64,000 bases of DNA, taken from Candidatus Dormiibacterota bacterium. GTDB lineage: Bacteria > Chloroflexota > Dormibacteria > Dormibacterales > Dormibacteraceae. Under the pieces are notes generated by a model, which saw only the letters and a list, made by a program, of their open reading frames with translations, did not search any database and was not told the DNA's origin. The stretch covers positions 124,001 through 188,000 of the forward strand of contig PLJM01000006.1 in NCBI GenBank assembly GCA_003139695.1, written 5' to 3'. Below are positions 1 through 64,000 of the stretch, one piece after another. The position numbers were made by a program, and so were the translations under genes. How positions within the stretch are numbered: the first letter of the stretch is position 1; every line of letters starts with the position of its first letter.

Positions 1-685
1 CCATAACCTCGACGTACCACCGCATCCTTTCTTTTCGCCAGTAGCCGAACCATTCGTCGTCCTGCTCTGGCTTCACGAAAAACTCCATCTCCATAAGCTC
101 GAACTCGCGCACGCGGAAGACGAAGTTGCCTGGGGTGATCTCGTTGCGGAAGGCGCGGCCCTGCTGCGCTATGCCGAAGGGCACGCGTACGCGCGAGGAG
201 TTCAGCACGTTCTTGAAGTCGACGAACATGCCCTGGGCAGTTTCGGGCCTCAGGTAGACGGTCGAGGAGGAGTCTTCGACGGGTCCCACGTTGGTCTTGA
301 ACATCAGGTTGAACAGCCGCGCTTCGCTCAGGGGACCGCCGCACTCGGGGCAGTTGTCGCCGGTCACGTGATCGGCGCGCCACCGCTTCTTGCAGGTGCC
401 CAGACACTGGCGGAGGGGGTCGACGAAGTTGGTGAGGTGCCCCGAGGCAGCCCATACCTCGCTGGGCATGATGAGGGTGGAGTCGAGGCCGACAACGTCG
501 TCGCGCAGGTCGACCATGTGGCGCCACCAGAGCTCTCGGATGGCTCGCTTCAGCGCCACGCCATACGGGCCGTAGTCGTAGAAGCCGGAGAGGCCGCCGT
601 AGATCTCGGCACTGGGGAAGATGAAGCCACGGCGCTTGGTGAGCGCCACGACTTTTTCCATTAGTTGTTCGCGGGGGACGGTCAT
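1..685 (-). CDS. glyS: glycyl-tRNA synthetase, alpha2 type (N-terminal 228 codons, cut by window edge)
   Basis: Class II synthetase that charges tRNA-Gly in the cytoplasm. The visible part starts MTVPREQLMEKVVALTKRRG and carries the family signature SGFYDYGPYG (about residues 33-42). A CxxxC...CxxC cluster sits at Cys94/98 and Cys112/115. Motif 2 follows (RNEITPGNFVFRVREFE, from residue 180). These mark the single-chain archaeal/Gram-positive type rather than the alpha2beta2 bacterial type. The ATG overlaps the recO stop as ATGA, so translation is probably coupled to recO. The C-terminal half, including motif 3 and the anticodon-binding domain, lies outside the window. Confidence 0.96.
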   Translation of the reverse strand, partial: MTVPREQLMEKVVALTKRRGFIFPSAEIYGGLSGFYDYGPYGVALKRAIRELWWRHMVDLRDDVVGLDSTLIMPSEVWAASGHLTNFVDPLRQCLGTCKKRWRADHVTGDNCPECGGPLSEARLFNLMFKTNVGPVEDSSSTVYLRPETAQGMFVDFKNVLNSSRVRVPFGIAQQGRAFRNEITPGNFVFRVREFELMEMEFFVKPEQDDEWFGYWRKERMRWYVEVM

Positions 686-1497
686 GGCTCCGGGGCCCCC
701 TCCCGCGCAGGAATTGGATTTGATTTAGTGCGCGCCTCCCCACTTCGCGGGGAGGAGATTCCTCTCATCTGGTGCAGGAACTGTAGCGATTTCAGGCGTC
801 TGTCCAAATGGTGTTCCAGCTGGGCTGTCAGCACTCCCTCGATTGCATCGATCAGCATCGGCTCCAGCTTCAGCCGCCTATACGTCGCGATGTCCCCACT
901 TGCCATCAGCCTCAGCACCTTGATCGCCGCCAGCGGCACCTGGCTCATTCCCGGCATGGCGCAGCTATCGCAGAGGAAGCCTCCCGCAGCTGGGCTGAAC
1001 GCCGCCGGCTTCGCCGCCAGCGGCTTTTCGCACGACGCGCACACTGCCAGTTGCGGCGCATAACCCAGGAGGTCAAGCGCGGCCATCATGAAATACGCCG
1101 ACGCGCGCCTCGGGTCTGTCTCCCTCGCCAGCTCGTCAAGCGCCATCACCGTCAGCTCGTACACACCATCCACCGGGTGCCTGTCCTCGCACACCCGCTC
1201 CGCCAGCTCCGCGATGAGGGCCGCGTGCGACATCACCTCGACGTCGCCCGGGATCCTCAGTCCCGGCAGCCGCTGCACCTGAGCCACCACGTCGAGATCT
1301 CCCCTCCCCTTCGCCAGCAGCAGGTCGACGTGCCCGTAAAGCTCGAGCGATGGCCCGAGCTTGCTCTCCTGGCGGCGCACGCCCTTCGCGATCGCCCCGA
1401 CCTTGCCGTGCTCGCGCGTCAGGAACGTGAAGATGCGATCGGCCTCGCCGTAGTCGAGCTTTCTCAGCACGACAGCCCGCTCGCGGTATGTGGGCAG
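682..1497 (-). CDS. recO: DNA repair protein RecO, probable CTG start
   Basis: RecO helps RecR load RecA on SSB-coated single-stranded DNA in RecF-pathway repair. An N-terminal OB fold (VLRKLDYGEADRIFTFLT) is followed by the helical domain and a zinc site with two CxxC pairs (CASC...CDSC). An in-frame GTG at 1470 would cut off the conserved beta strand. Reading upstream adds LPTYRERAVVLRK, which matches RecO family N-termini. The only plausible start there is CTG at 1497, five bases after GGAGGG and directly behind the stop of the preceding gene. The last ~24 residues are low-complexity and encoded by a GC-rich palindromic repeat. It sits between the CBS gene and glyS in one transcription unit. 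The CTG start is inference; the identity is secure. Confidence 0.9.
   Translation of the reverse strand: MPTYRERAVVLRKLDYGEADRIFTFLTREHGKVGAIAKGVRRQESKLGPSLELYGHVDLLLAKGRGDLDVVAQVQRLPGLRIPGDVEVMSHAALIAELAERVCEDRHPVDGVYELTVMALDELARETDPRRASAYFMMAALDLLGYAPQLAVCASCEKPLAAKPAAFSPAAGGFLCDSCAMPGMSQVPLAAIKVLRLMASGDIATYRRLKLEPMLIDAIEGVLTAQLEHHLDRRLKSLQFLHQMRGISSPRSGEARTKSNPIPAREGAPEP
735..755. repeat. GC-rich hairpin repeat inside the recO 3' end
   Basis: CCTCCCC (735-741) and GGGGAGG (749-755) form a 7-bp stem with a 7-base loop. The decamer CCTCCCGCGC at 699-708 is also found at 5203 and 57727. The element supplies the C-terminal tail of recO. It resembles the hairpins at 53085-53103 and 60097-60119. 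Confidence 0.5.
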
Positions 1498-1498
1498 G

Positions 1499-2866
1499 CT
1501 AGCCCTCCGCGGCTTGCGCCTCGGCGCCGTCCCGATCCGTGTGCGCGGGTTTCTTCAGGCCGGCGGCGACCAGCGTCTCTTCCGGCCACGGCACATCGGC
1601 CGTGAGCTTCACCCACTCGATCCGCCGTCCCTTCACCTTCTCGACTGTCCACGTGGCGCGGCCGCCCTTGAACGAGTCGCCTGCGCTCGCGATGTGGCCC
1701 AGCTGAGCGTGAACGTAACCGCCCACCGAGTCGTAGTCGCCCGACTCCTCGATCGCGAGGCCGAGCCTTGAATTCAGCTCCTCCAACGGGAAGCGCGCAT
1801 CGACCCTCGCCTCGTGGTCGTCGAGGACCACGAGCTGCTCCTCTTCCGCGGAGTCGTACTCGTCTCGAATCTCTCCCACTATCTCTTCGAGCAGGTCCTC
1901 CAGCGACACCAGGCCCGCGGTGCCTCCGTACTCGTCGAGCACGATCATCATGTGCACCTTCTCGGTGCGCATCTCGTGCAACAGCTGGTCGACCTTCTTT
2001 TGCTCGGGCGTGAATTTGATGGGACGCAGGATCTTGTCGATGTCGAACTCTTGCGTTGTGCTGAGGGTGTAGTAGAGCAGCAGGTCCTTCGTGTGGATGA
2101 GGCCGGCCACGTGGTCGATGTCGCCGTCGAACACGGGCAAGCGCGTATGCCTGTGCTCCTTGAACACCCTGACTATGTCTTTCAAACCCGCGTGCTTCTC
2201 GACCGCGACGATGTCGGTGCGCGGCACCATGATTTCGCGAACGGTCTTGTCGCCGATCTCGATGATGCCGTGGATCATCTGATGCTCCTGCTCCTCGATG
2301 ACGCCCTGCTCCTCCGAGACGTGGAGCAGCGTCAGCAGCTCTTGCTCGGTGAGGTACGGGGCGCGGGCGGCGCGGCCGCCGGTAAGCGCTCGCGACACGA
2401 TGGTGACGGCCCACAGAACGGGACCGAGCGCTGTCGCCAGGCGGTCGACCGGCCCCGCCGCGGCGAGGGCGACACGTTCCGCGTAGCGGATGGCGAGCGT
2501 CTTGGGTGTGACCTCAGCGGCGATGAGGAGGATCACCGACAGTACGAAGGAGACGAGCAGCGCGAGCCAGAGGTGGTATTCGCTGGGGACGCCCCACGAG
2601 GCGAATAGCGAATCGGTGAGGAGCGTCGTCGAAGTCGAGGCGACGATCAGCGCCAGCGTGTTGGTGAAGAGAACAGTCGAGAGGTACCGGTTCGGATCCG
2701 CCCTCAGGTGCTGCAGGATGCCTGCCGCCTTGCTGCCCTGCTCGGCCAGGAACCTGACCCTGAGCCGGCCGACCGATGTGAGCGCTGTCTCTGTTCCGCT
2801 CGCGGCCCCGGCCACGAAGAAACAAATGATGAGCACGATCAGTTCGAACCACTCTGTTGCGTTCAC
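1499..2866 (-). CDS. CNNM/HlyC-CorC family membrane protein with CBS pair
   Basis: Integral membrane protein of the hemolysin C/CorC (CNNM, DUF21) family, usually linked to Mg2+/Co2+ efflux or homeostasis. The N-terminal DUF21 part has about four hydrophobic segments (IVLIICFFVAGAASGTETAL, then segments around residues 60-160). A cytosolic CBS pair follows (about residues 200-320, with IMVPRTDIVAVE and LDEYGGTAGLVSLEDLLEE) and then a CorC_HlyC C-terminal domain. An upstream extension into prs is open. I chose GTG 2866 because it comes just after the prs stop (10 bases) and immediately precedes the first membrane segment. The product is then 455 aa, normal for the family. Function in ion transport is family knowledge, not shown here. 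Confidence 0.9.
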   Translation of the reverse strand: MNATEWFELIVLIICFFVAGAASGTETALTSVGRLRVRFLAEQGSKAAGILQHLRADPNRYLSTVLFTNTLALIVASTSTTLLTDSLFASWGVPSEYHLWLALLVSFVLSVILLIAAEVTPKTLAIRYAERVALAAAGPVDRLATALGPVLWAVTIVSRALTGGRAARAPYLTEQELLTLLHVSEEQGVIEEQEHQMIHGIIEIGDKTVREIMVPRTDIVAVEKHAGLKDIVRVFKEHRHTRLPVFDGDIDHVAGLIHTKDLLLYYTLSTTQEFDIDKILRPIKFTPEQKKVDQLLHEMRTEKVHMMIVLDEYGGTAGLVSLEDLLEEIVGEIRDEYDSAEEEQLVVLDDHEARVDARFPLEELNSRLGLAIEESGDYDSVGGYVHAQLGHIASAGDSFKGGRATWTVEKVKGRRIEWVKLTADVPWPEETLVAAGLKKPAHTDRDGAEAQAAEG

Positions 2867-2876
2867 AGCCGGCGGT

Positions 2877-3866
2877 TTATCGGAAGAGCTCGCTGACGCT
2901 CCGGTTCTCGTGCACCCGGATGATCGCCTCCGCGAGCAGAGGTGCAACCGACAGCACCGTGAGTGGTGGCCCGAGCTTTTCGGGGGGAATGGGGACCGAG
3001 TCAGTCACGATGACCTCATCCACGTCTGCCTTCTTGAGTCGCTCGATTGCGTTTCCCGTAAGGACCGGATGCGTGGCCGCGATCAGGACCTTGCGTGCTC
3101 CTTGACGGCGAAGTGATTCGGCGAGCTTGGATATCGTCCCGCCGGTCGTGATGATGTCCTCGATCACAACGCAGTCCCGGCCCTTCACGTCGCCCGAGAC
3201 CGCGATCATGTCGACCTCGTCGTCCCCGGTACGCCGCTTGTAACCGAAGGCGATGGGCGCCTTGAGCTGGTTGGCGACGAGCTCCGCTCTTCGTCCGCCG
3301 CCCGCGTCCGGTGCGACGACTGTGAGATTCCGAAGCCCGAGGGTGAGCAGGTACTCGGAGAAGATCCGGTGTGGTGAGAGGTGGTCGGTGGGAACGTCGA
3401 AAAAGCCCTCGATGGCTTCTGCATGCAGGTCGAGGAGGAGGAGGCGATCGGCGCCCGCGAGGGTGATGAAGTTCGCGACCAGCTTGGCCGAGATGGGCTC
3501 TCTGGGCTGCGTCTTGCGCTCTTTGCGTGCGTAGCCGTAATAAGGAACAACGGCGGTCACCCTGCCGGCGGAGGCTCTTCGCAGCGCGTCCAGGATGATG
3601 AAGAGCTCCATCAGGTGCTCGTTCACAGGCGGGCAGGTGGGCTGGATCACGAACACGTCGTGCCCGCGCATCGAGTCCTCGATCTTGACGTTGATCTCGC
3701 CATCGGGGAAGCGCCTGAGTCTCGCGTCGGTGATGGGGACCTGAAGCTGATCTGAGATCCGCTGGGCCAGGGCTGGGTTGGCGCTGCCGCCAATCAGCTT
3801 GAGGGCGCCCCAGGGGGAGGCTTCCTCCCCTGTGAACTCGACGGCGGTGGTCAGTCTCCCAATCAT
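2877..3866 (-). CDS. prs: ribose-phosphate pyrophosphokinase
   Basis: Makes PRPP from ribose 5-phosphate and ATP for nucleotide, His and Trp synthesis. The 329-aa chain has the N-terminal phosphoribosyltransferase-like half (RRFPDGEINVKI, PYYGYARKERKTQPREPIS). The C-terminal half carries APDAGGGRRAELVANQL and the PRPP loop VIEDIITTGGTISKLA. It is about 15 residues longer than usual at the N-terminus; the first 20 residues before LKLIGGSANP are not family sequence, so a later start is possible. It follows glmU by 7 bases, pairing two enzymes that supply activated sugars and nucleotides. Confidence 0.96.
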   Translation of the reverse strand: MIGRLTTAVEFTGEEASPWGALKLIGGSANPALAQRISDQLQVPITDARLRRFPDGEINVKIEDSMRGHDVFVIQPTCPPVNEHLMELFIILDALRRASAGRVTAVVPYYGYARKERKTQPREPISAKLVANFITLAGADRLLLLDLHAEAIEGFFDVPTDHLSPHRIFSEYLLTLGLRNLTVVAPDAGGGRRAELVANQLKAPIAFGYKRRTGDDEVDMIAVSGDVKGRDCVVIEDIITTGGTISKLAESLRRQGARKVLIAATHPVLTGNAIERLKKADVDEVIVTDSVPIPPEKLGPPLTVLSVAPLLAEAIIRVHENRSVSELFR

Positions 3867-3873
3867 TTGGCCA

Positions 3874-5181
3874 TCACTTTGCGTCGTCCACGGTTTTCTT
3901 GCGTATCACCCTAGCGGGAACTCCGACTGCTGTGGCGCCATCGGGGACGTCCTTGGTCACCACCGAGCCGGCCCCGGTGCGGGCTCCCTTGCCCAGTTTG
4001 ACGGGGGCGACGAGCATCGTGTCGACCCCTACGAAGGCGCCGTCGCCGATCACGGTACGGTTCTTTTTGGTGCCGTCGAAGTTGGCGGTGATCGTGCCGG
4101 CCCCGATGTTGGCATCCTCGCCGAGATCGGTGTCGCCCAGGTAGGAGACGTGCGGCACGGCGCTGCCGCGCCCGACTTTGCTGCGGACCAGCTCGGCGAA
4201 GCTGCCTATATGGACGTCCTCCGCGATCTGGGTGCCCCGCCGCAGCTTGGCGAAGGGGCCGCAGTCGGAGCGGTCGCCGATCTTCGCGTCCTCTATATAG
4301 ACGTGAGGACCGATGTGGCATTCCTGGCCGATCTCGGTGCTGCCCTTGATGATGGAGAAGGGCTCGATGGTGGTGTCCTGCCCGATGGTGACGGTGGCGT
4401 CGATGAAGGTCGTCTCGGGGTCGGTGATGGTGACGCCACCTTCTCGCATGTGCCGGTTGAGGATTCTTTGGCGCATGAGGGCCGTCGCCGTAGCCAGCCT
4501 TACACGGTCCTTGACGCCGATGGCTTCGTCAGGGTCGTCGACCCTGACGATGGCGACGGGGCTCAGGTGAAGGAAGACATCGGTGAGATAGAACTCGCCC
4601 GCCTTGTTGTCGTTCTTCACATGGCTCAGCGCCTCAACCAGCTTGGCGCCGTCGAAGCAGTAGATTCCGACGTTGACCTCATGGTTGGTCTTTCGTAGCT
4701 GGTCGGTTGCGTCCTTTCGTTCGACGATGCGCTCGAACTCGCCACCTTTGCCGTGCACGATGCGGGCGTCATCTCTTCGCGGGTCCTCGACGCTGGCGAG
4801 GGTCGCGGGTGCTTTTGACTCTTGGTGCGCCTGTACCAATCGTTTGAAGGTCTCAGCGGTGATGAGCGGGGCGTCGCCGTTCGCGACGAGCACGTCTTTT
4901 CCTTTGAGGTCCTTGGGGTCGAGCTGCTGCAGGGCGTGGGCGGTGCCGTGGGCCTCCCTCTGATACACGACCTGGGCGCGGCCCTCGAGGTGGGCGGCGA
5001 GGTCGACCTCGTGGGGGCTGATGATCACCTTGACGTCTTTGGCGCCGGCCTCGGTCACCGCATCGAGCACCCAGTCGACCATGGGCCGGCCGAGGATCGG
5101 ATGCAGCACCTTTGGGGTGCGCGAGCGCATGCGGGTGCCGTGACCGGCGGCGAGGATGACGGCCGTTAGTGGTTGGCTCAA
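3874..5181 (-). CDS. glmU: bifunctional UDP-N-acetylglucosamine pyrophosphorylase / GlcN-1-P acetyltransferase
   Basis: Makes UDP-GlcNAc, the precursor of peptidoglycan. The N-terminal nucleotidyltransferase has VILAAGHGTRMRSRTPKVLH (residues 8-27). The C-terminal left-handed beta-helix acetyltransferase carries hexapeptide repeats and the active-site stretch HVSYLGDTDLGEDANIGAG. At 435 aa it is slightly shorter than typical (about 450-460). The start is TTG at 5181, supported by GGAGAG five bases upstream; no ATG or GTG is in frame nearby. It is the first gene of the glmU-prs-CNNM-recO-glyS run. The 126-base gap to lon contains a dispersed palindromic repeat. Confidence 0.96.
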   Translation of the reverse strand: MSQPLTAVILAAGHGTRMRSRTPKVLHPILGRPMVDWVLDAVTEAGAKDVKVIISPHEVDLAAHLEGRAQVVYQREAHGTAHALQQLDPKDLKGKDVLVANGDAPLITAETFKRLVQAHQESKAPATLASVEDPRRDDARIVHGKGGEFERIVERKDATDQLRKTNHEVNVGIYCFDGAKLVEALSHVKNDNKAGEFYLTDVFLHLSPVAIVRVDDPDEAIGVKDRVRLATATALMRQRILNRHMREGGVTITDPETTFIDATVTIGQDTTIEPFSIIKGSTEIGQECHIGPHVYIEDAKIGDRSDCGPFAKLRRGTQIAEDVHIGSFAELVRSKVGRGSAVPHVSYLGDTDLGEDANIGAGTITANFDGTKKNRTVIGDGAFVGVDTMLVAPVKLGKGARTGAGSVVTKDVPDGATAVGVPARVIRKKTVDDAK

Positions 5182-5202
5182 AGACTCTCCGGCGCTTGAC
5201 CA

Positions 5203-5247
5203 CCTCCCGCGCGTTCTGCGCGGGGACCCCAGCGGAAGGGGAAGAGG
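5203..5247. repeat. dispersed palindromic repeat, copy A
   Basis: CCCGCGC (5206-5212) pairs with GCGCGGG (5218-5224) around a 5-base loop, followed by a conserved flank. Positions 5218-5241 match 57743-57766 with two differences in 24 bases, and the left arm CCTCCCGCGC is shared too. It lies in the divergent glmU/lon intergenic region, upstream of the glmU ribosome site. Confidence 0.65.
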
Positions 5248-5307
5248 ATTTTCCTGATCAGGGTGAGCGAATTATACGGGGGGTAGTTCCGGGGGGATAA
5301 TCGAACC

Positions 5308-7875
5308 GTGGCTGAGATGCCGGCGGTGAATCTGGAGGGAGCAGTGCCTTCGCATCTGCCCGTGCTGCCGCTCAAGTCCACTGTCGTGTTTCCGCGCATC
5401 TTCATCCCGTTGTCGGTCGGTCGGAAGCGGTCACTGCAACTTCTCGACGACCTGACCGGGTCGGAGCGCCACATCGCAGTTGCTACGCAGCTCGATGAGC
5501 ACCTCGAGGATGTGGGCTTCGACGACATCCACCACATCGGCGCGATGGTGCGCGTGCAGCACATGCTCAAGCTTCCCGACGGCACCGTTCAGCTGGCCGT
5601 GCTGGGGCTGCGGCGGATCAAGCTGACTTCGGCGATCTCGGAGGAGCCGTACCTCACCTGTGCGGTCGAGATGCTGCCGGAGGCCCACGCCACCTTCCCC
5701 GCCATCGAGCGCGAGGCTTTGATGCGCCGGGCGATCTCGATGTTCCAGCAGCTGGTCGCGCTCGCGCCGCATCTGCCCGCAGAGCTGTCGGGGGGCGCAG
5801 CCGCTATCGACGATCCTCTGCACCTCGCCTACTACATCGCCAATCACACCCGCCTGACCACTGAGCAGAGGCAGGAGATCCTGGAGCTCGATTCGGCCAA
5901 GGTCAAGCTCGAGCGCCTGCTCGCCCACATGTCGCACGAGCTGGAGGTGCTGGAACTCGGCCGCAAGATCCAGTCGCAGGCCGAGGAGTCGATGGGCAAG
6001 GCGCAGCGCGAATACTTCCTGCGCGAGCAGCTGAAAGCGATCCAGCGCGAGCTGGGCGAGCTGGATTCGGAGCTGGGCGAGATGGGTGAGCTACGCGAGC
6101 GCATCGTGAAGGCGGGTCTGCCTCCTGAGGCGCAGCGCGAAGCGGATCGGGAGATCGCGCGGCTGGAACGGATTCCATCAGCCTCGCCGGAGTCTTCCGT
6201 GATTCGAACCTACCTCGAGCTCATCGTGTCGCTGCCCTGGAACACGTCGACCGGTGGCGAGGTGGACGTCACGAAGGCACGTGAGATTCTCGACGCGGAC
6301 CACTACGACCTCGACAAGGTGAAGCAGCGGATCGTCGAGCATCTGGCGGTGCGCCGCCTGAAGCAGCTGCGCAAATCGACCGAGCGTGGGCGTGAGCCGA
6401 TCCTTTGCTTCGTCGGCCCGCCGGGTGTCGGCAAGACCTCATTGGGTCAGTCGATTGCGCGCGCGATGGGCCGCAAGTTCGCGCGTGCCTCTCTCGGCGG
6501 GGTGCACGACGAAGCTGAGATCCGCGGTCACCGGCGCACCTACATCGGTGCTATGCCTGGTCGCATCCTGCAGGCGATCCGCCGGGCGGAGTCCAACGAC
6601 CCGGTGTTCATCCTGGACGAGGTCGACAAGATTGGGTCGGACTGGCGCGGGGATCCGTCGTCGGCTCTTTTGGAAGTGCTGGACCCCGAGCAGAACAAGG
6701 ATTTTCGCGACAACTACCTGGACGTCCCATTCGACCTGTCAAAGGTCATGTTCATTACGACTGCGAATTCGCTCGAGACCATCCCTCCCGCGCTGCGCGA
6801 CCGTATGGAGGTTCTGAACCTCTCCGGCTACACCGAGGAGGAGAAGGTGCAGATCGCGGAGCGCTTCCTCGTGCCCAAGCAGTGGCTGTCGCACGGATTG
6901 CGCCCCGGCGAGATCACCCTGGCGGAGGATGCGGTTCGCGTGATCATCCGGGAGTACACGCGCGAGGCGGGCGTGCGCAACCTCGAGCGCGAGATTGCTT
7001 CGGTGATGCGGCGGGCCGTGGCAGACATGGCGGTGGGCAAACGCCCTGGGCGCAGGGCCGTCGATGCTCGTCGAGTCCGCGCTGCCCTGGGCAAGCGGCG
7101 CCACTACGACGACGTCCGCGAGCGGATCGACCGCCCTGGCGTCGCAACCGGCCTGGTCTGGACGCCGACCGGTGGCGAGATTATTTTCGTCGAAGCGGCG
7201 CTGACGCCCGGCAAGGGTGAGCTGAAGCTCACCGGGCAGCTCGGCGATGTGATGAAGGAATCAGCAGCCGCGGCGCTGTCCTACTTGAAAGCGCGCGCTG
7301 CAGACATCGGAATCGATCCCGCGTTGTTCGACAAAAACGACATCCACGTGCACGTGCCGGCGGGGGCGCAGCCGAAGGAAGGACCGTCAGCGGGCGTGAC
7401 GGTCTTGACGGCGATGGCATCGATCCTGACGGGGCGCCCGGCGCGGGATGACATCGCGATGACGGGTGAGATCACGTTGCGCGGACGCGTTCTGCCGATC
7501 GGGGGAATCAAGGAGAAGGTCCTCGGCGCCCACCGTGCCGGCATACGGCGGGTGTTGTTGCCCACGCGCAACGAGGCCGACCTCGACGACATTCCCGCCG
7601 ACCTGCGCGGTGAGATGGAACTCGTTTTGGTCGATTCGATCGACCAGGTCTTGCGTGAAGCGCTGACTCCCAAAGCTTCCGGTCCACCGCCTGCGGGGCC
7701 GCGCTCTAATGGGGCTGGGGCTCGCGGGGGCCGTGAGAAGGTGGTGGCGGCGGCGGCGCCGAAGGCGCGTGCGGCCCGTGTGGCACGCGTGGCGCGCGTT
7801 CGAGAATCTGCTCATGCGCGGCCATCTCCACCGAATCGTCGAGGGGCGAAAGGTCCGCGACGCCGCGCCGTCTGA
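5308..7875 (+). CDS. lon: ATP-dependent protease La (Lon) with long basic C-terminal tail
   Basis: Cytoplasmic AAA+ serine protease that degrades misfolded and regulatory proteins. Domains in order: LON substrate-binding domain (about 15-210), coiled-coil linker, AAA+ ATPase with Walker A GPPGVGKT (about 370-377) and Walker B FILDEVDKIG, and the protease domain. The catalytic Ser694 sits in KEGPSAGV and Lys737 in GGIKEKVL. The final ~65 residues, after VLREALTPKA, are Ala/Arg/Pro-rich and not family sequence. They lie in a 170-base convergent overlap with gatD, so the true 3' end deserves care. GTG 5308 and ATG 5317 are both possible starts. A GATAAT hexamer at 5296-5301 could allow a leaderless message. 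Confidence 0.96.
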   Translation: MAEMPAVNLEGAVPSHLPVLPLKSTVVFPRIFIPLSVGRKRSLQLLDDLTGSERHIAVATQLDEHLEDVGFDDIHHIGAMVRVQHMLKLPDGTVQLAVLGLRRIKLTSAISEEPYLTCAVEMLPEAHATFPAIEREALMRRAISMFQQLVALAPHLPAELSGGAAAIDDPLHLAYYIANHTRLTTEQRQEILELDSAKVKLERLLAHMSHELEVLELGRKIQSQAEESMGKAQREYFLREQLKAIQRELGELDSELGEMGELRERIVKAGLPPEAQREADREIARLERIPSASPESSVIRTYLELIVSLPWNTSTGGEVDVTKAREILDADHYDLDKVKQRIVEHLAVRRLKQLRKSTERGREPILCFVGPPGVGKTSLGQSIARAMGRKFARASLGGVHDEAEIRGHRRTYIGAMPGRILQAIRRAESNDPVFILDEVDKIGSDWRGDPSSALLEVLDPEQNKDFRDNYLDVPFDLSKVMFITTANSLETIPPALRDRMEVLNLSGYTEEEKVQIAERFLVPKQWLSHGLRPGEITLAEDAVRVIIREYTREAGVRNLEREIASVMRRAVADMAVGKRPGRRAVDARRVRAALGKRRHYDDVRERIDRPGVATGLVWTPTGGEIIFVEAALTPGKGELKLTGQLGDVMKESAAAALSYLKARAADIGIDPALFDKNDIHVHVPAGAQPKEGPSAGVTVLTAMASILTGRPARDDIAMTGEITLRGRVLPIGGIKEKVLGAHRAGIRRVLLPTRNEADLDDIPADLRGEMELVLVDSIDQVLREALTPKASGPPPAGPRSNGAGARGGREKVVAAAAPKARAARVARVARVRESAHARPSPPNRRGAKGPRRRAV

Positions 7876-8530
7876 GCGCACTCCGTATCAGGTGGTCGGC
7901 AAGGTGCGGGTTCTTCGGGAGCAGCGAGCCGTGGAGGTAGGTGCCTAGCACCCCTCCCTGCAGGCAGCCTTCGGTGCCGTCGGCCCCGTTGTTGCCGAAG
8001 CCGAGTCTGACTCTGCCCAGCGGCCGCGCCTTTGGTCCGAGGAAAGTACGTCCGCTGTGGTTTTCGAAACCGACGAGCGTGCTGGGCTTGACGTCATCGA
8101 TCTGCGTGTCGACCACGACGTCGCCGATGAAGCGCTTCTTGCCGGCTTCGGTTTTGACGTCAATGAGGCCAATGCCTGGGAAACGCTCGCCCTCGGCCGT
8201 CTGGTAGTAGTGGCCCAGTAGCTGGTAGCCGCCGCAAACGGCGAGTACCGCGGCGCCCGCTTGCACCGCCATCTCAAGAGGTGGCTGCTTGTGCTCCAAC
8301 AGGTCTTCGTACACCAGGGCTTGCTCGCGGTCCTGACCGCCGCCAAAGAAAAAGACGTCAACATCCTCCATGCGCTGGGTCGTGCCGCGGCCAAGCTCTA
8401 GAAGTCGAGCGTCGTAGCCCCTCCACTCGGCACGCTTGAGCAGCGTGAGGATGTTGCCGCGGTCTCCGTAGATGTTCATCAGGTCGGGGTAGAGCCAGCC
8501 GACCGTGAAAGTTTTCTTGTGGCGTGCCAT
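7706..8530 (-). CDS. gatD: lipid II isoglutaminyl synthase, glutaminase subunit GatD
   Basis: Class I (triad) glutamine amidotransferase. With MurT it amidates the alpha-carboxyl of D-Glu in the peptidoglycan stem, giving D-isoglutamine. Seen: the start TVGWLYPDLMNIYGDRGNIL typical of GatD/CobQ-like proteins, the nucleophile Cys99 in AVCGGYQLLG and His200 in TYLHGSLLPKNP. It lies 19 bases behind murT, the usual gene pair. The last ~30 residues are Pro/His-rich low complexity, antisense to the equally odd basic tail of Lon. GatD is usually about 240 aa, so this tail is extra. MurT-GatD is typical of Gram-positive and some Chloroflexota-type cell walls. Confidence 0.92.
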   Translation of the reverse strand: MARHKKTFTVGWLYPDLMNIYGDRGNILTLLKRAEWRGYDARLLELGRGTTQRMEDVDVFFFGGGQDREQALVYEDLLEHKQPPLEMAVQAGAAVLAVCGGYQLLGHYYQTAEGERFPGIGLIDVKTEAGKKRFIGDVVVDTQIDDVKPSTLVGFENHSGRTFLGPKARPLGRVRLGFGNNGADGTEGCLQGGVLGTYLHGSLLPKNPHLADHLIRSALRRRGVADLSPLDDSVEMAAHEQILERAPRVPHGPHAPSAPPPPPPSHGPREPQPH

Positions 8531-8549
8531 CAGTCGCTCGTCGAGTTTC

Positions 8550-9974
8550 CTATGTTTCCCAGTAAGGCTTGGCCCAGCCGCGCCTTACGAGCTCGGCCCT
8601 CAGGTCAAGCATTGCGGTGTAGGTGCAGAGCAGATGGGCGGTTTCGCCTTCAGGGGTAGCTTTGACGAGAGCGTCGAGAGCTCTGCCTGGGTCCGTTTCC
8701 GGCGGCGATGCGCTGACGCCTGCATATTTGAACCTGACCGCCAGGTCGTGGGCGCGGTTGCCGCCAGGGATGAGCGCGCGCGCTTTGCCTTGGAGGCGTT
8801 CGAAATCGACGTCCCAGATCCATGACACATCCGTGCCGTCGGCCTTGCGGTCGTTGAGCGCGATCAGGAAGTTGTTGCCGTTGGCAAGGTCGACCGCAGT
8901 ACGGAGGGTTTCGTTGAAGCCGGCTGGGTTCTTGGAAAGGACGAGGTTCAAGTGCCGGCCGCGGAACTCCATGCGCTCCTGGCGGCCGAAAGCGGCGTGG
9001 AAGTCTCGCAGGCGATGCGCGATGTAAGTAGGGTCGAGGCCCAGCGTGATGCCCGCGGTGTACGCAGCCAGGACGTTGTAGGCGTTGTAAAGGCCGCCCA
9101 GCGGCAAAGCGATTCGCTGATCTGCTGTTGCCTTCTTGGAGTGCACAGTCATCGCGATGTTGTCGAAGCCGTCCAGCTTGATCTTTTGTGCCGTGATGTC
9201 GGGCGATGGACGTTCGAAGTCGCCGTTGGGGCAGCGATAGACGCCGTCGTGGCCCACGTACACGGCGTCGAAGATCAGGCTCGCGCCACAGCGCGGGCAG
9301 GTCCGCGCGTCCGCGGCATGGGGCAGCTCGTGCTCTGCCACGGTGGTGTCGTCGAGGCCGAACCACAATGGCGGGTGGCCGAGGGTCGAGCCGATTTCGG
9401 CCACGCGGGGGTCATCGGCGTTGAGGAGCGCCGTGCTGCTTGCAGGCAAGTTGGCAAGTGCGGCTTCGATCTTCTTCGCGATGGACTCGAGCTCGCCATA
9501 ACGGTCGAGCTGGTCTCTGAAGAGGTTGAGCACGAGAGCGGCCTTGGGCTGGATCTCGTCGATGGCTTTGGGAAGGCTGGCCTCGTCGATCTCGAATACG
9601 CCCCAATCGGCGCGTAGGCGCCCGCTGCCGCTCGCGCTCTCGAGTGCGGCGGCGGTGGCGCCAAATATGAGGTTGGCGCCCGAGCGGTTGGAGACGACGC
9701 GATGCCCTGCGCCTTCGAGGAGCCAGCTGATGAGGCGTGCGGTCGTGGTCTTGCCGTTGGTGCCGGTGATGACGATGGATCCGAATTTCAGGTCAGCGGC
9801 AAGCTTTCGCAGCACGTGCGGGTCGATGAGGCGGGCCACGTCGCCCGGCAGCGTGGTGCCTCCACCGCGGCGGGTGAGCCGCGAGAGCGCGGCCGTTGCC
9901 TTGCCGGCCAATACCGCCATCCAGAGGACGGTGCCGGAGTACGTGCCGTCGATTTTCGGATTGGGCGGCATCAT
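8550..9974 (-). CDS. murT: lipid II isoglutaminyl synthase, Mur-ligase-like subunit MurT
   Basis: ATP-dependent partner of GatD that activates the D-Glu carboxylate of lipid II. The P-loop VITGTNGKTTTARLISWLLE belongs to the Mur ligase central domain, and the MurT C-terminal domain ends near the stop. A zinc-ribbon insert is present near residues 230-260, with CPRCG and a later YRCPNGDF. Family members normally have CPxCG in the second half, so the fourth ligand cysteine is missing here. ATG 9974 is chosen because it overlaps the ispE stop as ATGA; an in-frame GTG lies two codons earlier. Order ispE-murT-gatD ties isoprenoid precursor supply to cell wall synthesis. Confidence 0.93.
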   Translation of the reverse strand: MMPPNPKIDGTYSGTVLWMAVLAGKATAALSRLTRRGGGTTLPGDVARLIDPHVLRKLAADLKFGSIVITGTNGKTTTARLISWLLEGAGHRVVSNRSGANLIFGATAAALESASGSGRLRADWGVFEIDEASLPKAIDEIQPKAALVLNLFRDQLDRYGELESIAKKIEAALANLPASSTALLNADDPRVAEIGSTLGHPPLWFGLDDTTVAEHELPHAADARTCPRCGASLIFDAVYVGHDGVYRCPNGDFERPSPDITAQKIKLDGFDNIAMTVHSKKATADQRIALPLGGLYNAYNVLAAYTAGITLGLDPTYIAHRLRDFHAAFGRQERMEFRGRHLNLVLSKNPAGFNETLRTAVDLANGNNFLIALNDRKADGTDVSWIWDVDFERLQGKARALIPGGNRAHDLAVRFKYAGVSASPPETDPGRALDALVKATPEGETAHLLCTYTAMLDLRAELVRRGWAKPYWET

Positions 9975-10726
9975 GCCCACGGCCCCACCGAATGCGTGAC
10001 CGCCGTCCAGCCATCGATCTTGAGGACGGCTTGTCGGGCTGATCGCTCATCTCTGCAGCGCACGAAGAAAGCGGAGCCGCTTCCAGTCATCTGCCAGCCC
10101 TCTCCCAATCGCGCCGCGAAATCGCGCACTCGGGGCTCGACATGCTCAGCGGCATCGCTCAGCTCGTTCGGGCCATTGCCCTTCACCTCGTCCCAGGCGC
10201 GGTATACCGCTGCGGTTGACAGCTCGATGTCGGGCCAAGCGATCGCGAACCACGCCAGTTCGGTCGGAAGCGTGGTGAGGCGTTCGCCACGACCCTCGGC
10301 GAGGGCGGCGCCTCCGTTGAGAAAGAAGGGCACATCGGCGCCGATGCCGGCCGCGATTTTCGTAAGGTCCGCCCTGACGTTGTGAAGTGCTGCGAGCGCT
10401 TTCAGTGCGGCCGCCGCGTCCGAGCTCGCGCCGCCCATGCCTGAGCCTCGAGGGATGCGCTTGTCGAGATGAAACGCCGTGGGGAGCTCGCGACCGGTCT
10501 CAGCCTCCAGGGCCTGGTGCGCTTTTCGCACTGAGTTGTTCTCCGGGTCGAGCCGATTCGGGCCGGTGGTGATCATCGTCGTGCGGTCGGCCCGTGCGAG
10601 CTCGAGGAGGTCGTGCAGCGCAACGGCCTGGATGTGCGTGCGCACCTCGTGGTAGCCGTCATCGGTGTGTGCGAGAACGGCCAGGTCGAGGTTGAGCTTG
10701 GCGCGTGCCGGCACGACCAGCGTCAC
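9971..10726 (-). CDS. ispE: 4-diphosphocytidyl-2-C-methyl-D-erythritol kinase
   Basis: GHMP-family kinase, fourth step of the MEP isoprenoid pathway (phosphorylates CDP-ME at the 2-OH). Seen: PARAKLNLDLAV at the N-terminus, the ATP loop IPRGSGMGGASSDAAAAL, and the C-terminal MTGSGSAFF motif. The open frame reaches 10801, but GTG 10726 overlaps the upstream stop as GTGA and places the conserved PARAKLNL right at the N-terminus, giving 251 aa. The upstream 25 residues overlap the carbonic-anhydrase-like gene and look spurious. It is followed by murT with an ATGA overlap. Confidence 0.94.
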   Translation of the reverse strand: MTLVVPARAKLNLDLAVLAHTDDGYHEVRTHIQAVALHDLLELARADRTTMITTGPNRLDPENNSVRKAHQALEAETGRELPTAFHLDKRIPRGSGMGGASSDAAAALKALAALHNVRADLTKIAAGIGADVPFFLNGGAALAEGRGERLTTLPTELAWFAIAWPDIELSTAAVYRAWDEVKGNGPNELSDAAEHVEPRVRDFAARLGEGWQMTGSGSAFFVRCRDERSARQAVLKIDGWTAVTHSVGPWA

Positions 10727-11247
10727 CTGCTGATCGGTCGCAGCTTCTCTCTGTACGCGACCGCCCGATCGCGATAATGCTGCGCCGTGATCCCGACCCA
10801 ATTTCCCGATGAGCCGGCGAGTGGCTTTTTGACGGTGGCTGGAACGCCGGCCGCCATGTGACCTGCCGGCACCTCGCTGCCTTCGGCAAGGACGGCGCCG
10901 GCGGCCAGCAATGAGCCTCTCCCCAGCCGGCTGCGCTGCAGCATCGTCGCGCCCATGCCGACGACCGCGCCCTGCTCGACGACGCAGCCTTCCAACTGCG
11001 CGGAGTGGCCGACGCTCGCGTTTTCCTCGATCACAGTCGGCAGATTCTGAGCACAGTGGATGACCGCGTTGTCCTGGATGTTGGCGCCGGCGCCAACTTT
11101 GATTTGGGCTTCGTCGCCGCGCAGGACCGCGCCAAACCAGACGCTTGCGCCGGCACCGATGTCAACGTCTCCGATGAGGACGGCGGTCGGTGCGATGTAG
11201 GCGTCGGGATGAACTGATGGCCGCTTGCCGCCGAGCTCGAATTCCAC
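10723..11247 (-). CDS. gamma-carbonic anhydrase-like hexapeptide protein, one zinc ligand changed
   Basis: Left-handed beta-helix protein of the gamma-CA/YrdA/PaaY family (174 aa), built of hexapeptide repeats such as IGDVDIGAGASVWFGAVLRG. Two of the three zinc histidines are present, in NAVIHC and ASVGHS. The third, normally in LHG five residues after the second, is Glu here (VGHSAQLEGC). Catalysis is therefore uncertain; many relatives have no proven activity. Start GTG 11247 has GAGG four bases upstream. It heads the run with ispE, murT and gatD and diverges from rpsT. Confidence 0.88.
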   Translation of the reverse strand: MEFELGGKRPSVHPDAYIAPTAVLIGDVDIGAGASVWFGAVLRGDEAQIKVGAGANIQDNAVIHCAQNLPTVIEENASVGHSAQLEGCVVEQGAVVGMGATMLQRSRLGRGSLLAAGAVLAEGSEVPAGHMAAGVPATVKKPLAGSSGNWVGITAQHYRDRAVAYREKLRPISR

Positions 11248-11254
11248 TGACCTC

Positions 11255-11260
11255 TATAAT
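11255..11260 (+). promoter_or_regulatory. consensus -10 element upstream of rpsT
   Basis: A perfect TATAAT lies 56 bases before the rpsT start codon in the 69-base divergent gap between the gamma-CA-like gene and rpsT. No good -35 hexamer at 16-18 bases is visible, so the promoter is tentative. Confidence 0.45.
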
Positions 11261-11316
11261 CCTAGCTTCGGACTCTAGTCCTACCCCTCGCCTCTTGACT
11301 CACCTGGAGTAACCAC

Positions 11317-11730
11317 ATGGCTAAGCGAACGGCCTCCGCGAAGAAGCAGGCGCGCTCCGGCGTGCGCCGCGCACTGCGCAATCGCGCTGTGCGCTCAGAG
11401 GTCAAGACCAAAGTCGTAAAGGCGCGCCGCACATTGGTTGGCGGGCCCGTTGCGGAATCAGAGCGATATGCGATCGCGTTGGAAGCGATTCAAGCACTCG
11501 ACCGGGCGGCTTCGAAAGGTGTCCTGCACCGAAACAACGCGGCGCGCCGCAAGTCGCGGCTGGCGAAGCAACTCTCCAAGCTGGCGGTGGCACCGGCGGC
11601 TGCAGTCGTAGGCACGGGGAAGGGCAAGAAGGCTCCGGCCGCTGCCGCGTCAAAGCCGGCGGCCAAGGCCGGGTCTGCCAAACCCGCAGCCAAGCGCGCG
11701 GCGCCTGCCGCTTCAACCAAAAAGAAGTAA
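11317..11730 (+). CDS. rpsT: 30S ribosomal protein bS20 with long Lys/Ala/Pro tail
   Basis: Binds 16S rRNA early in small-subunit assembly. Residues 1-87 match bS20 (MAKRTASAKKQARSG start, ALDRAASKGVLHRNNAARRKSRLAKQL end). After this comes about 50 residues of Ala, Lys and Pro with a PAAK-type pattern, ending in STKKK; ordinary bS20 stops near residue 87-90. The tail resembles histone H1/HU-type tails found on nucleic-acid-binding proteins of high-GC bacteria. ATG 11317 has GGAG seven bases upstream. It is a single-gene unit converging on holA. Confidence 0.96.
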   Translation: MAKRTASAKKQARSGVRRALRNRAVRSEVKTKVVKARRTLVGGPVAESERYAIALEAIQALDRAASKGVLHRNNAARRKSRLAKQLSKLAVAPAAAVVGTGKGKKAPAAAASKPAAKAGSAKPAAKRAAPAASTKKK

Positions 11731-11740
11731 GTCTTGTCGC

Positions 11741-12694
11741 TCAGAGCTGGGCGAGAAGGACATCCAGCCCGAGCTCGGCGTCGACCTGGCCGGACTTGAC
11801 CTCCCACTCGTAGTCGCGGATCGCCCGTAGCGCTGCCTCCAACCGTTCGGGGTCGGCATCCCTGGCCGCGTCGTATGCCTTCTGCAGGACGAAGCGGTGT
11901 TCCGACATCTTGTCCTGGACGTCGGCCAGCGACTCTCCTCGATCCTGCCGCGCGCGAACCTGAAGCACCAGGGCGACGTGGCGTGCCATGCGATAGGCGA
12001 CCGAAGTTGGCTGCAGGCCGCCCCGTGTAAGGCTTCTGGCGATCTTCAGCGCGTCCGCGGTCGGGTGCGGGAGGAGATTGTCGGTGAGCTTGAAGATCTC
12101 GTCCTCGCGGCCGCCGGCAAGCAGCTCCGCGATTGCCTCTGTCGTGAGCTTGGCCCCTGAAGCCCTGTATGCGGCCAGCTTCTTGAGCTCCGAGTCGACG
12201 ATGCTCAGGTCGGGCGGCGTCACACGAACGACCTGAGCCGCAACGGCAGGCGTCAGGCCGTGGTCGCCCGCCCGCTTCGCCGCCCACTCGCTCAACGCTC
12301 GACCCTTCAGAGGCGCCATCTCCTCAACCGTTCCGCCGGCGGCCGTGACAGCCTTCGCCAGCTTGCCCGCGGCGGACAGCCTTCCGGCCACTGTGATGAG
12401 GACACGGGTGGTGGTCGGTATTTCCGCAAGGGCGGGTGCAAGCGCCTCGGCTTTAGCGGCTGCCGCCATCCGGGCGAAGACGACCCGATACGGGTCGAGG
12501 AATGGAGCCTGGAGGATTGCGTCCTGTAGACGCGACGGGGTGAGACCCTGGCCCTCCAGGGTGTCTTCGCCGAAGTCCGAGACGAGCTCCTTGCGCCACT
12601 CGTCCAGAGTGGCGCGCGCCCTCTCGTCGACCAGGAACCTTTCCTCGCCATGCAGCAGGAGGACGGCACGCCGCGGAGCCTTCCCCTTCCCCAT
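11741..12694 (-). CDS. holA: DNA polymerase III delta subunit
   Basis: Clamp-loader subunit that opens the beta sliding clamp. The 317-aa protein begins with LLLHGEERFLVDERARATLDEW, the degenerate AAA+ fold start of HolA. It continues with VLITVAGRLSAAGKLAKAV and the C-terminal collar domain (ELLAGGREDEIFKLTDNLL, LRAIRDYEWEVKSGQ). The gap to the upstream comEC is 30 bases, so comEA-comEC-holA is probably one operon, an arrangement common in bacteria. It converges on rpsT with a 10-base gap. Confidence 0.93.
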   Translation of the reverse strand: MGKGKAPRRAVLLLHGEERFLVDERARATLDEWRKELVSDFGEDTLEGQGLTPSRLQDAILQAPFLDPYRVVFARMAAAAKAEALAPALAEIPTTTRVLITVAGRLSAAGKLAKAVTAAGGTVEEMAPLKGRALSEWAAKRAGDHGLTPAVAAQVVRVTPPDLSIVDSELKKLAAYRASGAKLTTEAIAELLAGGREDEIFKLTDNLLPHPTADALKIARSLTRGGLQPTSVAYRMARHVALVLQVRARQDRGESLADVQDKMSEHRFVLQKAYDAARDADPERLEAALRAIRDYEWEVKSGQVDAELGLDVLLAQL

Positions 12695-12724
12695 GCCGGC
12701 GATCGTACCTGCGCCTGGTCCGGC

Positions 12725-14974
12725 TCACATTGGCAAGGTGATCGTGCCCTCCTGATCTGTGCGCAGAACCGTTGGCGGGAAACCCTGGGCGAGCCGGCCG
12801 GTTGAGCGCGACGCGATGAGCTGCACGTTCGGTCCCACCGCTCGCTCCAGCGCCGGCGACAGCGCGCTTCGGCCACCTCCCGGGATGAGCAAGTAGGAGC
12901 ACCGCTCGTGCATGCGAGCGGCCGCGACGGTTTGAGCGTCGACGTCGAGGTCGCTGAGATCACAGAAGCTCCGGCCGGAAGGGGCGATCACGCGAAGGCC
13001 GAGGTAAGCAGCGCCGATGACCTCGCCAGGCGATCCTGGCTCGGGCGCGATGGCCTCGAGGGTGAAGCCCGCAATTGAAAACGTCATGCCGGCCTGCACC
13101 CGTTGGATGGTCGCGCCGCGCGCGGCCGCTTCGAAGGCGGCGGTCCGCCAGGCAGTACCGGTCAGGTCGGCATCCGGGACGAGGAACGTGGATGCTGGAC
13201 GGTCGAGGCCGGCGAAACCGCCCACGTGTCCGAGGGTCGGCGCCGTGACCGCGATCGCATCAAGCTTCAGTTGCCAGGGCGGCAGCTGCGCCCCCAGCTC
13301 GTCCTTCAATCGCTGCGGGCTGGGGCCGGCATCCACAAGGATCGCGCCATGCGGCCCACGAAACAGGATCGATTGGCCGTCGCCCACATTGAGCACCTCC
13401 GCCTGGGCGGGCGCGATCGCCCACGCGCCAAAAGCGACAGCCGCAATGAGGGTTGGCGCAGCCACCGCCGAGGCAATCCCGACCAGGCGCCGCCGGCCCG
13501 CACTCCGCGACGCGGCGATTCCCGGGCCGAGGGCGGAATAGTAGGCAAGGCCTGCCCACGTGGGAAACCGCGGGATGGTGATCGCGGCTCCAGGTATTCG
13601 CGCGAGCAAATACGACACCTGCTCGATGTAGGCGAGCAGGCCGGACACCGGTAGGGCGACCAGGCGGGCGAGGTCGGGCGCCACGACCAGCGGGCCGAGA
13701 AGGAGTCCGGTCGCAACGAGTGCTGGAAGGATCGGCAGCGTCAGCGCATTGGCGAGTGGCGCGATCGGCGAGAGCACGTGGAAATCGGTCGCCATCATGG
13801 GCAGCGTTCCCACCTGGGCTGCGCAGGTGACCGCGAATGGCTCGCGCAGAACGGCAGGCATTCGAGGCAAACGCCTTTCAATCGCAGGCGTCAACAGAAT
13901 GATCGCGGCGGTCCCGGCGAACGAGAGTTGGAAACCGACATCCCACGCAAGCTCGGGATGCCAGGCCAGCATGCCAGCGCCGGTCAGCGCTAGTGACGTC
14001 CAGACGTGCGATGGGCGGCCGAGCCGCGACGCGGCGATGGCGAGACCTCCCATGATTGCCGCGCGAACGGCGGCCGGGGTGGCGCCGCCGGCCAGCGCAT
14101 AGAGGCCGATGAGTGCGAGTGCGGGCCACGTCGCATGCCGCCCGAGCAACGGCTTCAGGGCGCCCTGGACGATGCGCGCGAAGACCGCGACTTTGAGGCC
14201 GCTCAAGACGAGAAGGTGGATGAGCCCAGTTGCGATGAGTGCGTTTTGAAGGTTGGGGGGGATGCCCTGACGCACGCCCAGGACGATGCCGAGCAGCACT
14301 GAAGCGTGAGGGGCAGGGAGGGCTTCGTCGAGTGCAGCTACGTAGTGCGCACGAAGCCACCCTGGTACACCTGCAATGCCGGATCCCGGAGCCACCACGT
14401 CGAAGCTGGTCGCGTCGAGCTCGAGATAGACGCGGCGCTGGGCAAGGTACGCGCGACGATCAAACGCCGGCAGATCGCGCGGGAGTGCGAGCTTACCAGT
14501 GGCCTGAACCGAGTCCCCGAACGCGGCTTCGGTGGGGCCGCGCCAACGCACCAATAGGTTGCCGATGCCCAGCGTTGCGGTACCGCTGCTGGCAATGTTG
14601 TCGGGTTCGACGAGAGCCTCGGAGCCGCCCGCGGCCGGGTGGCTGTCGTCCGAGATGCGACCTGTGACCGTCACCATCTGGCCCGCGGCGGCAAGCGCAC
14701 GACTCGCGGCCTGTGCATCCCCCGGGGGAAGCTCCGCCCGGCCAATCGCCAATAGTGCCAAGGCGATGGCGATGGCGATCACCGCAGGTCTGACCAGCAA
14801 AGCCAGCCCCAGGCAGGGAACGGCCAGTCCGATTGCGACCACGCCGAGCATCGGGGCGGAGGGCGCCAGCACGACCGCAGCAGCCAGTGCGGCGGACCAG
14901 GCCATCGCGATGACGAGCGCGGGGTATTGGGCGAGACTCCAGATCCCGCCCGGCCGTACCTCTGGGTCGATCAA
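12725..14974 (-). CDS. comEC: ComEC/Rec2 DNA-uptake channel with degenerate beta-lactamase-like domain
   Basis: Membrane channel moving single-stranded DNA into the cytoplasm during natural transformation. The 749-aa protein has several N-terminal membrane segments, a DUF4131/OB-like outer region (about 60-190) and the Competence domain (about 215-480; LLVLSGLKVAVFARIVQG, VGFQLSFAGTAAII). A C-terminal metallo-beta-lactamase-like domain begins near AEVLNVGDGQSILFRG. The metal motif THxHxDH of this domain reads TAPTLGH near residue 576, so three ligands are gone and nuclease activity is unlikely. The start is TTG 14974, overlapping the comEA stop as TTGA. Confidence 0.93.
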   Translation of the reverse strand: MIDPEVRPGGIWSLAQYPALVIAMAWSAALAAAVVLAPSAPMLGVVAIGLAVPCLGLALLVRPAVIAIAIALALLAIGRAELPPGDAQAASRALAAAGQMVTVTGRISDDSHPAAGGSEALVEPDNIASSGTATLGIGNLLVRWRGPTEAAFGDSVQATGKLALPRDLPAFDRRAYLAQRRVYLELDATSFDVVAPGSGIAGVPGWLRAHYVAALDEALPAPHASVLLGIVLGVRQGIPPNLQNALIATGLIHLLVLSGLKVAVFARIVQGALKPLLGRHATWPALALIGLYALAGGATPAAVRAAIMGGLAIAASRLGRPSHVWTSLALTGAGMLAWHPELAWDVGFQLSFAGTAAIILLTPAIERRLPRMPAVLREPFAVTCAAQVGTLPMMATDFHVLSPIAPLANALTLPILPALVATGLLLGPLVVAPDLARLVALPVSGLLAYIEQVSYLLARIPGAAITIPRFPTWAGLAYYSALGPGIAASRSAGRRRLVGIASAVAAPTLIAAVAFGAWAIAPAQAEVLNVGDGQSILFRGPHGAILVDAGPSPQRLKDELGAQLPPWQLKLDAIAVTAPTLGHVGGFAGLDRPASTFLVPDADLTGTAWRTAAFEAAARGATIQRVQAGMTFSIAGFTLEAIAPEPGSPGEVIGAAYLGLRVIAPSGRSFCDLSDLDVDAQTVAAARMHERCSYLLIPGGGRSALSPALERAVGPNVQLIASRSTGRLAQGFPPTVLRTDQEGTITLPM

Positions 14975-15549
14975 AGGGTTAGATAGCGGCGCGCGATCAC
15001 AAAGTCGGCTTCGCTCATGCCGAGGACGTCGACCAGCTCGCTCGTGGCCTGGAATCCTCCGAAGTTGGTGCGGTAGTCGACGACTTCTTCGGCGAACGCT
15101 TCGGTGAAGCCGGGCACCAGCGCCAACTCCTCGACCGTGGCGGTGTTGAGGCTGGTGCGGTTGATCACCGTGCCCCCAGGCGCGCCCTTGACGAGCGGAA
15201 CCTTGATCTGCTCGCCGTCTGTCAGCCGGCCGGCGAGATTGGGAAGGCGGGTCGAGTCGGCGTACCCGGTCAAGCCGCCCGCCGCTGCGATCGCGTCATA
15301 CACCCGATCTCCCCTTGGCAGTCGATAGAGGCCCGGTCTGGCGACGGCGCCGACCACGTCTACGAGCAGACCGCTTGGCGGCGGCAGCTCGAGACCTGGG
15401 GCAACCGGTGCAGGCAGATGTGGAGTGGCTGCTGACGCAGAAAGGGAGTAGAAGTACGCCCCCACCACGGCACCGATTGCAATCAGCACGGGCAGCCCCA
15501 GGGCCAACAGGCCTTTCCACCCGGGAATGAGCCGAACGCGATTTCGCAC
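14971..15549 (-). CDS. comEA: ComEA-type competence protein (SLBB + helix-hairpin-helix)
   Basis: Membrane-anchored DNA receptor for transformation. One N-terminal membrane segment (about 10-32) is followed by an SLBB domain (VDVVGAVARPGLYRLPRGDR, then GGLTGYAD). A C-terminal helix-hairpin-helix pair contains INRTSLNTATVEELALVPG and PGFTEAFAEEVVDYR. Length 192 aa is normal. GTG start. It is coupled to comEC by a TTGA overlap. No pilus or other com genes are in the window, so whether the cell is competent cannot be judged. Confidence 0.93.
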   Translation of the reverse strand: MRNRVRLIPGWKGLLALGLPVLIAIGAVVGAYFYSLSASAATPHLPAPVAPGLELPPPSGLLVDVVGAVARPGLYRLPRGDRVYDAIAAAGGLTGYADSTRLPNLAGRLTDGEQIKVPLVKGAPGGTVINRTSLNTATVEELALVPGFTEAFAEEVVDYRTNFGGFQATSELVDVLGMSEADFVIARRYLTL

Positions 15550-15611
15550 GACATGACGCTATTCAGCAGTGGGGCGAAGCGGAACCTCGCCTGTTAAGAG
15601 GGGCGGAAGCC

Positions 15612-15685
15612 TGGTTCCCGAGGAAGGATTCGAACCTTCGGTCGAGGATCCAAAGTCCCCTGCCTTACCGCTTGGCTACTCGGGA
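15612..15685 (-). tRNA. tRNA-Gln (anticodon UUG)
   Basis: Read on the minus strand, 74 bases form a complete cloverleaf. The acceptor TCCCGAG pairs with CTCGGGA, the anticodon stem is GGGGA/TCCTC with loop CTTTGGA (anticodon TTG), and the T arm is GAAGG TTCGAAT CCTTC. A 3' CCA is encoded. The U1-A72 end is typical of tRNA-Gln. It stands alone between comEA and a lipoprotein gene. Confidence 0.95.
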
Positions 15686-15814
15686 TCGCCTGGTTACCAA
15701 TGGTGCGCGGATAAGCCGCGAGGCGCTCGCCGCGGCGCCACAACGTTACGCGAACCGCGGTCGCTTTAAGATCGCCTGCGTGACCTTTGATCGGTGGGCC
15801 ACGTTTCGTACGCA

Positions 15815-16255
15815 ATGAGAATCGCCTTCCTGGTCGGGCTCTTGATCGCCACCGCGGCGTGCGGGCCGTATCGGTTCCCGGGAGGCGGGAGTGACACAGG
15901 CAACGTTCAGGGCCAGGTGCTCGCGCTCGGCTGCGGCGTGCCGGTCCAGCCGGACGGCGCCCCGTGCCTCGCCACGCCGATCTCCGGTTGCCCGCCCCAG
16001 CCCGCCGGCTCCCAAGTGTGCGGCGAGCTGCCCCTACCCGGGTTCGAGCTGGCATTCACCGCCGGTACCTCCAGGCTGGTGACGAAGACCGACTCCGCCG
16101 GCACTTACTCGATCGAACTGCCTTCCGGCCCCTGGAACGTCAGCGGTGCGACTTTCGGGCGCATCGTCGACGGTCCCCAAGCCGTCGTCGTCATTGCAGG
16201 CGAATCGACCATCGCCGACTACGTCGTCCAGACCGGCATCAAAGCGGCTGCCTAG
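15815..16255 (+). CDS. predicted lipoprotein with carboxypeptidase-regulatory-like fold
   Basis: Predicted exported lipoprotein, 146 aa. MRIAFLVGLLIATAAC is a lipoprotein signal with the lipobox cysteine at residue 16. The rest is Cys/Gly/Pro-rich and ends with a stretch like a carboxypeptidase-regulatory (transthyretin-like) domain: TDSAGTYSIELPSGPWNVS. The cysteines in the middle section (GCGVPVQP, GCPPQP, VCGE) may form disulfides outside the membrane. ATG 15815 is preferred to a GTG-type start seven codons upstream because it begins the signal directly. It converges on leuS; its function is unknown. Confidence 0.7.
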   Translation: MRIAFLVGLLIATAACGPYRFPGGGSDTGNVQGQVLALGCGVPVQPDGAPCLATPISGCPPQPAGSQVCGELPLPGFELAFTAGTSRLVTKTDSAGTYSIELPSGPWNVSGATFGRIVDGPQAVVVIAGESTIADYVVQTGIKAAA

Positions 16256-16269
16256 CGCAACCGCGGAGC

Positions 16270-18711
16270 CTAAGGGACCAGGTTGATCAGCCGGTCCGGG
16301 ACGTAAACGACCTTCGAGGGAGCGTGACCGTCAAGGGCGCCTCGAACCCGCTCACTGCCCAGGGCCAACTCGAGCGCCATTTTCTCCGATAAACCCACCG
16401 GGACAGTCAAACGGTCCCGAACTTTGCCCGCGACCTGAACGACCAATGTCACGTCAGATTCTGCCGCTGCCAGCGGGTCGTAATCTGGCCACGCCGCATC
16501 CGCAGCCAGGCCCTGGCCCCCAATCCGCGACCACAGCTCCTCGCCAACATGCGGAGCCATCGGGTTCAGTAGTAGGACGAGAGTGCGCACGGCGAAGTGC
16601 CAGTCGTCGTCCCGCTCACCGCCGCCCTGAAGATATTTCTGAAGCGTGTTGGCCAGCTCCATCAGTGCAGCAACCGCGGTGTTGAAGTGGAAGCCTTCGT
16701 AATCCTCGGTCACCTTTCGGATGGCCTGGTGCACCCGCCGCCGAAGCACAGCGTCTGGGATATCTGGCCCGGTCGCGTCAAACGAGTCGGGCGATTCCAC
16801 CAGGCGCCAAACGTGTTGCAGAAAGCGCACGGGCCCGGCTATCGCCGCATCCGACCATTCAGCATCCTCATCGGGCGGCCCGATAAACAACTCGTAAATG
16901 CGCGCGGCGTCAGCGCCGTCTCGCTCCACCAGATCGTCAGGCGCAACGCCGTTTCCTTTGGACTTCGACATGACCATCCCGCCCCGCTTGATCATCCCCT
17001 GGGTGAAGAGCCGGGTGAATGGTTCGATCGCGTCGGCGCGCCCGGCGTCATGCAACACCTTCTGAAAGAAGCGCGAGTAAAGCAGATGGAGGATCGCGTG
17101 CTCAATACCACCTGTGTATTGGTCGACGGGCATCCAATGGTCCGCGAGCTCGGGGTCGAATGGTTGCGTTTTGTAATGAGCGGACGTGTACCGCAGGAAA
17201 TACCACGCGGAGTCAATGAAAGTGTCCATCGTGTCTGTTTCGCGGCGGGCTTCTCGCCCACACTTCGGGCACTTGACCCGCCAGAAATCCGCGTTGTCAG
17301 CAAGCGGTTTGTATTCGCGTGGGAGGAGAATTGGAAGGTCCTCCCGCGGAACCGCGACGATTCCGTCGACCTCGCAATGCACGACGGGGATCGGGCATCC
17401 CCAGTAACGCTGTCGCGATATCAACCAGTCACGAAGGCGGTACTTGACCGACCGCTTGCCAATGCCCTTTTGTTCGATGAAGTCCGCGATGCGTTGAGCG
17501 CCCGTCTTGTTGTCGAGACCATCGAACGGACCGCTGTTGACCAGTACGCCGTGATCGGTGTAAGCGCTATCAAGGTCCCGCTGCGGGCCGGTCGGCGGCG
17601 CGATCACCTCACGGACAGGCAAACTGAACTGACTCGCGAATTCGAAGTCTCTTTGGTCGTGGCCGGGGACCGCCATGATCGCGCCAGTGCCGTAGGTGAT
17701 CAATACGTAGTCGCTCACCCAAATCGCCACCTTTTCGCCGTTCAACGGATTCACGGCAAATGCACCTGTTGGAGCGCCAAGCCGCTTGACCTCGCTCGAC
17801 ATGCGGTCGATCTCTCGTTCCCGGCGCGACGCCTCAACGACTTCCCGAACGGCGTTACGCCGCGACTCGACGGTCAGCTTTTCCACGAGTGGGTGCTCAG
17901 GCGCCAGCACCATGAAGGTCACACCGAAGAGGGTGTCCGGTCGAGTCGTGTAAATCCGCATTGACTCAGCTGGGTGACCGTCGATTGGAAATTCAACCTC
18001 GACGCCCTGACTTCGGCCGATCCAGTTGGCCTGCATGACGCGCACCTTCTCGGGCCAATGGTCGAGCAGCGAGAGATCGTCGAGAAGTCGGTCCGCGTAC
18101 TGGGTGATGCGCAGAAACCACTGCTCGAGGTCCCTCTTCTCGACCTCCACGTCCGGATGCCTCCAGCAGCGACCATTGATCACCTGCTCGTTGGCGAGAA
18201 CCGTCTTGTCCACCGGGCACCAGTTGACTGGGGACATCATCCGGTGCGCCAACCCTCGTTCATGGAACAGGAGGAAAAGCTCCTGGGTCCAGCGGTAGTA
18301 GGACGGATCGCAGGTTGTGACCTCGCGATCCCAGTCGTACAGCACGCCCATGATGCCCAGCTGGCGTTTGGCGATCGCGATATTGCCGCGGGTCCAGTCC
18401 TCGGGATGCACCCCACCCCCACGCTTGATCGCGTCGTTCTCGGCGGGGAGGCCGAACGCATCCCACCCCATCGGGTTGAGAACCTCGAAGCCTTGCATGC
18501 GCTTGAAGCGCGACAGGACGTCGCCGATCACGTAGTTGCGCATATGCCCCATGTGCAAGGGCCCGGACGGGTAGGGAAACATGACCAGGTTGTAGAACTT
18601 CGGCTTTGGCGAGTCGTCAGCCGCCTTCAACACCCCGTGGTCGGCCCACAACTTCTGCCACTTGGGCTCGATGTCCTGGGGTACGTATCCGCTATGTCTC
18701 GATGGGCTCAT
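16270..18711 (-). CDS. leuS: leucyl-tRNA synthetase
   Basis: Class I synthetase charging tRNA-Leu and editing mischarged products. Seen: HIGH-type motif [15 protein letters not shown] (about 46-60), a CP1 editing insert with the [20 protein letters not shown] signature, a bacterial-type segment [23 protein letters not shown] as [11 protein letters not shown], and an anticodon-binding C-terminus. At 813 aa it has the normal bacterial length. The start overlaps the end of the upstream EamA transporter gene by 20 bases, so both are probably co-transcribed. Confidence 0.97.
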
Positions 18712-19543
18712 ATTCAGGAGTCTTGAATTTTAGAGGCGCGAGTTCGTGGCCCACTATCGCGGCCAGCACCAACGCCGCGCCCGCGGCCTGCAGAAACCCA
18801 AATCTCTGGCCCGCCAGCACCACCGCGGCGGCCACCGCCCAGGCCGGCTCCATGGCGATGATCAGCGCCGTGCGGCTCGCGTCGATATGAGCCTGAGCCC
18901 ACGTCTGGATGTAGAAGGCGAGCGCCGAGGCGAACACCCCCGTGATCACGATCGCGATCCACACGTCGGTGCTCGGCATTCGCAACGTCCAGGTCCCCCC
19001 GGCGCTGAAGATCAACGCGCAAGCGCCCATCTGCACCATCGCCAGCGGCGCCGCCGAAAGGCGAGGCGACCAGCGGCTCAACAGCACGATGTGCAGCGCG
19101 AACAGCACGGCGCAAACGATGACCAACACATCGCCAAGCCCGAAACCCGACGGTCCTCCAGTAAGCATCCCGATACCGATCACGGCGACGATCACGGCGA
19201 CGATGGTCCGCCGCTTCAGAGGCACCCCAAACACGCGGTCGAGCAGCGGCGTGAACAGGACCAAGAGGCCCGTGATGAGCCCCGCATTCCCAGGAGAGAT
19301 CAGGCTGAGCCCCAGGGTCTGCGTGAGGTAGGCGATCGCCAGCACGCTGCCTGCGGCGAGCCCCACCAGCAGCTCTCTACGCGTGGGGAGACGCCGTACG
19401 AGCACGGCCATCACAAGGAATGCCAGGATGAATCGAAGCTGCAGGAAGGGCAGCGTCGGATACTCTGCTATCGCGTTCTTGACGACCACGAAGGTCCATC
19501 CCCAGACCGCCGTCACCCCAACAAAGAAGAGGACGTAGATCAA
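18692..19543 (-). CDS. EamA/DMT superfamily transporter
   Basis: Ten-segment drug/metabolite transporter made of two EamA repeats (about residues 3-135 and 145-275). The opening [20 protein letters not shown] is characteristic of the family, and the protein is hydrophobic throughout its 283 aa. Such proteins usually export amino acids or small metabolites; the substrate cannot be read from sequence. The start is TTG 19543; no ATG or GTG in frame keeps the first helix intact. This start codon overlaps the ATG of the divergent HIT gene, so there is no intergenic space. Confidence 0.85.
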
Positions 19544-20028
19544 TGGAGCGACTGTGGGCGCCGTGGCGCATGGAGTACATCACCGAGGAACCGCGACCCG
19601 GCTGCCTGTTCTGCCGCGTGATCGAAGACCCTGCCGACAGGGACGCTGCGCTCGTCGTCTGGCGCCCCGAAGGCGCGGTGGTCCTCCTGAATAAATATCC
19701 CTACAACCCCGGCCACGTCATGGTGGCTCCGGTGGCCCATGTCGGCAACCTCGAGGACCTCGACGACGCGCAGACCGCCGACCTCATGCGTGCGCTCAAG
19801 CGGACGATCACGGTCCTCAAGAAGACATTGAAGCCCGAGGGCTTCAACATCGGCGCGAACATCGGGCGCGTCGCCGGAGCGGGGATGCCCGACCACGTCC
19901 ACCTTCACGTGGTGCCGCGCTGGAACGGCGACACCAACTTCATGCCGGTGCTCGGCGAGGTGAAGGTCATCAACGAACACCTGACGCAGACCGCGGCGAA
20001 GCTCAGCGAGGCGTTCTCCTCCAGCTGA
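19543..20028 (+). CDS. HIT family hydrolase / Ap4A phosphorylase-like protein
   Basis: Histidine-triad nucleotide hydrolase or transferase, 161 aa. [13 protein letters not shown] is a conserved N-terminus in the bacterial HIT subgroup annotated as Ap4A phosphorylase-like. CLFCR (about 21-25) may bind metal. The active-site triad HVHLHVVPRW lies near residue 120. It starts exactly where the EamA gene starts in the other direction, so its promoter must lie inside that gene. Its 3' end overlaps the convergent amidohydrolase by 26 bases. Confidence 0.88.
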   Translation: MERLWAPWRMEYITEEPRPGCLFCRVIEDPADRDAALVVWRPEGAVVLLNKYPYNPGHVMVAPVAHVGNLEDLDDAQTADLMRALKRTITVLKKTLKPEGFNIGANIGRVAGAGMPDHVHLHVVPRWNGDTNFMPVLGEVKVINEHLTQTAAKLSEAFSSS

Positions 20029-21496
20029 CCTTTCCCCCGACGATCGTCGCCACCACGCGGTCCTCGTCCACGACTGTCATATCGCACAGCTTTCCGAAGC
20101 GCAGGGAGCCCTGGTGTTGTTCCATGCCCACCGCATACGCGGCGGTGACCGTGTAGGCGCGCAAGGCTTTGGCGCGCGAGATGGCGAGCTCGGGGTACCA
20201 CCCAACGCGCCGACGCCAGGTGGTGGCGGCGTCGATGCCCTGCAATGGGTCGGCAGTCTCGACCGGCGCATCAGAGCCGAAGGCGAGCATCGCGCCGGCT
20301 TGCGCCAGAGGGCCCCACGCATATGACTGCGTGGCCACTTGCGACCAGTACCGATCGACTAGTTCCCGGTCGGCCACCGCGTGGATCGGCTGCATCGACG
20401 CGATCACGCCGATCTTGGCGAAGCGCGGCACATCCTTGGGATGGACGCACTGCGCGTGCTCGATTCGCGGCCGCCAGTATCGCCACGCGTCACGCTTTCG
20501 AGCCAGCGCATCGAGCGCGCGGCGAACGGCGCCGTCGCCGATCGCGTGCAAGCACACGTTGAGCTCGGCCCGCACGCAACGATCGATCATGTCGACCAGC
20601 TCGGCCTGCGGCAACCGCGAGGTGCCTGACCCGTCGAGCATCTCCGCGGTGCGGCTCCCAAGCGAGCCGTCGAGAAAGGCTTTCACCCCCCAGATCCGCA
20701 GCCACTCATCGCCCCAGCCCGAGCGCACGCCCAGCCGCTCGGCGTGGTGGAGGTCGGCGAGCGGGAGGTTGTACGTCACGCGAATCGGTAATCGACCAGC
20801 CGAATGGAGGCGTTGAAGGGAAGCGAAGCCGCGGGCCGTGTCCATCGCGTGAACTGAGGTCACCCCGAGCTCGGCCAGCCCGGCCAGCGCTTTGACCATG
20901 CCGGCATCGAAGTCAGCGTCGGATGCCCGCGGCAGGAGGGCCGAGACCGCATGCATGGCGGTCTCGCGCAGGATCCCCGTGGGCTGGCGCCGGCCGTCTC
21001 GGTCGATGACGCCTCCCGCGGAGTCGTCCGTCGCAGTGCCGATACCCGCGAGCTTGAGCGCCGCGCTCGAAACCCAGGCCGAGTGGCCGTCCTTTCGCAC
21101 GAGGTAGACGGGGCGCCCGCCTGCGGCAGTGTCGAGGTGGCGGCGCGTCGGAAAAGCAGGATTTGGCCAGAGGTCGTTATACCAGCCGGCACCGACCACC
21201 CATGCATCGGGAGGTAGCTTCAGTGCCCAGGTTTCGACGCGCTGCAGAGCCTCCTCGAGACTCGCCACGCCACCGACGTCGAGCGTCAGATCATCGTCGG
21301 CCAACCCTTCGAGGTGGACGTGCGAATCGATCAGACCGGGCAGCGCGACCCCGCGCAGTCGCATGACCTCGGCCCCGCGCCCGGCCGCCGCTCGGGCCCC
21401 ATCGCCGACCGCCAGGATCCGTCCGTCAGGCCCGGCGGCCACCTCCGGCTCGCAGCCCGCAAAGAGCACTGCGCCTGCGCTCATTGGGGTACTCAC
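20003..21496 (-). CDS. amidohydrolase family protein (YtcJ-like)
   Basis: Metal-dependent amidohydrolase, 497 aa, of the Amidohydro_3/YtcJ group. Seen: the metal motif LPGLIDSHVHLEG, the later NVCLHAIGDGAVRRALDAL and IEHAQCVHPKDVPRFAKIG, and a terminal FGSDAPVETADPLQGI. The natural substrate is unknown; relatives act on N-formyl or amide bonds. The open frame extends far upstream over the dehydrogenase gene, but GTG 21496 overlaps that gene's stop as GTGA and immediately precedes family sequence. ATG 21484 is an alternative start. It is co-transcribed with the acyl-CoA dehydrogenase. Confidence 0.87.
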   Translation of the reverse strand: MSTPMSAGAVLFAGCEPEVAAGPDGRILAVGDGARAAAGRGAEVMRLRGVALPGLIDSHVHLEGLADDDLTLDVGGVASLEEALQRVETWALKLPPDAWVVGAGWYNDLWPNPAFPTRRHLDTAAGGRPVYLVRKDGHSAWVSSAALKLAGIGTATDDSAGGVIDRDGRRQPTGILRETAMHAVSALLPRASDADFDAGMVKALAGLAELGVTSVHAMDTARGFASLQRLHSAGRLPIRVTYNLPLADLHHAERLGVRSGWGDEWLRIWGVKAFLDGSLGSRTAEMLDGSGTSRLPQAELVDMIDRCVRAELNVCLHAIGDGAVRRALDALARKRDAWRYWRPRIEHAQCVHPKDVPRFAKIGVIASMQPIHAVADRELVDRYWSQVATQSYAWGPLAQAGAMLAFGSDAPVETADPLQGIDAATTWRRRVGWYPELAISRAKALRAYTVTAAYAVGMEQHQGSLRFGKLCDMTVVDEDRVVATIVGGKVSWRRTPR

Positions 21497-22626
21497 AAGC
21501 CGTAGGTCTTGGCGATGATCTCCTTCATTATCTCGTCGGTCCCAGCGCCGATCCGCGCCAGCCGGGCATCGCGCCAGGCCCTCTCGACGGGGAACTCGCT
21601 CATGTAGCCGTGGCCCCCCAGGATCTGGATTGCCTCGTCGGCGACCTCGCACGCAACCTGGGTCGCCAGCAGCTTCGACTGAGAGATCTCCCGCACCGGG
21701 TACTCGCCCTCGTCCCACTGCTTCGCCGTCTGGTAGACGAGCGATTGGACGGCCGCGATCTTTGTGCCCATATCGACGAGCTTGTGCTTGACCACCTGGA
21801 ACTGCGAGATCGGCTGGCCGAACGCTATCCGGTTGCGTGCGTACTCCATCGTGTACTCGAAGACCTGCTGAGCGCCCGCGATCGCGCCGGCCGCCGCGAT
21901 CATCCGCTCGCCCTGCAGCTCCCACATAAGGTTTTTGAACCCCTCGCCCTCGTCGCCGATGAGGTTGGCGACCGGCACGCGGCAGTCCTCGAACAGCAGC
22001 TCAGCGGTGTCGGATGAGTGCATCCCAAGCTTCTTGAGGGTGCGGGTGACCTCAAAGCCGGGTGTGCCCTTCTCGATCACCAGCAGGTTGTAGCCGCCGT
22101 GGCCGCGCTCCTTGCCAGTCTTGGTGACGACCAGGACCCAGTGGCAGCGCGCCCCGTTGGTGATGAAGATCTTGCGGCCGTTGACCACGAAGTGATCCCC
22201 ATCCCGGCGGGCGACAGTCGTGATGCCGGCGACGTCGGAGCCGGCGTCCGGTTCGGTGATCGCCAGCGCGGCGATATGCTCGCCCCGGATGGCGGGAACG
22301 AGCCACTTTCGCTTCTGCTCCTCGGTGCCGAATTTGAACACCGGAGGCGTGGCCATCTCGGCCTGGACCGCCACCGCCATGCCTAGGCCCCCGCACCCGG
22401 CGCGTGCCATCTCCTCGGACAGCACGACCGCCGAGAAATAGTCCCCGCCCTGGCCGCCGTATTCGGGTGGGTACCGCAACCCCAGAAACCCAAGCTCGCC
22501 GAAGCGCTTGAAGATCGAGTCAGGGAAGGTTCTCTCCTCCCACTCCTCGAGATGGGGCTTCACCTCTTTCTCCAGGAACTTTCGGATGTGCAGCCGCAGC
22601 TCCTCGTGGGCGTCGGAGAAGTACAT
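21493..22626 (-). CDS. acyl-CoA dehydrogenase
   Basis: FAD enzyme oxidising acyl-CoA thioesters at the alpha-beta bond, 377 aa. Seen: ALAITEPDAGSDVAGI, the FAD-binding HGYMSEFPVERAWRDARLA, and the C-terminal GAGTDEIMKEIIAK. The position of the MCAD-type glutamate (YEGT) is Ala here, while the alternative glutamate site of IVD/LCAD types is filled (GERMIAAAG). A branched- or long-chain substrate is therefore more likely than a medium-chain one (inference). It is the first gene of a two-gene unit with the amidohydrolase. Confidence 0.92.
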   Translation of the reverse strand: MYFSDAHEELRLHIRKFLEKEVKPHLEEWEERTFPDSIFKRFGELGFLGLRYPPEYGGQGGDYFSAVVLSEEMARAGCGGLGMAVAVQAEMATPPVFKFGTEEQKRKWLVPAIRGEHIAALAITEPDAGSDVAGITTVARRDGDHFVVNGRKIFITNGARCHWVLVVTKTGKERGHGGYNLLVIEKGTPGFEVTRTLKKLGMHSSDTAELLFEDCRVPVANLIGDEGEGFKNLMWELQGERMIAAAGAIAGAQQVFEYTMEYARNRIAFGQPISQFQVVKHKLVDMGTKIAAVQSLVYQTAKQWDEGEYPVREISQSKLLATQVACEVADEAIQILGGHGYMSEFPVERAWRDARLARIGAGTDEIMKEIIAKTYGL

Positions 22627-22669
22627 CGGCGTGAGTTTAGGCCGTGCACAAGGCCCAACCGCCTTCCGG

Positions 22670-22675
22670 TATGAT
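22670..22675 (+). promoter_or_regulatory. candidate -10 element (TATGAT)
   Basis: TATGAT lies 61 bases before the TTG start of the bS22-like gene, in the 109-base gap behind the divergent dehydrogenase gene. No convincing -35 is seen. Confidence 0.35.
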
Positions 22676-22735
22676 TCCCGAGGCCTGACGAGGTCGGGAC
22701 CCCCCTTTTAAGATCACGCGCGTCTGGGAGTTGGA

Positions 22736-22834
22736 TTGGGCTCTGTAATCAAGAAGCGGCGCAAAAAGATGCGCAAGCACAAGCACAAGAAGATGCTGAA
22801 GAAGACCCGTTGGGCAAGGCGCGCCCACGCGTAA
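22736..22834 (+). CDS. AURKAIP1/COX24-domain mini-protein (bS22-like ribosomal protein)
   Basis: A 32-residue, extremely basic peptide beginning GSVIKKRRKKMRKHKHKKML after the initiator and ending KKTRWARRAHA. This matches the short AURKAIP1/COX24-domain proteins of Actinobacteria and Chloroflexota-like bacteria, related to mycobacterial bS22 on the small ribosomal subunit. The start is TTG 22736 with GGGAG five bases upstream, and the stop is TAA 22832-22834. It is easily missed because it is short and starts with TTG. LemA follows 35 bases later. Confidence 0.85.
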   Translation: MGSVIKKRRKKMRKHKHKKMLKKTRWARRAHA

Positions 22835-22869
22835 GCAAGTGCGCGCCCAAGCGTAGGATGGCTTTGTAA

Positions 22870-23526
22870 ATGGGCTGGATCGTCGTTGTCATCGTCGTCC
22901 TCGTCGTCATCTGGCTCGTCCTCACGTACAACGGGCTGGTCACGCTGCGCAACCGGACGCAGGAGGCCTGGTCTGAGATCGACGTCGAGCTGAAGCGGCG
23001 CCACGACCTGATTCCCAACCTGGTCCAGACGGCCCAGGGCTACATGGGGCACGAGCGCGGCACCCTCGAGGCAGTCACCAACGCCCGCGCCGGCGCGGTC
23101 GCGGCCGGCGCCAGCGGCGACCCGGCCAAGATCGGCGCCGCCGAGAACATGCTCACCCAGAGCCTGCGCAGCCTGTTCGCAGTGTCGGAGAACTACCCCG
23201 ACCTCAAAGCCATCGCCGCCTTTACCAACCTCCAGGAGCAGCTGACCGCCACTGAGGACAAGATCGAGTTCTCGCGCCGCTTCTACAACGGCAACGTCAG
23301 GGACTACAACATCAAGCTCCAGACCCTCCCGACCTCCCTCATCGCCGGCGTCATCGGGTTCAAGGCCTTCGGCTTCTTCCAGGCCGACGAGAGCGACCGC
23401 GCGGTGCCGCAGGTCAACTTCGGCAACACGCCCCAGGCGGGTCCGCCACCTCCCGGGTCGATGCCCCCGGCCGGCGGTTCGGGACCCCCGTCGATGGGAT
23501 CGTCAGGACCCCCTCCGCAAAGCTAG
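22870..23526 (+). CDS. lemA: LemA family protein
   Basis: Membrane-anchored protein with the N-terminus outside: one short membrane segment at residues 3-20, then a helical LemA domain. Diagnostic motifs are NGLVTLRNRTQEAWSEIDV, LKRRHDLIPNLVQTAQGY, ALSENYPDLKA-like (VSENYPDLKAIAAFTNLQ) and EFSRRFYNGNVRDYN. The last ~30 residues are a Gly/Pro/Ser tail not found in most LemA proteins. The role of LemA is poorly understood. It precedes the Hcp-like gene by 84 bases. Confidence 0.94.
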   Translation: MGWIVVVIVVLVVIWLVLTYNGLVTLRNRTQEAWSEIDVELKRRHDLIPNLVQTAQGYMGHERGTLEAVTNARAGAVAAGASGDPAKIGAAENMLTQSLRSLFAVSENYPDLKAIAAFTNLQEQLTATEDKIEFSRRFYNGNVRDYNIKLQTLPTSLIAGVIGFKAFGFFQADESDRAVPQVNFGNTPQAGPPPPGSMPPAGGSGPPSMGSSGPPPQS

Positions 23527-23610
23527 CTAAGAAAGGCTGAGTTTCGCGGCCAGGGCGCGACAATTGCCGCGGCCGGTCCATCCCGGCGCTACGAAGAGGA
23601 GGTCGAACCC

Positions 23611-24213
23611 ATGACGTCGGCATCGGTCGTTTCACGCACTCGAACTGTGGTGGTCGCTGTGGCCGTGGCGCTCGCAGCGATCCTGGTGGCAAGCGTGGCC
23701 TGGCAAATGTCAAACCGCGGTGCCATCACACAGGCAAGCGCCGCAGTCGGAGTTCGCATCACGATGAAGGTCACCGGCAAGGTGCAGGGAGCCTTCAAGG
23801 GCGACGATTTCGCCACCGCCAAGGGCAGCGTCGGCCTCATCAACGTCACCAACTATCAGTTCGAACTCACGGTGCCTCGCGACGCCGCGACCGGACTGCC
23901 AACCGGCAAGCGGATCTACAAGCCCCTGATCGCAACCCACGTCATGGGCGGCTCTTCACCGGAGTTCCTGGCCGCCGCTGCGAACAACGAGACACTGACC
24001 TCGGTGGTGATCAACTTTTACCGGACCGACAGGTCCGGCAAAGAGATCAACTATTACCGGGTCACCCTCACCGACGCAAACGTCGTCGATGTGAGGCAGT
24101 ACAACGGTGGGACCGACGTGTTGGAGGATGACTCCTTCACATTCAGGAAGGTCGAGCAGCAAGACTTGATCGCACACACCGACTTCGTCGACGACCTCAC
24201 CGCAATCACCTAG
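23611..24213 (+). CDS. membrane-anchored Hcp-like protein (type VI tube family)
   Basis: A 200-aa protein with a hydrophobic anchor or signal (about residues 13-32, VVVAVAVALAAILVASVAW) and an external domain resembling Hcp, the tube protein of type VI secretion systems. The Hcp-like stretch has ITMKVTGKVQGAFKGD, ATHVMGGSSPEFLAAAANNE, TSVVINFYRTDRSGKEINYY and EDDSFTFRKVEQQD, ending near the C-terminus. Classic Hcp has no signal sequence, and no T6SS sheath, baseplate or ClpV gene is in the window. ATG 23611 is supported by AGGAGG eight bases upstream. It shares a CTAG stop palindrome with the convergent phospholipase fragment. The fold call is moderately sure; a secretion role is not shown. 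Confidence 0.72.
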   Translation: MTSASVVSRTRTVVVAVAVALAAILVASVAWQMSNRGAITQASAAVGVRITMKVTGKVQGAFKGDDFATAKGSVGLINVTNYQFELTVPRDAATGLPTGKRIYKPLIATHVMGGSSPEFLAAAANNETLTSVVINFYRTDRSGKEINYYRVTLTDANVVDVRQYNGGTDVLEDDSFTFRKVEQQDLIAHTDFVDDLTAIT

Positions 24214-24431
24214 CCGCCGGCCGACCGCGACCAATCGGAGCTGAACCGGGACCCGTACGCCGCCACGGCGTGCGGGTCCTGCGTCTCGATATCCAGTTCG
24301 TGATTGACGCCGAGGCCGCTGAGCGTCCAGTTCGCCGACCCGAGGATCAGCACACCGTCGAACAGCCCGATCTTCGCGTGCAACGCCGCCCGAAACGCCC
24401 GCCTTAGCTCATCCACATCCAGCGACCTCAC
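24210..24431 (-). pseudogene. phospholipase D lipoprotein, C-terminal fragment (second HKD motif)
   Basis: A 73-codon frame carrying the second half of the PLD catalytic pair: LHAKIGLFDGVLILGSANW, then GLGVNHELDIETQDP. It overlaps the end of the upstream frame by 4 bases (GTGA) and reads in the -1 frame relative to it. A PLD needs both HKD motifs in one fold, and the break falls inside the second domain. The two frames are therefore most simply one frameshifted gene. Re-initiation at the GTGA overlap, giving two chains, is the alternative. Confidence 0.7.
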
Positions 24432-25228
24432 CAGCGCGCCTTCGACACCTCGTAGCCGCGCCGGTTGTAGGGCTGGTTGGGATCGAGCAGAACTCGGACG
24501 TCAAGGCCTCGCGCGTGCGCCGCCGCGAGCTCCGCGATCACCTCGGGGTCGGTAAGTGTGAACACCTCCGCCAGCACCAGGTGGCGCGCGGCCGTCAGGG
24601 CCGCCTCAAGCATCGTGCGGATCTCGTCGCCAGGGGTGGTCTGCGCAATCTGGCCGGTGATTGCGGCCAGGGGCCGCGGGCGGCCTCCCGCCAACGCCCA
24701 GTCCTGCTCGAAGATCTGGACGAGCCGCGCGATCTCTGACGGTATGTGCGTCTCGAGCACGTAGTCATGGTTGAGGTCGCTGTGAGCACCCCAGTTCATG
24801 CCGCCCACGACCGCCTCGCCGTCGGCGATCAAGAGCTTCACGTGGTCGATCTGATGGCGCCCGTCGTCGACGGGGTAGGCGCGCTCCGCCACTCCCAGCC
24901 GGTCAAGCGACTGGGCGGCCCGCCGGCTGGCGGCAACCGTGGGGTCGGTGATGACGCGCACGTCCACCCCGGCAGCCCGGCGAGACCCGAGCGACATGAT
25001 CAGCCCGGAACGGCCGAGCTCGTATACCTCGACCAGGACGCGGCGTTGGGAGGACGCGATCAGATCGCCGATCAAGGTGAAGATGCTGGCGTCCGACCAC
25101 AGCCGGACGGGCTCGGGACGCCCCGAGCCCGCGGCCGCCTGTGCGACCGAAGCCGATGGCGCCTGGGGTAGGGGGCCCGAGCACGCCAACAGGCAAACGG
25201 CAAGCAGCAGGACAACGAACCGACGCAT
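24428..25228 (-). pseudogene. phospholipase D-like lipoprotein, N-terminal part (frameshifted)
   Basis: Predicted exported PLD-family lipoprotein. MRRFVVLLLAVCLLAC is a lipoprotein signal with the lipobox cysteine at residue 16. The first HKD motif is DHVKLLIADGEAVVGGMNWG (about residue 147). The second domain begins (LVLAEVFTLTDPEVIAELAA, LDVRVLLDPNQPYNRRGYE) but the frame stops after SKARW, just before the second HKD, which continues in another frame downstream. ATG 25228 is preferred to GTG 25240 because it opens the signal. Enzymes of this group cleave phosphodiesters of lipids or nucleic acids; substrate unknown. Confidence 0.75.
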
Positions 25229-25304
25229 GACGCAGGCCACGTTAAAATGACCGGCCGCGATCGCAAACCCAGGCTGTTAAGGCGCGCAGCTCAGGAGCCG
25301 CAGC

Positions 25305-26072
25305 TCACATCAGCTCGATCGCCATCCCCGCTCGCGCGCCGAGAAACCGGTCGGCCCGGGCCTCGCGAATCCCAACCTCGAGGTAGCCCATGCTCCCGAC
25401 GTAGACAAACGGCTCGTTGGGCCGCGCCTCGGCATACGTCCCTGCTGAAGCGGTGATGTCGTGGTTGTGGATGCGCATGCGGCGCACCGGCGGCTTCAGG
25501 TTGGTGACCAGGTTGCCAAACCCATCGATCCACAGCACGCGTGGCTTGTGATCGAGCATCTGCGGCGGATCGGTCGGATGGCCGAGCGATTCGAGAGGCA
25601 CCCCGGCCGCGAGAGCTGCCGCCGCCGGAGCGAACACGTCGCGTCCTTCGAACGTGGGCGCGCCGCCCGAGCGGGGGGCCAGCTCGACTGCCTTCTGAAG
25701 GCCGACCTCCTCGATGACGATCGAGAACAGGCCGTTGTCAGGTCCGACGTAGTAAAGACCGCCCGCGCGCAGCGCGAGCCGCCGGCGAGCGCTGCCAACC
25801 CCAGGGTCCACCACCACCAGGTGCACCGACCCGGCCGTGAAATGACGAGTGCCCGCAAAGAGCATGAAGGCGCCGGCGAAAACGTCGAATCGGGGCACCT
25901 CATGGCTGACGTCGACCAGCACCGCATGCGGACAGCCCGCCAGGACGACTCCCTTCATCGCCGCCACGAGCGGCGAGCCGGACCCAAAATCGCTGGTGAA
26001 AGTGACGACGGGCGGCCCGGCTACCGTGCCGTGGCTACCAGTACCTGGTCTCCTTGAAGGGGTCGGCCTCAT
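25305..26072 (-). CDS. SAM hydroxide adenosyltransferase (DUF62 family)
   Basis: Hydrolyses S-adenosylmethionine to adenosine and methionine, the activity assigned to DUF62 proteins related to fluorinase and chlorinase. Seen: VVTFTSDFGSGSPLVAAMKG at the start, DPGVGSARRRLA, YVGPDNGLFS, FEGRDVFAPAAAALAAG and IDGFGNLVTNL. It lacks an obvious halogenase-specific loop. At 255 aa it has normal length. ATG 26072 overlaps the upstream molybdopterin gene by 38 bases; no later usable start leaves the first strand intact. The cellular reason for SAM hydrolysis is not known. Confidence 0.92.
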   Translation of the reverse strand: MRPTPSRRPGTGSHGTVAGPPVVTFTSDFGSGSPLVAAMKGVVLAGCPHAVLVDVSHEVPRFDVFAGAFMLFAGTRHFTAGSVHLVVVDPGVGSARRRLALRAGGLYYVGPDNGLFSIVIEEVGLQKAVELAPRSGGAPTFEGRDVFAPAAAALAAGVPLESLGHPTDPPQMLDHKPRVLWIDGFGNLVTNLKPPVRRMRIHNHDITASAGTYAEARPNEPFVYVGSMGYLEVGIREARADRFLGARAGMAIELM

Positions 26073-26640
26073 CGTGATATCCGCGCTGCTCCCAAAATCC
26101 GAGCCGGTTGCGATCCATGAACTCTAGCCCGCGAAGCCACTTGGCCGACTTCCAGAAGTATTTCGAGGGCACGAAGAGTCGTAACGGCCATCCGTGGTCA
26201 GGTGTCAGGTCGGCGCCGTTCCACGCATAGCAAAGGAGGTTCTGCTCGTTGTCGAGCACATCGAGCGGAACCGAGGTCGTGTACCCATGCTCGCTGTGCG
26301 CCATCACGTATTTCGCCTCGGGCTTCAGCTTGACGCGTTCGAGGATTTCCTTGATCGGGACACCGGTCCAGCGATCCCCCAGGCGGCTCCAGCCGGTGAC
26401 GCAGTGGATGTCGGCGACAACCTCTTTCGAGGGCAGCCCCCGAAGCTCGCCGTAGTCCAGGGTGATCGGGTTCTCGACCGCGCCAAACACCTTGAAATCC
26501 CACTTCGCGATGTCGGTCTTGGGGACGGGGCCGAAATGGAGGAGGGGCCACTTGTCGGGCGCGGTGAGGGTCTGACCGGGCGGGATGCGAGCCGGATCCA
26601 CGCCCTCAGGCAGCTTCTTACCTTTGAACAGAAAGGCCAT
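26035..26640 (-). CDS. small molybdopterin-dependent oxidoreductase (sulfite oxidase/MsrP fold)
   Basis: A 201-aa protein that is almost only the Mo-cofactor domain of the sulfite oxidase family. Cys80 in ADIHCVTGWSRLGDRW is the expected molybdenum ligand. GVPIKEILERVK and HGWPLRLFVPSKYFWKSAKW are typical of the YedY/MsrP-like and archaeal-type single-domain members. No Tat or Sec signal is visible, so it is probably cytoplasmic or needs a partner; MsrP itself carries a Tat signal. The next gene overlaps by 38 bases. The substrate is unknown. Confidence 0.9.
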   Translation of the reverse strand: MAFLFKGKKLPEGVDPARIPPGQTLTAPDKWPLLHFGPVPKTDIAKWDFKVFGAVENPITLDYGELRGLPSKEVVADIHCVTGWSRLGDRWTGVPIKEILERVKLKPEAKYVMAHSEHGYTTSVPLDVLDNEQNLLCYAWNGADLTPDHGWPLRLFVPSKYFWKSAKWLRGLEFMDRNRLGFWEQRGYHDEADPFKETRYW

Positions 26641-26761
26641 TGCGCGAGTATAGGAACGCGAGGCGGCGCGCCCTTGTTCCCGACCCGGACCGCGAATTGG
26701 GCGCCGCTATACTGGCCCTTCCGGTCTAGGCAACGCGCCCTGCGCGCGCCCGGCGCTATGT

Positions 26762-26837
26762 GGGTCCGTAGCTCAGTTGGGAGAGCGCGTGAATCGCACT
26801 CACGAGGTCAGGGGTTCGAATCCCCTCGGATCCACCA
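26762..26837 (+). tRNA. tRNA-Ala (anticodon CGC)
   Basis: A 76-base cloverleaf with acceptor GGGTCCG/CGGATCC that contains the G3-U70 identity pair of tRNA-Ala. The anticodon stem is CGTGA/TCACG with loop ATCGCAC (anticodon CGC), the T arm is GGGGTTCGAATCCCC, and CCA is encoded. A TATACT hexamer at 26708-26713 may be its -10 element. Confidence 0.96.
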
Positions 26838-26854
26838 AATTGCCGTGTTCGACG

Positions 26855-28774
26855 TCAGCAAGTGACACTTAGCGACCTCGCGAGGTACCCGTCGTGCCAC
26901 AGCTCGAAAGCGAACAGGGTCCACAGCTGTTTGCGATTGTCGCGCCGGCCCTCCAGGTGCTCACGCATCAGTGCCGACACCGCGGCCGGCTCGAAGAAGC
27001 CCTGGCGTGCCATCCGCTCCGGCGACAGTACCGACAGCATCTGCTCCCGCAAAGGCCCGCGAAACCACTCGGCGACCGGGATCCCAAAACCCTTCTTCCG
27101 CCTCCGAAGAATGAAATCGGGCAGCACCCCACGCAGCGCCCGCTTGAACAAGAACTTCGACTTCATGCCCCGCAACTTCAGGTCTAACGGCAACCCCGTC
27201 GCGTACTCGACGAAGTCGTTGTTCAGCAGCGGCACCCTGCCCTCGAGCGACGCCATCATCGAGGCCCGGTCGAGCTTGACCAGGATGTCGTTCTCGAGAT
27301 ACCCCCGCATGTCCATGAGCAGCACCTGGTTGAGCGGCTCCCGCGGGCCCGCGGCACCATCTCCCAACGCGTCGAAACCGGCGCTCCCCGAACGCGCTAC
27401 CTCCTCCTGCACGTCCCCCGACAGCAGCGCCCGGCGCTCCTCCCGCGCGAACGACCCCATCCACCTCTGGTGCCGCTCCGCCACCGGGTAAGCCGCCCCA
27501 GCGACAAACCTCTTCGCCCGAAAGTCAAAGCTCAGGTTGCCCCGCGACACCGGCAACCGGCGCACCACCGGCTCCACCAACCGCCGTCGCAGGGCACCCG
27601 GCACCCGGCCGTAGTAGGCGGCCAGCCGGTGCGCTTGCAGGGTCGGATAACCCGCGAACAGCTCATCTCCCCCGTCCCCGCCCAACGCCACTTTCACGTG
27701 TCTTCGCGTGAACTCCGACAACAAATAGGTAGGAATGATCGAGGCGTCGCCGAGGGGCTCGTCCAGCAGCGACGGCAGCTTGGGAATCAGCCCGAGCAAC
27801 ATCTCCGGCTCCAACACCAGCTCGTGGTGGTCGGTGCCCAGGTGCTGCGCCACCTGCCGCGCGAACTGAGACTCGTCGAACGACCTCTCCGCGAAACCGA
27901 CGGAAAAGCTCTTCACGTCGCTGCCGAGCTGCGTCATCATCGCGGCCACAGCGCTCGAATCGATCCCCCCCGATAGGAACACCCCCAAAGGCACGTCGCT
28001 GATCAGCTCCTTCCGCACCGACTCCCGCAGCACGCCAAGCAGCTCCTCACATCGCGATTCAAGGCTGCGAGCGGATCGCACCGGATCAGCACCCTCACGC
28101 AGCGACGGCTCCCAGTACCGCCGCAGCGAGTGAGTCCCCTCAGCGACTGACCACGTCAGCGTGTAGGCCGGCGGCAACTTGCTGATCCCCCGCACCATCG
28201 ACATTGGCGACGGCACGAACTCCAGCGCCAGGTATCGATCGAGCGCCACGGGGTCGACGCCGCGCCGCAAAGCGGGATCAACCAGGAGCGCCTTCAGCTC
28301 CGACGCGAAGACAAGCCGCGAACCATCGACGGCGTAGTGCAGCGGCTTGATCCCCATTCTGTCTCGCGCCAACAACACGGCGCCACGCCGGCGGTCGTAC
28401 AGGGCAAATGCAAACATGCCATTGAGCCTTTCGACCATGGCCTCGCCCCACTCCTCGTAGCCATGGACCAGCACCTCTGTGTCCGACCTTGTCGAGAAGA
28501 TATGGCCCGCCGCGACGAGCTCATGACGCAGCTCGAGGTGGTTGTAGATCTCCCCGTTCTGCACCACCCAGATCCGCGAGTCCTCGTTGTGCATTGGCTG
28601 GTGGCCGCCTTCCACGTCAATGATCGAGAGACGACGCATCCCCAGCGTCACGCCGTCGAGCTGAACGCTCCCCGCGTCGTCAGGCCCGCGATGTTCGAGT
28701 GCCGAGCACATGCTCGCGACCAGTTCGCGACCCTCGGGCGGCGAGCCGCCGGCCACGCCGCAAATCCCGCACAC
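26855..28774 (-). CDS. asnB: asparagine synthetase (glutamine-hydrolysing)
   Basis: Transfers ammonia from glutamine to aspartate or a related carboxylate. The N-terminal class II glutaminase begins MCGICGVAGG with Cys2 as nucleophile and has QNGEIYNHLELR. The synthetase domain has the PPi loop VFLSGGIDSSAVAAM and ALGGDGGDELFAGY. Length 639 aa fits the AsnB type. GTG 28774 directly abuts the stop of the upstream glycosyltransferase. AsnB-type proteins beside glycosyltransferases often modify surface polysaccharide or secondary metabolites, so the acceptor may not be free aspartate. Confidence 0.93.
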   Translation of the reverse strand: MCGICGVAGGSPPEGRELVASMCSALEHRGPDDAGSVQLDGVTLGMRRLSIIDVEGGHQPMHNEDSRIWVVQNGEIYNHLELRHELVAAGHIFSTRSDTEVLVHGYEEWGEAMVERLNGMFAFALYDRRRGAVLLARDRMGIKPLHYAVDGSRLVFASELKALLVDPALRRGVDPVALDRYLALEFVPSPMSMVRGISKLPPAYTLTWSVAEGTHSLRRYWEPSLREGADPVRSARSLESRCEELLGVLRESVRKELISDVPLGVFLSGGIDSSAVAAMMTQLGSDVKSFSVGFAERSFDESQFARQVAQHLGTDHHELVLEPEMLLGLIPKLPSLLDEPLGDASIIPTYLLSEFTRRHVKVALGGDGGDELFAGYPTLQAHRLAAYYGRVPGALRRRLVEPVVRRLPVSRGNLSFDFRAKRFVAGAAYPVAERHQRWMGSFAREERRALLSGDVQEEVARSGSAGFDALGDGAAGPREPLNQVLLMDMRGYLENDILVKLDRASMMASLEGRVPLLNNDFVEYATGLPLDLKLRGMKSKFLFKRALRGVLPDFILRRRKKGFGIPVAEWFRGPLREQMLSVLSPERMARQGFFEPAAVSALMREHLEGRRDNRKQLWTLFAFELWHDGYLARSLSVTC

Positions 28775-29812
28775 CTAGGAACGAGCCCGGACGGATGGCC
28801 TCCCGTTGGTTGCCGCCTTGTGCGCCGCAGCGGGCGCCATCTCCATCACCTCGCGCACGACGTACGTCGCCTTTCCCTGCGACTCGTGATAGGTGCGGAT
28901 CGAAAGCTCCGCCAGCAGCCCCATAAGGATGAACTGCACCCCGACGATGCCGAGAAACACCGCGAGCAACAGCAGCGGATTGTTGTGCGCGAACGGATGT
29001 GGCGGAAGCAGCTTCTGGATGATCACGATGGCGGCGAACACGAACGCAAGCGCCCACAACCCGAAGGCGGCGAACCCAAAGAAGTAGATCGGCTTGGTTG
29101 AGTAGCTTCCCAGCAGCTTCACCGTCATCAGGTCGAGCAGCACGCGCGAGGTCCGCGACAGCGAGTACTTGGACTGGCCGAACGCACGCGAGCGGTGATT
29201 GACCGGCAGCTCCACGATCCGCGCGCCTACCCAAGACGCGTACACGGGGATGAACCGGTGCATCTCCCCGTACAGCTTCACGTCCCGGATTACATCGCGG
29301 TGATAGGCCTTGAGGGTGCAGCCAAAATCGTGAAGCGGCACCCCGGTGACGCGGGCGATTATCCAGTTGGCGAGGCGAGAAGGCAGAACGCGAGAGGCCT
29401 CGTCCTGCCGGTCCTTGCGCCACCCGCTGACCACGTCGTACCCCGCATCAATGCTCTGAAGCAGGCGCGGGATGTCGTGCGGATCGTTCTGCATGTCGCC
29501 GTCCATGAAAACCAGGATCTCCCCACGCGCGTTGTCGATCCCCGCCTGCACCGCCGCTGTCTGTCCGAAGTTGCGCCGAAAGCTCACCACGCGAATATGC
29601 GGATCGTTGAGCGTCAGCTGCGCGAGGCGCTCCGTGCTGCCGTCGCGGCTCCCGTCGTCGACGTACACCACCTCATAGGTGACATCCATCGACTCGAGCA
29701 CGGCGACGAGTTCCTCGTGGAGGGGAGCGATGCTCTCCGCCTCGTTGTACACGAGCACCACCACCGACAACCGGGGTGTCGCCGTGCTCGCCGGCTTGAT
29801 GCGGGTCGCCAT
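28775..29812 (-). CDS. GT2 polyprenyl-phosphate glycosyltransferase (DPM1/ArnC-like)
   Basis: Transfers a sugar from a nucleotide donor to a polyprenyl phosphate on the cytoplasmic face. The GT-A domain has LSVVVLVYNEAESIAPLHEE, the metal motifs VYVDDGSRDGS and VFMDGDMQNDP, and a TGVPLHDFGCTLKAYHRDV block. Two C-terminal membrane helices (about 235-265 and 275-305) complete the ArnC/GtrB architecture. It is followed without a gap by asnB. The divergent DUF2079 gene lies 68 bases away. The product probably feeds a surface glycan. Confidence 0.93.
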   Translation of the reverse strand: MATRIKPASTATPRLSVVVLVYNEAESIAPLHEELVAVLESMDVTYEVVYVDDGSRDGSTERLAQLTLNDPHIRVVSFRRNFGQTAAVQAGIDNARGEILVFMDGDMQNDPHDIPRLLQSIDAGYDVVSGWRKDRQDEASRVLPSRLANWIIARVTGVPLHDFGCTLKAYHRDVIRDVKLYGEMHRFIPVYASWVGARIVELPVNHRSRAFGQSKYSLSRTSRVLLDLMTVKLLGSYSTKPIYFFGFAAFGLWALAFVFAAIVIIQKLLPPHPFAHNNPLLLLAVFLGIVGVQFILMGLLAELSIRTYHESQGKATYVVREVMEMAPAAAHKAATNGRPSVRARS

Positions 29813-29880
29813 GGCCCGATTGTAGGCCGCACCCCCGCGAGCCCAACCCGCCCGCGACCATCGCTTAAGCTCCCTCGAAG

Positions 29881-31323
29881 GTGAGCGTCGACACGATCAG
29901 GATTCACGGCAGCAAGGCTCGGGCCAACGCGCACGGGCTGTCGTGGAAGGCACCCGCGCTGACGGTGCTGGTGGCCGCGGCGGCCTTCGCCTGGACCCTC
30001 CACGCAGACCTCCAGCGCCTTTACGGCATGACCAGCTCGGCCTGGGACCTCGCCTACGACCAGCAGGTCATCTGGAACGTGTCAGTGGGCCAGGGTTTCT
30101 ACAGCAGCTTCGCGCGAGCCGACTTCCTGGGCATCCACTTCGAGCTCATCTTCGTCGTGCTGGCGGCAGTGGAGAAGTTCTGGGCGAGCCCAGTGGTCCT
30201 CCTGATCTTCTCCTCCGCAGGCCTCGCGGCGACTGCGCCGGCCGCCTACCTCTTCTTCAGGGCGATCCTGCCCACCGACCGCGCCGAGTCACAGTGGCTC
30301 GCCGTCGCGCTGGCGCTGCCGATCCCTTTCTGGTTCTCCATCCAGGAGGCGGCACGCGACTTCTTCCACCCCGAGAACATGGCCCTCGCGCTCGCGCTGC
30401 TCGCAGCTTGGGCGGGCATTCGCGGCCACCGCCTCGCGATGTGGCTCCTATGCGTGCTCGTCCTCACGTGTAAGGAGGACCAGGTTTACACGGTCGGAGT
30501 GATCGGCTTGCTCATGGCGGCGTATGGATCGCCTGAGATCAAGAAGCACTGGCGGTTCATCGTTTACCTGGCGGGCGCGTGGTTCCTGATCGGGACGGGA
30601 ATCGTCCAGCAGCATCTTCGCGACGGCGGCTACACGGATTTCGTCTATTACGGATGGCTCGTGCTCCATCCCTCGATGGGGGCCGTCCTGGCCGCGGTTT
30701 TCAACCCGAGAGCGCTGCTGGTCGTGGCCGCAATCATCGCAAGCATGGGCGGCCTGGCGGTGCTCGCTCCACGCTGGCTCCTCCTGGTCATCCCCCCGTA
30801 CCTGGCGGATGTCCTGAGCAGCCACAGCCCACAGAACGTCCTCGATCTGCACTACGCGCTGCTGCTGCTGTTCCCGCTGGTCGTCGCGGGCGGCGTCGGC
30901 GCCCGCACCGTACTCGGGCGCCGCACCTTCAAGCCGGCTTACGCCCTGGTGCTGATCGTGCCCGCACTGCTCCTGGCCTGGGGAACCGGCCGCCTCCCGC
31001 CGGCCCTGGACGCCAACCTCGCGCTGTATTCGCCTCGCGACACCCTGTCGGAGCTGCGGACAGCCACTGCAATGATCCCCGCCAGCGCCCCGGTCTCGGC
31101 GGACGACGGCCTTGCGGTATGGCTTGCCAACCGCCACACGATTAACGACTTTCCCGACAAGCTCGACCCCACCTGTTACGTGGTGCTCGACCACCAGCCG
31201 TACATCAGCGGCCCCACCAACCCGGCTCAGCGCCTGGTCGCCATCGACCAGCTGGCGAGCAGCGGCAGGCGGATCCTATTCGACGACGGCCGATTCCAGG
31301 TCTGGAGCCCGGCCGGGGCCTGA
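29881..31323 (+). CDS. DUF2079 membrane protein
   Basis: Multi-pass membrane protein of 480 aa with roughly ten hydrophobic segments. The region after the first helix, AWDLAYDQQVIWNVSVGQGF with a following HFELIF and KEDQVYTVGVIGL, matches DUF2079. That family is related in layout to GT-C and ArnT-type glycosyltransferases, which use polyprenyl-linked donors. A role in using the sugar lipid made by the divergent GT2 is a reasonable inference. The start is GTG 29881. No catalytic residue can be assigned from sequence alone. Confidence 0.82.
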   Translation: MSVDTIRIHGSKARANAHGLSWKAPALTVLVAAAAFAWTLHADLQRLYGMTSSAWDLAYDQQVIWNVSVGQGFYSSFARADFLGIHFELIFVVLAAVEKFWASPVVLLIFSSAGLAATAPAAYLFFRAILPTDRAESQWLAVALALPIPFWFSIQEAARDFFHPENMALALALLAAWAGIRGHRLAMWLLCVLVLTCKEDQVYTVGVIGLLMAAYGSPEIKKHWRFIVYLAGAWFLIGTGIVQQHLRDGGYTDFVYYGWLVLHPSMGAVLAAVFNPRALLVVAAIIASMGGLAVLAPRWLLLVIPPYLADVLSSHSPQNVLDLHYALLLLFPLVVAGGVGARTVLGRRTFKPAYALVLIVPALLLAWGTGRLPPALDANLALYSPRDTLSELRTATAMIPASAPVSADDGLAVWLANRHTINDFPDKLDPTCYVVLDHQPYISGPTNPAQRLVAIDQLASSGRRILFDDGRFQVWSPAGA

Positions 31324-31356
31324 GAGAAGGCTGACTCCGTAGTCTTAAGAGTCACC

Positions 31357-34970
<3,614 letters not shown>

Positions 34971-34974
<4 letters not shown>

Positions 34975-37196
34975 CTTCCCCGTGCCTCCCGAATCGCCTC
35001 CCACACCCGCATTGGGTGCAGCGGCATGTCGATGTGTCGCACTCCCAGGTGTGACACCGCATCGATCACAGCGTTCTGCACCGCCGGCGTCGAGCCGATC
35101 GTCCCCGACTCCCCAATCCCTTTTGCCCCCAACGGGTTGAGCGGCGTCGGCGTCTCCATTGAAATCGTCTCGATCTGCGGGATCTCGCCGATCGTCGGGA
35201 TCACATAATCGATGAGGCTCGTGGTCAGCGGGTTGCCATCGGCGTCGTAAACGAACTCCTCGTAGAGCGCCTGCGCCACCCCCTGCGCGACCCCGCCGTG
35301 GATCTGCCCTTCCACGAGCATGTGGTTCAGCACGGTGCCGCAATCATCAACCGCGATGTGTCGCACGAGCCGCGCCTCGCCCGTCTCGATGTCCACCTCG
35401 ACCACTGCGATGTGGCATCCAAATGGAAAGGTCTGGTCGTCTTGCTCGAAATCGAACTGCGCGACGAGCTTGGCCTGCGAGGCAAGCTCCGCCCAGCTCA
35501 GCGCGGTCGCAGGCACGCCGGCGACACCAAAGCGCCCATCCGGCATGCGCACGATGTCCTCAGCGCCCGCCTCCAACCGTCGCGCGGTCTCCATCCTCGC
35601 CTTCTCAACGAGCGCGATGCATGCGCCCCGCACAGCGCTGCCGCCGAGCTGCAGCGAGCGCGACCCGGACGTCCCCGACCCTCGGGCCACGACACCGGTG
35701 TCCGATTGCACGATTCGAACGCTGTCGATTGGCACCCCGAGCATCTGTGCAGCCAGCTGCGCGTAGGCGGTCTCGTGCCCCTGCCCGCTGGCGGTGGTGC
35801 CGACAGCGATCACCATCGACCCGTCCGGCTCGGCACGGGCCTCGCCGAACTCGGTCGTGTTCAGCACCGCGGTCATCTCCACGTAGGTGCACAAGCCGAT
35901 GCCGAGCTGTACTCGGTCGCCCGTCTCGCGACGCGTGCGCTGCTCGCGTCGCAACTCCATATAACCGGCGGCCTCAAGCGCGAGGTCGAGCGCTTTCGCA
36001 TAGTCGCCCGTGTCATAGGTGAGGCTGGTGGCAGTCGTATACGGGAAAGGCCCACCGATCAGATTGCGGCGCCGCAGCTCGGCGGGATCCATCGCGAGCT
36101 CCGCCGCCAACATGTCCATCGCCCTCTCGATCATCGCAATCGCCTCAGGCCGTCCCGCGCCGCGATATGCGGACATGACTGCAGTGTTGGTATAGACGCA
36201 GCTGCCACGCCAGCGAATGCGTGGGATCGCATAAACACTGGAGGCAAGAAGGGCTGTGAGCACGAGCTGCGGCGGCGACAATCCCGCATAAGCGCCGGCA
36301 TCCGCGATCACGTCCGCCTCGAAGCCGACGAGCTTGCCTTCGGCAGTGGCTCCCAGCGCAACGTTCTGCACGTGGCCGCGCCCATGCGTCATCGCCACCA
36401 TGTTTTCAGTTCGATATTCGAACCAGCGCACCGGGCGATCGAGCTTCTTGGCAATGGCCGCGATCACGCTCTGCTCGGGATAGGTCATGAGCTTGGCCCC
36501 GAAGGCACCGCCCACGTCACCGGCGATCACGCGCACGCTCGCCTCAGGCAGCCCGAGCGAGTCGGCGACAGCGCCACGCACCCCAAAAGGCACCTGGGTC
36601 GAGGTCCACATACGGATCCCGCCCTCCCCATCAGGCTCCGCCACCACCGCATTGGCCTCGATTGGGACCGCGGCGAGTCGCTGATTGATGAACCGCGACC
36701 GCACCACCACGTCGGCGCCTTCGAGCGCGCCCTCCTCTCCCAGGTCGAACTCGAACGCGAGATTGTCGCCCTTGTCGGGATGCACGAGCATCGCGCCCGC
36801 CTCGAGCGCGCGAGTGGTGTCGACCAGAGCCGGCAGGATCTCGTACTCCACTGCGACCGCAGCAGCCGCATCGACAGCCGCCTCCCGCGTCTCGGCCACC
36901 GCCACTGCAACCGCGTCCCCGACGAACTTCACCTCGTCGGCGCAGAGCCGCGGGCGCGGCGTCTCCGACTCGAACGCGAGGTCCGCTGCCTGAAACACCC
37001 CGACGACTCCGGGCAACGAAACCGCACCGCTCACGTCAACCGATGCGATGCGCGCATGCGCGTGCGGGGAGCGCACGAACACCGCGTGAAGGCAACCAGC
37101 TGGTTGAACGTCGTCGGTGTACTTGCCTGCGCCGGTGACCAGGCGCGGATCCTCGCGCCTCCTGACCACTCCGTGCAGCGCCGAGCTCACCGCCAT
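34971..37196 (-). CDS. xanthine oxidase-family Mo-binding subunit, form II CoxL-like
   Basis: Large molybdenum-cofactor subunit of the xanthine oxidase / CO dehydrogenase family, 741 aa. Seen: the N-terminal a/b hammerhead domain (residues 10-120), the cofactor motif [12 protein letters not shown], active-site loop [10 protein letters not shown] and the catalytic glutamate region [19 protein letters not shown] identifies the form II type; true aerobic CO dehydrogenase (form I) has AYxCSFR. No FAD (CoxM) or 2Fe-2S (CoxS) subunit gene is next to it, which is unusual because these normally form an operon. The substrate (aldehyde, purine or other) cannot be told from sequence. Confidence 0.93.
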
Positions 37197-37228
37197 GGCG
37201 CGAAATATAGGGTGCGCCTGATACTGGA

Positions 37229-38896
37229 ATGCAGATGAGCGAGCGCGCGAAGCGGTGGGGAGTGCTGCCGTCCTACTGGAGCTACCAGGGACAGCTCACT
37301 GAAACGTCGCCGGAAACCGAGGAAGCAATCCTCAAAGCGATGGGCGCTTCAGGCGAGAATCCGCCTCGAGCGCGGCGCCTCAAGCTGCCGCCCGACGCCT
37401 GCGCAAGCGCTCCCAACCGCGCGTGGGGCTGGGCCGTGCAGCTCTACGCAGCGCGCTCTCGTGACAGCTGGGGCATCGGTGACATGGCCGACCTGCGACG
37501 CCTCGCGCAGTGGTCGCGCAAGCAGGGCGCCGAGGTTCTCCTCCTCAACCCGCTCGGCGCGCAGACACCGATCCTCCCCTACGAGGCATCGCCGTACTAC
37601 GCCTCATCGCGGCGCTTCCGAAACACCATGTATCTCCGCATCGAAGAAATCGACGGCGCAGAGCAAGTCGCCGTTGAGCTCGAACCATTGCGCGCGCAAG
37701 CCCAAGCACTGAATGAGCATCGCCTCATCGATTACGACGAGGTATTCCGTCTGAAGACCAGAGCATTGGAGGCGGTATTCAAGGTCGCGCCTGACCCGCC
37801 CAAGCTCGGGCCGTGGGCGCACAGCAAGGGCCAACCGCTTCGCGATTTCGCAACCTACAACGCGCTGGCCGAGGAGCACGGCGCGGCGTGGCGGAGCTGG
37901 CCCGCGGAGCTGCGCCATCCAAAGGGGGAACGCGTCGACGCCGAGCGACGCCGTCTCACGCACCGCGTCGCCTTCCACATCTGGCAGCAGTTCCACCTCG
38001 ACCGGCAGATGGCACGCGCGGCGCGCGAGATCGGCCTCATCACCGACGTGCCGGTCGGCTTCGCCTCCGACGGCTTCGACGCTTGGCGCTGGCAAGACCT
38101 CCTCGCGCACGACATGCGCGTGGGTGCACCGCCGGACGAGTTCTTTCGAGAGGGCCAGGACTGGGGCCTGCCTCCATTTGACCCCTGGAAGCTGCGCCGC
38201 GCTCACTACGAGCCGTTCGTCGAGGCGATCCGGAGTGCGACCACACACGCTGCGGGCATCCGGCTCGACCACGTGATGGGACTCTTCCGCCTTTTCTGGA
38301 TCCCGACCGGAACAGGCGCCGCGGGCGGCGCATACGTTCGCTACCCCGCCTCCGACCTGCTGGCGCTCCTTGCGGTCGAGAGCCGGCGCGCCAAGGCGTT
38401 CGTGATCGGCGAGGACCTCGGCCTCGTCGAGGCCGCGGTGCGCAGGCGGCTGAGACAGCGCGGCGCGCTGGCGTATCGCCTCCTCTGGTTCGAGGGCCCA
38501 ACGCCCGATCAGTGGCCGAAGAACTCTGTGGCCGCGGTCGGCACCCACGACCTCCCGACGCTGGCAGGCACATGGAACCTGAGCGAGCCAGACCACCGGC
38601 AGCACCGCCTGCGCCAGCGCCTCGACGACGTGACGCACGCGCCCGACGGCACGCCGCCAATCGATGTCGCCGCCACCACTTACGCTGCGCTGGCCGCTTC
38701 GCGGTCGCGGATCGTGCTGGCCTCGATGGAGGACGCGCTGAGCGTCGAAGAGCGACCCAACGTGCCAGGCACGACCACCGAGTTTCCGAACTGGCGCCTC
38801 GCCCTGCCGCAACCTCTGGAGGCGATCGAGATCGGCGAGGACCCGCTGCGAATCTCGCGTGTCTTGCGAGAGGGCAGGTCACGCAAGCGGCCCTAG
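37229..38896 (+). CDS. malQ: 4-alpha-glucanotransferase (amylomaltase)
   Basis: GH77 enzyme that disproportionates alpha-1,4-glucans in glycogen and maltodextrin metabolism. The 555-aa sequence has GWAVQLYAARSRDSWGIGD at the front, the nucleophile Asp region AAGIRLDHVMGLFRLFWIP, acid/base Glu in VIGEDLG, and the third acid in VGTHDLPTLAGTW. It diverges from the Mo enzyme with only 32 bases between. acnA follows 12 bases later, so the two are probably co-transcribed. No other glycogen gene is in the window. Confidence 0.95.
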   Translation: MQMSERAKRWGVLPSYWSYQGQLTETSPETEEAILKAMGASGENPPRARRLKLPPDACASAPNRAWGWAVQLYAARSRDSWGIGDMADLRRLAQWSRKQGAEVLLLNPLGAQTPILPYEASPYYASSRRFRNTMYLRIEEIDGAEQVAVELEPLRAQAQALNEHRLIDYDEVFRLKTRALEAVFKVAPDPPKLGPWAHSKGQPLRDFATYNALAEEHGAAWRSWPAELRHPKGERVDAERRRLTHRVAFHIWQQFHLDRQMARAAREIGLITDVPVGFASDGFDAWRWQDLLAHDMRVGAPPDEFFREGQDWGLPPFDPWKLRRAHYEPFVEAIRSATTHAAGIRLDHVMGLFRLFWIPTGTGAAGGAYVRYPASDLLALLAVESRRAKAFVIGEDLGLVEAAVRRRLRQRGALAYRLLWFEGPTPDQWPKNSVAAVGTHDLPTLAGTWNLSEPDHRQHRLRQRLDDVTHAPDGTPPIDVAATTYAALAASRSRIVLASMEDALSVEERPNVPGTTTEFPNWRLALPQPLEAIEIGEDPLRISRVLREGRSRKRP

Positions 38897-38908
38897 TACG
38901 ATGAAAGC

Positions 38909-41614
38909 GTGATCGCGGCCCGGTCCCGACTCAAAGGCACCGAGCTTGACTACTACCCACTGACCGCTCTCTCGAAGTCCGGCCTCCCCGACCCATCCGG
39001 GCTCCCCATGACCGTGAAAGTCCTGCTCGAAGGGCTGCTCCGCCTCAGCGAGGCCGGCACCACCGACGAGGCGAACGTCAAGAGCCTGGCCGGTTGGCCC
39101 AAGTTGCCGCCTAAGGATTCCGAGCTGCCCTTTCTCCCGGCACGCGTACTGATGCAGGACTTCACGGGCGTGCCCGCCGTCGTCGACCTCGCCGCTATGC
39201 GCTCGGCGATGCAGCGCGCGGGCAAGGATGCCGGCAAGGTCGACCCTCTGGTCCCCGTCGATCTCGTCATCGACCACTCGGTCCAGGTCGACTCCTTCGG
39301 CCTGCGCGACTCGTACACCCGCAACATCGAGCGCGAGATCGAGCGCAACCACGAGCGCTATGCCCTCTTGCGCTGGGCGCAGCAGGCTTTCAACAACTTC
39401 TCGCTGGTGCCGCCCGGCATGGGCATCTGCCACCAGGTCAACCTCGAGTACATCGCCAAGGTGGTGCAGGTTCGCGACCTCAAGGGACACAAGGTCGCGA
39501 TCCCCGACACCCTCATGGGCACCGATTCGCACACGACGATGGTCAACGGCCTCGGCGTGCTGGGCTGGGGCGTGGGCGGCATCGAGGCTGAGGCCGCGAT
39601 GCTCGGCCAGCCGGCCTACCTGCCGACTCCCATAGTGGTCGGCGTCCGCTTCAGCGGCGCGCTGCCCGCCGGCTCGACCGCCACCGACCTCGTGCTCACC
39701 CTCACCGAAATGCTGCGCAAGCACGGCGTGGTCGAGAAGTTCGTCGAGTTCTGCGGCGACGGCCTGTCCAGCCTGTCCGTGCCCGACCGCGCCACGCTCA
39801 GCAACATGTGCCCCGAGTACGGCGCCACTTCGGCTCTTTTTCCCGTCGATGCGCAGACGCTCCGCTACCTGGACGTCACCGGCCGCAGCCGCGAGCAGAT
39901 CGAGCTGGTCGAGAGATACACCAAGGAGCAGGGACTGTTCCGCACCGACGGCGACAAGACGCCGAAGTTCAGCGAGCTCCTCGAGCTCGACCTGAGCAAG
40001 GTCGAACCAAGTCTGGCCGGCCCCAAGCGCCCGCAGGACCGCGCTCCGCTCCCCAAGGTGTGGGAGAGCTTCACCAACGCGTTCGGCAACGGGCCCAAGC
40101 CCAGCGCCAACGCACTCGGGCGCCTGGCCGACGAAGGCGGCCCGGTTAATGGACGCGGCGCGGTCGCGGTGGCCGCCAAGCCCGCGGCCAAGCTCGAGAA
40201 CGGATGCGTCGTCATCGCCGCCATCACCAGCTGCACCAACACCTCCAACCCGTCAGTGATGGTGGCCGCGGGCCTGCTCGCGAAGAAAGCCGTGGAGCTC
40301 GGCCTGGAGGTTCGCCCGTATGTGAAGACGAGCCTTGCGCCGGGGTCGCGGGTCGTGACCGATTACCTCGAGACCGCCGGGCTCATGAAGCCACTTGAGA
40401 AGCTCGGCTTCTTCCTGGTCGGCTACGGGTGCACGACGTGCATCGGCAACTCGGGCCCACTCTCGAGCCCTGAGGTCGAAGCAGCGGTGACGGCGGAAGA
40501 CCTCAGCGTGGTCGCGGTGCTGTCGGGGAACCGCAACTTCGAGTCCCGCATCCACCCACTGGTCAAGGCAAGCTATCTGGGATCTCCCCCGCTCGTTGTC
40601 GCATACGCCCTCGCGGGCACCGTCCACATCGACCTCACGAAGGAGCCACTGGGCACGTCCCGCGATGGCAAGCCCGTGATGCTCTCGGAGCTGTGGCCCT
40701 CGCAGGCAGAGGTCAACGAGGTGGTGCAGCGGTGCGTGCAGCAGGACATGTACAAGCGCGAGTACTCGCGCATCTTCGAGGGCGACGAGCACTGGAAGCA
40801 GATGGAGGCGCCGACCGGACCCATCTTCAAGTGGGACGAAAAATCCACGTACGTGCACGAGCCACCGTACTTCGAAGACTTCGGGCCGGACCCGAAACCT
40901 CTTACCGATATCGAAGGCGCGCGGGCACTCGCAGTTCTCGGCGACTCGGTGACCACCGACCACATCTCTCCTGCTGGAGCGATCCCTCCTGACAGCCCGG
41001 CTGGCAAGTACCTCATCGAGCACGGCGTCGAGCGCAAAGACTTCAACAGCTTCGGCGCGCGGCGCGGCAACCACGAGGTGATGGTGCGCGGCACCTTCGG
41101 CAACATCCGCCTGCGCAACCAGCTGGTCGAGCGCGAAGGCTATTGGACAGTGCATCTCCCCGATGGCAAGGAGGCCACGATCTTCGAGGCGTCGGAGCAG
41201 TACAGGTCCGCGGGCGTGCCGCTCATCGTGGTCGCGGGCAAGGAGTACGGCTCCGGATCGTCGCGCGACTGGGCCGCGAAGGGACCGCTGCTGCTCGGGG
41301 TGCGCGCCGTGATCGCCGAGAGCCTGGAGCGAATCCACAGGTCGAACCTGGTGGGCATGGGCATCCTTCCCCTCGAGTTCGCGCATGGCGAGAACCTCCA
41401 ATCGCTCGGCCTCAGCGGCAAGGAGCGGTTCACGATCCGCGGCCTCGAGGGGCTAAAGCCGGGTCAGACCGTCGAGGTCGAAGCGGAATCGGATGACGGC
41501 CGGAAGACCGTCTTCAAGACCCACTCGCGTGTCGACAACGACACCGAGGTTGGGTACATGCACCACGGCGGCGTCCTCCCGCTGGTACTGCGCGAGCTGA
41601 TAGCGAAAGACTGA
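38909..41614 (+). CDS. acnA: aconitate hydratase A
   Basis: Isomerises citrate and isocitrate in the TCA cycle with a 4Fe-4S cluster. The 901-aa chain carries the cluster cysteines in ITSCTNTSNPSVM and GYGCTTCIGNSGPL, with the substrate loop MGTDSHTTMVNGLGVLGWGV. The C-terminal swivel domain has GSGSSRDWAAKG. Size and motifs place it in the AcnA/IRP1 group, not AcnB. GTG 38909 starts 12 bases behind malQ. Confidence 0.97.
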   Translation: MIAARSRLKGTELDYYPLTALSKSGLPDPSGLPMTVKVLLEGLLRLSEAGTTDEANVKSLAGWPKLPPKDSELPFLPARVLMQDFTGVPAVVDLAAMRSAMQRAGKDAGKVDPLVPVDLVIDHSVQVDSFGLRDSYTRNIEREIERNHERYALLRWAQQAFNNFSLVPPGMGICHQVNLEYIAKVVQVRDLKGHKVAIPDTLMGTDSHTTMVNGLGVLGWGVGGIEAEAAMLGQPAYLPTPIVVGVRFSGALPAGSTATDLVLTLTEMLRKHGVVEKFVEFCGDGLSSLSVPDRATLSNMCPEYGATSALFPVDAQTLRYLDVTGRSREQIELVERYTKEQGLFRTDGDKTPKFSELLELDLSKVEPSLAGPKRPQDRAPLPKVWESFTNAFGNGPKPSANALGRLADEGGPVNGRGAVAVAAKPAAKLENGCVVIAAITSCTNTSNPSVMVAAGLLAKKAVELGLEVRPYVKTSLAPGSRVVTDYLETAGLMKPLEKLGFFLVGYGCTTCIGNSGPLSSPEVEAAVTAEDLSVVAVLSGNRNFESRIHPLVKASYLGSPPLVVAYALAGTVHIDLTKEPLGTSRDGKPVMLSELWPSQAEVNEVVQRCVQQDMYKREYSRIFEGDEHWKQMEAPTGPIFKWDEKSTYVHEPPYFEDFGPDPKPLTDIEGARALAVLGDSVTTDHISPAGAIPPDSPAGKYLIEHGVERKDFNSFGARRGNHEVMVRGTFGNIRLRNQLVEREGYWTVHLPDGKEATIFEASEQYRSAGVPLIVVAGKEYGSGSSRDWAAKGPLLLGVRAVIAESLERIHRSNLVGMGILPLEFAHGENLQSLGLSGKERFTIRGLEGLKPGQTVEVEAESDDGRKTVFKTHSRVDNDTEVGYMHHGGVLPLVLRELIAKD

Positions 41615-41639
41615 CGGCGTTCGTTCCGGGGTCCAGGCG

Positions 41640-41672
41640 TTGACGTTTGCCTACCACATTCTGTTGTATACA
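41640..41672 (+). promoter_or_regulatory. promoter with palindromic operator candidate before the XRE gene
   Basis: TTGACG at 41640-41645 is a good -35. The -10 region 18-19 bases later (TTGTAT / TGTATA) overlaps the perfect palindrome TGTATACA (41665-41672). The regulator gene starts 17 bases after it, so self-repression is a natural hypothesis. Confidence 0.5.
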
Positions 41673-41688
41673 TGCGATAATTCGCGGT

Positions 41689-41940
41689 ATGGCTCCCCCG
41701 ATCCAGAATAGGATTGCGGTGCTACGCGCCGAGCGGGACCTTTCCAGGCAGCAGCTCGCGGACGCGTTGGGAATCAACTATCAGACGATCGGCTACCTCG
41801 AGCGCGGCGACTACAACCCAAGCCTTGAGCTGGCGTTCCGCATCGCCGAATATTTCGGACTCCCGCTAGAGGCCGTCTTCTCGCGCCAACCGTTTGCGCC
41901 GATGAGCAGCCAGCTCTATCGGAAGGAGGACTCGGCGTGA
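41689..41940 (+). CDS. XRE-family small transcriptional regulator
   Basis: An 83-aa protein that is essentially one Cro/CI-type helix-turn-helix: QNRIAVLRAERDLSRQQLAD, INYQTIGYLERGDYNPSLEL, AEYFGLPLEAVFSRQPF. This matches the short YgzD-like regulators usually paired with a membrane protein. ATG 41689 is chosen over an upstream in-frame start because it follows the promoter-like element and begins directly before the HTH. The stop overlaps the next gene as GTGA. Confidence 0.9.
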   Translation: MAPPIQNRIAVLRAERDLSRQQLADALGINYQTIGYLERGDYNPSLELAFRIAEYFGLPLEAVFSRQPFAPMSSQLYRKEDSA

Positions 41941-42539
41941 TTGATGACTTCGACAAGCTTTCGGTGACCGAGCTCAGGCTGCGAGGCATGACATCGGACA
42001 AGATCCTCGCCGAGCAGAAGCGGCGTGGCATGTCGAAGGAAGCCATCCACGATGCCTGGTATCCGAAGCCGCCCACCTACGACCGAATCGGGAGCCGCCG
42101 TTTCCGCCGGCGATTGGTACTGGCGACATATGGTGGCTGGCTATTGGTCGCAGTGATTTTGCTAGTGGCCTCAAGGGTCTATCCCGGGTCTCTGCTCGCC
42201 GCTGAAGTGTTGCCCGTCCTTATGATCGCCAACAGTGTCGTAATAGGAGTCTGGTTCTTTCGCAGAACGTACATCAGTCGTGAGGTGCTCGCGTCAGATG
42301 TGGGGCTCGACGAACGTCTCGTTCAGAACCGAAACCTGGCGTTCCGCAGAGCCTTCCAGATCTTCGTCCCCTTGGTCATGTTGGCTTGGCCGATATCGAT
42401 GGCAGTCGTTGCCGTGGAACCCAACACGCACGGATACACCGGTGCGCTGCTGATCTATCTCGCAGCGGCGATCCTCGCACCAACGCTGCCCACCGCGATT
42501 TGGGCCTGGCGCGAGCCCGACCCTGTGGACACGAATTAG
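41937..42539 (+). CDS. four-helix membrane protein paired with XRE regulator
   Basis: A 200-aa protein with a polar N-terminus (about 55 residues, containing TSDKILAEQKRRGMSKEAIH) and four membrane segments: LATYGGWLLVAVILLVAS, VLPVLMIANSVVIGVWFF, IFVPLVMLAWPISMAVVAV and LLIYLAAAILAPTLPTAIW. The layout resembles integral membrane partners of small XRE regulators. GTG start in a GTGA overlap with the regulator, so the pair is translated together. Function not known. Confidence 0.8.
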   Translation: MIDDFDKLSVTELRLRGMTSDKILAEQKRRGMSKEAIHDAWYPKPPTYDRIGSRRFRRRLVLATYGGWLLVAVILLVASRVYPGSLLAAEVLPVLMIANSVVIGVWFFRRTYISREVLASDVGLDERLVQNRNLAFRRAFQIFVPLVMLAWPISMAVVAVEPNTHGYTGALLIYLAAAILAPTLPTAIWAWREPDPVDTN

Positions 42540-42671
42540 CATTTACAGCTGCCAGGTCTCCACCCGGGACCAAGTGTGCCCAAATGGCTGTGCCGAACCG
42601 CTTGGATTCGACCAAAAATGCCCGAACGGCTGCATCCCAGCCGCCCCGACCGCGCCCGCAGCGCTGAGTAG

Positions 42672-42842
42672 CTAGGCCGCCTCTCCGACTCGGATCGGGA
42701 AGCGCCTTTCGTGCCCGCACTCCGGACACTCGTAAAGGCCGACCACCGTGTCCGGCTGAGACGAGTCCGAGTGCATGGTGCGCAGCTTCATCTGCACCAC
42801 TGACTCGTGGCGGTCGCAGGCCGGAGCGTCTTCGTAGGTCAT
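42672..42842 (-). CDS. 56-aa zinc-ribbon-like small protein
   Basis: A minus-strand frame beginning MTYEDAPACDRHESVVQMKL and ending YECPECGHERRFPIRVGEAA. It has a CPECGH knuckle plus an upstream Cys9/His12 pair, spaced like a small zinc ribbon. There is no membrane segment. It lies between the XRE-membrane pair and the PucR gene in otherwise noncoding DNA. The clean start, stop and coherent zinc motif argue it is a real gene. I recognise no family name. Confidence 0.65.
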   Translation of the reverse strand: MTYEDAPACDRHESVVQMKLRTMHSDSSQPDTVVGLYECPECGHERRFPIRVGEAA

Positions 42843-42940
42843 GACTCGAGATTACGCGCTGCGTCGTAACTCGCCTAGTGCCCCCAGCACAACGGACCAA
42901 GCGGGTTGCTTGTCCTCCGCCCACACACTAAGCTCCACTT

Positions 42941-44659
42941 ATGACCGTCCGTAAGGTCCTGCCTGACGCCCTCGCCGAGCCCAAGCCCACCGTGCGCGAA
43001 GCGATGCGGTTCGGTCAGTTCGCCACCGCCAAGCTGGTGGCCGGCGCCGGCGGCCTCGACCGGCCGATCGAGTGGGTGCGCGCCATGGAGACGCCCGAGG
43101 TCCAGCCCAGAGCCGGGGACTTGATCTTCACCACCGGCTTCCCGATCAAGGACGACCCGCAGGGCCAGATCCGCCTGATCGCCAAGATCGCCGACTCCGA
43201 TGGCGCCGGCCTTGTGGTCAGGCCGTATCCCTACATGCGCAAGCTGCCCCCAGAGATGCTGAGCGAGGCCGACCGGTTGAACGTGCCTCTGTTCACAGTG
43301 GCGCAGGACATCCAGATGGTCGACCTCATGGCGCCGCTGCTCGAGCGGATCATCAACGCCGAGCACTGGCGCTTGAAGCGGTCGCTGGAGATCCACCGCC
43401 GCTTCACCGAGCTCGTCCTGGACGGCAAGGGCGTCAAGGAGATCTGTGCCACCCTGGCCGAGCTGCTCGAGAGCGCGGTCACCATCGAGGATGCCAGCTT
43501 CCACCTGCTCGCCCACGCCGGCGGCGCCGGCGACCCCCACCGCAAGGAGACGATCCAGCGCCAGGGCACCCCACAGCGGATCCTGTTCGACCCCCAGATC
43601 CAGCGCATGCTGCGCGAGGTCGAGGCGAGCCGCGGGCCCGTCAAAGTGCCGGCGTTCCCCCACGTCGGCATGTCCCGCGAGCGACTCATCGCCCCGATCC
43701 TCGCCGCCAACCAGGTGCTGGGCTACATCTCGGTCCTCGATCACCCGCCCCACAACGAGGAGCTGGCCTTCATGGCCATCGAACAAGCCGCCCTCGTGTT
43801 GGCGCTCGCGGTGGCCAAGGAGCGGGAGCTGTCAGAGGTCGAAGGGCGGGTGCGCGGTGAGTTCCTCGAAGACCTGCTGCACGGCACGTACGGCGAGGAG
43901 TCGGCAGCCCAGCGCCGGGCACGCCACCTCGGCTATCCCCTGCACGGCAACCACATCGTGATGCTGGTCGACATCGACGACTTTCGCGGCTTCATCGGCT
44001 CGCGTCAGGTCTCCGAGGACGCGATCCAGGCGCTGAAGCGCGAATTCCTACGCCGCGTCACTGGCGTGGTGCGCGCGAGCTATGCACGGGCTCTTGTACA
44101 GGGTCGATCGGACAGCGTGGCCGCGCTCCTGCCCGTGGGCACCGAACCGGGCGACTACCAGGCACGTGGGCATGCCCTGGGCTTGCAGATCAGGCAAAAC
44201 ATCGCCGACTGGAAGCCGGGGTTCACCGTCTCGGTCGGCTTCAGCGGTCCGGCGGAGGCGCCTGCCGGCCTCGCTGCCGCCCAGCGCGAGGTCATCTCGG
44301 TGATGGACTCTCTTGCGAGGTTCAAGCGATGGGGCCAGGTCGTGGCGGTGCCCGAGCTTGGGCTCACGGGACTGCTGGCCGCTGTCACCGACGAACGCCT
44401 CGTCGATTACACCCGCCGACACCTTGGCCCGCTGGTCGAGCACGACACGGCCCGCAAGGGAAGCCTGGTCCCCACCCTTCGCGCCTACCTGGAGACAGGT
44501 GAACAGCAGGAGGCCGCGAAGCGCCTTCGCGTCCACCCCAACACGCTGCGCTATCGTCTCGATCGCATCAGGGAGATCAGCGGCGTCGATCTCGAGGACC
44601 CGGAGACGCGCCTGAACATGGCAGTGGCCCTGCGCGTACAGGCGCTTCTCGGTTCCTGA
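42941..44659 (+). CDS. PucR family transcriptional regulator
   Basis: A 572-aa activator of the PucR/CdaR type. The N-terminal PucR domain (about 20-150) has GLDRPIEWVRAMETPE and DLIFTTGFPIKDDPQGQ. A GAF-like middle follows, then a CdaR GGDEF-like region (about 320-440). The C-terminal HTH_30 domain reads YLETGEQQEAAKRLRVHPNT and LRYRLDRIREISGVDL. PucR proteins often govern purine, allantoin or amino-acid nitrogen use. gltB lies 87 bases downstream in the same direction, so control of glutamate synthesis is a fair guess. The gap contains a TACCGGTA palindrome at 44728-44735. Confidence 0.92.
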   Translation: MTVRKVLPDALAEPKPTVREAMRFGQFATAKLVAGAGGLDRPIEWVRAMETPEVQPRAGDLIFTTGFPIKDDPQGQIRLIAKIADSDGAGLVVRPYPYMRKLPPEMLSEADRLNVPLFTVAQDIQMVDLMAPLLERIINAEHWRLKRSLEIHRRFTELVLDGKGVKEICATLAELLESAVTIEDASFHLLAHAGGAGDPHRKETIQRQGTPQRILFDPQIQRMLREVEASRGPVKVPAFPHVGMSRERLIAPILAANQVLGYISVLDHPPHNEELAFMAIEQAALVLALAVAKERELSEVEGRVRGEFLEDLLHGTYGEESAAQRRARHLGYPLHGNHIVMLVDIDDFRGFIGSRQVSEDAIQALKREFLRRVTGVVRASYARALVQGRSDSVAALLPVGTEPGDYQARGHALGLQIRQNIADWKPGFTVSVGFSGPAEAPAGLAAAQREVISVMDSLARFKRWGQVVAVPELGLTGLLAAVTDERLVDYTRRHLGPLVEHDTARKGSLVPTLRAYLETGEQQEAAKRLRVHPNTLRYRLDRIREISGVDLEDPETRLNMAVALRVQALLGS

Positions 44660-44746
44660 CGCATGTGCTGCTCCAATAACGACGCTGGCAAGGATTTGTC
44701 CTTAGCTCACTAGGCGGTCGCCCCGGTTACCGGTACCTTCACACCA

Positions 44747-47700
44747 GTGCCCCCAGCGCTTCGTCGATCGCGCCTTGCCTGGCCGGGGGACCTACCCGCG
44801 GCCCGGGCAGCCTGTGGAATGGGCTTTGTGGCCACCCCAGAGCTGGGTCACGAAGCCGTGTCGCTCGGCGCGCAGGCTCTCGCGCGCCTCGCCCATCGCG
44901 GCGGCCTCGATGCGGACGGCAAGAGTGGAGATGGCGCGGGCCTTCTGATCCAGGTGCCGCAGCGGCTGCTCGGCGGAGACGTCGGTGTCGCGGTCCTGTT
45001 CGAGTGGGACAAGCGCGCGCGCCGAGTCGTCGCTGACGCGGTGGCAAGCGCCGGCCTCGAGCTTCTTTCGTGGCGGGCCGTCCCGGTCGACCCGCAAAGC
45101 CTGGGAGAGCGAGCGCTCGGCACGCGACCCACCATCTGGCACGGCCTCATCGCCAATCCCGACCTCGACCCCGACGAGTGGGAGCGCCGCCTTTACCTCG
45201 TGCGGCGCCGCGCCGAGGCGCGAGCCCAGGAAGAGGCCGTGTCGATGTACCTGCCGTCGTGCTCGAGCAGGACTGTCGTCTACAAGGGATTGATGGCTGG
45301 CACCCGACTCGCCGACTTCTACCTTGACCTTCGAGACCCTGACACCGAGAGCCGGCTCTCGGTCTTCCACCAGCGCTACTCGACCAACACGATGCCCGAT
45401 TGGCGCCTGGCGCAGCCGTTCCGGATGCTGGCGCACAACGGCGAGATCAACACGATCACCGGAAACCGCGCGTGGATGCGGGCGCGAGAAGCCGAGCTCG
45501 AGCCCGAGATGCGCAGCGTCGTTTGGCCCGAAGGCTCCGACTCCGCCTCGCTCGACAACGTGCTCGAGCTGCTGGTGCGCAGGGGCTGGGAGGTGTCCGA
45601 GGCGCTGATGAGCCTGGTCCCCGACGCGTGGGAGGGCCGCGGCGACCTGGCGGCGACCGTTCGCGACTTCTACCGGTACCAGTCGATCCGGTTCGAGCCA
45701 TGGGATGGACCCGCCGCGCTTGCGTTCAGCGATGGAGTGGTCGTCGGTGCGGCGCTCGACCGCAACGGCTTGCGGCCGCTGCGGTGGCAGCGCACCAGGG
45801 CCGGCCTCGTGGCCGCGGCTTCTGAAGCCGGCGTCGTGACGATGGCGCCGGGCGATGTGGTCGAACGAGGACGGCTCGGCCCGGGCCAGATGCTGCTGGT
45901 CGACACGCGAGACGGATCTATCCTGCGCGACGCGGATGCCAAGGCTCGCGCAGCGAGCCGTCACGATTACGGCCTCCTCGCCGACCGCGTGCTGGTCCCG
46001 GTCGAGAGACATCACATCGACGTCGAGGCACCCGACGATATTCCCGCGCAGCACAGGCTTCATGGCTGGGGCGCGGAGGACGTGAAGTTCGTCGTCGCTG
46101 CGATGGCCGAAACTGGAGCCGAGCCTGTGTACTCAATGGGAGACGACATCCCTATCGCCTCGCTCGGCCGCACGCCTCGTCGCATCTACGGCTACCTGCG
46201 CCAGCGCTTCGCGCAGGTGACGAACCCCGCCATCGACCCGCTGCGAGAAAAGGCGGTGATGTCGCTGCGCGTGCTCATCGGCGCGCGGCGCGACACGCTG
46301 GAACCTGAGGGCGGCGCTGAGCTCGAGCTTCGCCGGCGGCACCACCCCGCGGTGCCCGGCAGCAAGCGACTGCTCGAGCTCGAGTCGCCAGTGCTTGGCG
46401 CTGGAGAGCTGGCCCGCGTGCTGGAAGAGGCGACGGTTCTCGATGCCACGTGCGCACCGGACGAGACCCTCGGCGATGCGCTGAGCAGGCTGTGCCGCGA
46501 TGCCGACGAGGTCGATGGTGTCATCGCGCTGAGCGACCGGCGCGCGGGGGCGCAACGACTCCCGATCCCAATGGCGCTTGCGGTGGGAGCGATTCACGAG
46601 CATCTCCTGGTGCGCGGCGAGCGAATGGTCAAGGACGTGGTGGCGATCGCCGGCGACGTCGTCGACGTCCACGATGTCGCGTGCCTTATAACCATCGGCG
46701 CCACCGCCGTCCATCCCTACCTCGCGCTGGCCACCGCCGGCGCGGCGGCTGAGCCTGGCGCGCCCGACAACGAGGGCGAAACTCGCTATCGAAAGGCGCT
46801 GGAGGCGGGGCTCCTCAAGGTGATGGCGAAGATGGGCATCTCGTGCGTCGCCAGCTATCGGGGGGCGCAGGTGATCGAGGCGCTGGGCCTCGGCGCCGAG
46901 GTGATGGAGCGATGCTTCCCGGCGGTGCCGTCGCGTATTGGAGGCGCCGACCTGGCAGACATCGAGCAGCTTGCGCGTCAACGGGTGGCTTCCATCCCGC
47001 AGGCACTTCCCGATCACGGCCGGGTCCGATTCCGCAAGGCAGGAGAGCACCATGCTTACAACCCACTGGCAGTGCGCGCGGCGCAGAAGGCGGCTCAGAC
47101 GCGAGACCCGGACGCATACCGCGAGTGGCGGCGCCTATCGAGCGCTGACCATCCCCAATCGCTCAGGGAGCTTCTGCGCATCAATGAATCGAACACACCC
47201 GTTCCACTGGAGGATGTCGAGCCCGCGTCGGAGATAGTCAAGCGTTTCGTCAGCACCGCGATGTCGCTCGGCGCGCTGTCACCTGAAGCGCATGAGGCGC
47301 TCGCGATTGCGATGAATCAGATCGGGGCTCGCTCGAACTCGGGCGAGGGCGGCGAGGACCCAATCACCTATGACGACAGCGATGGCGCCCGTCGTGACAA
47401 CAGGGTCAAGCAGGTCGCGTCAGCACGTTTCGGCGTGACGCCGCGCTACTTGAAGCGCGCCGATGAGCTGGAGATCAAGATCGCGCAGGGCTCGAAGCCC
47501 GGCGAGGGCGGGCAGCTGCCTGGGATCAAGGTGACGAGCCTCATTGCGCGGCTGCGCCACGCGCAGCCGGGGATGCAGCTCATATCGCCGCCGCCGCATC
47601 ACGACATCTATTCGATCGAGGACCTGGCGCAGCTGATCCACGACCTGAAGACCGTCAACCCTCGTGCGCGGGTGGGCGTGAAGCTGGTCTCGGAGGCAGG

Positions 47701-49003
47701 CGTAGGCACGATCGCCGCCGGAGTGGCAAAAGCCCGTGCCGACTACATCCTCATCTCCGGTCACGACGGGGGTACCGGAGCGTCGCCGCTGTCGTCCATC
47801 AAGAACGCAGGCGCGCCATGGGAGCTGGGCCTGGCGGAGACGCAACGTGTGCTGGTGAGCAACCGGCTGCGCGAACGCGTAAGCCTCCGCACCGACGGCG
47901 GCTTGCGCAACGGACGCGACATCGTGATCGCGGCCATGCTCGGCGCAGAGGAGTTCGGATTCGGCACCGGACTTCTAGTGGCGCTGGGCTGCGACATGGC
48001 GCGGCAGTGCCACCTCAACACCTGTCCCACCGGAATCGCGACGCAGCGCGAGGACCTGCGAGCGAAGTTCGAGGGCCGGCCGGAGCACGTCGTCAACTAT
48101 CTGTTCTTGATCGCCGAGGAGGCGCGGGAGCACCTTGCACGCGTCGGCGCGCGATCGATCGATGAGGTAGTCGGCCGTGCGGAGCTGCTCGAGGCTGTCC
48201 CAGACGCCACGCTCGATCTCTCATTTATCCTCGGTGCCTCGGACGAGGCGCTGCCGCGACGCAGGGAGTGGGCGCGCAACGGCGACCCCACCGCGGCAGC
48301 ACCTGTCAGCGGGCGCATCGACAACTCGCACCGAACAGTCGGCGCGGCCTTCAGCGCGGGCGAGAAGCGGTTCTATGTGGGAAGCGCCGGCCAGAGCTTT
48401 GGCGCTTTTCTGGACGAGGGCGTGGAGCTCGCACTCGAGGGCGAGGCCCAGGACTACGTGGGCAAGGGAATGGGTGGCGGCATCATCGCCATCAGGCCGC
48501 ACGCTGACGACGCGAGCGAGGACCCAGTCCTCGCCGGCAACACGATCGGCTACGGCGCCACGGGCGGCCGGCTGTTCGTCGCGGGCCGTGTCGGTGAGCG
48601 GTTCTGCGTGCGGAACTCGGGCGCGACCGCGGTCGTTGAGGGAGCCGGCGACCACTTCTGCGAGTACATGACGGGCGGGGTCGCAGTCGCGCTTGGCCCT
48701 GTGGGCTGGAATGCGGGCGCGGGTATGACGGGCGGAGTCGCCTACCTGACCGAGTGGCGCCAGCTCAACGCCGACAGCGTGGTGGCGCGAGAAGTGCCGG
48801 CGGAGGATGCAGAGGAGCTGCACAAGCTGGTGCAAGAGCACGAGCGGCGCACTGGCAGCGGACGGGCGACGGCGATGCTGGCGGATTGGGACAGTGCTCT
48901 GCGAAGGTTCCGACAGCTGGTCCCGGTCGCCGCGGTCCAGGCGCAAACGGCGCCCGAACCGGCGGCGCTGGAAACTCGAGAGGAAGCGCCTAAGACGGCT
49001 TAA
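44747..49003 (+). CDS. gltB: glutamate synthase large subunit
   Basis: Makes glutamate from 2-oxoglutarate and glutamine. The 1418-aa protein has a class II glutaminase whose catalytic Cys23 (AACGMGF) becomes N-terminal after a short propeptide. A central domain follows, then the FMN/synthase domain with GKHxxxxx-type loops (GSKPGEGGQLPGIKVTSLIA, ISGHDGGTGASPLSSIK). The 3Fe-4S cysteines are in CDMARQCHLNTCPTG, and the C-terminal beta-helix GXGXG domain ends the protein. GTG start. No small subunit (gltD) lies beside it, although the two are commonly adjacent; gltD may be elsewhere, or a ferredoxin may supply electrons. Confidence 0.97.
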   Translation: MPPALRRSRLAWPGDLPAARAACGMGFVATPELGHEAVSLGAQALARLAHRGGLDADGKSGDGAGLLIQVPQRLLGGDVGVAVLFEWDKRARRVVADAVASAGLELLSWRAVPVDPQSLGERALGTRPTIWHGLIANPDLDPDEWERRLYLVRRRAEARAQEEAVSMYLPSCSSRTVVYKGLMAGTRLADFYLDLRDPDTESRLSVFHQRYSTNTMPDWRLAQPFRMLAHNGEINTITGNRAWMRAREAELEPEMRSVVWPEGSDSASLDNVLELLVRRGWEVSEALMSLVPDAWEGRGDLAATVRDFYRYQSIRFEPWDGPAALAFSDGVVVGAALDRNGLRPLRWQRTRAGLVAAASEAGVVTMAPGDVVERGRLGPGQMLLVDTRDGSILRDADAKARAASRHDYGLLADRVLVPVERHHIDVEAPDDIPAQHRLHGWGAEDVKFVVAAMAETGAEPVYSMGDDIPIASLGRTPRRIYGYLRQRFAQVTNPAIDPLREKAVMSLRVLIGARRDTLEPEGGAELELRRRHHPAVPGSKRLLELESPVLGAGELARVLEEATVLDATCAPDETLGDALSRLCRDADEVDGVIALSDRRAGAQRLPIPMALAVGAIHEHLLVRGERMVKDVVAIAGDVVDVHDVACLITIGATAVHPYLALATAGAAAEPGAPDNEGETRYRKALEAGLLKVMAKMGISCVASYRGAQVIEALGLGAEVMERCFPAVPSRIGGADLADIEQLARQRVASIPQALPDHGRVRFRKAGEHHAYNPLAVRAAQKAAQTRDPDAYREWRRLSSADHPQSLRELLRINESNTPVPLEDVEPASEIVKRFVSTAMSLGALSPEAHEALAIAMNQIGARSNSGEGGEDPITYDDSDGARRDNRVKQVASARFGVTPRYLKRADELEIKIAQGSKPGEGGQLPGIKVTSLIARLRHAQPGMQLISPPPHHDIYSIEDLAQLIHDLKTVNPRARVGVKLVSEAGVGTIAAGVAKARADYILISGHDGGTGASPLSSIKNAGAPWELGLAETQRVLVSNRLRERVSLRTDGGLRNGRDIVIAAMLGAEEFGFGTGLLVALGCDMARQCHLNTCPTGIATQREDLRAKFEGRPEHVVNYLFLIAEEAREHLARVGARSIDEVVGRAELLEAVPDATLDLSFILGASDEALPRRREWARNGDPTAAAPVSGRIDNSHRTVGAAFSAGEKRFYVGSAGQSFGAFLDEGVELALEGEAQDYVGKGMGGGIIAIRPHADDASEDPVLAGNTIGYGATGGRLFVAGRVGERFCVRNSGATAVVEGAGDHFCEYMTGGVAVALGPVGWNAGAGMTGGVAYLTEWRQLNADSVVAREVPAEDAEELHKLVQEHERRTGSGRATAMLADWDSALRRFRQLVPVAAVQAQTAPEPAALETREEAPKTA

Positions 49004-49018
49004 GCCGCGATCTGGTTC

Positions 49019-49048
49019 CGGCTTCGCTTCGCTCGCCGCCCTTTTTTT
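49019..49048 (+). terminator. possible terminator after gltB
   Basis: A short CGGC/GCCG stem (49019-49022 with 49035-49038) is followed by a run of seven T (49042-49048). The stem is weak, so this is tentative. A second stem CCCGCAC/GTGCGGG (49067-49088) lies just beyond, without a T run. Nothing else is seen in the 124-base convergent gap. Confidence 0.3.
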
Positions 49049-49127
49049 GCATGGTCTTGTGTTGGACCCGCACCACGCGTCGTGCGGGCCTCGCGCGACG
49101 TGATCGCACTCGCGCAAAGATATTGCT

Positions 49128-50015
49128 TTATGAGATGGTCGCCTCTCGCGCGATCCAATCCAGCACCTTCATATTCGCCACCGAATCGCTGACCGGCAGC
49201 GCCACCGGCTGCCCCCCCAGCACGCTCGCCGCAAACGACTCCACCATCAGCTGGTATGGGTTCGGCTGCATGCTGCTGAACGGCCTTTCCAACCGCTCCC
49301 GCCCACCCTTCGTCACCACCGTCAACTCCTGCTCCTCCGGCCCCTCAAAGCTCGCCCACACCGAGGCAGTGGTCCCACCCGCAAAACGCAAAAGGGCACC
49401 AACTGTCAAATCAACGCCGTCCGGCCCATCGGACCGCCGCGCCGACGCCGCCACCGCCACCGGCTCCCCCAGGATCCACCGCGCGACGCTGACCGTGTAG
49501 CACCCCACATCGAGCAGCGCCCCACCACCGAGCTTTCTCCTCAATCGAAAGTTAGCCGGATCCTGGAGCGTGAACCCAAACGTCGCATTCACGTACATCG
49601 CGTCGCGCAGCCCGGCGACAAAATCGCGAGGCCGCGGGTGGAACCGGTACATGAATGCCTCCATGAGCAGCACGCCTGCCCTCTCAGCCCCCGCCCCCAT
49701 CTCCTCCGCCTCCGCGGCATTCATCCCAAGCGGCTTCTCGCACAACACATGCTTGCCGGCGGCGGCGGCGCGCAGCGCCCACTCCTTATGCGCACTGTGG
49801 TGCAGCGGAATGTAGACAGCGTCGACATCGGGCTCCTGCAGCAGCGCCTCGTAGGTGGGACTGACCACAGGCACCGAGTGTCGCGAGGCAATAGCGCGCG
49901 CCCGCTCAGGATCGCGACTCGCAACCGCCACCAGCCGCCCATTGCTCGATGCTCTGATGGCGGGCATCACGTCGCTGTCTGCAATCCCCGCAGCGCCCAG
50001 CACGCCCCAGCCCAA
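49128..50015 (-). CDS. Gfo/Idh/MocA family oxidoreductase
   Basis: NAD(P)-dependent sugar or inositol dehydrogenase-like protein, 295 aa. The Rossmann start is GWGVLGAAGIADSDVMPAI, and the family EKP motif is HVLCEKPLGMN. The C-terminal substrate sheet includes GGGALLDVGCYTVSVARWIL. At 295 aa it is shorter than the usual 320-350. It probably starts at TTG 50015, since no other start keeps the nucleotide loop. It follows the fused ThuA-Gfo gene by 14 bases, suggesting both act on one sugar pathway. Confidence 0.87.
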   Translation of the reverse strand: MGWGVLGAAGIADSDVMPAIRASSNGRLVAVASRDPERARAIASRHSVPVVSPTYEALLQEPDVDAVYIPLHHSAHKEWALRAAAAGKHVLCEKPLGMNAAEAEEMGAGAERAGVLLMEAFMYRFHPRPRDFVAGLRDAMYVNATFGFTLQDPANFRLRRKLGGGALLDVGCYTVSVARWILGEPVAVAASARRSDGPDGVDLTVGALLRFAGGTTASVWASFEGPEEQELTVVTKGGRERLERPFSSMQPNPYQLMVESFAASVLGGQPVALPVSDSVANMKVLDWIAREATIS

Positions 50016-50029
50016 GCGCCGCGGCGGGG

Positions 50030-51718
50030 CTATATGTCGACCTCGACCTGCCGGCCACCTCGCGCGATCGAGTGCGAGGCCGCCTCCATCACGGCCACCG
50101 TGCGCCTCGCCTCATCGGGCGGCACCGCCAGCGGCTCCTCCCACGCGAGATGGTCGGCAAGGTTGCGGTAGAACGCGTTCTCATCGCGACGCGCGAGCAC
50201 CAGCACCTCTTCGTGCGAGCTACCGTCATCAGCGGGCCGCATCACCTTGAGCCGGGCCGGCGACTCAGCGGGCGCCAGCCGCTCCTCGACCAGGTCGCCG
50301 CTGGGGCCTCGCGAGGTCACCGTCTCCTCGCGCCATTCCCCGACAACCGCCCCGCGCGTGCCGAGCAGATACCACTTCGGCTTCATCGCCGCGGCGATGT
50401 CGGACTGGAGGAACGTGGCCTGCGCCCCACCTTCGAACGTGAGGTCGACGCGCACCTGGTCAGAGTTCGTCACGTCGTGCCATACCCTCTTGTGCCCGAC
50501 CGCCGAAACCGTCTTGACCGCTTCAGGAAAAAGCTGCAGCACCCAGTCGAAGTAGTGGGACCCCCAGTCGTAGATGGTCCCGCCCGACACCGGTTCATGG
50601 CTGTGCCAGAAATCACACGGGTGCGAGTAACCGCCGATGAACGACTCCATGTAAAACAGGTCGCCTATCCGACCCGATCGCACGACGTCCCGCATCGCAA
50701 CGTAGTCCGGGTCCCATCGCCGGCTCTGATAAACGGTGAGCACGCGATCTCGCGACACGGCTGAGTCGATCATCCAATCGACCTCCTGCACACGCAGCGC
50801 GAATGGTTTCTCACAGACCACATGCTTGCCCGCGGCCAGGGCGGCGAGCACAGTGTCGGCGTGCGCGCTTGGCGGAGTGCCGACGATTACGAGCTCAACG
50901 TCTGAATCGTCGAATAGCTCCTCCGCGCTCGAGTGCGTGGGCACCTGCCACTCACGGGCCGCCAGCTCGCGGCGCTCGGACGACAAGTCGCAGATCCCGC
51001 GGAGGCGAAGTCCCGACGTGGCGCTGATGGCAGTCGCGTGCGCGGCAGCGATGGCGCCATAGCCGATCAGCCCCACTCCCACCGGCGCTGCCGCTTCCTT
51101 GCCCGCGGCGAACAACAGGACGCGGTGCAGCAGCTTCTGGAAAGAAGCGTCCTCATATGTCGACGCCTGATGCCCGAGACCGATATGCACGAAGCGCCCG
51201 GAGCCGACCACTCGCTCGTAAGCGACCACCTGCTCGGTGAAATGCCAGCTGGTGCGCAGCATCACCGACGCATCCGACGGCGGCCCTTCGGACAGGTACA
51301 GCTCATCCGTGAATTTCATCTCCGGTCCCAGACGCTGCGTCAACGTATGCGAAGGATCCGCGCGCACCACGAGCTCGGTCACCGGCGCGGGCCCGGTCGG
51401 CGCCCACCCGGCGAGCTCGCCCATTTCGCCGCTCTCAACCCACTTCGCAAGCGTGCCGTGAAGCACTACGACGCCGCCACCGCGGCGGACGAATTCGGTG
51501 AGTAGTTCCGCCTGTCCGGATTGAAGATGGTGATCGCTCGCGACCAAAAGCACCTGCCGCCCCTCGAGCGCGAGGTGGTCGGGCTCCGTCGCCACGTCGA
51601 TGCTGAAGTGCAGGGTGCCCTCTAGCGAGCGCAACAGCGGCCGGGCCATCGTCAGGTAGTCGTGGGTGCCACCCGCCAGCAACGCCAGCACTGACACACG
51701 GCTACGTGAAGCGGACAC
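50030..51718 (-). CDS. ThuA-like domain fused to Gfo/Idh/MocA oxidoreductase
   Basis: A 562-aa two-domain protein. Residues 1-205 form a ThuA-like (trehalose utilisation, class I amidotransferase-like) domain: LALLAGGTHDYLTMARPLL, EFVRRGGGVVVLHGTLAKW, FVHIGLGHQASTYED. Residues 215-562 are a complete Gfo/Idh/MocA oxidoreductase: VGVGLIGYGAIAAAHATAIS, HVVCEKPFALRVQEVDWM, GGTIYDWGSHYFDWVLQLF. In most genomes these are separate neighbouring genes. The GTG start sits directly after the stop of the glycosyltransferase gene. Uncharacterised sugar catabolism is the likely role. Confidence 0.88.
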   Translation of the reverse strand: MSASRSRVSVLALLAGGTHDYLTMARPLLRSLEGTLHFSIDVATEPDHLALEGRQVLLVASDHHLQSGQAELLTEFVRRGGGVVVLHGTLAKWVESGEMGELAGWAPTGPAPVTELVVRADPSHTLTQRLGPEMKFTDELYLSEGPPSDASVMLRTSWHFTEQVVAYERVVGSGRFVHIGLGHQASTYEDASFQKLLHRVLLFAAGKEAAAPVGVGLIGYGAIAAAHATAISATSGLRLRGICDLSSERRELAAREWQVPTHSSAEELFDDSDVELVIVGTPPSAHADTVLAALAAGKHVVCEKPFALRVQEVDWMIDSAVSRDRVLTVYQSRRWDPDYVAMRDVVRSGRIGDLFYMESFIGGYSHPCDFWHSHEPVSGGTIYDWGSHYFDWVLQLFPEAVKTVSAVGHKRVWHDVTNSDQVRVDLTFEGGAQATFLQSDIAAAMKPKWYLLGTRGAVVGEWREETVTSRGPSGDLVEERLAPAESPARLKVMRPADDGSSHEEVLVLARRDENAFYRNLADHLAWEEPLAVPPDEARRTVAVMEAASHSIARGGRQVEVDI

Positions 51719-52870
51719 TCAGGAGATCGTACGACCAGCCGGCGCCATGGCTCCTGAACCGGCGATCCGCCGCAGCACGTCGCGTGTCGTTGACGCAGCC
51801 CGCTCCCACGTGAACTGCGCCGCCCTCTGCTTGCCGGCCGCGCCGAGCTGCTCTCGCAACGACGCGTCGGAGAGGAACCTCTCGAGGCCCGCCGCGATCG
51901 ACAACACGTCCTCGGGGTCGACCACGATCGCGGCGCCGCCGGCCAGCTCGGGCAGCGCACCCGCGTTGCCGACCACCGCCGGGAGCCCATGCGCCATCGC
52001 CTCCAGGAGCGGCAGCCCGAAGCCCTCGTAAAGGCTCGGGAACGCCAGGATCGCTGCCGAACGGTAGAGCGCGCTGAGCGTGGCGTCGTCGACGTGACCG
52101 AGATAGCGGACTCCACGCTCCGCTTTGATCCGCTTGAGGGTGTCGCCATAGGCCCAACCCGGCCGCCCCGCGATCACGAGCTCGGGCACGCCAGGGCGGT
52201 CGCCCATGAGCAGCGGCACCGATTCACGGCGGAGGCGGCGGTACGCAGCGAGTAGGCGCGAATAGTTCTTGCGAGGCTCGATGGTTCCCACCGCGAGGAT
52301 GAATCCCGGCTCGAGGCGTGTCGGCAGTGGTCCAGGCGGCACCTCAGGCGACACGCCTTCCGGCACCACGGAGATCTTTGACTTAAGCCCTGTGATCGGA
52401 TAGCAGGCAAGCAGGTCGCGGCGCGTCGCCTCTGACGGCACCAGGACCGCGGCCGCATCGCTCAGAGAGCGGCCGAGGACGGCTCCCATGTAGAGGCGCT
52501 GCTGCCAGGGAACCTCACCCGGCCTGAGCTTAAAAGCGAGATCGTGGACGAAAACCACCGCGGGAGGCGCGTCGCGCCGCCGCTTTGGTGGGCTCGGCCA
52601 GTACGGATAAAGGATGGCGTCGCAATCGAGCTGCGCCTCAACGGCCGGCAGCCAGCGCGTTTTCAGCGCCAGCTCGTGCCGGTAGGGCGAGAGCACCGCC
52701 TCGCAGTCGAGGCCGGCGAGCGCCGGAGGGCGTTCACGGCTGCAGAGGAGGGTGAACTGGTCTTCGCCGCGGGCGGCGACCAGGGACCTGGTCAGCTCGA
52801 CGGCGACCGTGAGCATGCCGACGCGCTGCGGGCGCCAGCAGGCGGTGACGTCGATGGCGAACCTGGCCAT
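51719..52870 (-). CDS. GT4 family glycosyltransferase
   Basis: Retaining GT-B glycosyltransferase of 383 aa. The N-terminal acceptor domain begins with MARFAIDVTACWRPQRVGML. The C-terminal donor domain has FILAVGTIEPRKNYSRLLAA and the EX7E-type signature PSLYEGFGLPLLEAMAHG, then LPELAGGAAIVVDPED. Such enzymes build cell-surface or exopolysaccharide chains. It is the first of a three-gene unit with the ThuA-Gfo and Gfo genes. The upstream gap holds a strong hairpin. Confidence 0.92.
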   Translation of the reverse strand: MARFAIDVTACWRPQRVGMLTVAVELTRSLVAARGEDQFTLLCSRERPPALAGLDCEAVLSPYRHELALKTRWLPAVEAQLDCDAILYPYWPSPPKRRRDAPPAVVFVHDLAFKLRPGEVPWQQRLYMGAVLGRSLSDAAAVLVPSEATRRDLLACYPITGLKSKISVVPEGVSPEVPPGPLPTRLEPGFILAVGTIEPRKNYSRLLAAYRRLRRESVPLLMGDRPGVPELVIAGRPGWAYGDTLKRIKAERGVRYLGHVDDATLSALYRSAAILAFPSLYEGFGLPLLEAMAHGLPAVVGNAGALPELAGGAAIVVDPEDVLSIAAGLERFLSDASLREQLGAAGKQRAAQFTWERAASTTRDVLRRIAGSGAMAPAGRTIS

Positions 52871-52897
52871 GAATGGACTGTACCTAGGCCGGGGACT

Positions 52898-52935
52898 AGA
52901 AAGACAGAAGGTCCTCCACCTTGCGGTGGAGGACC
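52898..52935 (-). terminator. strong hairpin, probable terminator of the kinase operon
   Basis: On the minus strand GGTCCTCCACC pairs perfectly with GGTGGAGGACC (11 bp, 52910-52935) around a GCAA loop, and is followed by a T-rich stretch TTCTGTCTTTCT. It lies about 200 bases after the Ser/Thr kinase stop and 40 bases before the GT4 start. It can end the kinase transcript or act as a leader hairpin for GT4. Confidence 0.5.
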
Positions 52936-53060
52936 CTCAGAAAGGAGGGAGGGCGATCGCAACCCGGTCCACTTATGTACCAGTTAATCCAGAACTTAAC
53001 AACCGCCCCATTGCAATGTGCTTGCAGAGAACGCAGTTGTGCTTTGCTGAACATCCTCCC

Positions 53061-53103
53061 CGGCAGCGCTGAGGCGCTGCCGACCTCCCCGGCGAGCGGG
53101 GAG
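53061..53103. repeat. tandem GC-rich hairpins, repeat copy D
   Basis: CGGCAGCGC (53061-53069) pairs with GCGCTGCCG (53074-53082). Immediately after, CTCCCCG (53085-53091) pairs with CGGGGAG (53097-53103). The 21 bases 53083-53103 are the exact reverse complement of 60099-60119. The copy lies in the 3' region behind the Ser/Thr kinase gene. The rest of the gap 52936-53060 shows nothing recognisable. Confidence 0.65.
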
Positions 53104-53131
53104 AACGAACGGTCCGGCTATTCGCCGGCCC

Positions 53132-54769
53132 TCAGCTCTCCACTGAACGGATCGCGAAGACGCAGTCGAAGGTGCCCGTTACGCACCCGCACTCGACCTC
53201 TTCCACGTACCAATCGTTGGCGAGGCCGGCCCACCGCAGGATCGTCTCGATGCTCGCGGTCCATACGACGCAGGACTTGACCGCCTTGATCCGACCCAGG
53301 GCGAACATGTTGGAGAAGTTCACGAGCCAGAACTGATGCGCATCAACCTGCAGCCACGCGTGTGTGTGCTCGCCGCGCACCTGGTCCATCGCCTCGGTGA
53401 ACGACTTGACGACGCCCGCCAGCTTGCGCTGCCTGCCCGGCACCAACCTCCGCGCCCCACCCATGCCATGTCTCCCGTCAGCGAGCCACCGCTCAGTCGC
53501 GCGCCGCCCCCACGCGCGAATCGCGTCCTCGGCCTCGTGCCCGTAGACGCGCTCGAACGCCTCGTTGAGGCTGCTCAAGTATTCGACGGGCGTAGCGAGC
53601 TGCTCGTCGTGCGGCGGGTCCTCCTCCAGGTACTGTGCCAGTCCGGCCGAGTACGCGATCTCCGGCCACCTGTCTGCGGTGATGTCGCGCGCAACGTGGA
53701 TCAGGTTGGCTACGTGCGAGTTGAGGATGAACCGGCCCCGGGCGCGCGACGGCTTGACGCCCATCATCTCGAGAGTCCTCAGCGCCGACGCCGCACCCGA
53801 TCCGGAGCCAGTGCTGGGCGAGGCAGGAGGGGGCGACCCATGCACCGCGGGGGGCGCCGACACGATCCGCATCGCAGCCGTCTCAGCCGGCTGCGCAGCC
53901 GCCGGGCGTGCGAATGGCACGGGCGCGGCTGCTGCAGGAGCCTGGCGTCGCTGCGGCAGCTTCGCCATCTGCGCCAGCAGATCCTTCACCGTCTGCGGTC
54001 GCTGCGCCGGGTCTTTGGCGAGCACCTTGGCCAGCAGCACGTCGAGCTCGTCGGGGAGGGCGTTGTTCAGCTTCGCCGCGGATGGAACCGGCGCATTGAC
54101 CGTCGCGTAAGCGACCTCCATCCGATTGGAGCCTATGAAGGGCAGGCGGCCTGTCAGCATCTCAAAGGTCAGGACGCCCATCGCGTAGATGTCACAGCGG
54201 CGGTCGACCTCGTGCCCCATCACCTGCTCGGGTGCCATATAGCCGGGAGTGCCGATGGCGAGCCCGATGGTGGTCAGGTGGGTCGGCTGACCGGCGCCGC
54301 GGGCCAGGCCGAAGTCGGCGAGCATGGCGCGGCCGTCGGAGTGGATGAGCACGTTGGTGGGCTTGAGGTCGCGGTGAACGATCCCCGCATCGTGGGCGTG
54401 CTGTAGACCGTCCCCGATCTCACGCAGGTAGCGCCAAGCGGTGAGGGTGTCGAGCGGGCCGCGGTTGAGGATGTCGCGAAGTGTGCCGCCGCGGATCAGC
54501 GGCATGGTCAGGAAGGTCACCCCTTCGGTGACCTCGAAGTCGTAGATCGGCAGGATGTTCGGGTGGTCGAGCTTGGCGAGCGTCTTCGCCTCGGTCTCGA
54601 ACCTCTTGACGAAACCCTCGTCCTGGAACAGCTCGGGCGACAGGGCTTTGAGCGCCACCTCGCGACCGAGGGGCTGCTGCACCGCTCGATAGACGACAGC
54701 CATGCCGCCGCCACCAAGACGCTCGACGATCTCGTACTGACCGACCCGTGTGCCTGTGAGGTCTTTCAT
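53132..54769 (-). CDS. Ser/Thr protein kinase with V4R-like C-terminal domain
   Basis: Hanks-type kinase of 545 aa. The kinase domain (8-265) has the glycine loop RLGGGGMAVVYRA, Lys41 in EVALKAL, HRDLKPTNVLI (Asp134) and ADFGLARG (Asp152). A Pro/Ala-rich linker (270-330) follows. There is no membrane helix or PASTA repeat. The C-terminal ~200 residues (from EMMGVKPSRARGRFILNSHV) end in EEVECGCVTGTFDCVFAI. The cysteine spacing and ending recall V4R/4-vinyl-reductase-like ligand-binding domains, but this is a tentative match. The start overlaps the receiver gene stop as ATGA, linking His-Asp signalling to Ser/Thr phosphorylation. Confidence 0.88.
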   Translation of the reverse strand: MKDLTGTRVGQYEIVERLGGGGMAVVYRAVQQPLGREVALKALSPELFQDEGFVKRFETEAKTLAKLDHPNILPIYDFEVTEGVTFLTMPLIRGGTLRDILNRGPLDTLTAWRYLREIGDGLQHAHDAGIVHRDLKPTNVLIHSDGRAMLADFGLARGAGQPTHLTTIGLAIGTPGYMAPEQVMGHEVDRRCDIYAMGVLTFEMLTGRLPFIGSNRMEVAYATVNAPVPSAAKLNNALPDELDVLLAKVLAKDPAQRPQTVKDLLAQMAKLPQRRQAPAAAAPVPFARPAAAQPAETAAMRIVSAPPAVHGSPPPASPSTGSGSGAASALRTLEMMGVKPSRARGRFILNSHVANLIHVARDITADRWPEIAYSAGLAQYLEEDPPHDEQLATPVEYLSSLNEAFERVYGHEAEDAIRAWGRRATERWLADGRHGMGGARRLVPGRQRKLAGVVKSFTEAMDQVRGEHTHAWLQVDAHQFWLVNFSNMFALGRIKAVKSCVVWTASIETILRWAGLANDWYVEEVECGCVTGTFDCVFAIRSVES

Positions 54770-55161
54770 TTGGGAGCCGTCAGCTTCGCGACGATGGCAA
54801 CCAGGTCCGAGAGCCGGAAAGGCTTGCTCAGGATGTCGTCGGCTCCCGCGGCGAGGAAACGTTCCCGATCGCTCGACATCGAATGGGCGCTGGCGATCAC
54901 GATCGGCTGGTTCGGGATCTGGGCCTTGATGCGCTTCATCGCCTCGATGCCGTCGATACCCGGCATCGCCACGTCCATGAGGATCATGGCCGGGCGCTGG
55001 CTCATCGCGACTTCCACCGCCTGCAGGCCATCGACCGCGATCAGCACGTTGTAGCCTGCCTTTTCGAGCACGCGCCGGCAGAGACGCTGGGCGACGTCGT
55101 TGTCATCAGCCACGAGCACGGTGATCAGCCCTTTGGCGCCCGGTACGGCGCGATCATGCAT
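54766..55161 (-). CDS. stand-alone response regulator receiver
   Basis: A 131-aa CheY-like receiver without an output domain. Acidic pair in VLVADDNDVAQR, phosphoacceptor Asp63 in MILMDVAMPGIDG, conserved Ser/Thr region IVIASAHS, and Lys113 in LSKPFRL. A longer frame upstream lies inside the histidine kinase gene and is not family sequence; ATG 55161 overlaps that gene's end by 8 bases. It sits between the histidine kinase and the Ser/Thr kinase, so it most likely relays between them. Confidence 0.93.
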   Translation of the reverse strand: MHDRAVPGAKGLITVLVADDNDVAQRLCRRVLEKAGYNVLIAVDGLQAVEVAMSQRPAMILMDVAMPGIDGIEAMKRIKAQIPNQPIVIASAHSMSSDRERFLAAGADDILSKPFRLSDLVAIVAKLTAPK

Positions 55162-57562
55162 GTCTGCGTTGCAGTGGCGTGACGTTCTCCGCCGCCAACG
55201 GGAGAGTGAAATGAAATGCCGACCCGTGCCCGACCGCGCTCTCAACCCAGATCTTTCCCCCATGCATCTCCACGATCTGCTTAACGATCGTGAGGCCCAA
55301 GCCAGTCCCAGGTATTGATTGCGCGGCTCCGCTCCGCACCCGGCGGAAGCGTTCGAAGACGTGGCTGATCTCGTCGGGGGGTATGCCGACACCAGTGTCG
55401 GTGACGCTGACCAGGGCGAATCCTTCTTCGGCCCGACTGGAGAGCGTGACCGTCCCGCCGTCCGGCGAGTACTTGACCGCGTTGTTGACGAGGTTGCTTA
55501 CCACCTGGACCAGCCGGTCGCGGTCGCCGACAACGATCGGCAGTCGCGGGTCCAGGTCAGCCTTGAACTCGACCGAGGGTGACGAGCCGGCACGGGCGAT
55601 CGAGTCGCTCAGTACCTCGTTGATGTCCACGTCCGCTGTCCTGATGCTCATCCGCCCGGACTCCATGCGGTCGAGGTCGAGTAGGTCTCCGATCAGACGG
55701 TTGACCCGGTCCGCATCATTGAATATGTAGCCGCCGTAGGCGCGCACCTCGTCCGGCTCGAGGCCGCCGTCGCGAATCAGCTCGCTGAACCCCTGGATTC
55801 CCGTCAGCGCTGTCCGGAACTCGTGGCTGACAATCGAGAGGAACTCGGTCTTGGTGCGGTCCAGCTTCTCGAGCGTCGCGTTCGCGCTGCGCTGGGATTC
55901 GAGCGCCTCGCCCAGCTTGTCCTGCGCCTCCCTCACGACTGTCACGTCCTCGACCATGACGAGGACGTGCTCCGGCCTGCCGCTGGCATCGGGGATCGAC
56001 GTCGCGCTGAGCTGAAGCCACAGCCAGTTGCCGCCTCCGGTGCCGGCCCGGACCTGGACGCTCTTGCCTTCGCTGATGCCCGCAAGCAGAGGCGAAAATC
56101 GCGCCCGGGCCGCGGCCTGGTCGTAGGCCCGAAGGAGGTCGGGCCAGGCGTGCGACCGCATGACCTGGAAGTCGTGCTCGAGCATCGTGAGGAGGGCAGT
56201 GTTCGCCTCGAGCAGCTCGCCCTCGCTGCTGATGCGCGCGATCCCGATCGGAGACCGCTCGAAGATGGCGCGATGGTCGGCCTCGCTGCGGCGAAGAGCC
56301 TGGGCGGTTTCGGCGCGGCGGATGAAGTTGCCGATCTCGCCACCGGCCGTCGACAGCATGGTCACGAGGTCGTTCTCGATCATGCGCGGCTGGTGCGTGA
56401 GCATCTCGACAACGCCGATCACCGAGCCTCCCGTGATTACCGGGAAGGCGACCGCCGATCGCAAGCCGGCCTGCAGCGCTACCGCTACGCGGTCGTAGTC
56501 GGTCGCGACCGACATGTCTTCCTGCGCTGCCGGGATGCCGGATTGCCACACCCGACCCAGCAACCCCTCGCCGGAGGCGATCGACAGGCGCCGACTCTGG
56601 TTGTGGAACTCTTCGAATGCGGCGCCGTCCCGATGCCAGGCCTGCCGCAGGCGCAGGGCCTGCAAGTCGGTGTCGACGGCCCAATACTGCGCCAGGTCCC
56701 AGTCGAGATGCGCGCAAAGGGCGCCGAGCAGCTGGGGCGCCGCCTGTTCCCAGGTCGTCGCGCTCACGATCGTGTGTCGCACGGCGACCAAGCCGTCGCG
56801 CAAACCCTCGACACGCTTGCGGGTGGAGACATCGGTCTCCTGGACAAGGAGCACGCGCTCGCCCCCGGGATGATCGCTGACCGCGGCGATGGTGATCTCG
56901 ACCGGGACGCGGCCGCCGTCACCACGGACCTGGTGGAGCTCCGCCTCCCACCGGAGGATGTCGCCGCTCCGGAGCATCGAAAGGGCTTCTGAGATCGCGC
57001 CCTGGTCGTGCTCCGAGGTGACATCGACGACCGTCAGGTGCAGAAGCTCGGCGCGGCTGCGACCGAGAATCACGCACAGTCGCTCGTTGACGAGGAGCCA
57101 GCCACCGTCGGCGCCGACCAGGGCAAGGCCTACCTGCGCGGCCTCGACCGTGATGCGAAGCCGCTCCTCGCGACCCTGGAGCTCCATCGCCATCCGCTCG
57201 GCGCCGACGGCCTCGGCGCGGATGCGGCCGACCACCTCGTGCACGGCGATCGCGACGACGAGCAGGACGGCGGCCAGGAGAAGAGGGACGGCCAGGTCAT
57301 CCGACGTGCCGCCGAGCATCGCCGGCGCTGAGACGCCGATGGCGGCGAGCACGGCACAGAAGAGCGAGTCGATCCGGCTCGAGTAGAAGGCGGTCAGCAG
57401 GACGATCAGAAGGTAAAGAGGGAAAACGAGCACTGGAGGCAGACCGAGCCCGGTCTGGAGGGCGATCACCACGGCGATGGCGAGAATGGGCGTGGCGCGA
57501 CGGACCAAGCCTCGGGTCCGATTCGGCTTCAATTCGGGCCTCGGACGAGGTCCTGGCAACAC
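55154..57562 (-). CDS. membrane PAS-GAF-PAS sensor histidine kinase
   Basis: Membrane sensor kinase of 802 aa. Order: several N-terminal membrane segments (about 20-130), a PAS domain (about 155-285), a GAF domain (about 300-445, LLGRVWQSGIPAAQEDMSV), a second PAS (about 455-580), HisKA with His near residue 580 (LSIVSHEFRTALTGIQGFSE), and HATPase with NAVKYSPDGGTV and GTGLGLTIVKQIVEMHGG. The frame is open further upstream, but that part runs through a dispersed repeat. GTG 57562 has GAGGG seven bases upstream and opens just before the membrane region. It is the first gene of the HK-receiver-Ser/Thr kinase operon. Confidence 0.92.
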   Translation of the reverse strand: MLPGPRPRPELKPNRTRGLVRRATPILAIAVVIALQTGLGLPPVLVFPLYLLIVLLTAFYSSRIDSLFCAVLAAIGVSAPAMLGGTSDDLAVPLLLAAVLLVVAIAVHEVVGRIRAEAVGAERMAMELQGREERLRITVEAAQVGLALVGADGGWLLVNERLCVILGRSRAELLHLTVVDVTSEHDQGAISEALSMLRSGDILRWEAELHQVRGDGGRVPVEITIAAVSDHPGGERVLLVQETDVSTRKRVEGLRDGLVAVRHTIVSATTWEQAAPQLLGALCAHLDWDLAQYWAVDTDLQALRLRQAWHRDGAAFEEFHNQSRRLSIASGEGLLGRVWQSGIPAAQEDMSVATDYDRVAVALQAGLRSAVAFPVITGGSVIGVVEMLTHQPRMIENDLVTMLSTAGGEIGNFIRRAETAQALRRSEADHRAIFERSPIGIARISSEGELLEANTALLTMLEHDFQVMRSHAWPDLLRAYDQAAARARFSPLLAGISEGKSVQVRAGTGGGNWLWLQLSATSIPDASGRPEHVLVMVEDVTVVREAQDKLGEALESQRSANATLEKLDRTKTEFLSIVSHEFRTALTGIQGFSELIRDGGLEPDEVRAYGGYIFNDADRVNRLIGDLLDLDRMESGRMSIRTADVDINEVLSDSIARAGSSPSVEFKADLDPRLPIVVGDRDRLVQVVSNLVNNAVKYSPDGGTVTLSSRAEEGFALVSVTDTGVGIPPDEISHVFERFRRVRSGAAQSIPGTGLGLTIVKQIVEMHGGKIWVESAVGHGSAFHFTLPLAAENVTPLQRRHA

Positions 57563-57621
57563 CTTCTTTCCCTCACCCCCCCTGGCTGGGCTAGAGGTGC
57601 GCAAGAGGCAAAGTGTAGACC

Positions 57622-57652
57622 GCGGTTGTGGGATCAGACCCCACTTAACCGC
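57622..57652. promoter_or_regulatory. inverted repeat in the divergent kinase promoter region
   Basis: GCGGTT-GTGGG (57622-57632) pairs with CCCAC-tt-AACCGC (57640-57652): 11 bp with a 2-base bulge. It lies in the 236-base gap between two divergent sensor kinase genes, where a shared operator could control both. No regulator is known. Confidence 0.4.
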
Positions 57653-57726
57653 AGGTACGTTGCCGTACTCTGCCGTTGATGCCAGCCTGGACACCCCCAC
57701 CCGCCAGCGCTGATGCGCGGGGACCC

Positions 57727-57770
57727 CTCCCGCGCCTGGAGGCGCGGGGGCCCCAGTGGAAGGGGGAGGT
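57727..57770. repeat. dispersed palindromic repeat, copy B
   Basis: CCCGCGCC (57730-57737) pairs with GGCGCGGG (57742-57749). Bases 57743-57766 match copy A (5218-5241) with two differences in 24, and the left arm CCTCCCGCGC (57727-57736) is identical. It lies 28 bases before the hybrid kinase gene. Confidence 0.65.
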
Positions 57771-57798
57771 CGGTCCGGCCGCAGGCCGGCGTTCCTAA

Positions 57799-60150
57799 AT
57801 GAACACCCCACTGCAATCTGAAGGGCTCAGCCGGCGCGTCTATCCCTTTATCGGGCTGGCCATCGTCGGGCTCGTCAGCCTGCACGGCTACTCCGAGCTC
57901 ACCACATCGCCCGCTTTGGTCGCGGCGATGGTGGTCGGCATGCTGCTCGCGCTGGCGCCGCTCGCCCCGGTCAGCTTTCCTGCAGTCCCTCAGCCGCTGG
58001 CCGCAATCCCGGTGGTGCTCGGTCTCGGGCTTGCCCTCTATCCCCTGTGGAAGATGGGAACCGTCTTCGGCATCCTCGCGTCGGTGGTGCTGGTCGCGCT
58101 CGCCGGAGCGCTCGTGCTGCTGCCTTGGGAGCGCATCCCCCGATTCCTGCACGGGATCTCCCCCATCGGTGGCCTCGCCGTCACCTTCGCGCTGGAGGTG
58201 CAGTTCGGGCTGAGCGTGATTCGCGCCTTCCCGTTCGTGCTGCTGCTCCTCATGTTCCTCGCGCTGTACTACACGACCGTCGAGTTCGCAATCGGCGCAG
58301 CGCTCGGCGCGGCGGACCTCATCCTCGTCACCGGAGTGAACCCGCAGACCGGCGACCCGGCGGCGGCATTGCTCGAAGGCCTGCTCCTTGTCTCCCTGGG
58401 AATCCTCGTGCGACGTGTCGGCCAGGAACAGGAGGCGCACCGCACCGCTGCAGCCGCCGCGGAGTCGGCGCGGTCGGAGCTGCTGGCCGACCTCGCCCAG
58501 CGCAACCAGGAGCTGCAGGAGCTGACGCGCATGAAATCCGAGTTCCTGGCCACGATGAGCCACGAGATCCGCACGCCAATGAACGGCGTCATCGGCATGA
58601 CAGGGCTCCTCATGGAGACCGAACTCACCCCTGAGCAGCGGGACTATGTGGAGACGGTGCGCGCCTCCGGCGACACACTGCTGGAGATCATCAACGATAT
58701 CCTCGATTTCTCGAAGATCGAGGCGGGTCGCGTGCGCATGGAACGCATCGACTTCAGCCCCAAGCATGTGACCGAAGAGGCCGTCGAGCTGTTCGCCGAG
58801 CCCGCCGCGAACAAGGGCATCGAGCTCGTCCTCGACGTCGAACCCGACGTCCCGCACAACGCGATCGGCGATCCCGGCCGCTTGAGGCAGGTGCTCATCA
58901 ACCTGGTCGGCAACGCGATCAAGTTCACCGAGACGGGCGAGGTCGTGGTGCGAGTGCGTCGCAAAGAGTCAGCAGGTCCGGGAGTGCAGCTGCATTTCGA
59001 GATTGCGGACACCGGGATCGGGCTCAGCGAGGAAGAGCAGGCTCGCGTCTTCTCCACCTATTCGCAAGTCGACAGCTCGACCACTCGCAAACACGGCGGC
59101 ACCGGCTTGGGGCTCGCCACCTCTCGGATGCTCGTCCAGTTGATGGGCGGCGAGCTGGGAGTCGAGAGCGAGACGGCCGCCGGCAGCCGTTTCTGGTTCA
59201 CCGCCCTGTTTCGAGAGGGCGAGCGCAAGGCGCCCGTGGTTCCGCCCACTGCGAGTCTCAGCGGGACCGCGATCGCCGTGGTCGACGACAACCGCACGAA
59301 CCGGACGATCCTCGAGCGCTACCTGGGCTCGTGGGGCATGCGCGATAAAGCGTTCGAGTCTGGACGCCAGGCGCTGGAAGAGCTGCGCGCAGCGGCGCGC
59401 GGCGAGGATCCGTTCGAGGTCGCGATCGTCGACATGATGATGCCGGGCATGGACGGCGCCGCAGTCGCCGCGGAGATCCGCTCCGATCCCGCATTAAAGG
59501 ATATGGTCGTCATCCTCCTCACCTCTGCCGGCCACTCCGAGCATCCGGTGCCGGGAATCGACGTTGAGCTTGTGAAGCCAGTACGCCCGTCGCTGCTCTT
59601 CGACGTTCTCCACTCATTGCTTGCGGCGAAGCCGGAGCATGCCAACCGCCGTGTGATGGACGAAAGCACGCCGACCGACCAGGCCTCGCATCGTTGGGCG
59701 CGGCTGCTCGTGGTCGAGGACAACGTCGCCAATCTCAAGGTCGCGGTGCGCATGGTGGAGAAGCTGGGCTACCGCGCCGACGTCGCCAACAATGGAGCTG
59801 AGGCGGTGCGCGTCCTGGGCGATATGCACTACGACGCGGTCTTGATGGACTGTCACATGCCGGAGATGGATGGATTCGACGCCACGCGGGAGATCAGGCG
59901 GAACGAGCCCGAAGGGCGGCACACGCCCGTGATCGCGATGACCGCGAGCGCGCTTTCAGGCGACCGTGAGCGCTGCCTCGCGGCAGGGATGGATGACTAC
60001 ATCTCCAAGCCGATCAAGATGCACGTGGTGGCAGCGGTCCTGGAAAGGTGGTTGGGCCCGAGAGACAAGCAAGCCGGTGGTGAGCCGGCTAAGTCGACCT
60101 CCCCGCTCGCCGGGGAGGTGGCCCGAAGGCCCGGAGGGGACGTCCCTTAA
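57799..60150 (+). CDS. membrane hybrid histidine kinase with two receivers
   Basis: A 783-aa sensor. Six or so membrane helices (10-210) are followed by a coiled coil, HisKA with His255 ([19 protein letters not shown]) and HATPase (350-465; [35 protein letters not shown]). Receiver 1 (about 490-610, Asp545 in [11 protein letters not shown]) and receiver 2 (about 635-760, Asp684 in [22 protein letters not shown]) complete it. No HPt or DNA-binding domain is present. The membrane part itself is the likely sensor. The final ~18 residues ([18 protein letters not shown]) are encoded by a GC-rich repeat. ATG 57799 directly precedes the first helix. Confidence 0.93.
60097..60119. repeat. GC-rich hairpin repeat, copy E, inside hybrid kinase 3' end
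   Basis: ACCTCCCCG (60097-60105) pairs with CGGGGAGGT (60111-60119), 9 bp with loop CTCGC. Bases 60099-60119 are the exact reverse complement of 53083-53103. The repeat provides the C-terminal codons of the kinase. Confidence 0.65.
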
Positions 60151-60163
60151 AGCACCAACGACT

Positions 60164-61300
60164 CTAGGTTCTTCGCAGTGCGAGAACTGTTACGTCGTCC
60201 GGCAGGTCCCGCTCGCCCGAGCCCGCGGCGAGGATGTCCACGATCCCCTGAGTCGTCGGCGCGCGCCGCGCCGCCAGGGGCAGCGGCACATCCTTGGTCG
60301 CGAGGTCTGGGCGCAGGTCGAGCAGTCCGTCGGAGAAAACGACCAGAGTGTCTCCGGGCTCGAGGACGACCTTGCCAGGCACCAGCGTGTTGTCAGGCAG
60401 CAACCCGATCGGCGCCCCACGCTGGGCCAACAGCTCATGACCACCGCCGCTCCGCATCAGCCGCGCGTGCCCGTGCCCGGCATCGATGTAATTCAGCTCG
60501 CCGGTGGCGCCATCAAATATCGAGTGGAACAGCGTGACGTAAGCCTGGTTCACCTCGAGCGCAGCAGCCATCACGCCGGCCGCCTGCTCAACGCCCTGTT
60601 CCACCGACGCCGCATGCCCGGAAGCGGAGCGGAGCGCTGCTCGAACAGTCGCCATCAGGATGGCGGCGGGCAACCCCTTGCCCATCACATCGCCGAGCGT
60701 CACCGCCAGCCGCCCCCCATCGAGCGGGTACCAGTCGTAGAAGTCGCCGCTGATCTCCCGAGCCGGCGCGAAATGAGCGGCGACCTCGAACCCCTCGCCG
60801 GTGAAAGGCGATAGCGGCAGCAACGCCGCCTGCACCTTGGCTGCCCTGTCGATCTGGTCGGTGCGCTCGGCCACCAGCGACTCGAGGCGTTGCAGGTTGG
60901 CCCTGTAGTCGATCTCCATGCTCCGCCGGCGGAATGCATTGACCACCGCGAGGTACAGCTCGGTGGCGCCGACGGGTTTGACGAAGTACGCATAGGCGCC
61001 GTGTTCCACCGCGGCCTTGCCGAGCTCGGGGTCGTCGACTCCCGAGATCATCACGACCGCCGTGTCGGGGTGCTTGGCCTTGAGCTCCCCCAGCAGCCCG
61101 TAGCCCGATTCGTCGGGGAGCTTCACATCGAGGAGTGCCAGCGCGTACTCCTTGCTGTCGATGAGCTCGCGCGCGGCGGCGCCCGAGAACGCGACGTCGG
61201 ACTCGAAGCCGCGGCTTCGCAGGGTGCGCTGCATGACCTTGGCCAATGCCTCTTCGTCGTCGACGATCAAGGTCCTGAGCAAACCGTCAGCGGCGCGCAT
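60164..61300 (-). CDS. receiver-PP2C (RsbU-type) phosphatase
   Basis: A 378-aa protein with an N-terminal receiver (1-125; TLIVDDEEALAKV, Asp58 in LALLDVKLPDESG, Lys108 in YFVKPVG), a short coiled linker (RANLQRLESLVAERTDQIDR) and a SpoIIE/PP2C phosphatase domain. The phosphatase has metal motifs REISGDFYDWYPLDGG, VTLGDVMGKGLPAAI and VVFSDGLLDLRPD. Such proteins dephosphorylate STAS anti-anti-sigma factors in response to a histidine kinase. The STAS gene lies 93 bases away, divergently transcribed. The likely input is one of the nearby kinases (inference). Confidence 0.93.
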   Translation of the reverse strand: MRAADGLLRTLIVDDEEALAKVMQRTLRSRGFESDVAFSGAAARELIDSKEYALALLDVKLPDESGYGLLGELKAKHPDTAVVMISGVDDPELGKAAVEHGAYAYFVKPVGATELYLAVVNAFRRRSMEIDYRANLQRLESLVAERTDQIDRAAKVQAALLPLSPFTGEGFEVAAHFAPAREISGDFYDWYPLDGGRLAVTLGDVMGKGLPAAILMATVRAALRSASGHAASVEQGVEQAAGVMAAALEVNQAYVTLFHSIFDGATGELNYIDAGHGHARLMRSGGGHELLAQRGAPIGLLPDNTLVPGKVVLEPGDTLVVFSDGLLDLRPDLATKDVPLPLAARRAPTTQGIVDILAAGSGERDLPDDVTVLALRRT

Positions 61301-61393
61301 CCACCGAAGTGTAGTCAGGCCATGCCGCCGGTCACGGAGCTCCCGAAGCTAAACGGGTCCAACCTTCGCCCTCTCGCTGTAGGCTTGCCACCA

Positions 61394-61732
61394 ATGAGCC
61401 TCGAGGTCCAGGCGCGGCAAACAGACGCCGGCGTGACCGTGCTCGCCCCCTCCGGACGCCTCGACGTGGCCGGCGCTCCCTCTTTGAAGGACGCGGTTAC
61501 TGAGGCGGTCAAGAACGGCCCGCGCGTCGTCATCGACCTTGAGGGCGTGAGCTTCGTCGACAGCACCGGCCTCGGCTCGGTCATCGCGGCGCTGAAGCTG
61601 GTGCGCAGCTCCAAGGGTGACCTGAGGCTGGCGGCCCCCAATCAGCAGGTGCGGGTGGTCCTCGAGCTGACCACCCTGGACAGGGTGTTCCCCTATTTCG
61701 CCACGGTCGAGGAAGCTCTCACTGACTTCTGA
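61394..61732 (+). CDS. STAS anti-anti-sigma factor (RsbV/SpoIIAA-like)
   Basis: A 112-aa STAS protein. TVLAPSGRLDVAGAPSLKDA leads to the phosphorylation motif DLEGVSFVDSTGLGSVI, with Ser57 as the expected phosphoacceptor. ATG 61394 opens the domain; a longer upstream frame is antisense to the phosphatase gene. Unphosphorylated STAS proteins bind and remove an anti-sigma kinase. The next gene encodes just such an HATPase and overlaps this one by 11 bases. Confidence 0.93.
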   Translation: MSLEVQARQTDAGVTVLAPSGRLDVAGAPSLKDAVTEAVKNGPRVVIDLEGVSFVDSTGLGSVIAALKLVRSSKGDLRLAAPNQQVRVVLELTTLDRVFPYFATVEEALTDF

Positions 61733-62168
61733 CCCCGCCAGCGACGTCAAATCAGACGCCCCGCTCTTCGAGTTCCACGCCACGCTCACCCGGCTCGAAG
61801 ACGGCATCGACACGCTCCACCACTCGGTGGATCTGCTGCGCGAGCGCACCGGCCGCGGCGCCGAGGACCGCAACCTGATCCTGTTCGAGACGGCGCTCGC
61901 CGAGATCGGCTCGAATGTGCTCATCTACACGGGCAAGCACGGCAGCAAAGGACCGCCCGTGGAGTACGAGTTGCGCCTGGAAGCGGGCACCGCAACTGCA
62001 TCTTTTACCGACTGGGGACCTCCCCTTCATAATCAATTGCCTCGCGCCATGCCAGCGCCGACAAGCGAAGCCGGCCGCGGCATCGCGATCGCACGCAAGG
62101 TGCTCGATGAGCTGGGATACAAACGCGATGGCGAGGTGAACTATTGGCGACTGGTGAAACGGCTGTAG
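61722..62168 (+). CDS. RsbW-like HATPase anti-sigma/serine kinase, probable CTG start
   Basis: A 148-aa GHKL ATPase-like protein. N box LAEIGSNVLIYTGKHG, G1 FTDWGPPLH and G2 AGRGIAIARKVLDELGY are all present, as in RsbW/SpoIIAB-type kinases. GTG 61827 would remove the first helix (LFEFHATLTRLEDGIDTLHH), which the fold needs, and has no ribosome site. CTG 61722 has GGAAG six bases upstream and restores this part; no ATG, GTG or TTG is available. No sigma factor gene is in view, so the target could be another protein, perhaps the HisKA protein encoded next. Confidence 0.85.
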   Translation: MTSDPASDVKSDAPLFEFHATLTRLEDGIDTLHHSVDLLRERTGRGAEDRNLILFETALAEIGSNVLIYTGKHGSKGPPVEYELRLEAGTATASFTDWGPPLHNQLPRAMPAPTSEAGRGIAIARKVLDELGYKRDGEVNYWRLVKRL

Positions 62169-62410
62169 GCGCAGGAGGCGAACACTCGGAGGAAGGAAAC
62201 CGGGTCCTCATCCACGACTTTCGCAATCTCCTGGCAGTGATCGTGAACTACTGCGAGCTGATCGCTGAGGAAACAGGCGATCCCGAAGCAGTGCGCACTG
62301 ACATCCAGGAGATTCGCGTCGCTGCCGAGCGCGCGATCGCGCTGACCGACAAGCTGAGGCGCCCGCCAGTACCGGCTCCCGATTCGGAGTCCACGGCGAG
62401 CGGGTTGTGA
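62144..62410 (+). CDS. free-standing HisKA-like phosphoacceptor protein
   Basis: An 88-aa protein with no ATPase domain. Residues 20-72 (VLIHDFRNLLAVIVNYCELI, EIRVAAERAIALTDKLRR) match the HisKA helical hairpin, with His24 in the H-box position. There is no membrane helix. TTG 62144 has GAGGTGA four bases upstream; no other start precedes His24. It overlaps the HATPase gene by 25 bases and the receiver gene by 4 (GTGA). The order HATPase-HisKA-receiver on separate chains is unusual. The HisKA match is by eye, without a profile search. Confidence 0.78.
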   Translation: MATGETAVGAGGEHSEEGNRVLIHDFRNLLAVIVNYCELIAEETGDPEAVRTDIQEIRVAAERAIALTDKLRRPPVPAPDSESTASGL

Positions 62411-63426
62411 CCATGACCCGTAGGCCGGGTGCGGCCAGGACCGCAGCGGGCGGTGACGGCGTGACACCTTATCGCGAGCTCGTGCTGGTGGTCGACGACG
62501 ACGACCAGATGCTGCGCCTGGTCAAGCGCGTGCTCGAACGCGCCGGCTTCGAGTGCGTCACGGTCGGCGACGGCGAGGTCGCACACGAGTCGGCGGTCGA
62601 CTGGCGCCCCGACATCATCCTGCTCGACCTGATGCTCGGGTCGACGACCGGCGACCAGATCTTGGCCGACATCCGAAAGGACTTCCGCACCCGCCTGATC
62701 CCCGTGGTCTTCCTCACTGTTCGCAGTTCGCTGAAGGACAAGGTGGAGCACCTACTCGCGGGCGCCGACGATTACGTGACAAAGCCGTTCATCGCGGAAG
62801 AGCTCGTCGCGCGGTTGAGGGCGGTGATCAGCCGCTCCACGAACACGCGCGACCTCAACCCGCTGACAGGAATGAGCGGCAACACCGACATCCTTCGCGA
62901 GATCAACCAGCGCCTCAAGGCGAACGAGCGCTTCGCAGTCCTGTATCCAGATATCGACACCTTCAAGAGTTACAACGACCACTACGGATTCCTGCGCGGA
63001 GACGACGTGATCAAGACGCTCGGCACGATCATCCTCGAGGTGCTCGAGGCGCACTACTCGCCCCATCACTTCGGTGGCCATGTCGGCGGTGATGACTTTG
63101 TGATCCTCACGGAGCCCAGCCTGGCGGAGACAGTCGCAGCCGAGATCACCAAGCGTTTCGACGAGGCGGTGCCCGACCTTTACGACGAGGTCGACAGGGA
63201 GCGCGGCTGGATCGAGTACGAGGACCGGAGCGGCGCCTCGCTCAGGACGGGCCTGGTCTCGGTGTCCATCGGTATCGTCCTGGCCGAGCCCGGTAGCTAC
63301 GAGAGCGCCGCCGCTCTTGCCTCACGCGCAGCCGAGGTGAAGGGCGTGGCGAAACGAATGCCAGGATCGAGGTGGGTCGTCGACCGCCGGCGCCCGCCAG
63401 AGGCTCGCGGAGGGCGCACCCGTTAA
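62407..63426 (+). CDS. receiver fused to GGDEF-like (GGDDF) domain
   Basis: A 339-aa response regulator. The receiver (25-145) has LVLVVDDDDQMLRL, Asp74 in IILLDLMLGSTTGDQ and DYVTKPF. It is joined to a diguanylate-cyclase-like domain (about 160-325) with VLYPDIDTFKSYNDHYGF and the signature HVGGDDFVIL (GGDDF at 227-231) instead of GGDEF. The acidic variant may still be active, but an extra segment follows (EVDRERGWIEYEDRSG). No RxxD inhibitory site is obvious. The start overlaps the HisKA gene as GTGA; ATG 62413 is an alternative. Confidence 0.9.
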   Translation: MTMTRRPGAARTAAGGDGVTPYRELVLVVDDDDQMLRLVKRVLERAGFECVTVGDGEVAHESAVDWRPDIILLDLMLGSTTGDQILADIRKDFRTRLIPVVFLTVRSSLKDKVEHLLAGADDYVTKPFIAEELVARLRAVISRSTNTRDLNPLTGMSGNTDILREINQRLKANERFAVLYPDIDTFKSYNDHYGFLRGDDVIKTLGTIILEVLEAHYSPHHFGGHVGGDDFVILTEPSLAETVAAEITKRFDEAVPDLYDEVDRERGWIEYEDRSGASLRTGLVSVSIGIVLAEPGSYESAAALASRAAEVKGVAKRMPGSRWVVDRRRPPEARGGRTR

Positions 63427-63460
63427 GTGCGCACGTTAATGAGGAAGAAGTGCGCGTCGC

Positions 63461-63474
63461 CGATGCTAGCATCG
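63461..63474. promoter_or_regulatory. perfect 14-bp palindrome before the last gene
   Basis: CGATGCTAGCATCG lies 28 bases before the ATG at 63503, in the 76-base gap behind the receiver-GGDDF gene. Its position and symmetry suit a regulator binding site. Confidence 0.45.
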
Positions 63475-63502
63475 ACCGAATCCACCCACGCAGGTAATGG
63501 CA

Positions 63503-64000
63503 ATGAGTGACCCCGAGCCAACCTCATCCACGACTCCGCAAGTTCTGAGCGGTGACGCGCTGCTTGCGGTGACCGGCGCGCGCCCGCCTGAGACGGGCTT
63601 GGCCAGGGTCGGACGCCGCCAGGTCGCAGTGCATCGACTCGATGGCGGCCTGGAGCGCGGCGAGTCCGATGCGAGGTCCCTCAGCGCGGACGGCTTCCCG
63701 ATCTACACGCCGCCAGACCTGGACCGCGCACGCTGGATCCCTGCTCGCGACATCAAGTACGTGGTCTTCGGCAGCGCCGACGATCCTGACCTCGAGGCTG
63801 ACCCGGGCGACAAGAGCCAGGCCCGCAAGGCGATCCTTCGTTTCCGGGACGGCGAGTTGATCGCGGCCTACATGGATTCCGGACAACCGCCGGACGGTGC
63901 CGGCCTCGCGATCAAGATCCGGATGACCGAGCGCCAGCGCGTCATCCCCGCCATCGCCGCCAACGCGGCGCTCCTGGAGATGCAGTTCGTCGACCTGTGG
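63503..64000 (+). CDS. unrecognised cytoplasmic protein (C-terminus beyond window)
   Basis: 166 codons without a stop, beginning MSDPEPTSSTTPQVLSGDAL. A Ser/Thr/Pro-rich start leads into two stretches that look like small beta-rich modules: RWIPARDIKYVVFGSADDPD and ARKAILRFRDGELIAAYMDS. This vaguely recalls PilZ/DUF6982-type proteins, but I cannot assign a family. No signal peptide or membrane helix is seen. ATG 63497, two codons earlier, is an equal start candidate. Its position after the signalling run suggests it may be an effector or scaffold (inference). Confidence 0.7.
   Translation, partial: MSDPEPTSSTTPQVLSGDALLAVTGARPPETGLARVGRRQVAVHRLDGGLERGESDARSLSADGFPIYTPPDLDRARWIPARDIKYVVFGSADDPDLEADPGDKSQARKAILRFRDGELIAAYMDSGQPPDGAGLAIKIRMTERQRVIPAIAANAALLEMQFVDLW

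Follow-up and report, generated by a model that had tools for sequence, protein, structure and literature searches.

Three genes, encoding a sensor histidine kinase (HK), a single-domain receiver and a Ser/Thr kinase (STK), lie in this order on the minus strand at positions 53132-57562 of the window, i.e., of the whole 64,000-nt stretch of DNA that was analysed (Table 1). Gene coordinates and Pfam matches bear out the description given in an earlier note on this DNA, namely an HK, a receiver without output and a Hanks-type kinase whose genes overlap by 8 bp (HK/receiver) and 4 bp (receiver/STK, ATGA). Both catalytic domains of HK, HisKA and HATPase_c, are intact; an alternative GTG start at 57811 would overrun the divergent neighbouring gene. 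The receiver has the characteristics of a single-domain response regulator (the DD pair, phospho-Asp, Ser/Thr and Lys, with no output domain), and Response_reg is its sole Pfam match. Residues D19, D20, D63, S91 and K113 are invariant in 27 sequences, in which the K-3 position is occupied by a non-aromatic residue (V/I). STK possesses the Gly loop, catalytic Lys, HRD, DFG and APE elements of Hanks-type kinases, and its orthologs keep VALK (IALK in three), HRDLKPTN, ADFG and GTPGYMAPE.

Table 1. Features of the operon and of the facing genes (positions in the window)
Feature	Position	Strand	Details
Sensor histidine kinase (HK)	55154..57562	-	802 aa; GTG start at 57562; hydrophobic N-terminus, PAS-GAF-PAS, HisKA, HATPase_c (Pfam matches)
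Single-domain response regulator	54766..55161	-	131 aa; Pfam Response_reg E 2.4e-30
STK with V4R-like C-terminal domain	53132..54769	-	545 aa
Hanks kinase domain of STK	53981..54736	-	residues 12-263; Pfam Pkinase E 1.6e-51, 175.6 bits; catalytic motifs complete
Predicted V4R/H-NOX/Bet3-fold domain of STK	53135..53791	-	residues 327-545; C500, E524, C527, C536
Hybrid HK, divergent	57799..60150	+	HisKA-HATPase-REC-REC (Pfam); between both island halves
REC-SpoIIE, response regulator with PP2C-type Ser/Thr phosphatase output (REC-PP2C)	60164..61300	-	Pfam SpoIIE 1.5e-35, Response_reg 1.4e-21
STAS anti-sigma-antagonist-like protein	61394..61732	+	DSTG motif; Pfam STAS 4.5e-22
RsbW-like HATPase_c_2 protein	61827..62168	+	Pfam 2.7e-11; true start uncertain, probably upstream
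Solo HisKA/DHp protein	62144..62410	+	88 aa; Pfam HisKA 3.2e-6, barely above cut-off
REC-GGDEF response regulator, diguanylate cyclase-like	62407..63426	+	Pfam

The identity of the STK C-terminus was reached through homologs and fold, because direct searches with the sequence itself returned nothing: at the gathering score, Pfam V4R (PF02830) has no match in STK itself or anywhere in the host genome, and phmmer found no match for the C-terminus in the PDB. Judging by its AF2 model (pTM 0.72, mean pLDDT 70), this part of STK is a divergent V4R/H-NOX-fold domain. Foldseek aligned the model with H-NOX proteins (E about 1e-5, target TM-score 0.6-0.69) and with TRAPPC3 (E 0.012), the profile match to MJ1460 is weak (E 0.011), and two homologous domains (L102 and L106) score above the Pfam V4R cut-off, with a third (L097) below it. 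The suggestion that the C-terminus might bind a ligand is thus borne out at the level of a ligand-binding type of fold. H-NOX proteins hold heme through a YxSxR motif; this motif is absent from residues 327-545, and H-NOX-type heme sensing by STK was therefore rejected. All four residues of the C-E-C-C set listed in Table 1 are invariant in 27 sequences. The zinc ligands of DmpR are printed as Cys151, Glu172, Cys177 and Cys185 (PMC7264223); the Cys spacing of the predicted set lies within one residue of DmpR, whereas the Glu is two residues off the printed number, the Glu-Cys spacing being 3 in the STK tail and 5 in the printed numbering.

The extent 53132-57562 had been proposed for the operon, and its three genes are as described; however, the conserved unit is larger and reaches about 63426, so that the operon is one half of a conserved signalling island. 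In the other half, each of 15 relatives examined retains REC-PP2C, STAS, the RsbW-like ATPase, solo HisKA and REC-GGDEF, with the STAS protein at 77-88% identity. The solo HisKA protein, in which the motif H-[DE]-[FL]-RN-[LM]-[LI]AVI is retained in 15 of 15, might be a phosphotransfer protein. A PP2C phosphatase, a STAS antagonist and an HATPase_c_2 kinase, i.e., the parts of an RsbU/V/W-type partner switch, are therefore present in one locus; no sigma factor occurs among the annotated genes of the island. The hybrid HK that separates these halves is dispensable: nine of 16 informative relatives have it and seven do not. Within the island, the two-receiver hybrid HK, REC-PP2C, REC-GGDEF and the solo HisKA protein are possible alternative phosphate or contact partners of the receiver. 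No part of the island evolves more slowly than the catalytic domain of STK.

The host genome contains 43 receiver matches and six Pkinase genes, and STK alone among these kinases has a receiver no more than a few kb away. Adjacency in one genome is by itself weak evidence; what places it well above chance expectation is that all 26 orthologous loci share the identical gene order and most keep the overlaps (the 8-bp overlap in 24, the 4-bp overlap in 21). The translational coupling proposed earlier is upheld. The 26 HK orthologs all occupy the same position and are mostly 55-85% identical. All three genes are present in 28 of the 42 genomes of the GTDB family: the STK C-terminal domain is at least 77% identical in 28, and the receiver at least 69% identical in those very 28. 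HK is found in these carriers and in three further genomes (G407, G416 and G404), where it is incomplete or at a contig end, and REC-PP2C occurs in 31 genomes, namely the 28 carriers and three truncated cases. The seeming exceptions to co-presence are mostly cuts at contig ends. The earlier note had proposed a phylogenetic profile as a check, with free separation of the genes in relatives as the result that would count against it; within the clade, the three genes were never observed apart.

It should be noted, however, that all sampled carriers form one clade in the RpoB tree (100/100), so that co-presence amounts to about one gain rather than 28 independent confirmations, and the co-occurrence is probably, in the main, one evolutionary event. 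The carriers are one clade of soil bacteria (Dormibacterota). The flanking downstream glycosyltransferase is likewise syntenic, which indicates strong background synteny at the locus, and partial distance correlations between the island proteins are small. The sister genus (G036 and G410) encodes kinase-V4R proteins that have diverged and whose catalytic motifs are degraded, and neither genome contains an HK or receiver ortholog; thus, the kinase-V4R architecture can exist without the receiver.

Elsewhere in Chloroflexota, V4R domains related to that of STK form fusions with apparently degenerate receivers or adjoin a REC-GGDEF gene, as in L106, which lies 12 bp upstream of one. When the receiver-like N-termini were compared by hhalign with a broad receiver profile, a probability of 85% and a score of 38 were obtained, whereas none of 15 column shuffles scored above 13.8; an earlier comparison using close orthologs had given 43%, and hmmsearch against the PDB found no receiver for these N-termini. 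The fused receivers mostly lack the phosphoacceptor Asp. One V4R homolog also matches MetOD1, a domain known from the REC-MetOD1 response regulators of methanogens, in which an H-NOX/V4R-like domain is linked to a receiver (PMC5847659).

It is reasonable to assume that HK would autophosphorylate upon a signal and pass the phosphate to the co-translated receiver, a transfer that is nearly certain from the class of these proteins. Lacking an output domain, the receiver would act through protein contact, and its likeliest main effector would be the co-translated STK. We consider control of STK by the receiver the best single reading, with a probability slightly short of even. It is favoured by the persistence of the three genes and their overlaps where the hybrid HK between the halves is missing (seven of 16), and by the co-occurrence of REC-PP2C with the operon in all 28 carriers and the three truncated cases; the complete phosphorylation site of the receiver and its lack of an output domain, the catalytic completeness of the kinase, the slow evolution of its catalytic domain and the putative receiver links of V4R relatives elsewhere point the same way. 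Against it stand the single gain, the background synteny, the small distance correlations, the at least four other island partners that could engage a free receiver, the receiver-less kinase-V4R proteins of the sister genus and the lack of the phosphoacceptor Asp in most fused receivers. More speculatively, STK might be reached via, or jointly with, its V4R-like domain, through which a small molecule or a metal could also act as an input. STK would be opposed by the adjacent PP2C phosphatase, itself receiver-controlled, such that His-Asp signalling would set the level of Ser/Thr phosphorylation from either side, and the STAS protein is a speculative candidate substrate of the pair. The full scheme, in which the free receiver directly gates the Hanks kinase through the V4R/H-NOX-fold domain and both writer and eraser of Ser/Thr phosphorylation are under two-component signalling, is a tentative proposal, on balance unlikely to hold in every part.

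Alternatively, the receiver might be a Spo0F/DivK-like shuttle, branch point or phosphate sink among HK, the hybrid HK, solo HisKA, REC-PP2C and REC-GGDEF, with STK under its own V4R ligand and co-expressed only for common substrates. We regard this as a serious possibility, at about three chances in ten, since solo HisKA and further receivers are kept in 15 of 15 relatives, the two-receiver hybrid HK is present in nine of 16 and STK could plausibly receive an input of its own through the V4R fold; however, the receiver is translationally coupled to STK and not to the other receivers, and the hybrid HK is dispensable whereas the receiver is not. Control in the reverse direction, with STK phosphorylating the receiver or HK on Ser/Thr and thereby tuning the two-component system, is rather improbable: it is the known direction in PrkC-WalR, Stk1-VraR, PknB-RegX3 and others (PMC12189002; PMC6213207), but the targets on record are, for the most part, response regulators that bind DNA, or HKs, and the output-less receiver encoded here would need a further effector. 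That the genes have no direct molecular link and represent an island acquired once, with a gene order slow to break, would fit the single clade and the syntenic glycosyltransferase but is the least probable explanation, as many relatives lack the mid-island hybrid HK yet retain the three genes, and start/stop overlaps are kept to the base in most.

The joint conservation of these proteins hints that two phosphorylation languages, usually kept apart, have been wired together, with control of STK by the receiver as the candidate direction. In the reviews consulted, most crosstalk is exerted by Ser/Thr kinases on two-component systems, and in the mainly open-access literature searched, we found neither direct control of a bacterial Hanks kinase by a receiver nor a description of a V4R-fold domain on an STK. 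With a lone receiver permanently coupled to STK, opposite a Ser/Thr phosphatase gated by a receiver, the converse can be tested directly: whether a receiver can switch a bacterial Hanks kinase in the manner of yeast Ssk1; if so, V4R/H-NOX-fold domains would gain a role in the control of protein kinases.

Each part of the island has known counterparts. STK shares its catalytic domain with PknB/PrkC, and its best NCBIfam model is that of the PASTA kinases (NF033483, 306 bits); assignment as a PASTA kinase was rejected, as the score is below the cut-off of 450, the match covers the kinase part only and there are no PASTA repeats. With the V4R sensory domains of DmpR/MopR and MJ1460 and the H-NOX/Bet3 superfamily, the STK tail appears to share the fold and the C/E/C/C pattern; its sequence has diverged too far to be recognised by the Pfam V4R model, and the domain is joined to an STK, not to an AAA+ activator. 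The REC-MetOD1 proteins resemble the island in linking an H-NOX/V4R-like domain with a receiver, yet they are archaeal, direct fusions and without a Ser/Thr kinase. Parts equal to REC-PP2C, STAS and the RsbW-like ATPase form the receiver-PP2C/partner-switch systems RsbU/RsbV/RsbW, Vibrio fischeri SypE-SypA (PMC10120452) and Pseudomonas PA3346-PA3347, whereas in this island those parts are permanently joined by a Hanks STK and the HK-receiver pair belonging to it, as well as by REC-GGDEF and solo HisKA. The closest likeness in proposed working mode is the yeast Sln1-Ypd1-Ssk1 pathway, in which the receiver directly activates the Ser/Thr MAPKKK Ssk2 by touching its regulatory part (PMC8510515); control of a Ser/Thr kinase by receiver contact would be common to both, although the yeast system is eukaryotic, has a separate HPt and uses unphosphorylated Ssk1 as the active state, and we claim no homology between the autoinhibitory part of Ssk2 and the V4R domain.

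The sensor histidine kinase (HK), the free single-domain receiver and the Hanks-type Ser/Thr kinase (STK) form one operon, with coordinates that agree with the earlier note's overlaps of 8 bp (HK/receiver) and 4 bp (receiver/STK). Both the receiver and the STK have the full set of active-site residues, which is kept among orthologs; STK motifs vary only by IALK for VALK (n = 3) and a Thr/Ala change beside the αC Glu. The source genome, 94% complete in 34 contigs that total 3.3 Mb, has 43 receiver matches and six Pkinase genes, of which this STK is the only one near a receiver. Elsewhere in the window, a ThuA-like domain is fused to a GFO/IDH/MocA oxidoreductase, and a second GFO/IDH/MocA gene follows the fusion.

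Features of the locus (window positions) and of loci with homologs of the STK tail in other Chloroflexota genomes (L-numbers)
Feature	Position	Strand	Domains or remarks
HK	57562-55154	minus	Pfam PAS/GAF/PAS, HisKA, HATPase_c
Receiver	55161-54766	minus	Pfam Response_reg alone
STK	54769-53132	minus	Pfam Pkinase, residues 12-263
Facing block	57799-63426		conserved
Hybrid HK	57799-60150		HisKA-HATPase-REC-REC
REC-SpoIIE	60164-61300		PP2C phosphatase
STAS	61394-61732
RsbW-like	ends 62168		HATPase_c_2
Solo HisKA protein	62144-62410
REC-GGDEF	62407-63426
ThuA-like fusion	50030-51718		ThuA-like, GFO/IDH/MocA
Second oxidoreductase	49128-50015		GFO/IDH/MocA
g3 kinase-V4R proteins	L093:3576-5192, L094:753-2237, L129:7428-9119, L130:4270-5790
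L106 tandem	L106:4706-6593		small gene, V4R, REC-GGDEF

A GTDB genome scan yielded 26 STK orthologs (73-92% identity over full or almost full length); their genomes all derive from soil metagenomes and carry Dormibacterota or Chloroflexi in their titles. The HK and receiver genes lie immediately upstream, in unchanged order, in all 26 loci; a start codon permits the exact 8-bp overlap in 24, and the 4-bp overlap (ATGA, GTGA or TTGA) occurs in 21, with gaps of 0-14 bp in the other five. Within the GTDB family, the same 28 of 42 genomes hold the STK C-terminal domain (at least 77% identity), the receiver (at least 69%) and the HK. Of the three genes, G407 and G416 hold just an incomplete HK, which reaches the contig end in G416, and the G404 contig starts within the HK. 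All three genes are absent from 11 genomes, two of which, from the sister genus g3, have diverged kinase-V4R proteins. Carriers form one clade in the RpoB tree of sampled genomes (support 100/100), with G405 (85% complete) as its sole gap; therefore, the genes were probably gained once and then strictly retained. The number of carrier genomes thus overstates the strength of co-occurrence. The contrast within the locus is stronger evidence: in 7 of 16 informative relatives, the island lacks the hybrid HK that lies between its two halves, whereas every locus assembled across that position retains HK, receiver and STK. The free separation in relatives that the earlier note held would contradict its reading was not observed, and the three genes stay together. 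The flanking glycosyltransferase is likewise syntenic.

The operon faces a conserved block, in which the solo HisKA and REC-GGDEF genes overlap by 4 bp. Island members other than the hybrid HK are kept in all 15 relative regions of sufficient length, and REC-SpoIIE is found in the 28 carriers and in the three truncated cases. Thus, the conserved unit pairs a Ser/Thr kinase adjoining a free receiver with a receiver-fused Ser/Thr phosphatase. The solo HisKA/DHp protein (88 aa, without an ATPase domain, kept in 15/15 relatives), which is below the size covered by the ORF listing, is a candidate phosphotransfer protein. The locus is real, conserved and larger than previously reported.

The STK tail (residues 327-545) has no Pfam match and no PDB sequence match. 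Its homologs in 400 genomes of the phylum are standalone proteins (~210-240 aa), C-termini of ~366-412-aa proteins, or parts of diverged kinases. Two scanned standalone homologs pass the Pfam V4R cut-off (1e-10, 9e-12), one of which also passes MetOD1. The AlphaFold2 model of the tail has a pLDDT of 70 and a pTM of 0.72; its structural matches are H-NOX domains (E about 1e-5, TM 0.6-0.69) and, weakly, TRAPPC3, both from the known V4R/H-NOX/Bet3 superfamily (PMC2253512; PMC5847659). The H-NOX heme motif is not present in the tail. C500, E524, C527 and C536 are invariant among orthologs, with spacing close to that of the DmpR zinc ligands (PMC7264223). These results support the ligand-binding C-terminus that the earlier note had proposed as possible.

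The N-terminal part of the longer tail homologs can be aligned with receivers: hhalign gives a probability of 85% and a score of 38, against no more than 13.8 in 15 column-shuffled controls. Most of these proteins lack the phospho-Asp there. Such proteins (~366-412 aa; L095-L101, L107), which combine a degenerate receiver-like with a V4R-like domain, come from other Chloroflexota families; Pfam recognised no receiver in the two scanned. In L106, from another Chloroflexota genome, a standalone V4R gene is followed after 12 bp by a REC-GGDEF gene. Together, the fusions and this neighbour suggest that V4R domains of this sort may work with receivers, and that the free receiver may dock on the V4R rather than the kinase domain. 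On its other side, the L106 V4R gene is preceded at 10 bp by a small gene whose product looks Roadblock/LC7-like by eye; this operon joins a Bet3-type domain with, possibly, a Roadblock-type domain.

It is nearly certain, from protein class and operon structure, that the HK would phosphorylate the receiver. For a receiver that has no output domain and is co-translated with a kinase, the simplest interpretation is that it would in turn control the STK; we hold this tentatively, at slightly less than even confidence. In the main alternative, the receiver would serve as a shuttle in a relay that includes the solo HisKA protein and the other receivers, and the STK would answer to its V4R input. 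Partial distance correlations between the island proteins are small and favour neither reading. Each g3 genome has two kinase-V4R proteins with HRD and DFG degraded (to CRV, YRV or YRL, and to EFG), likely pseudokinases judging by these motifs; g3 genomes have no HK or receiver ortholog, which counts against a strict receiver requirement. Reverse control by the STK, the documented direction in bacteria (PMC12189002), is unlikely and would leave the receiver without an effector. The direct relay from HK through receiver to STK is plausible but still a proposal. The components of the locus are already known and their combination is new; for the step from receiver to STK, yeast Ssk1-Ssk2 provides a working analogue (PMC8510515).
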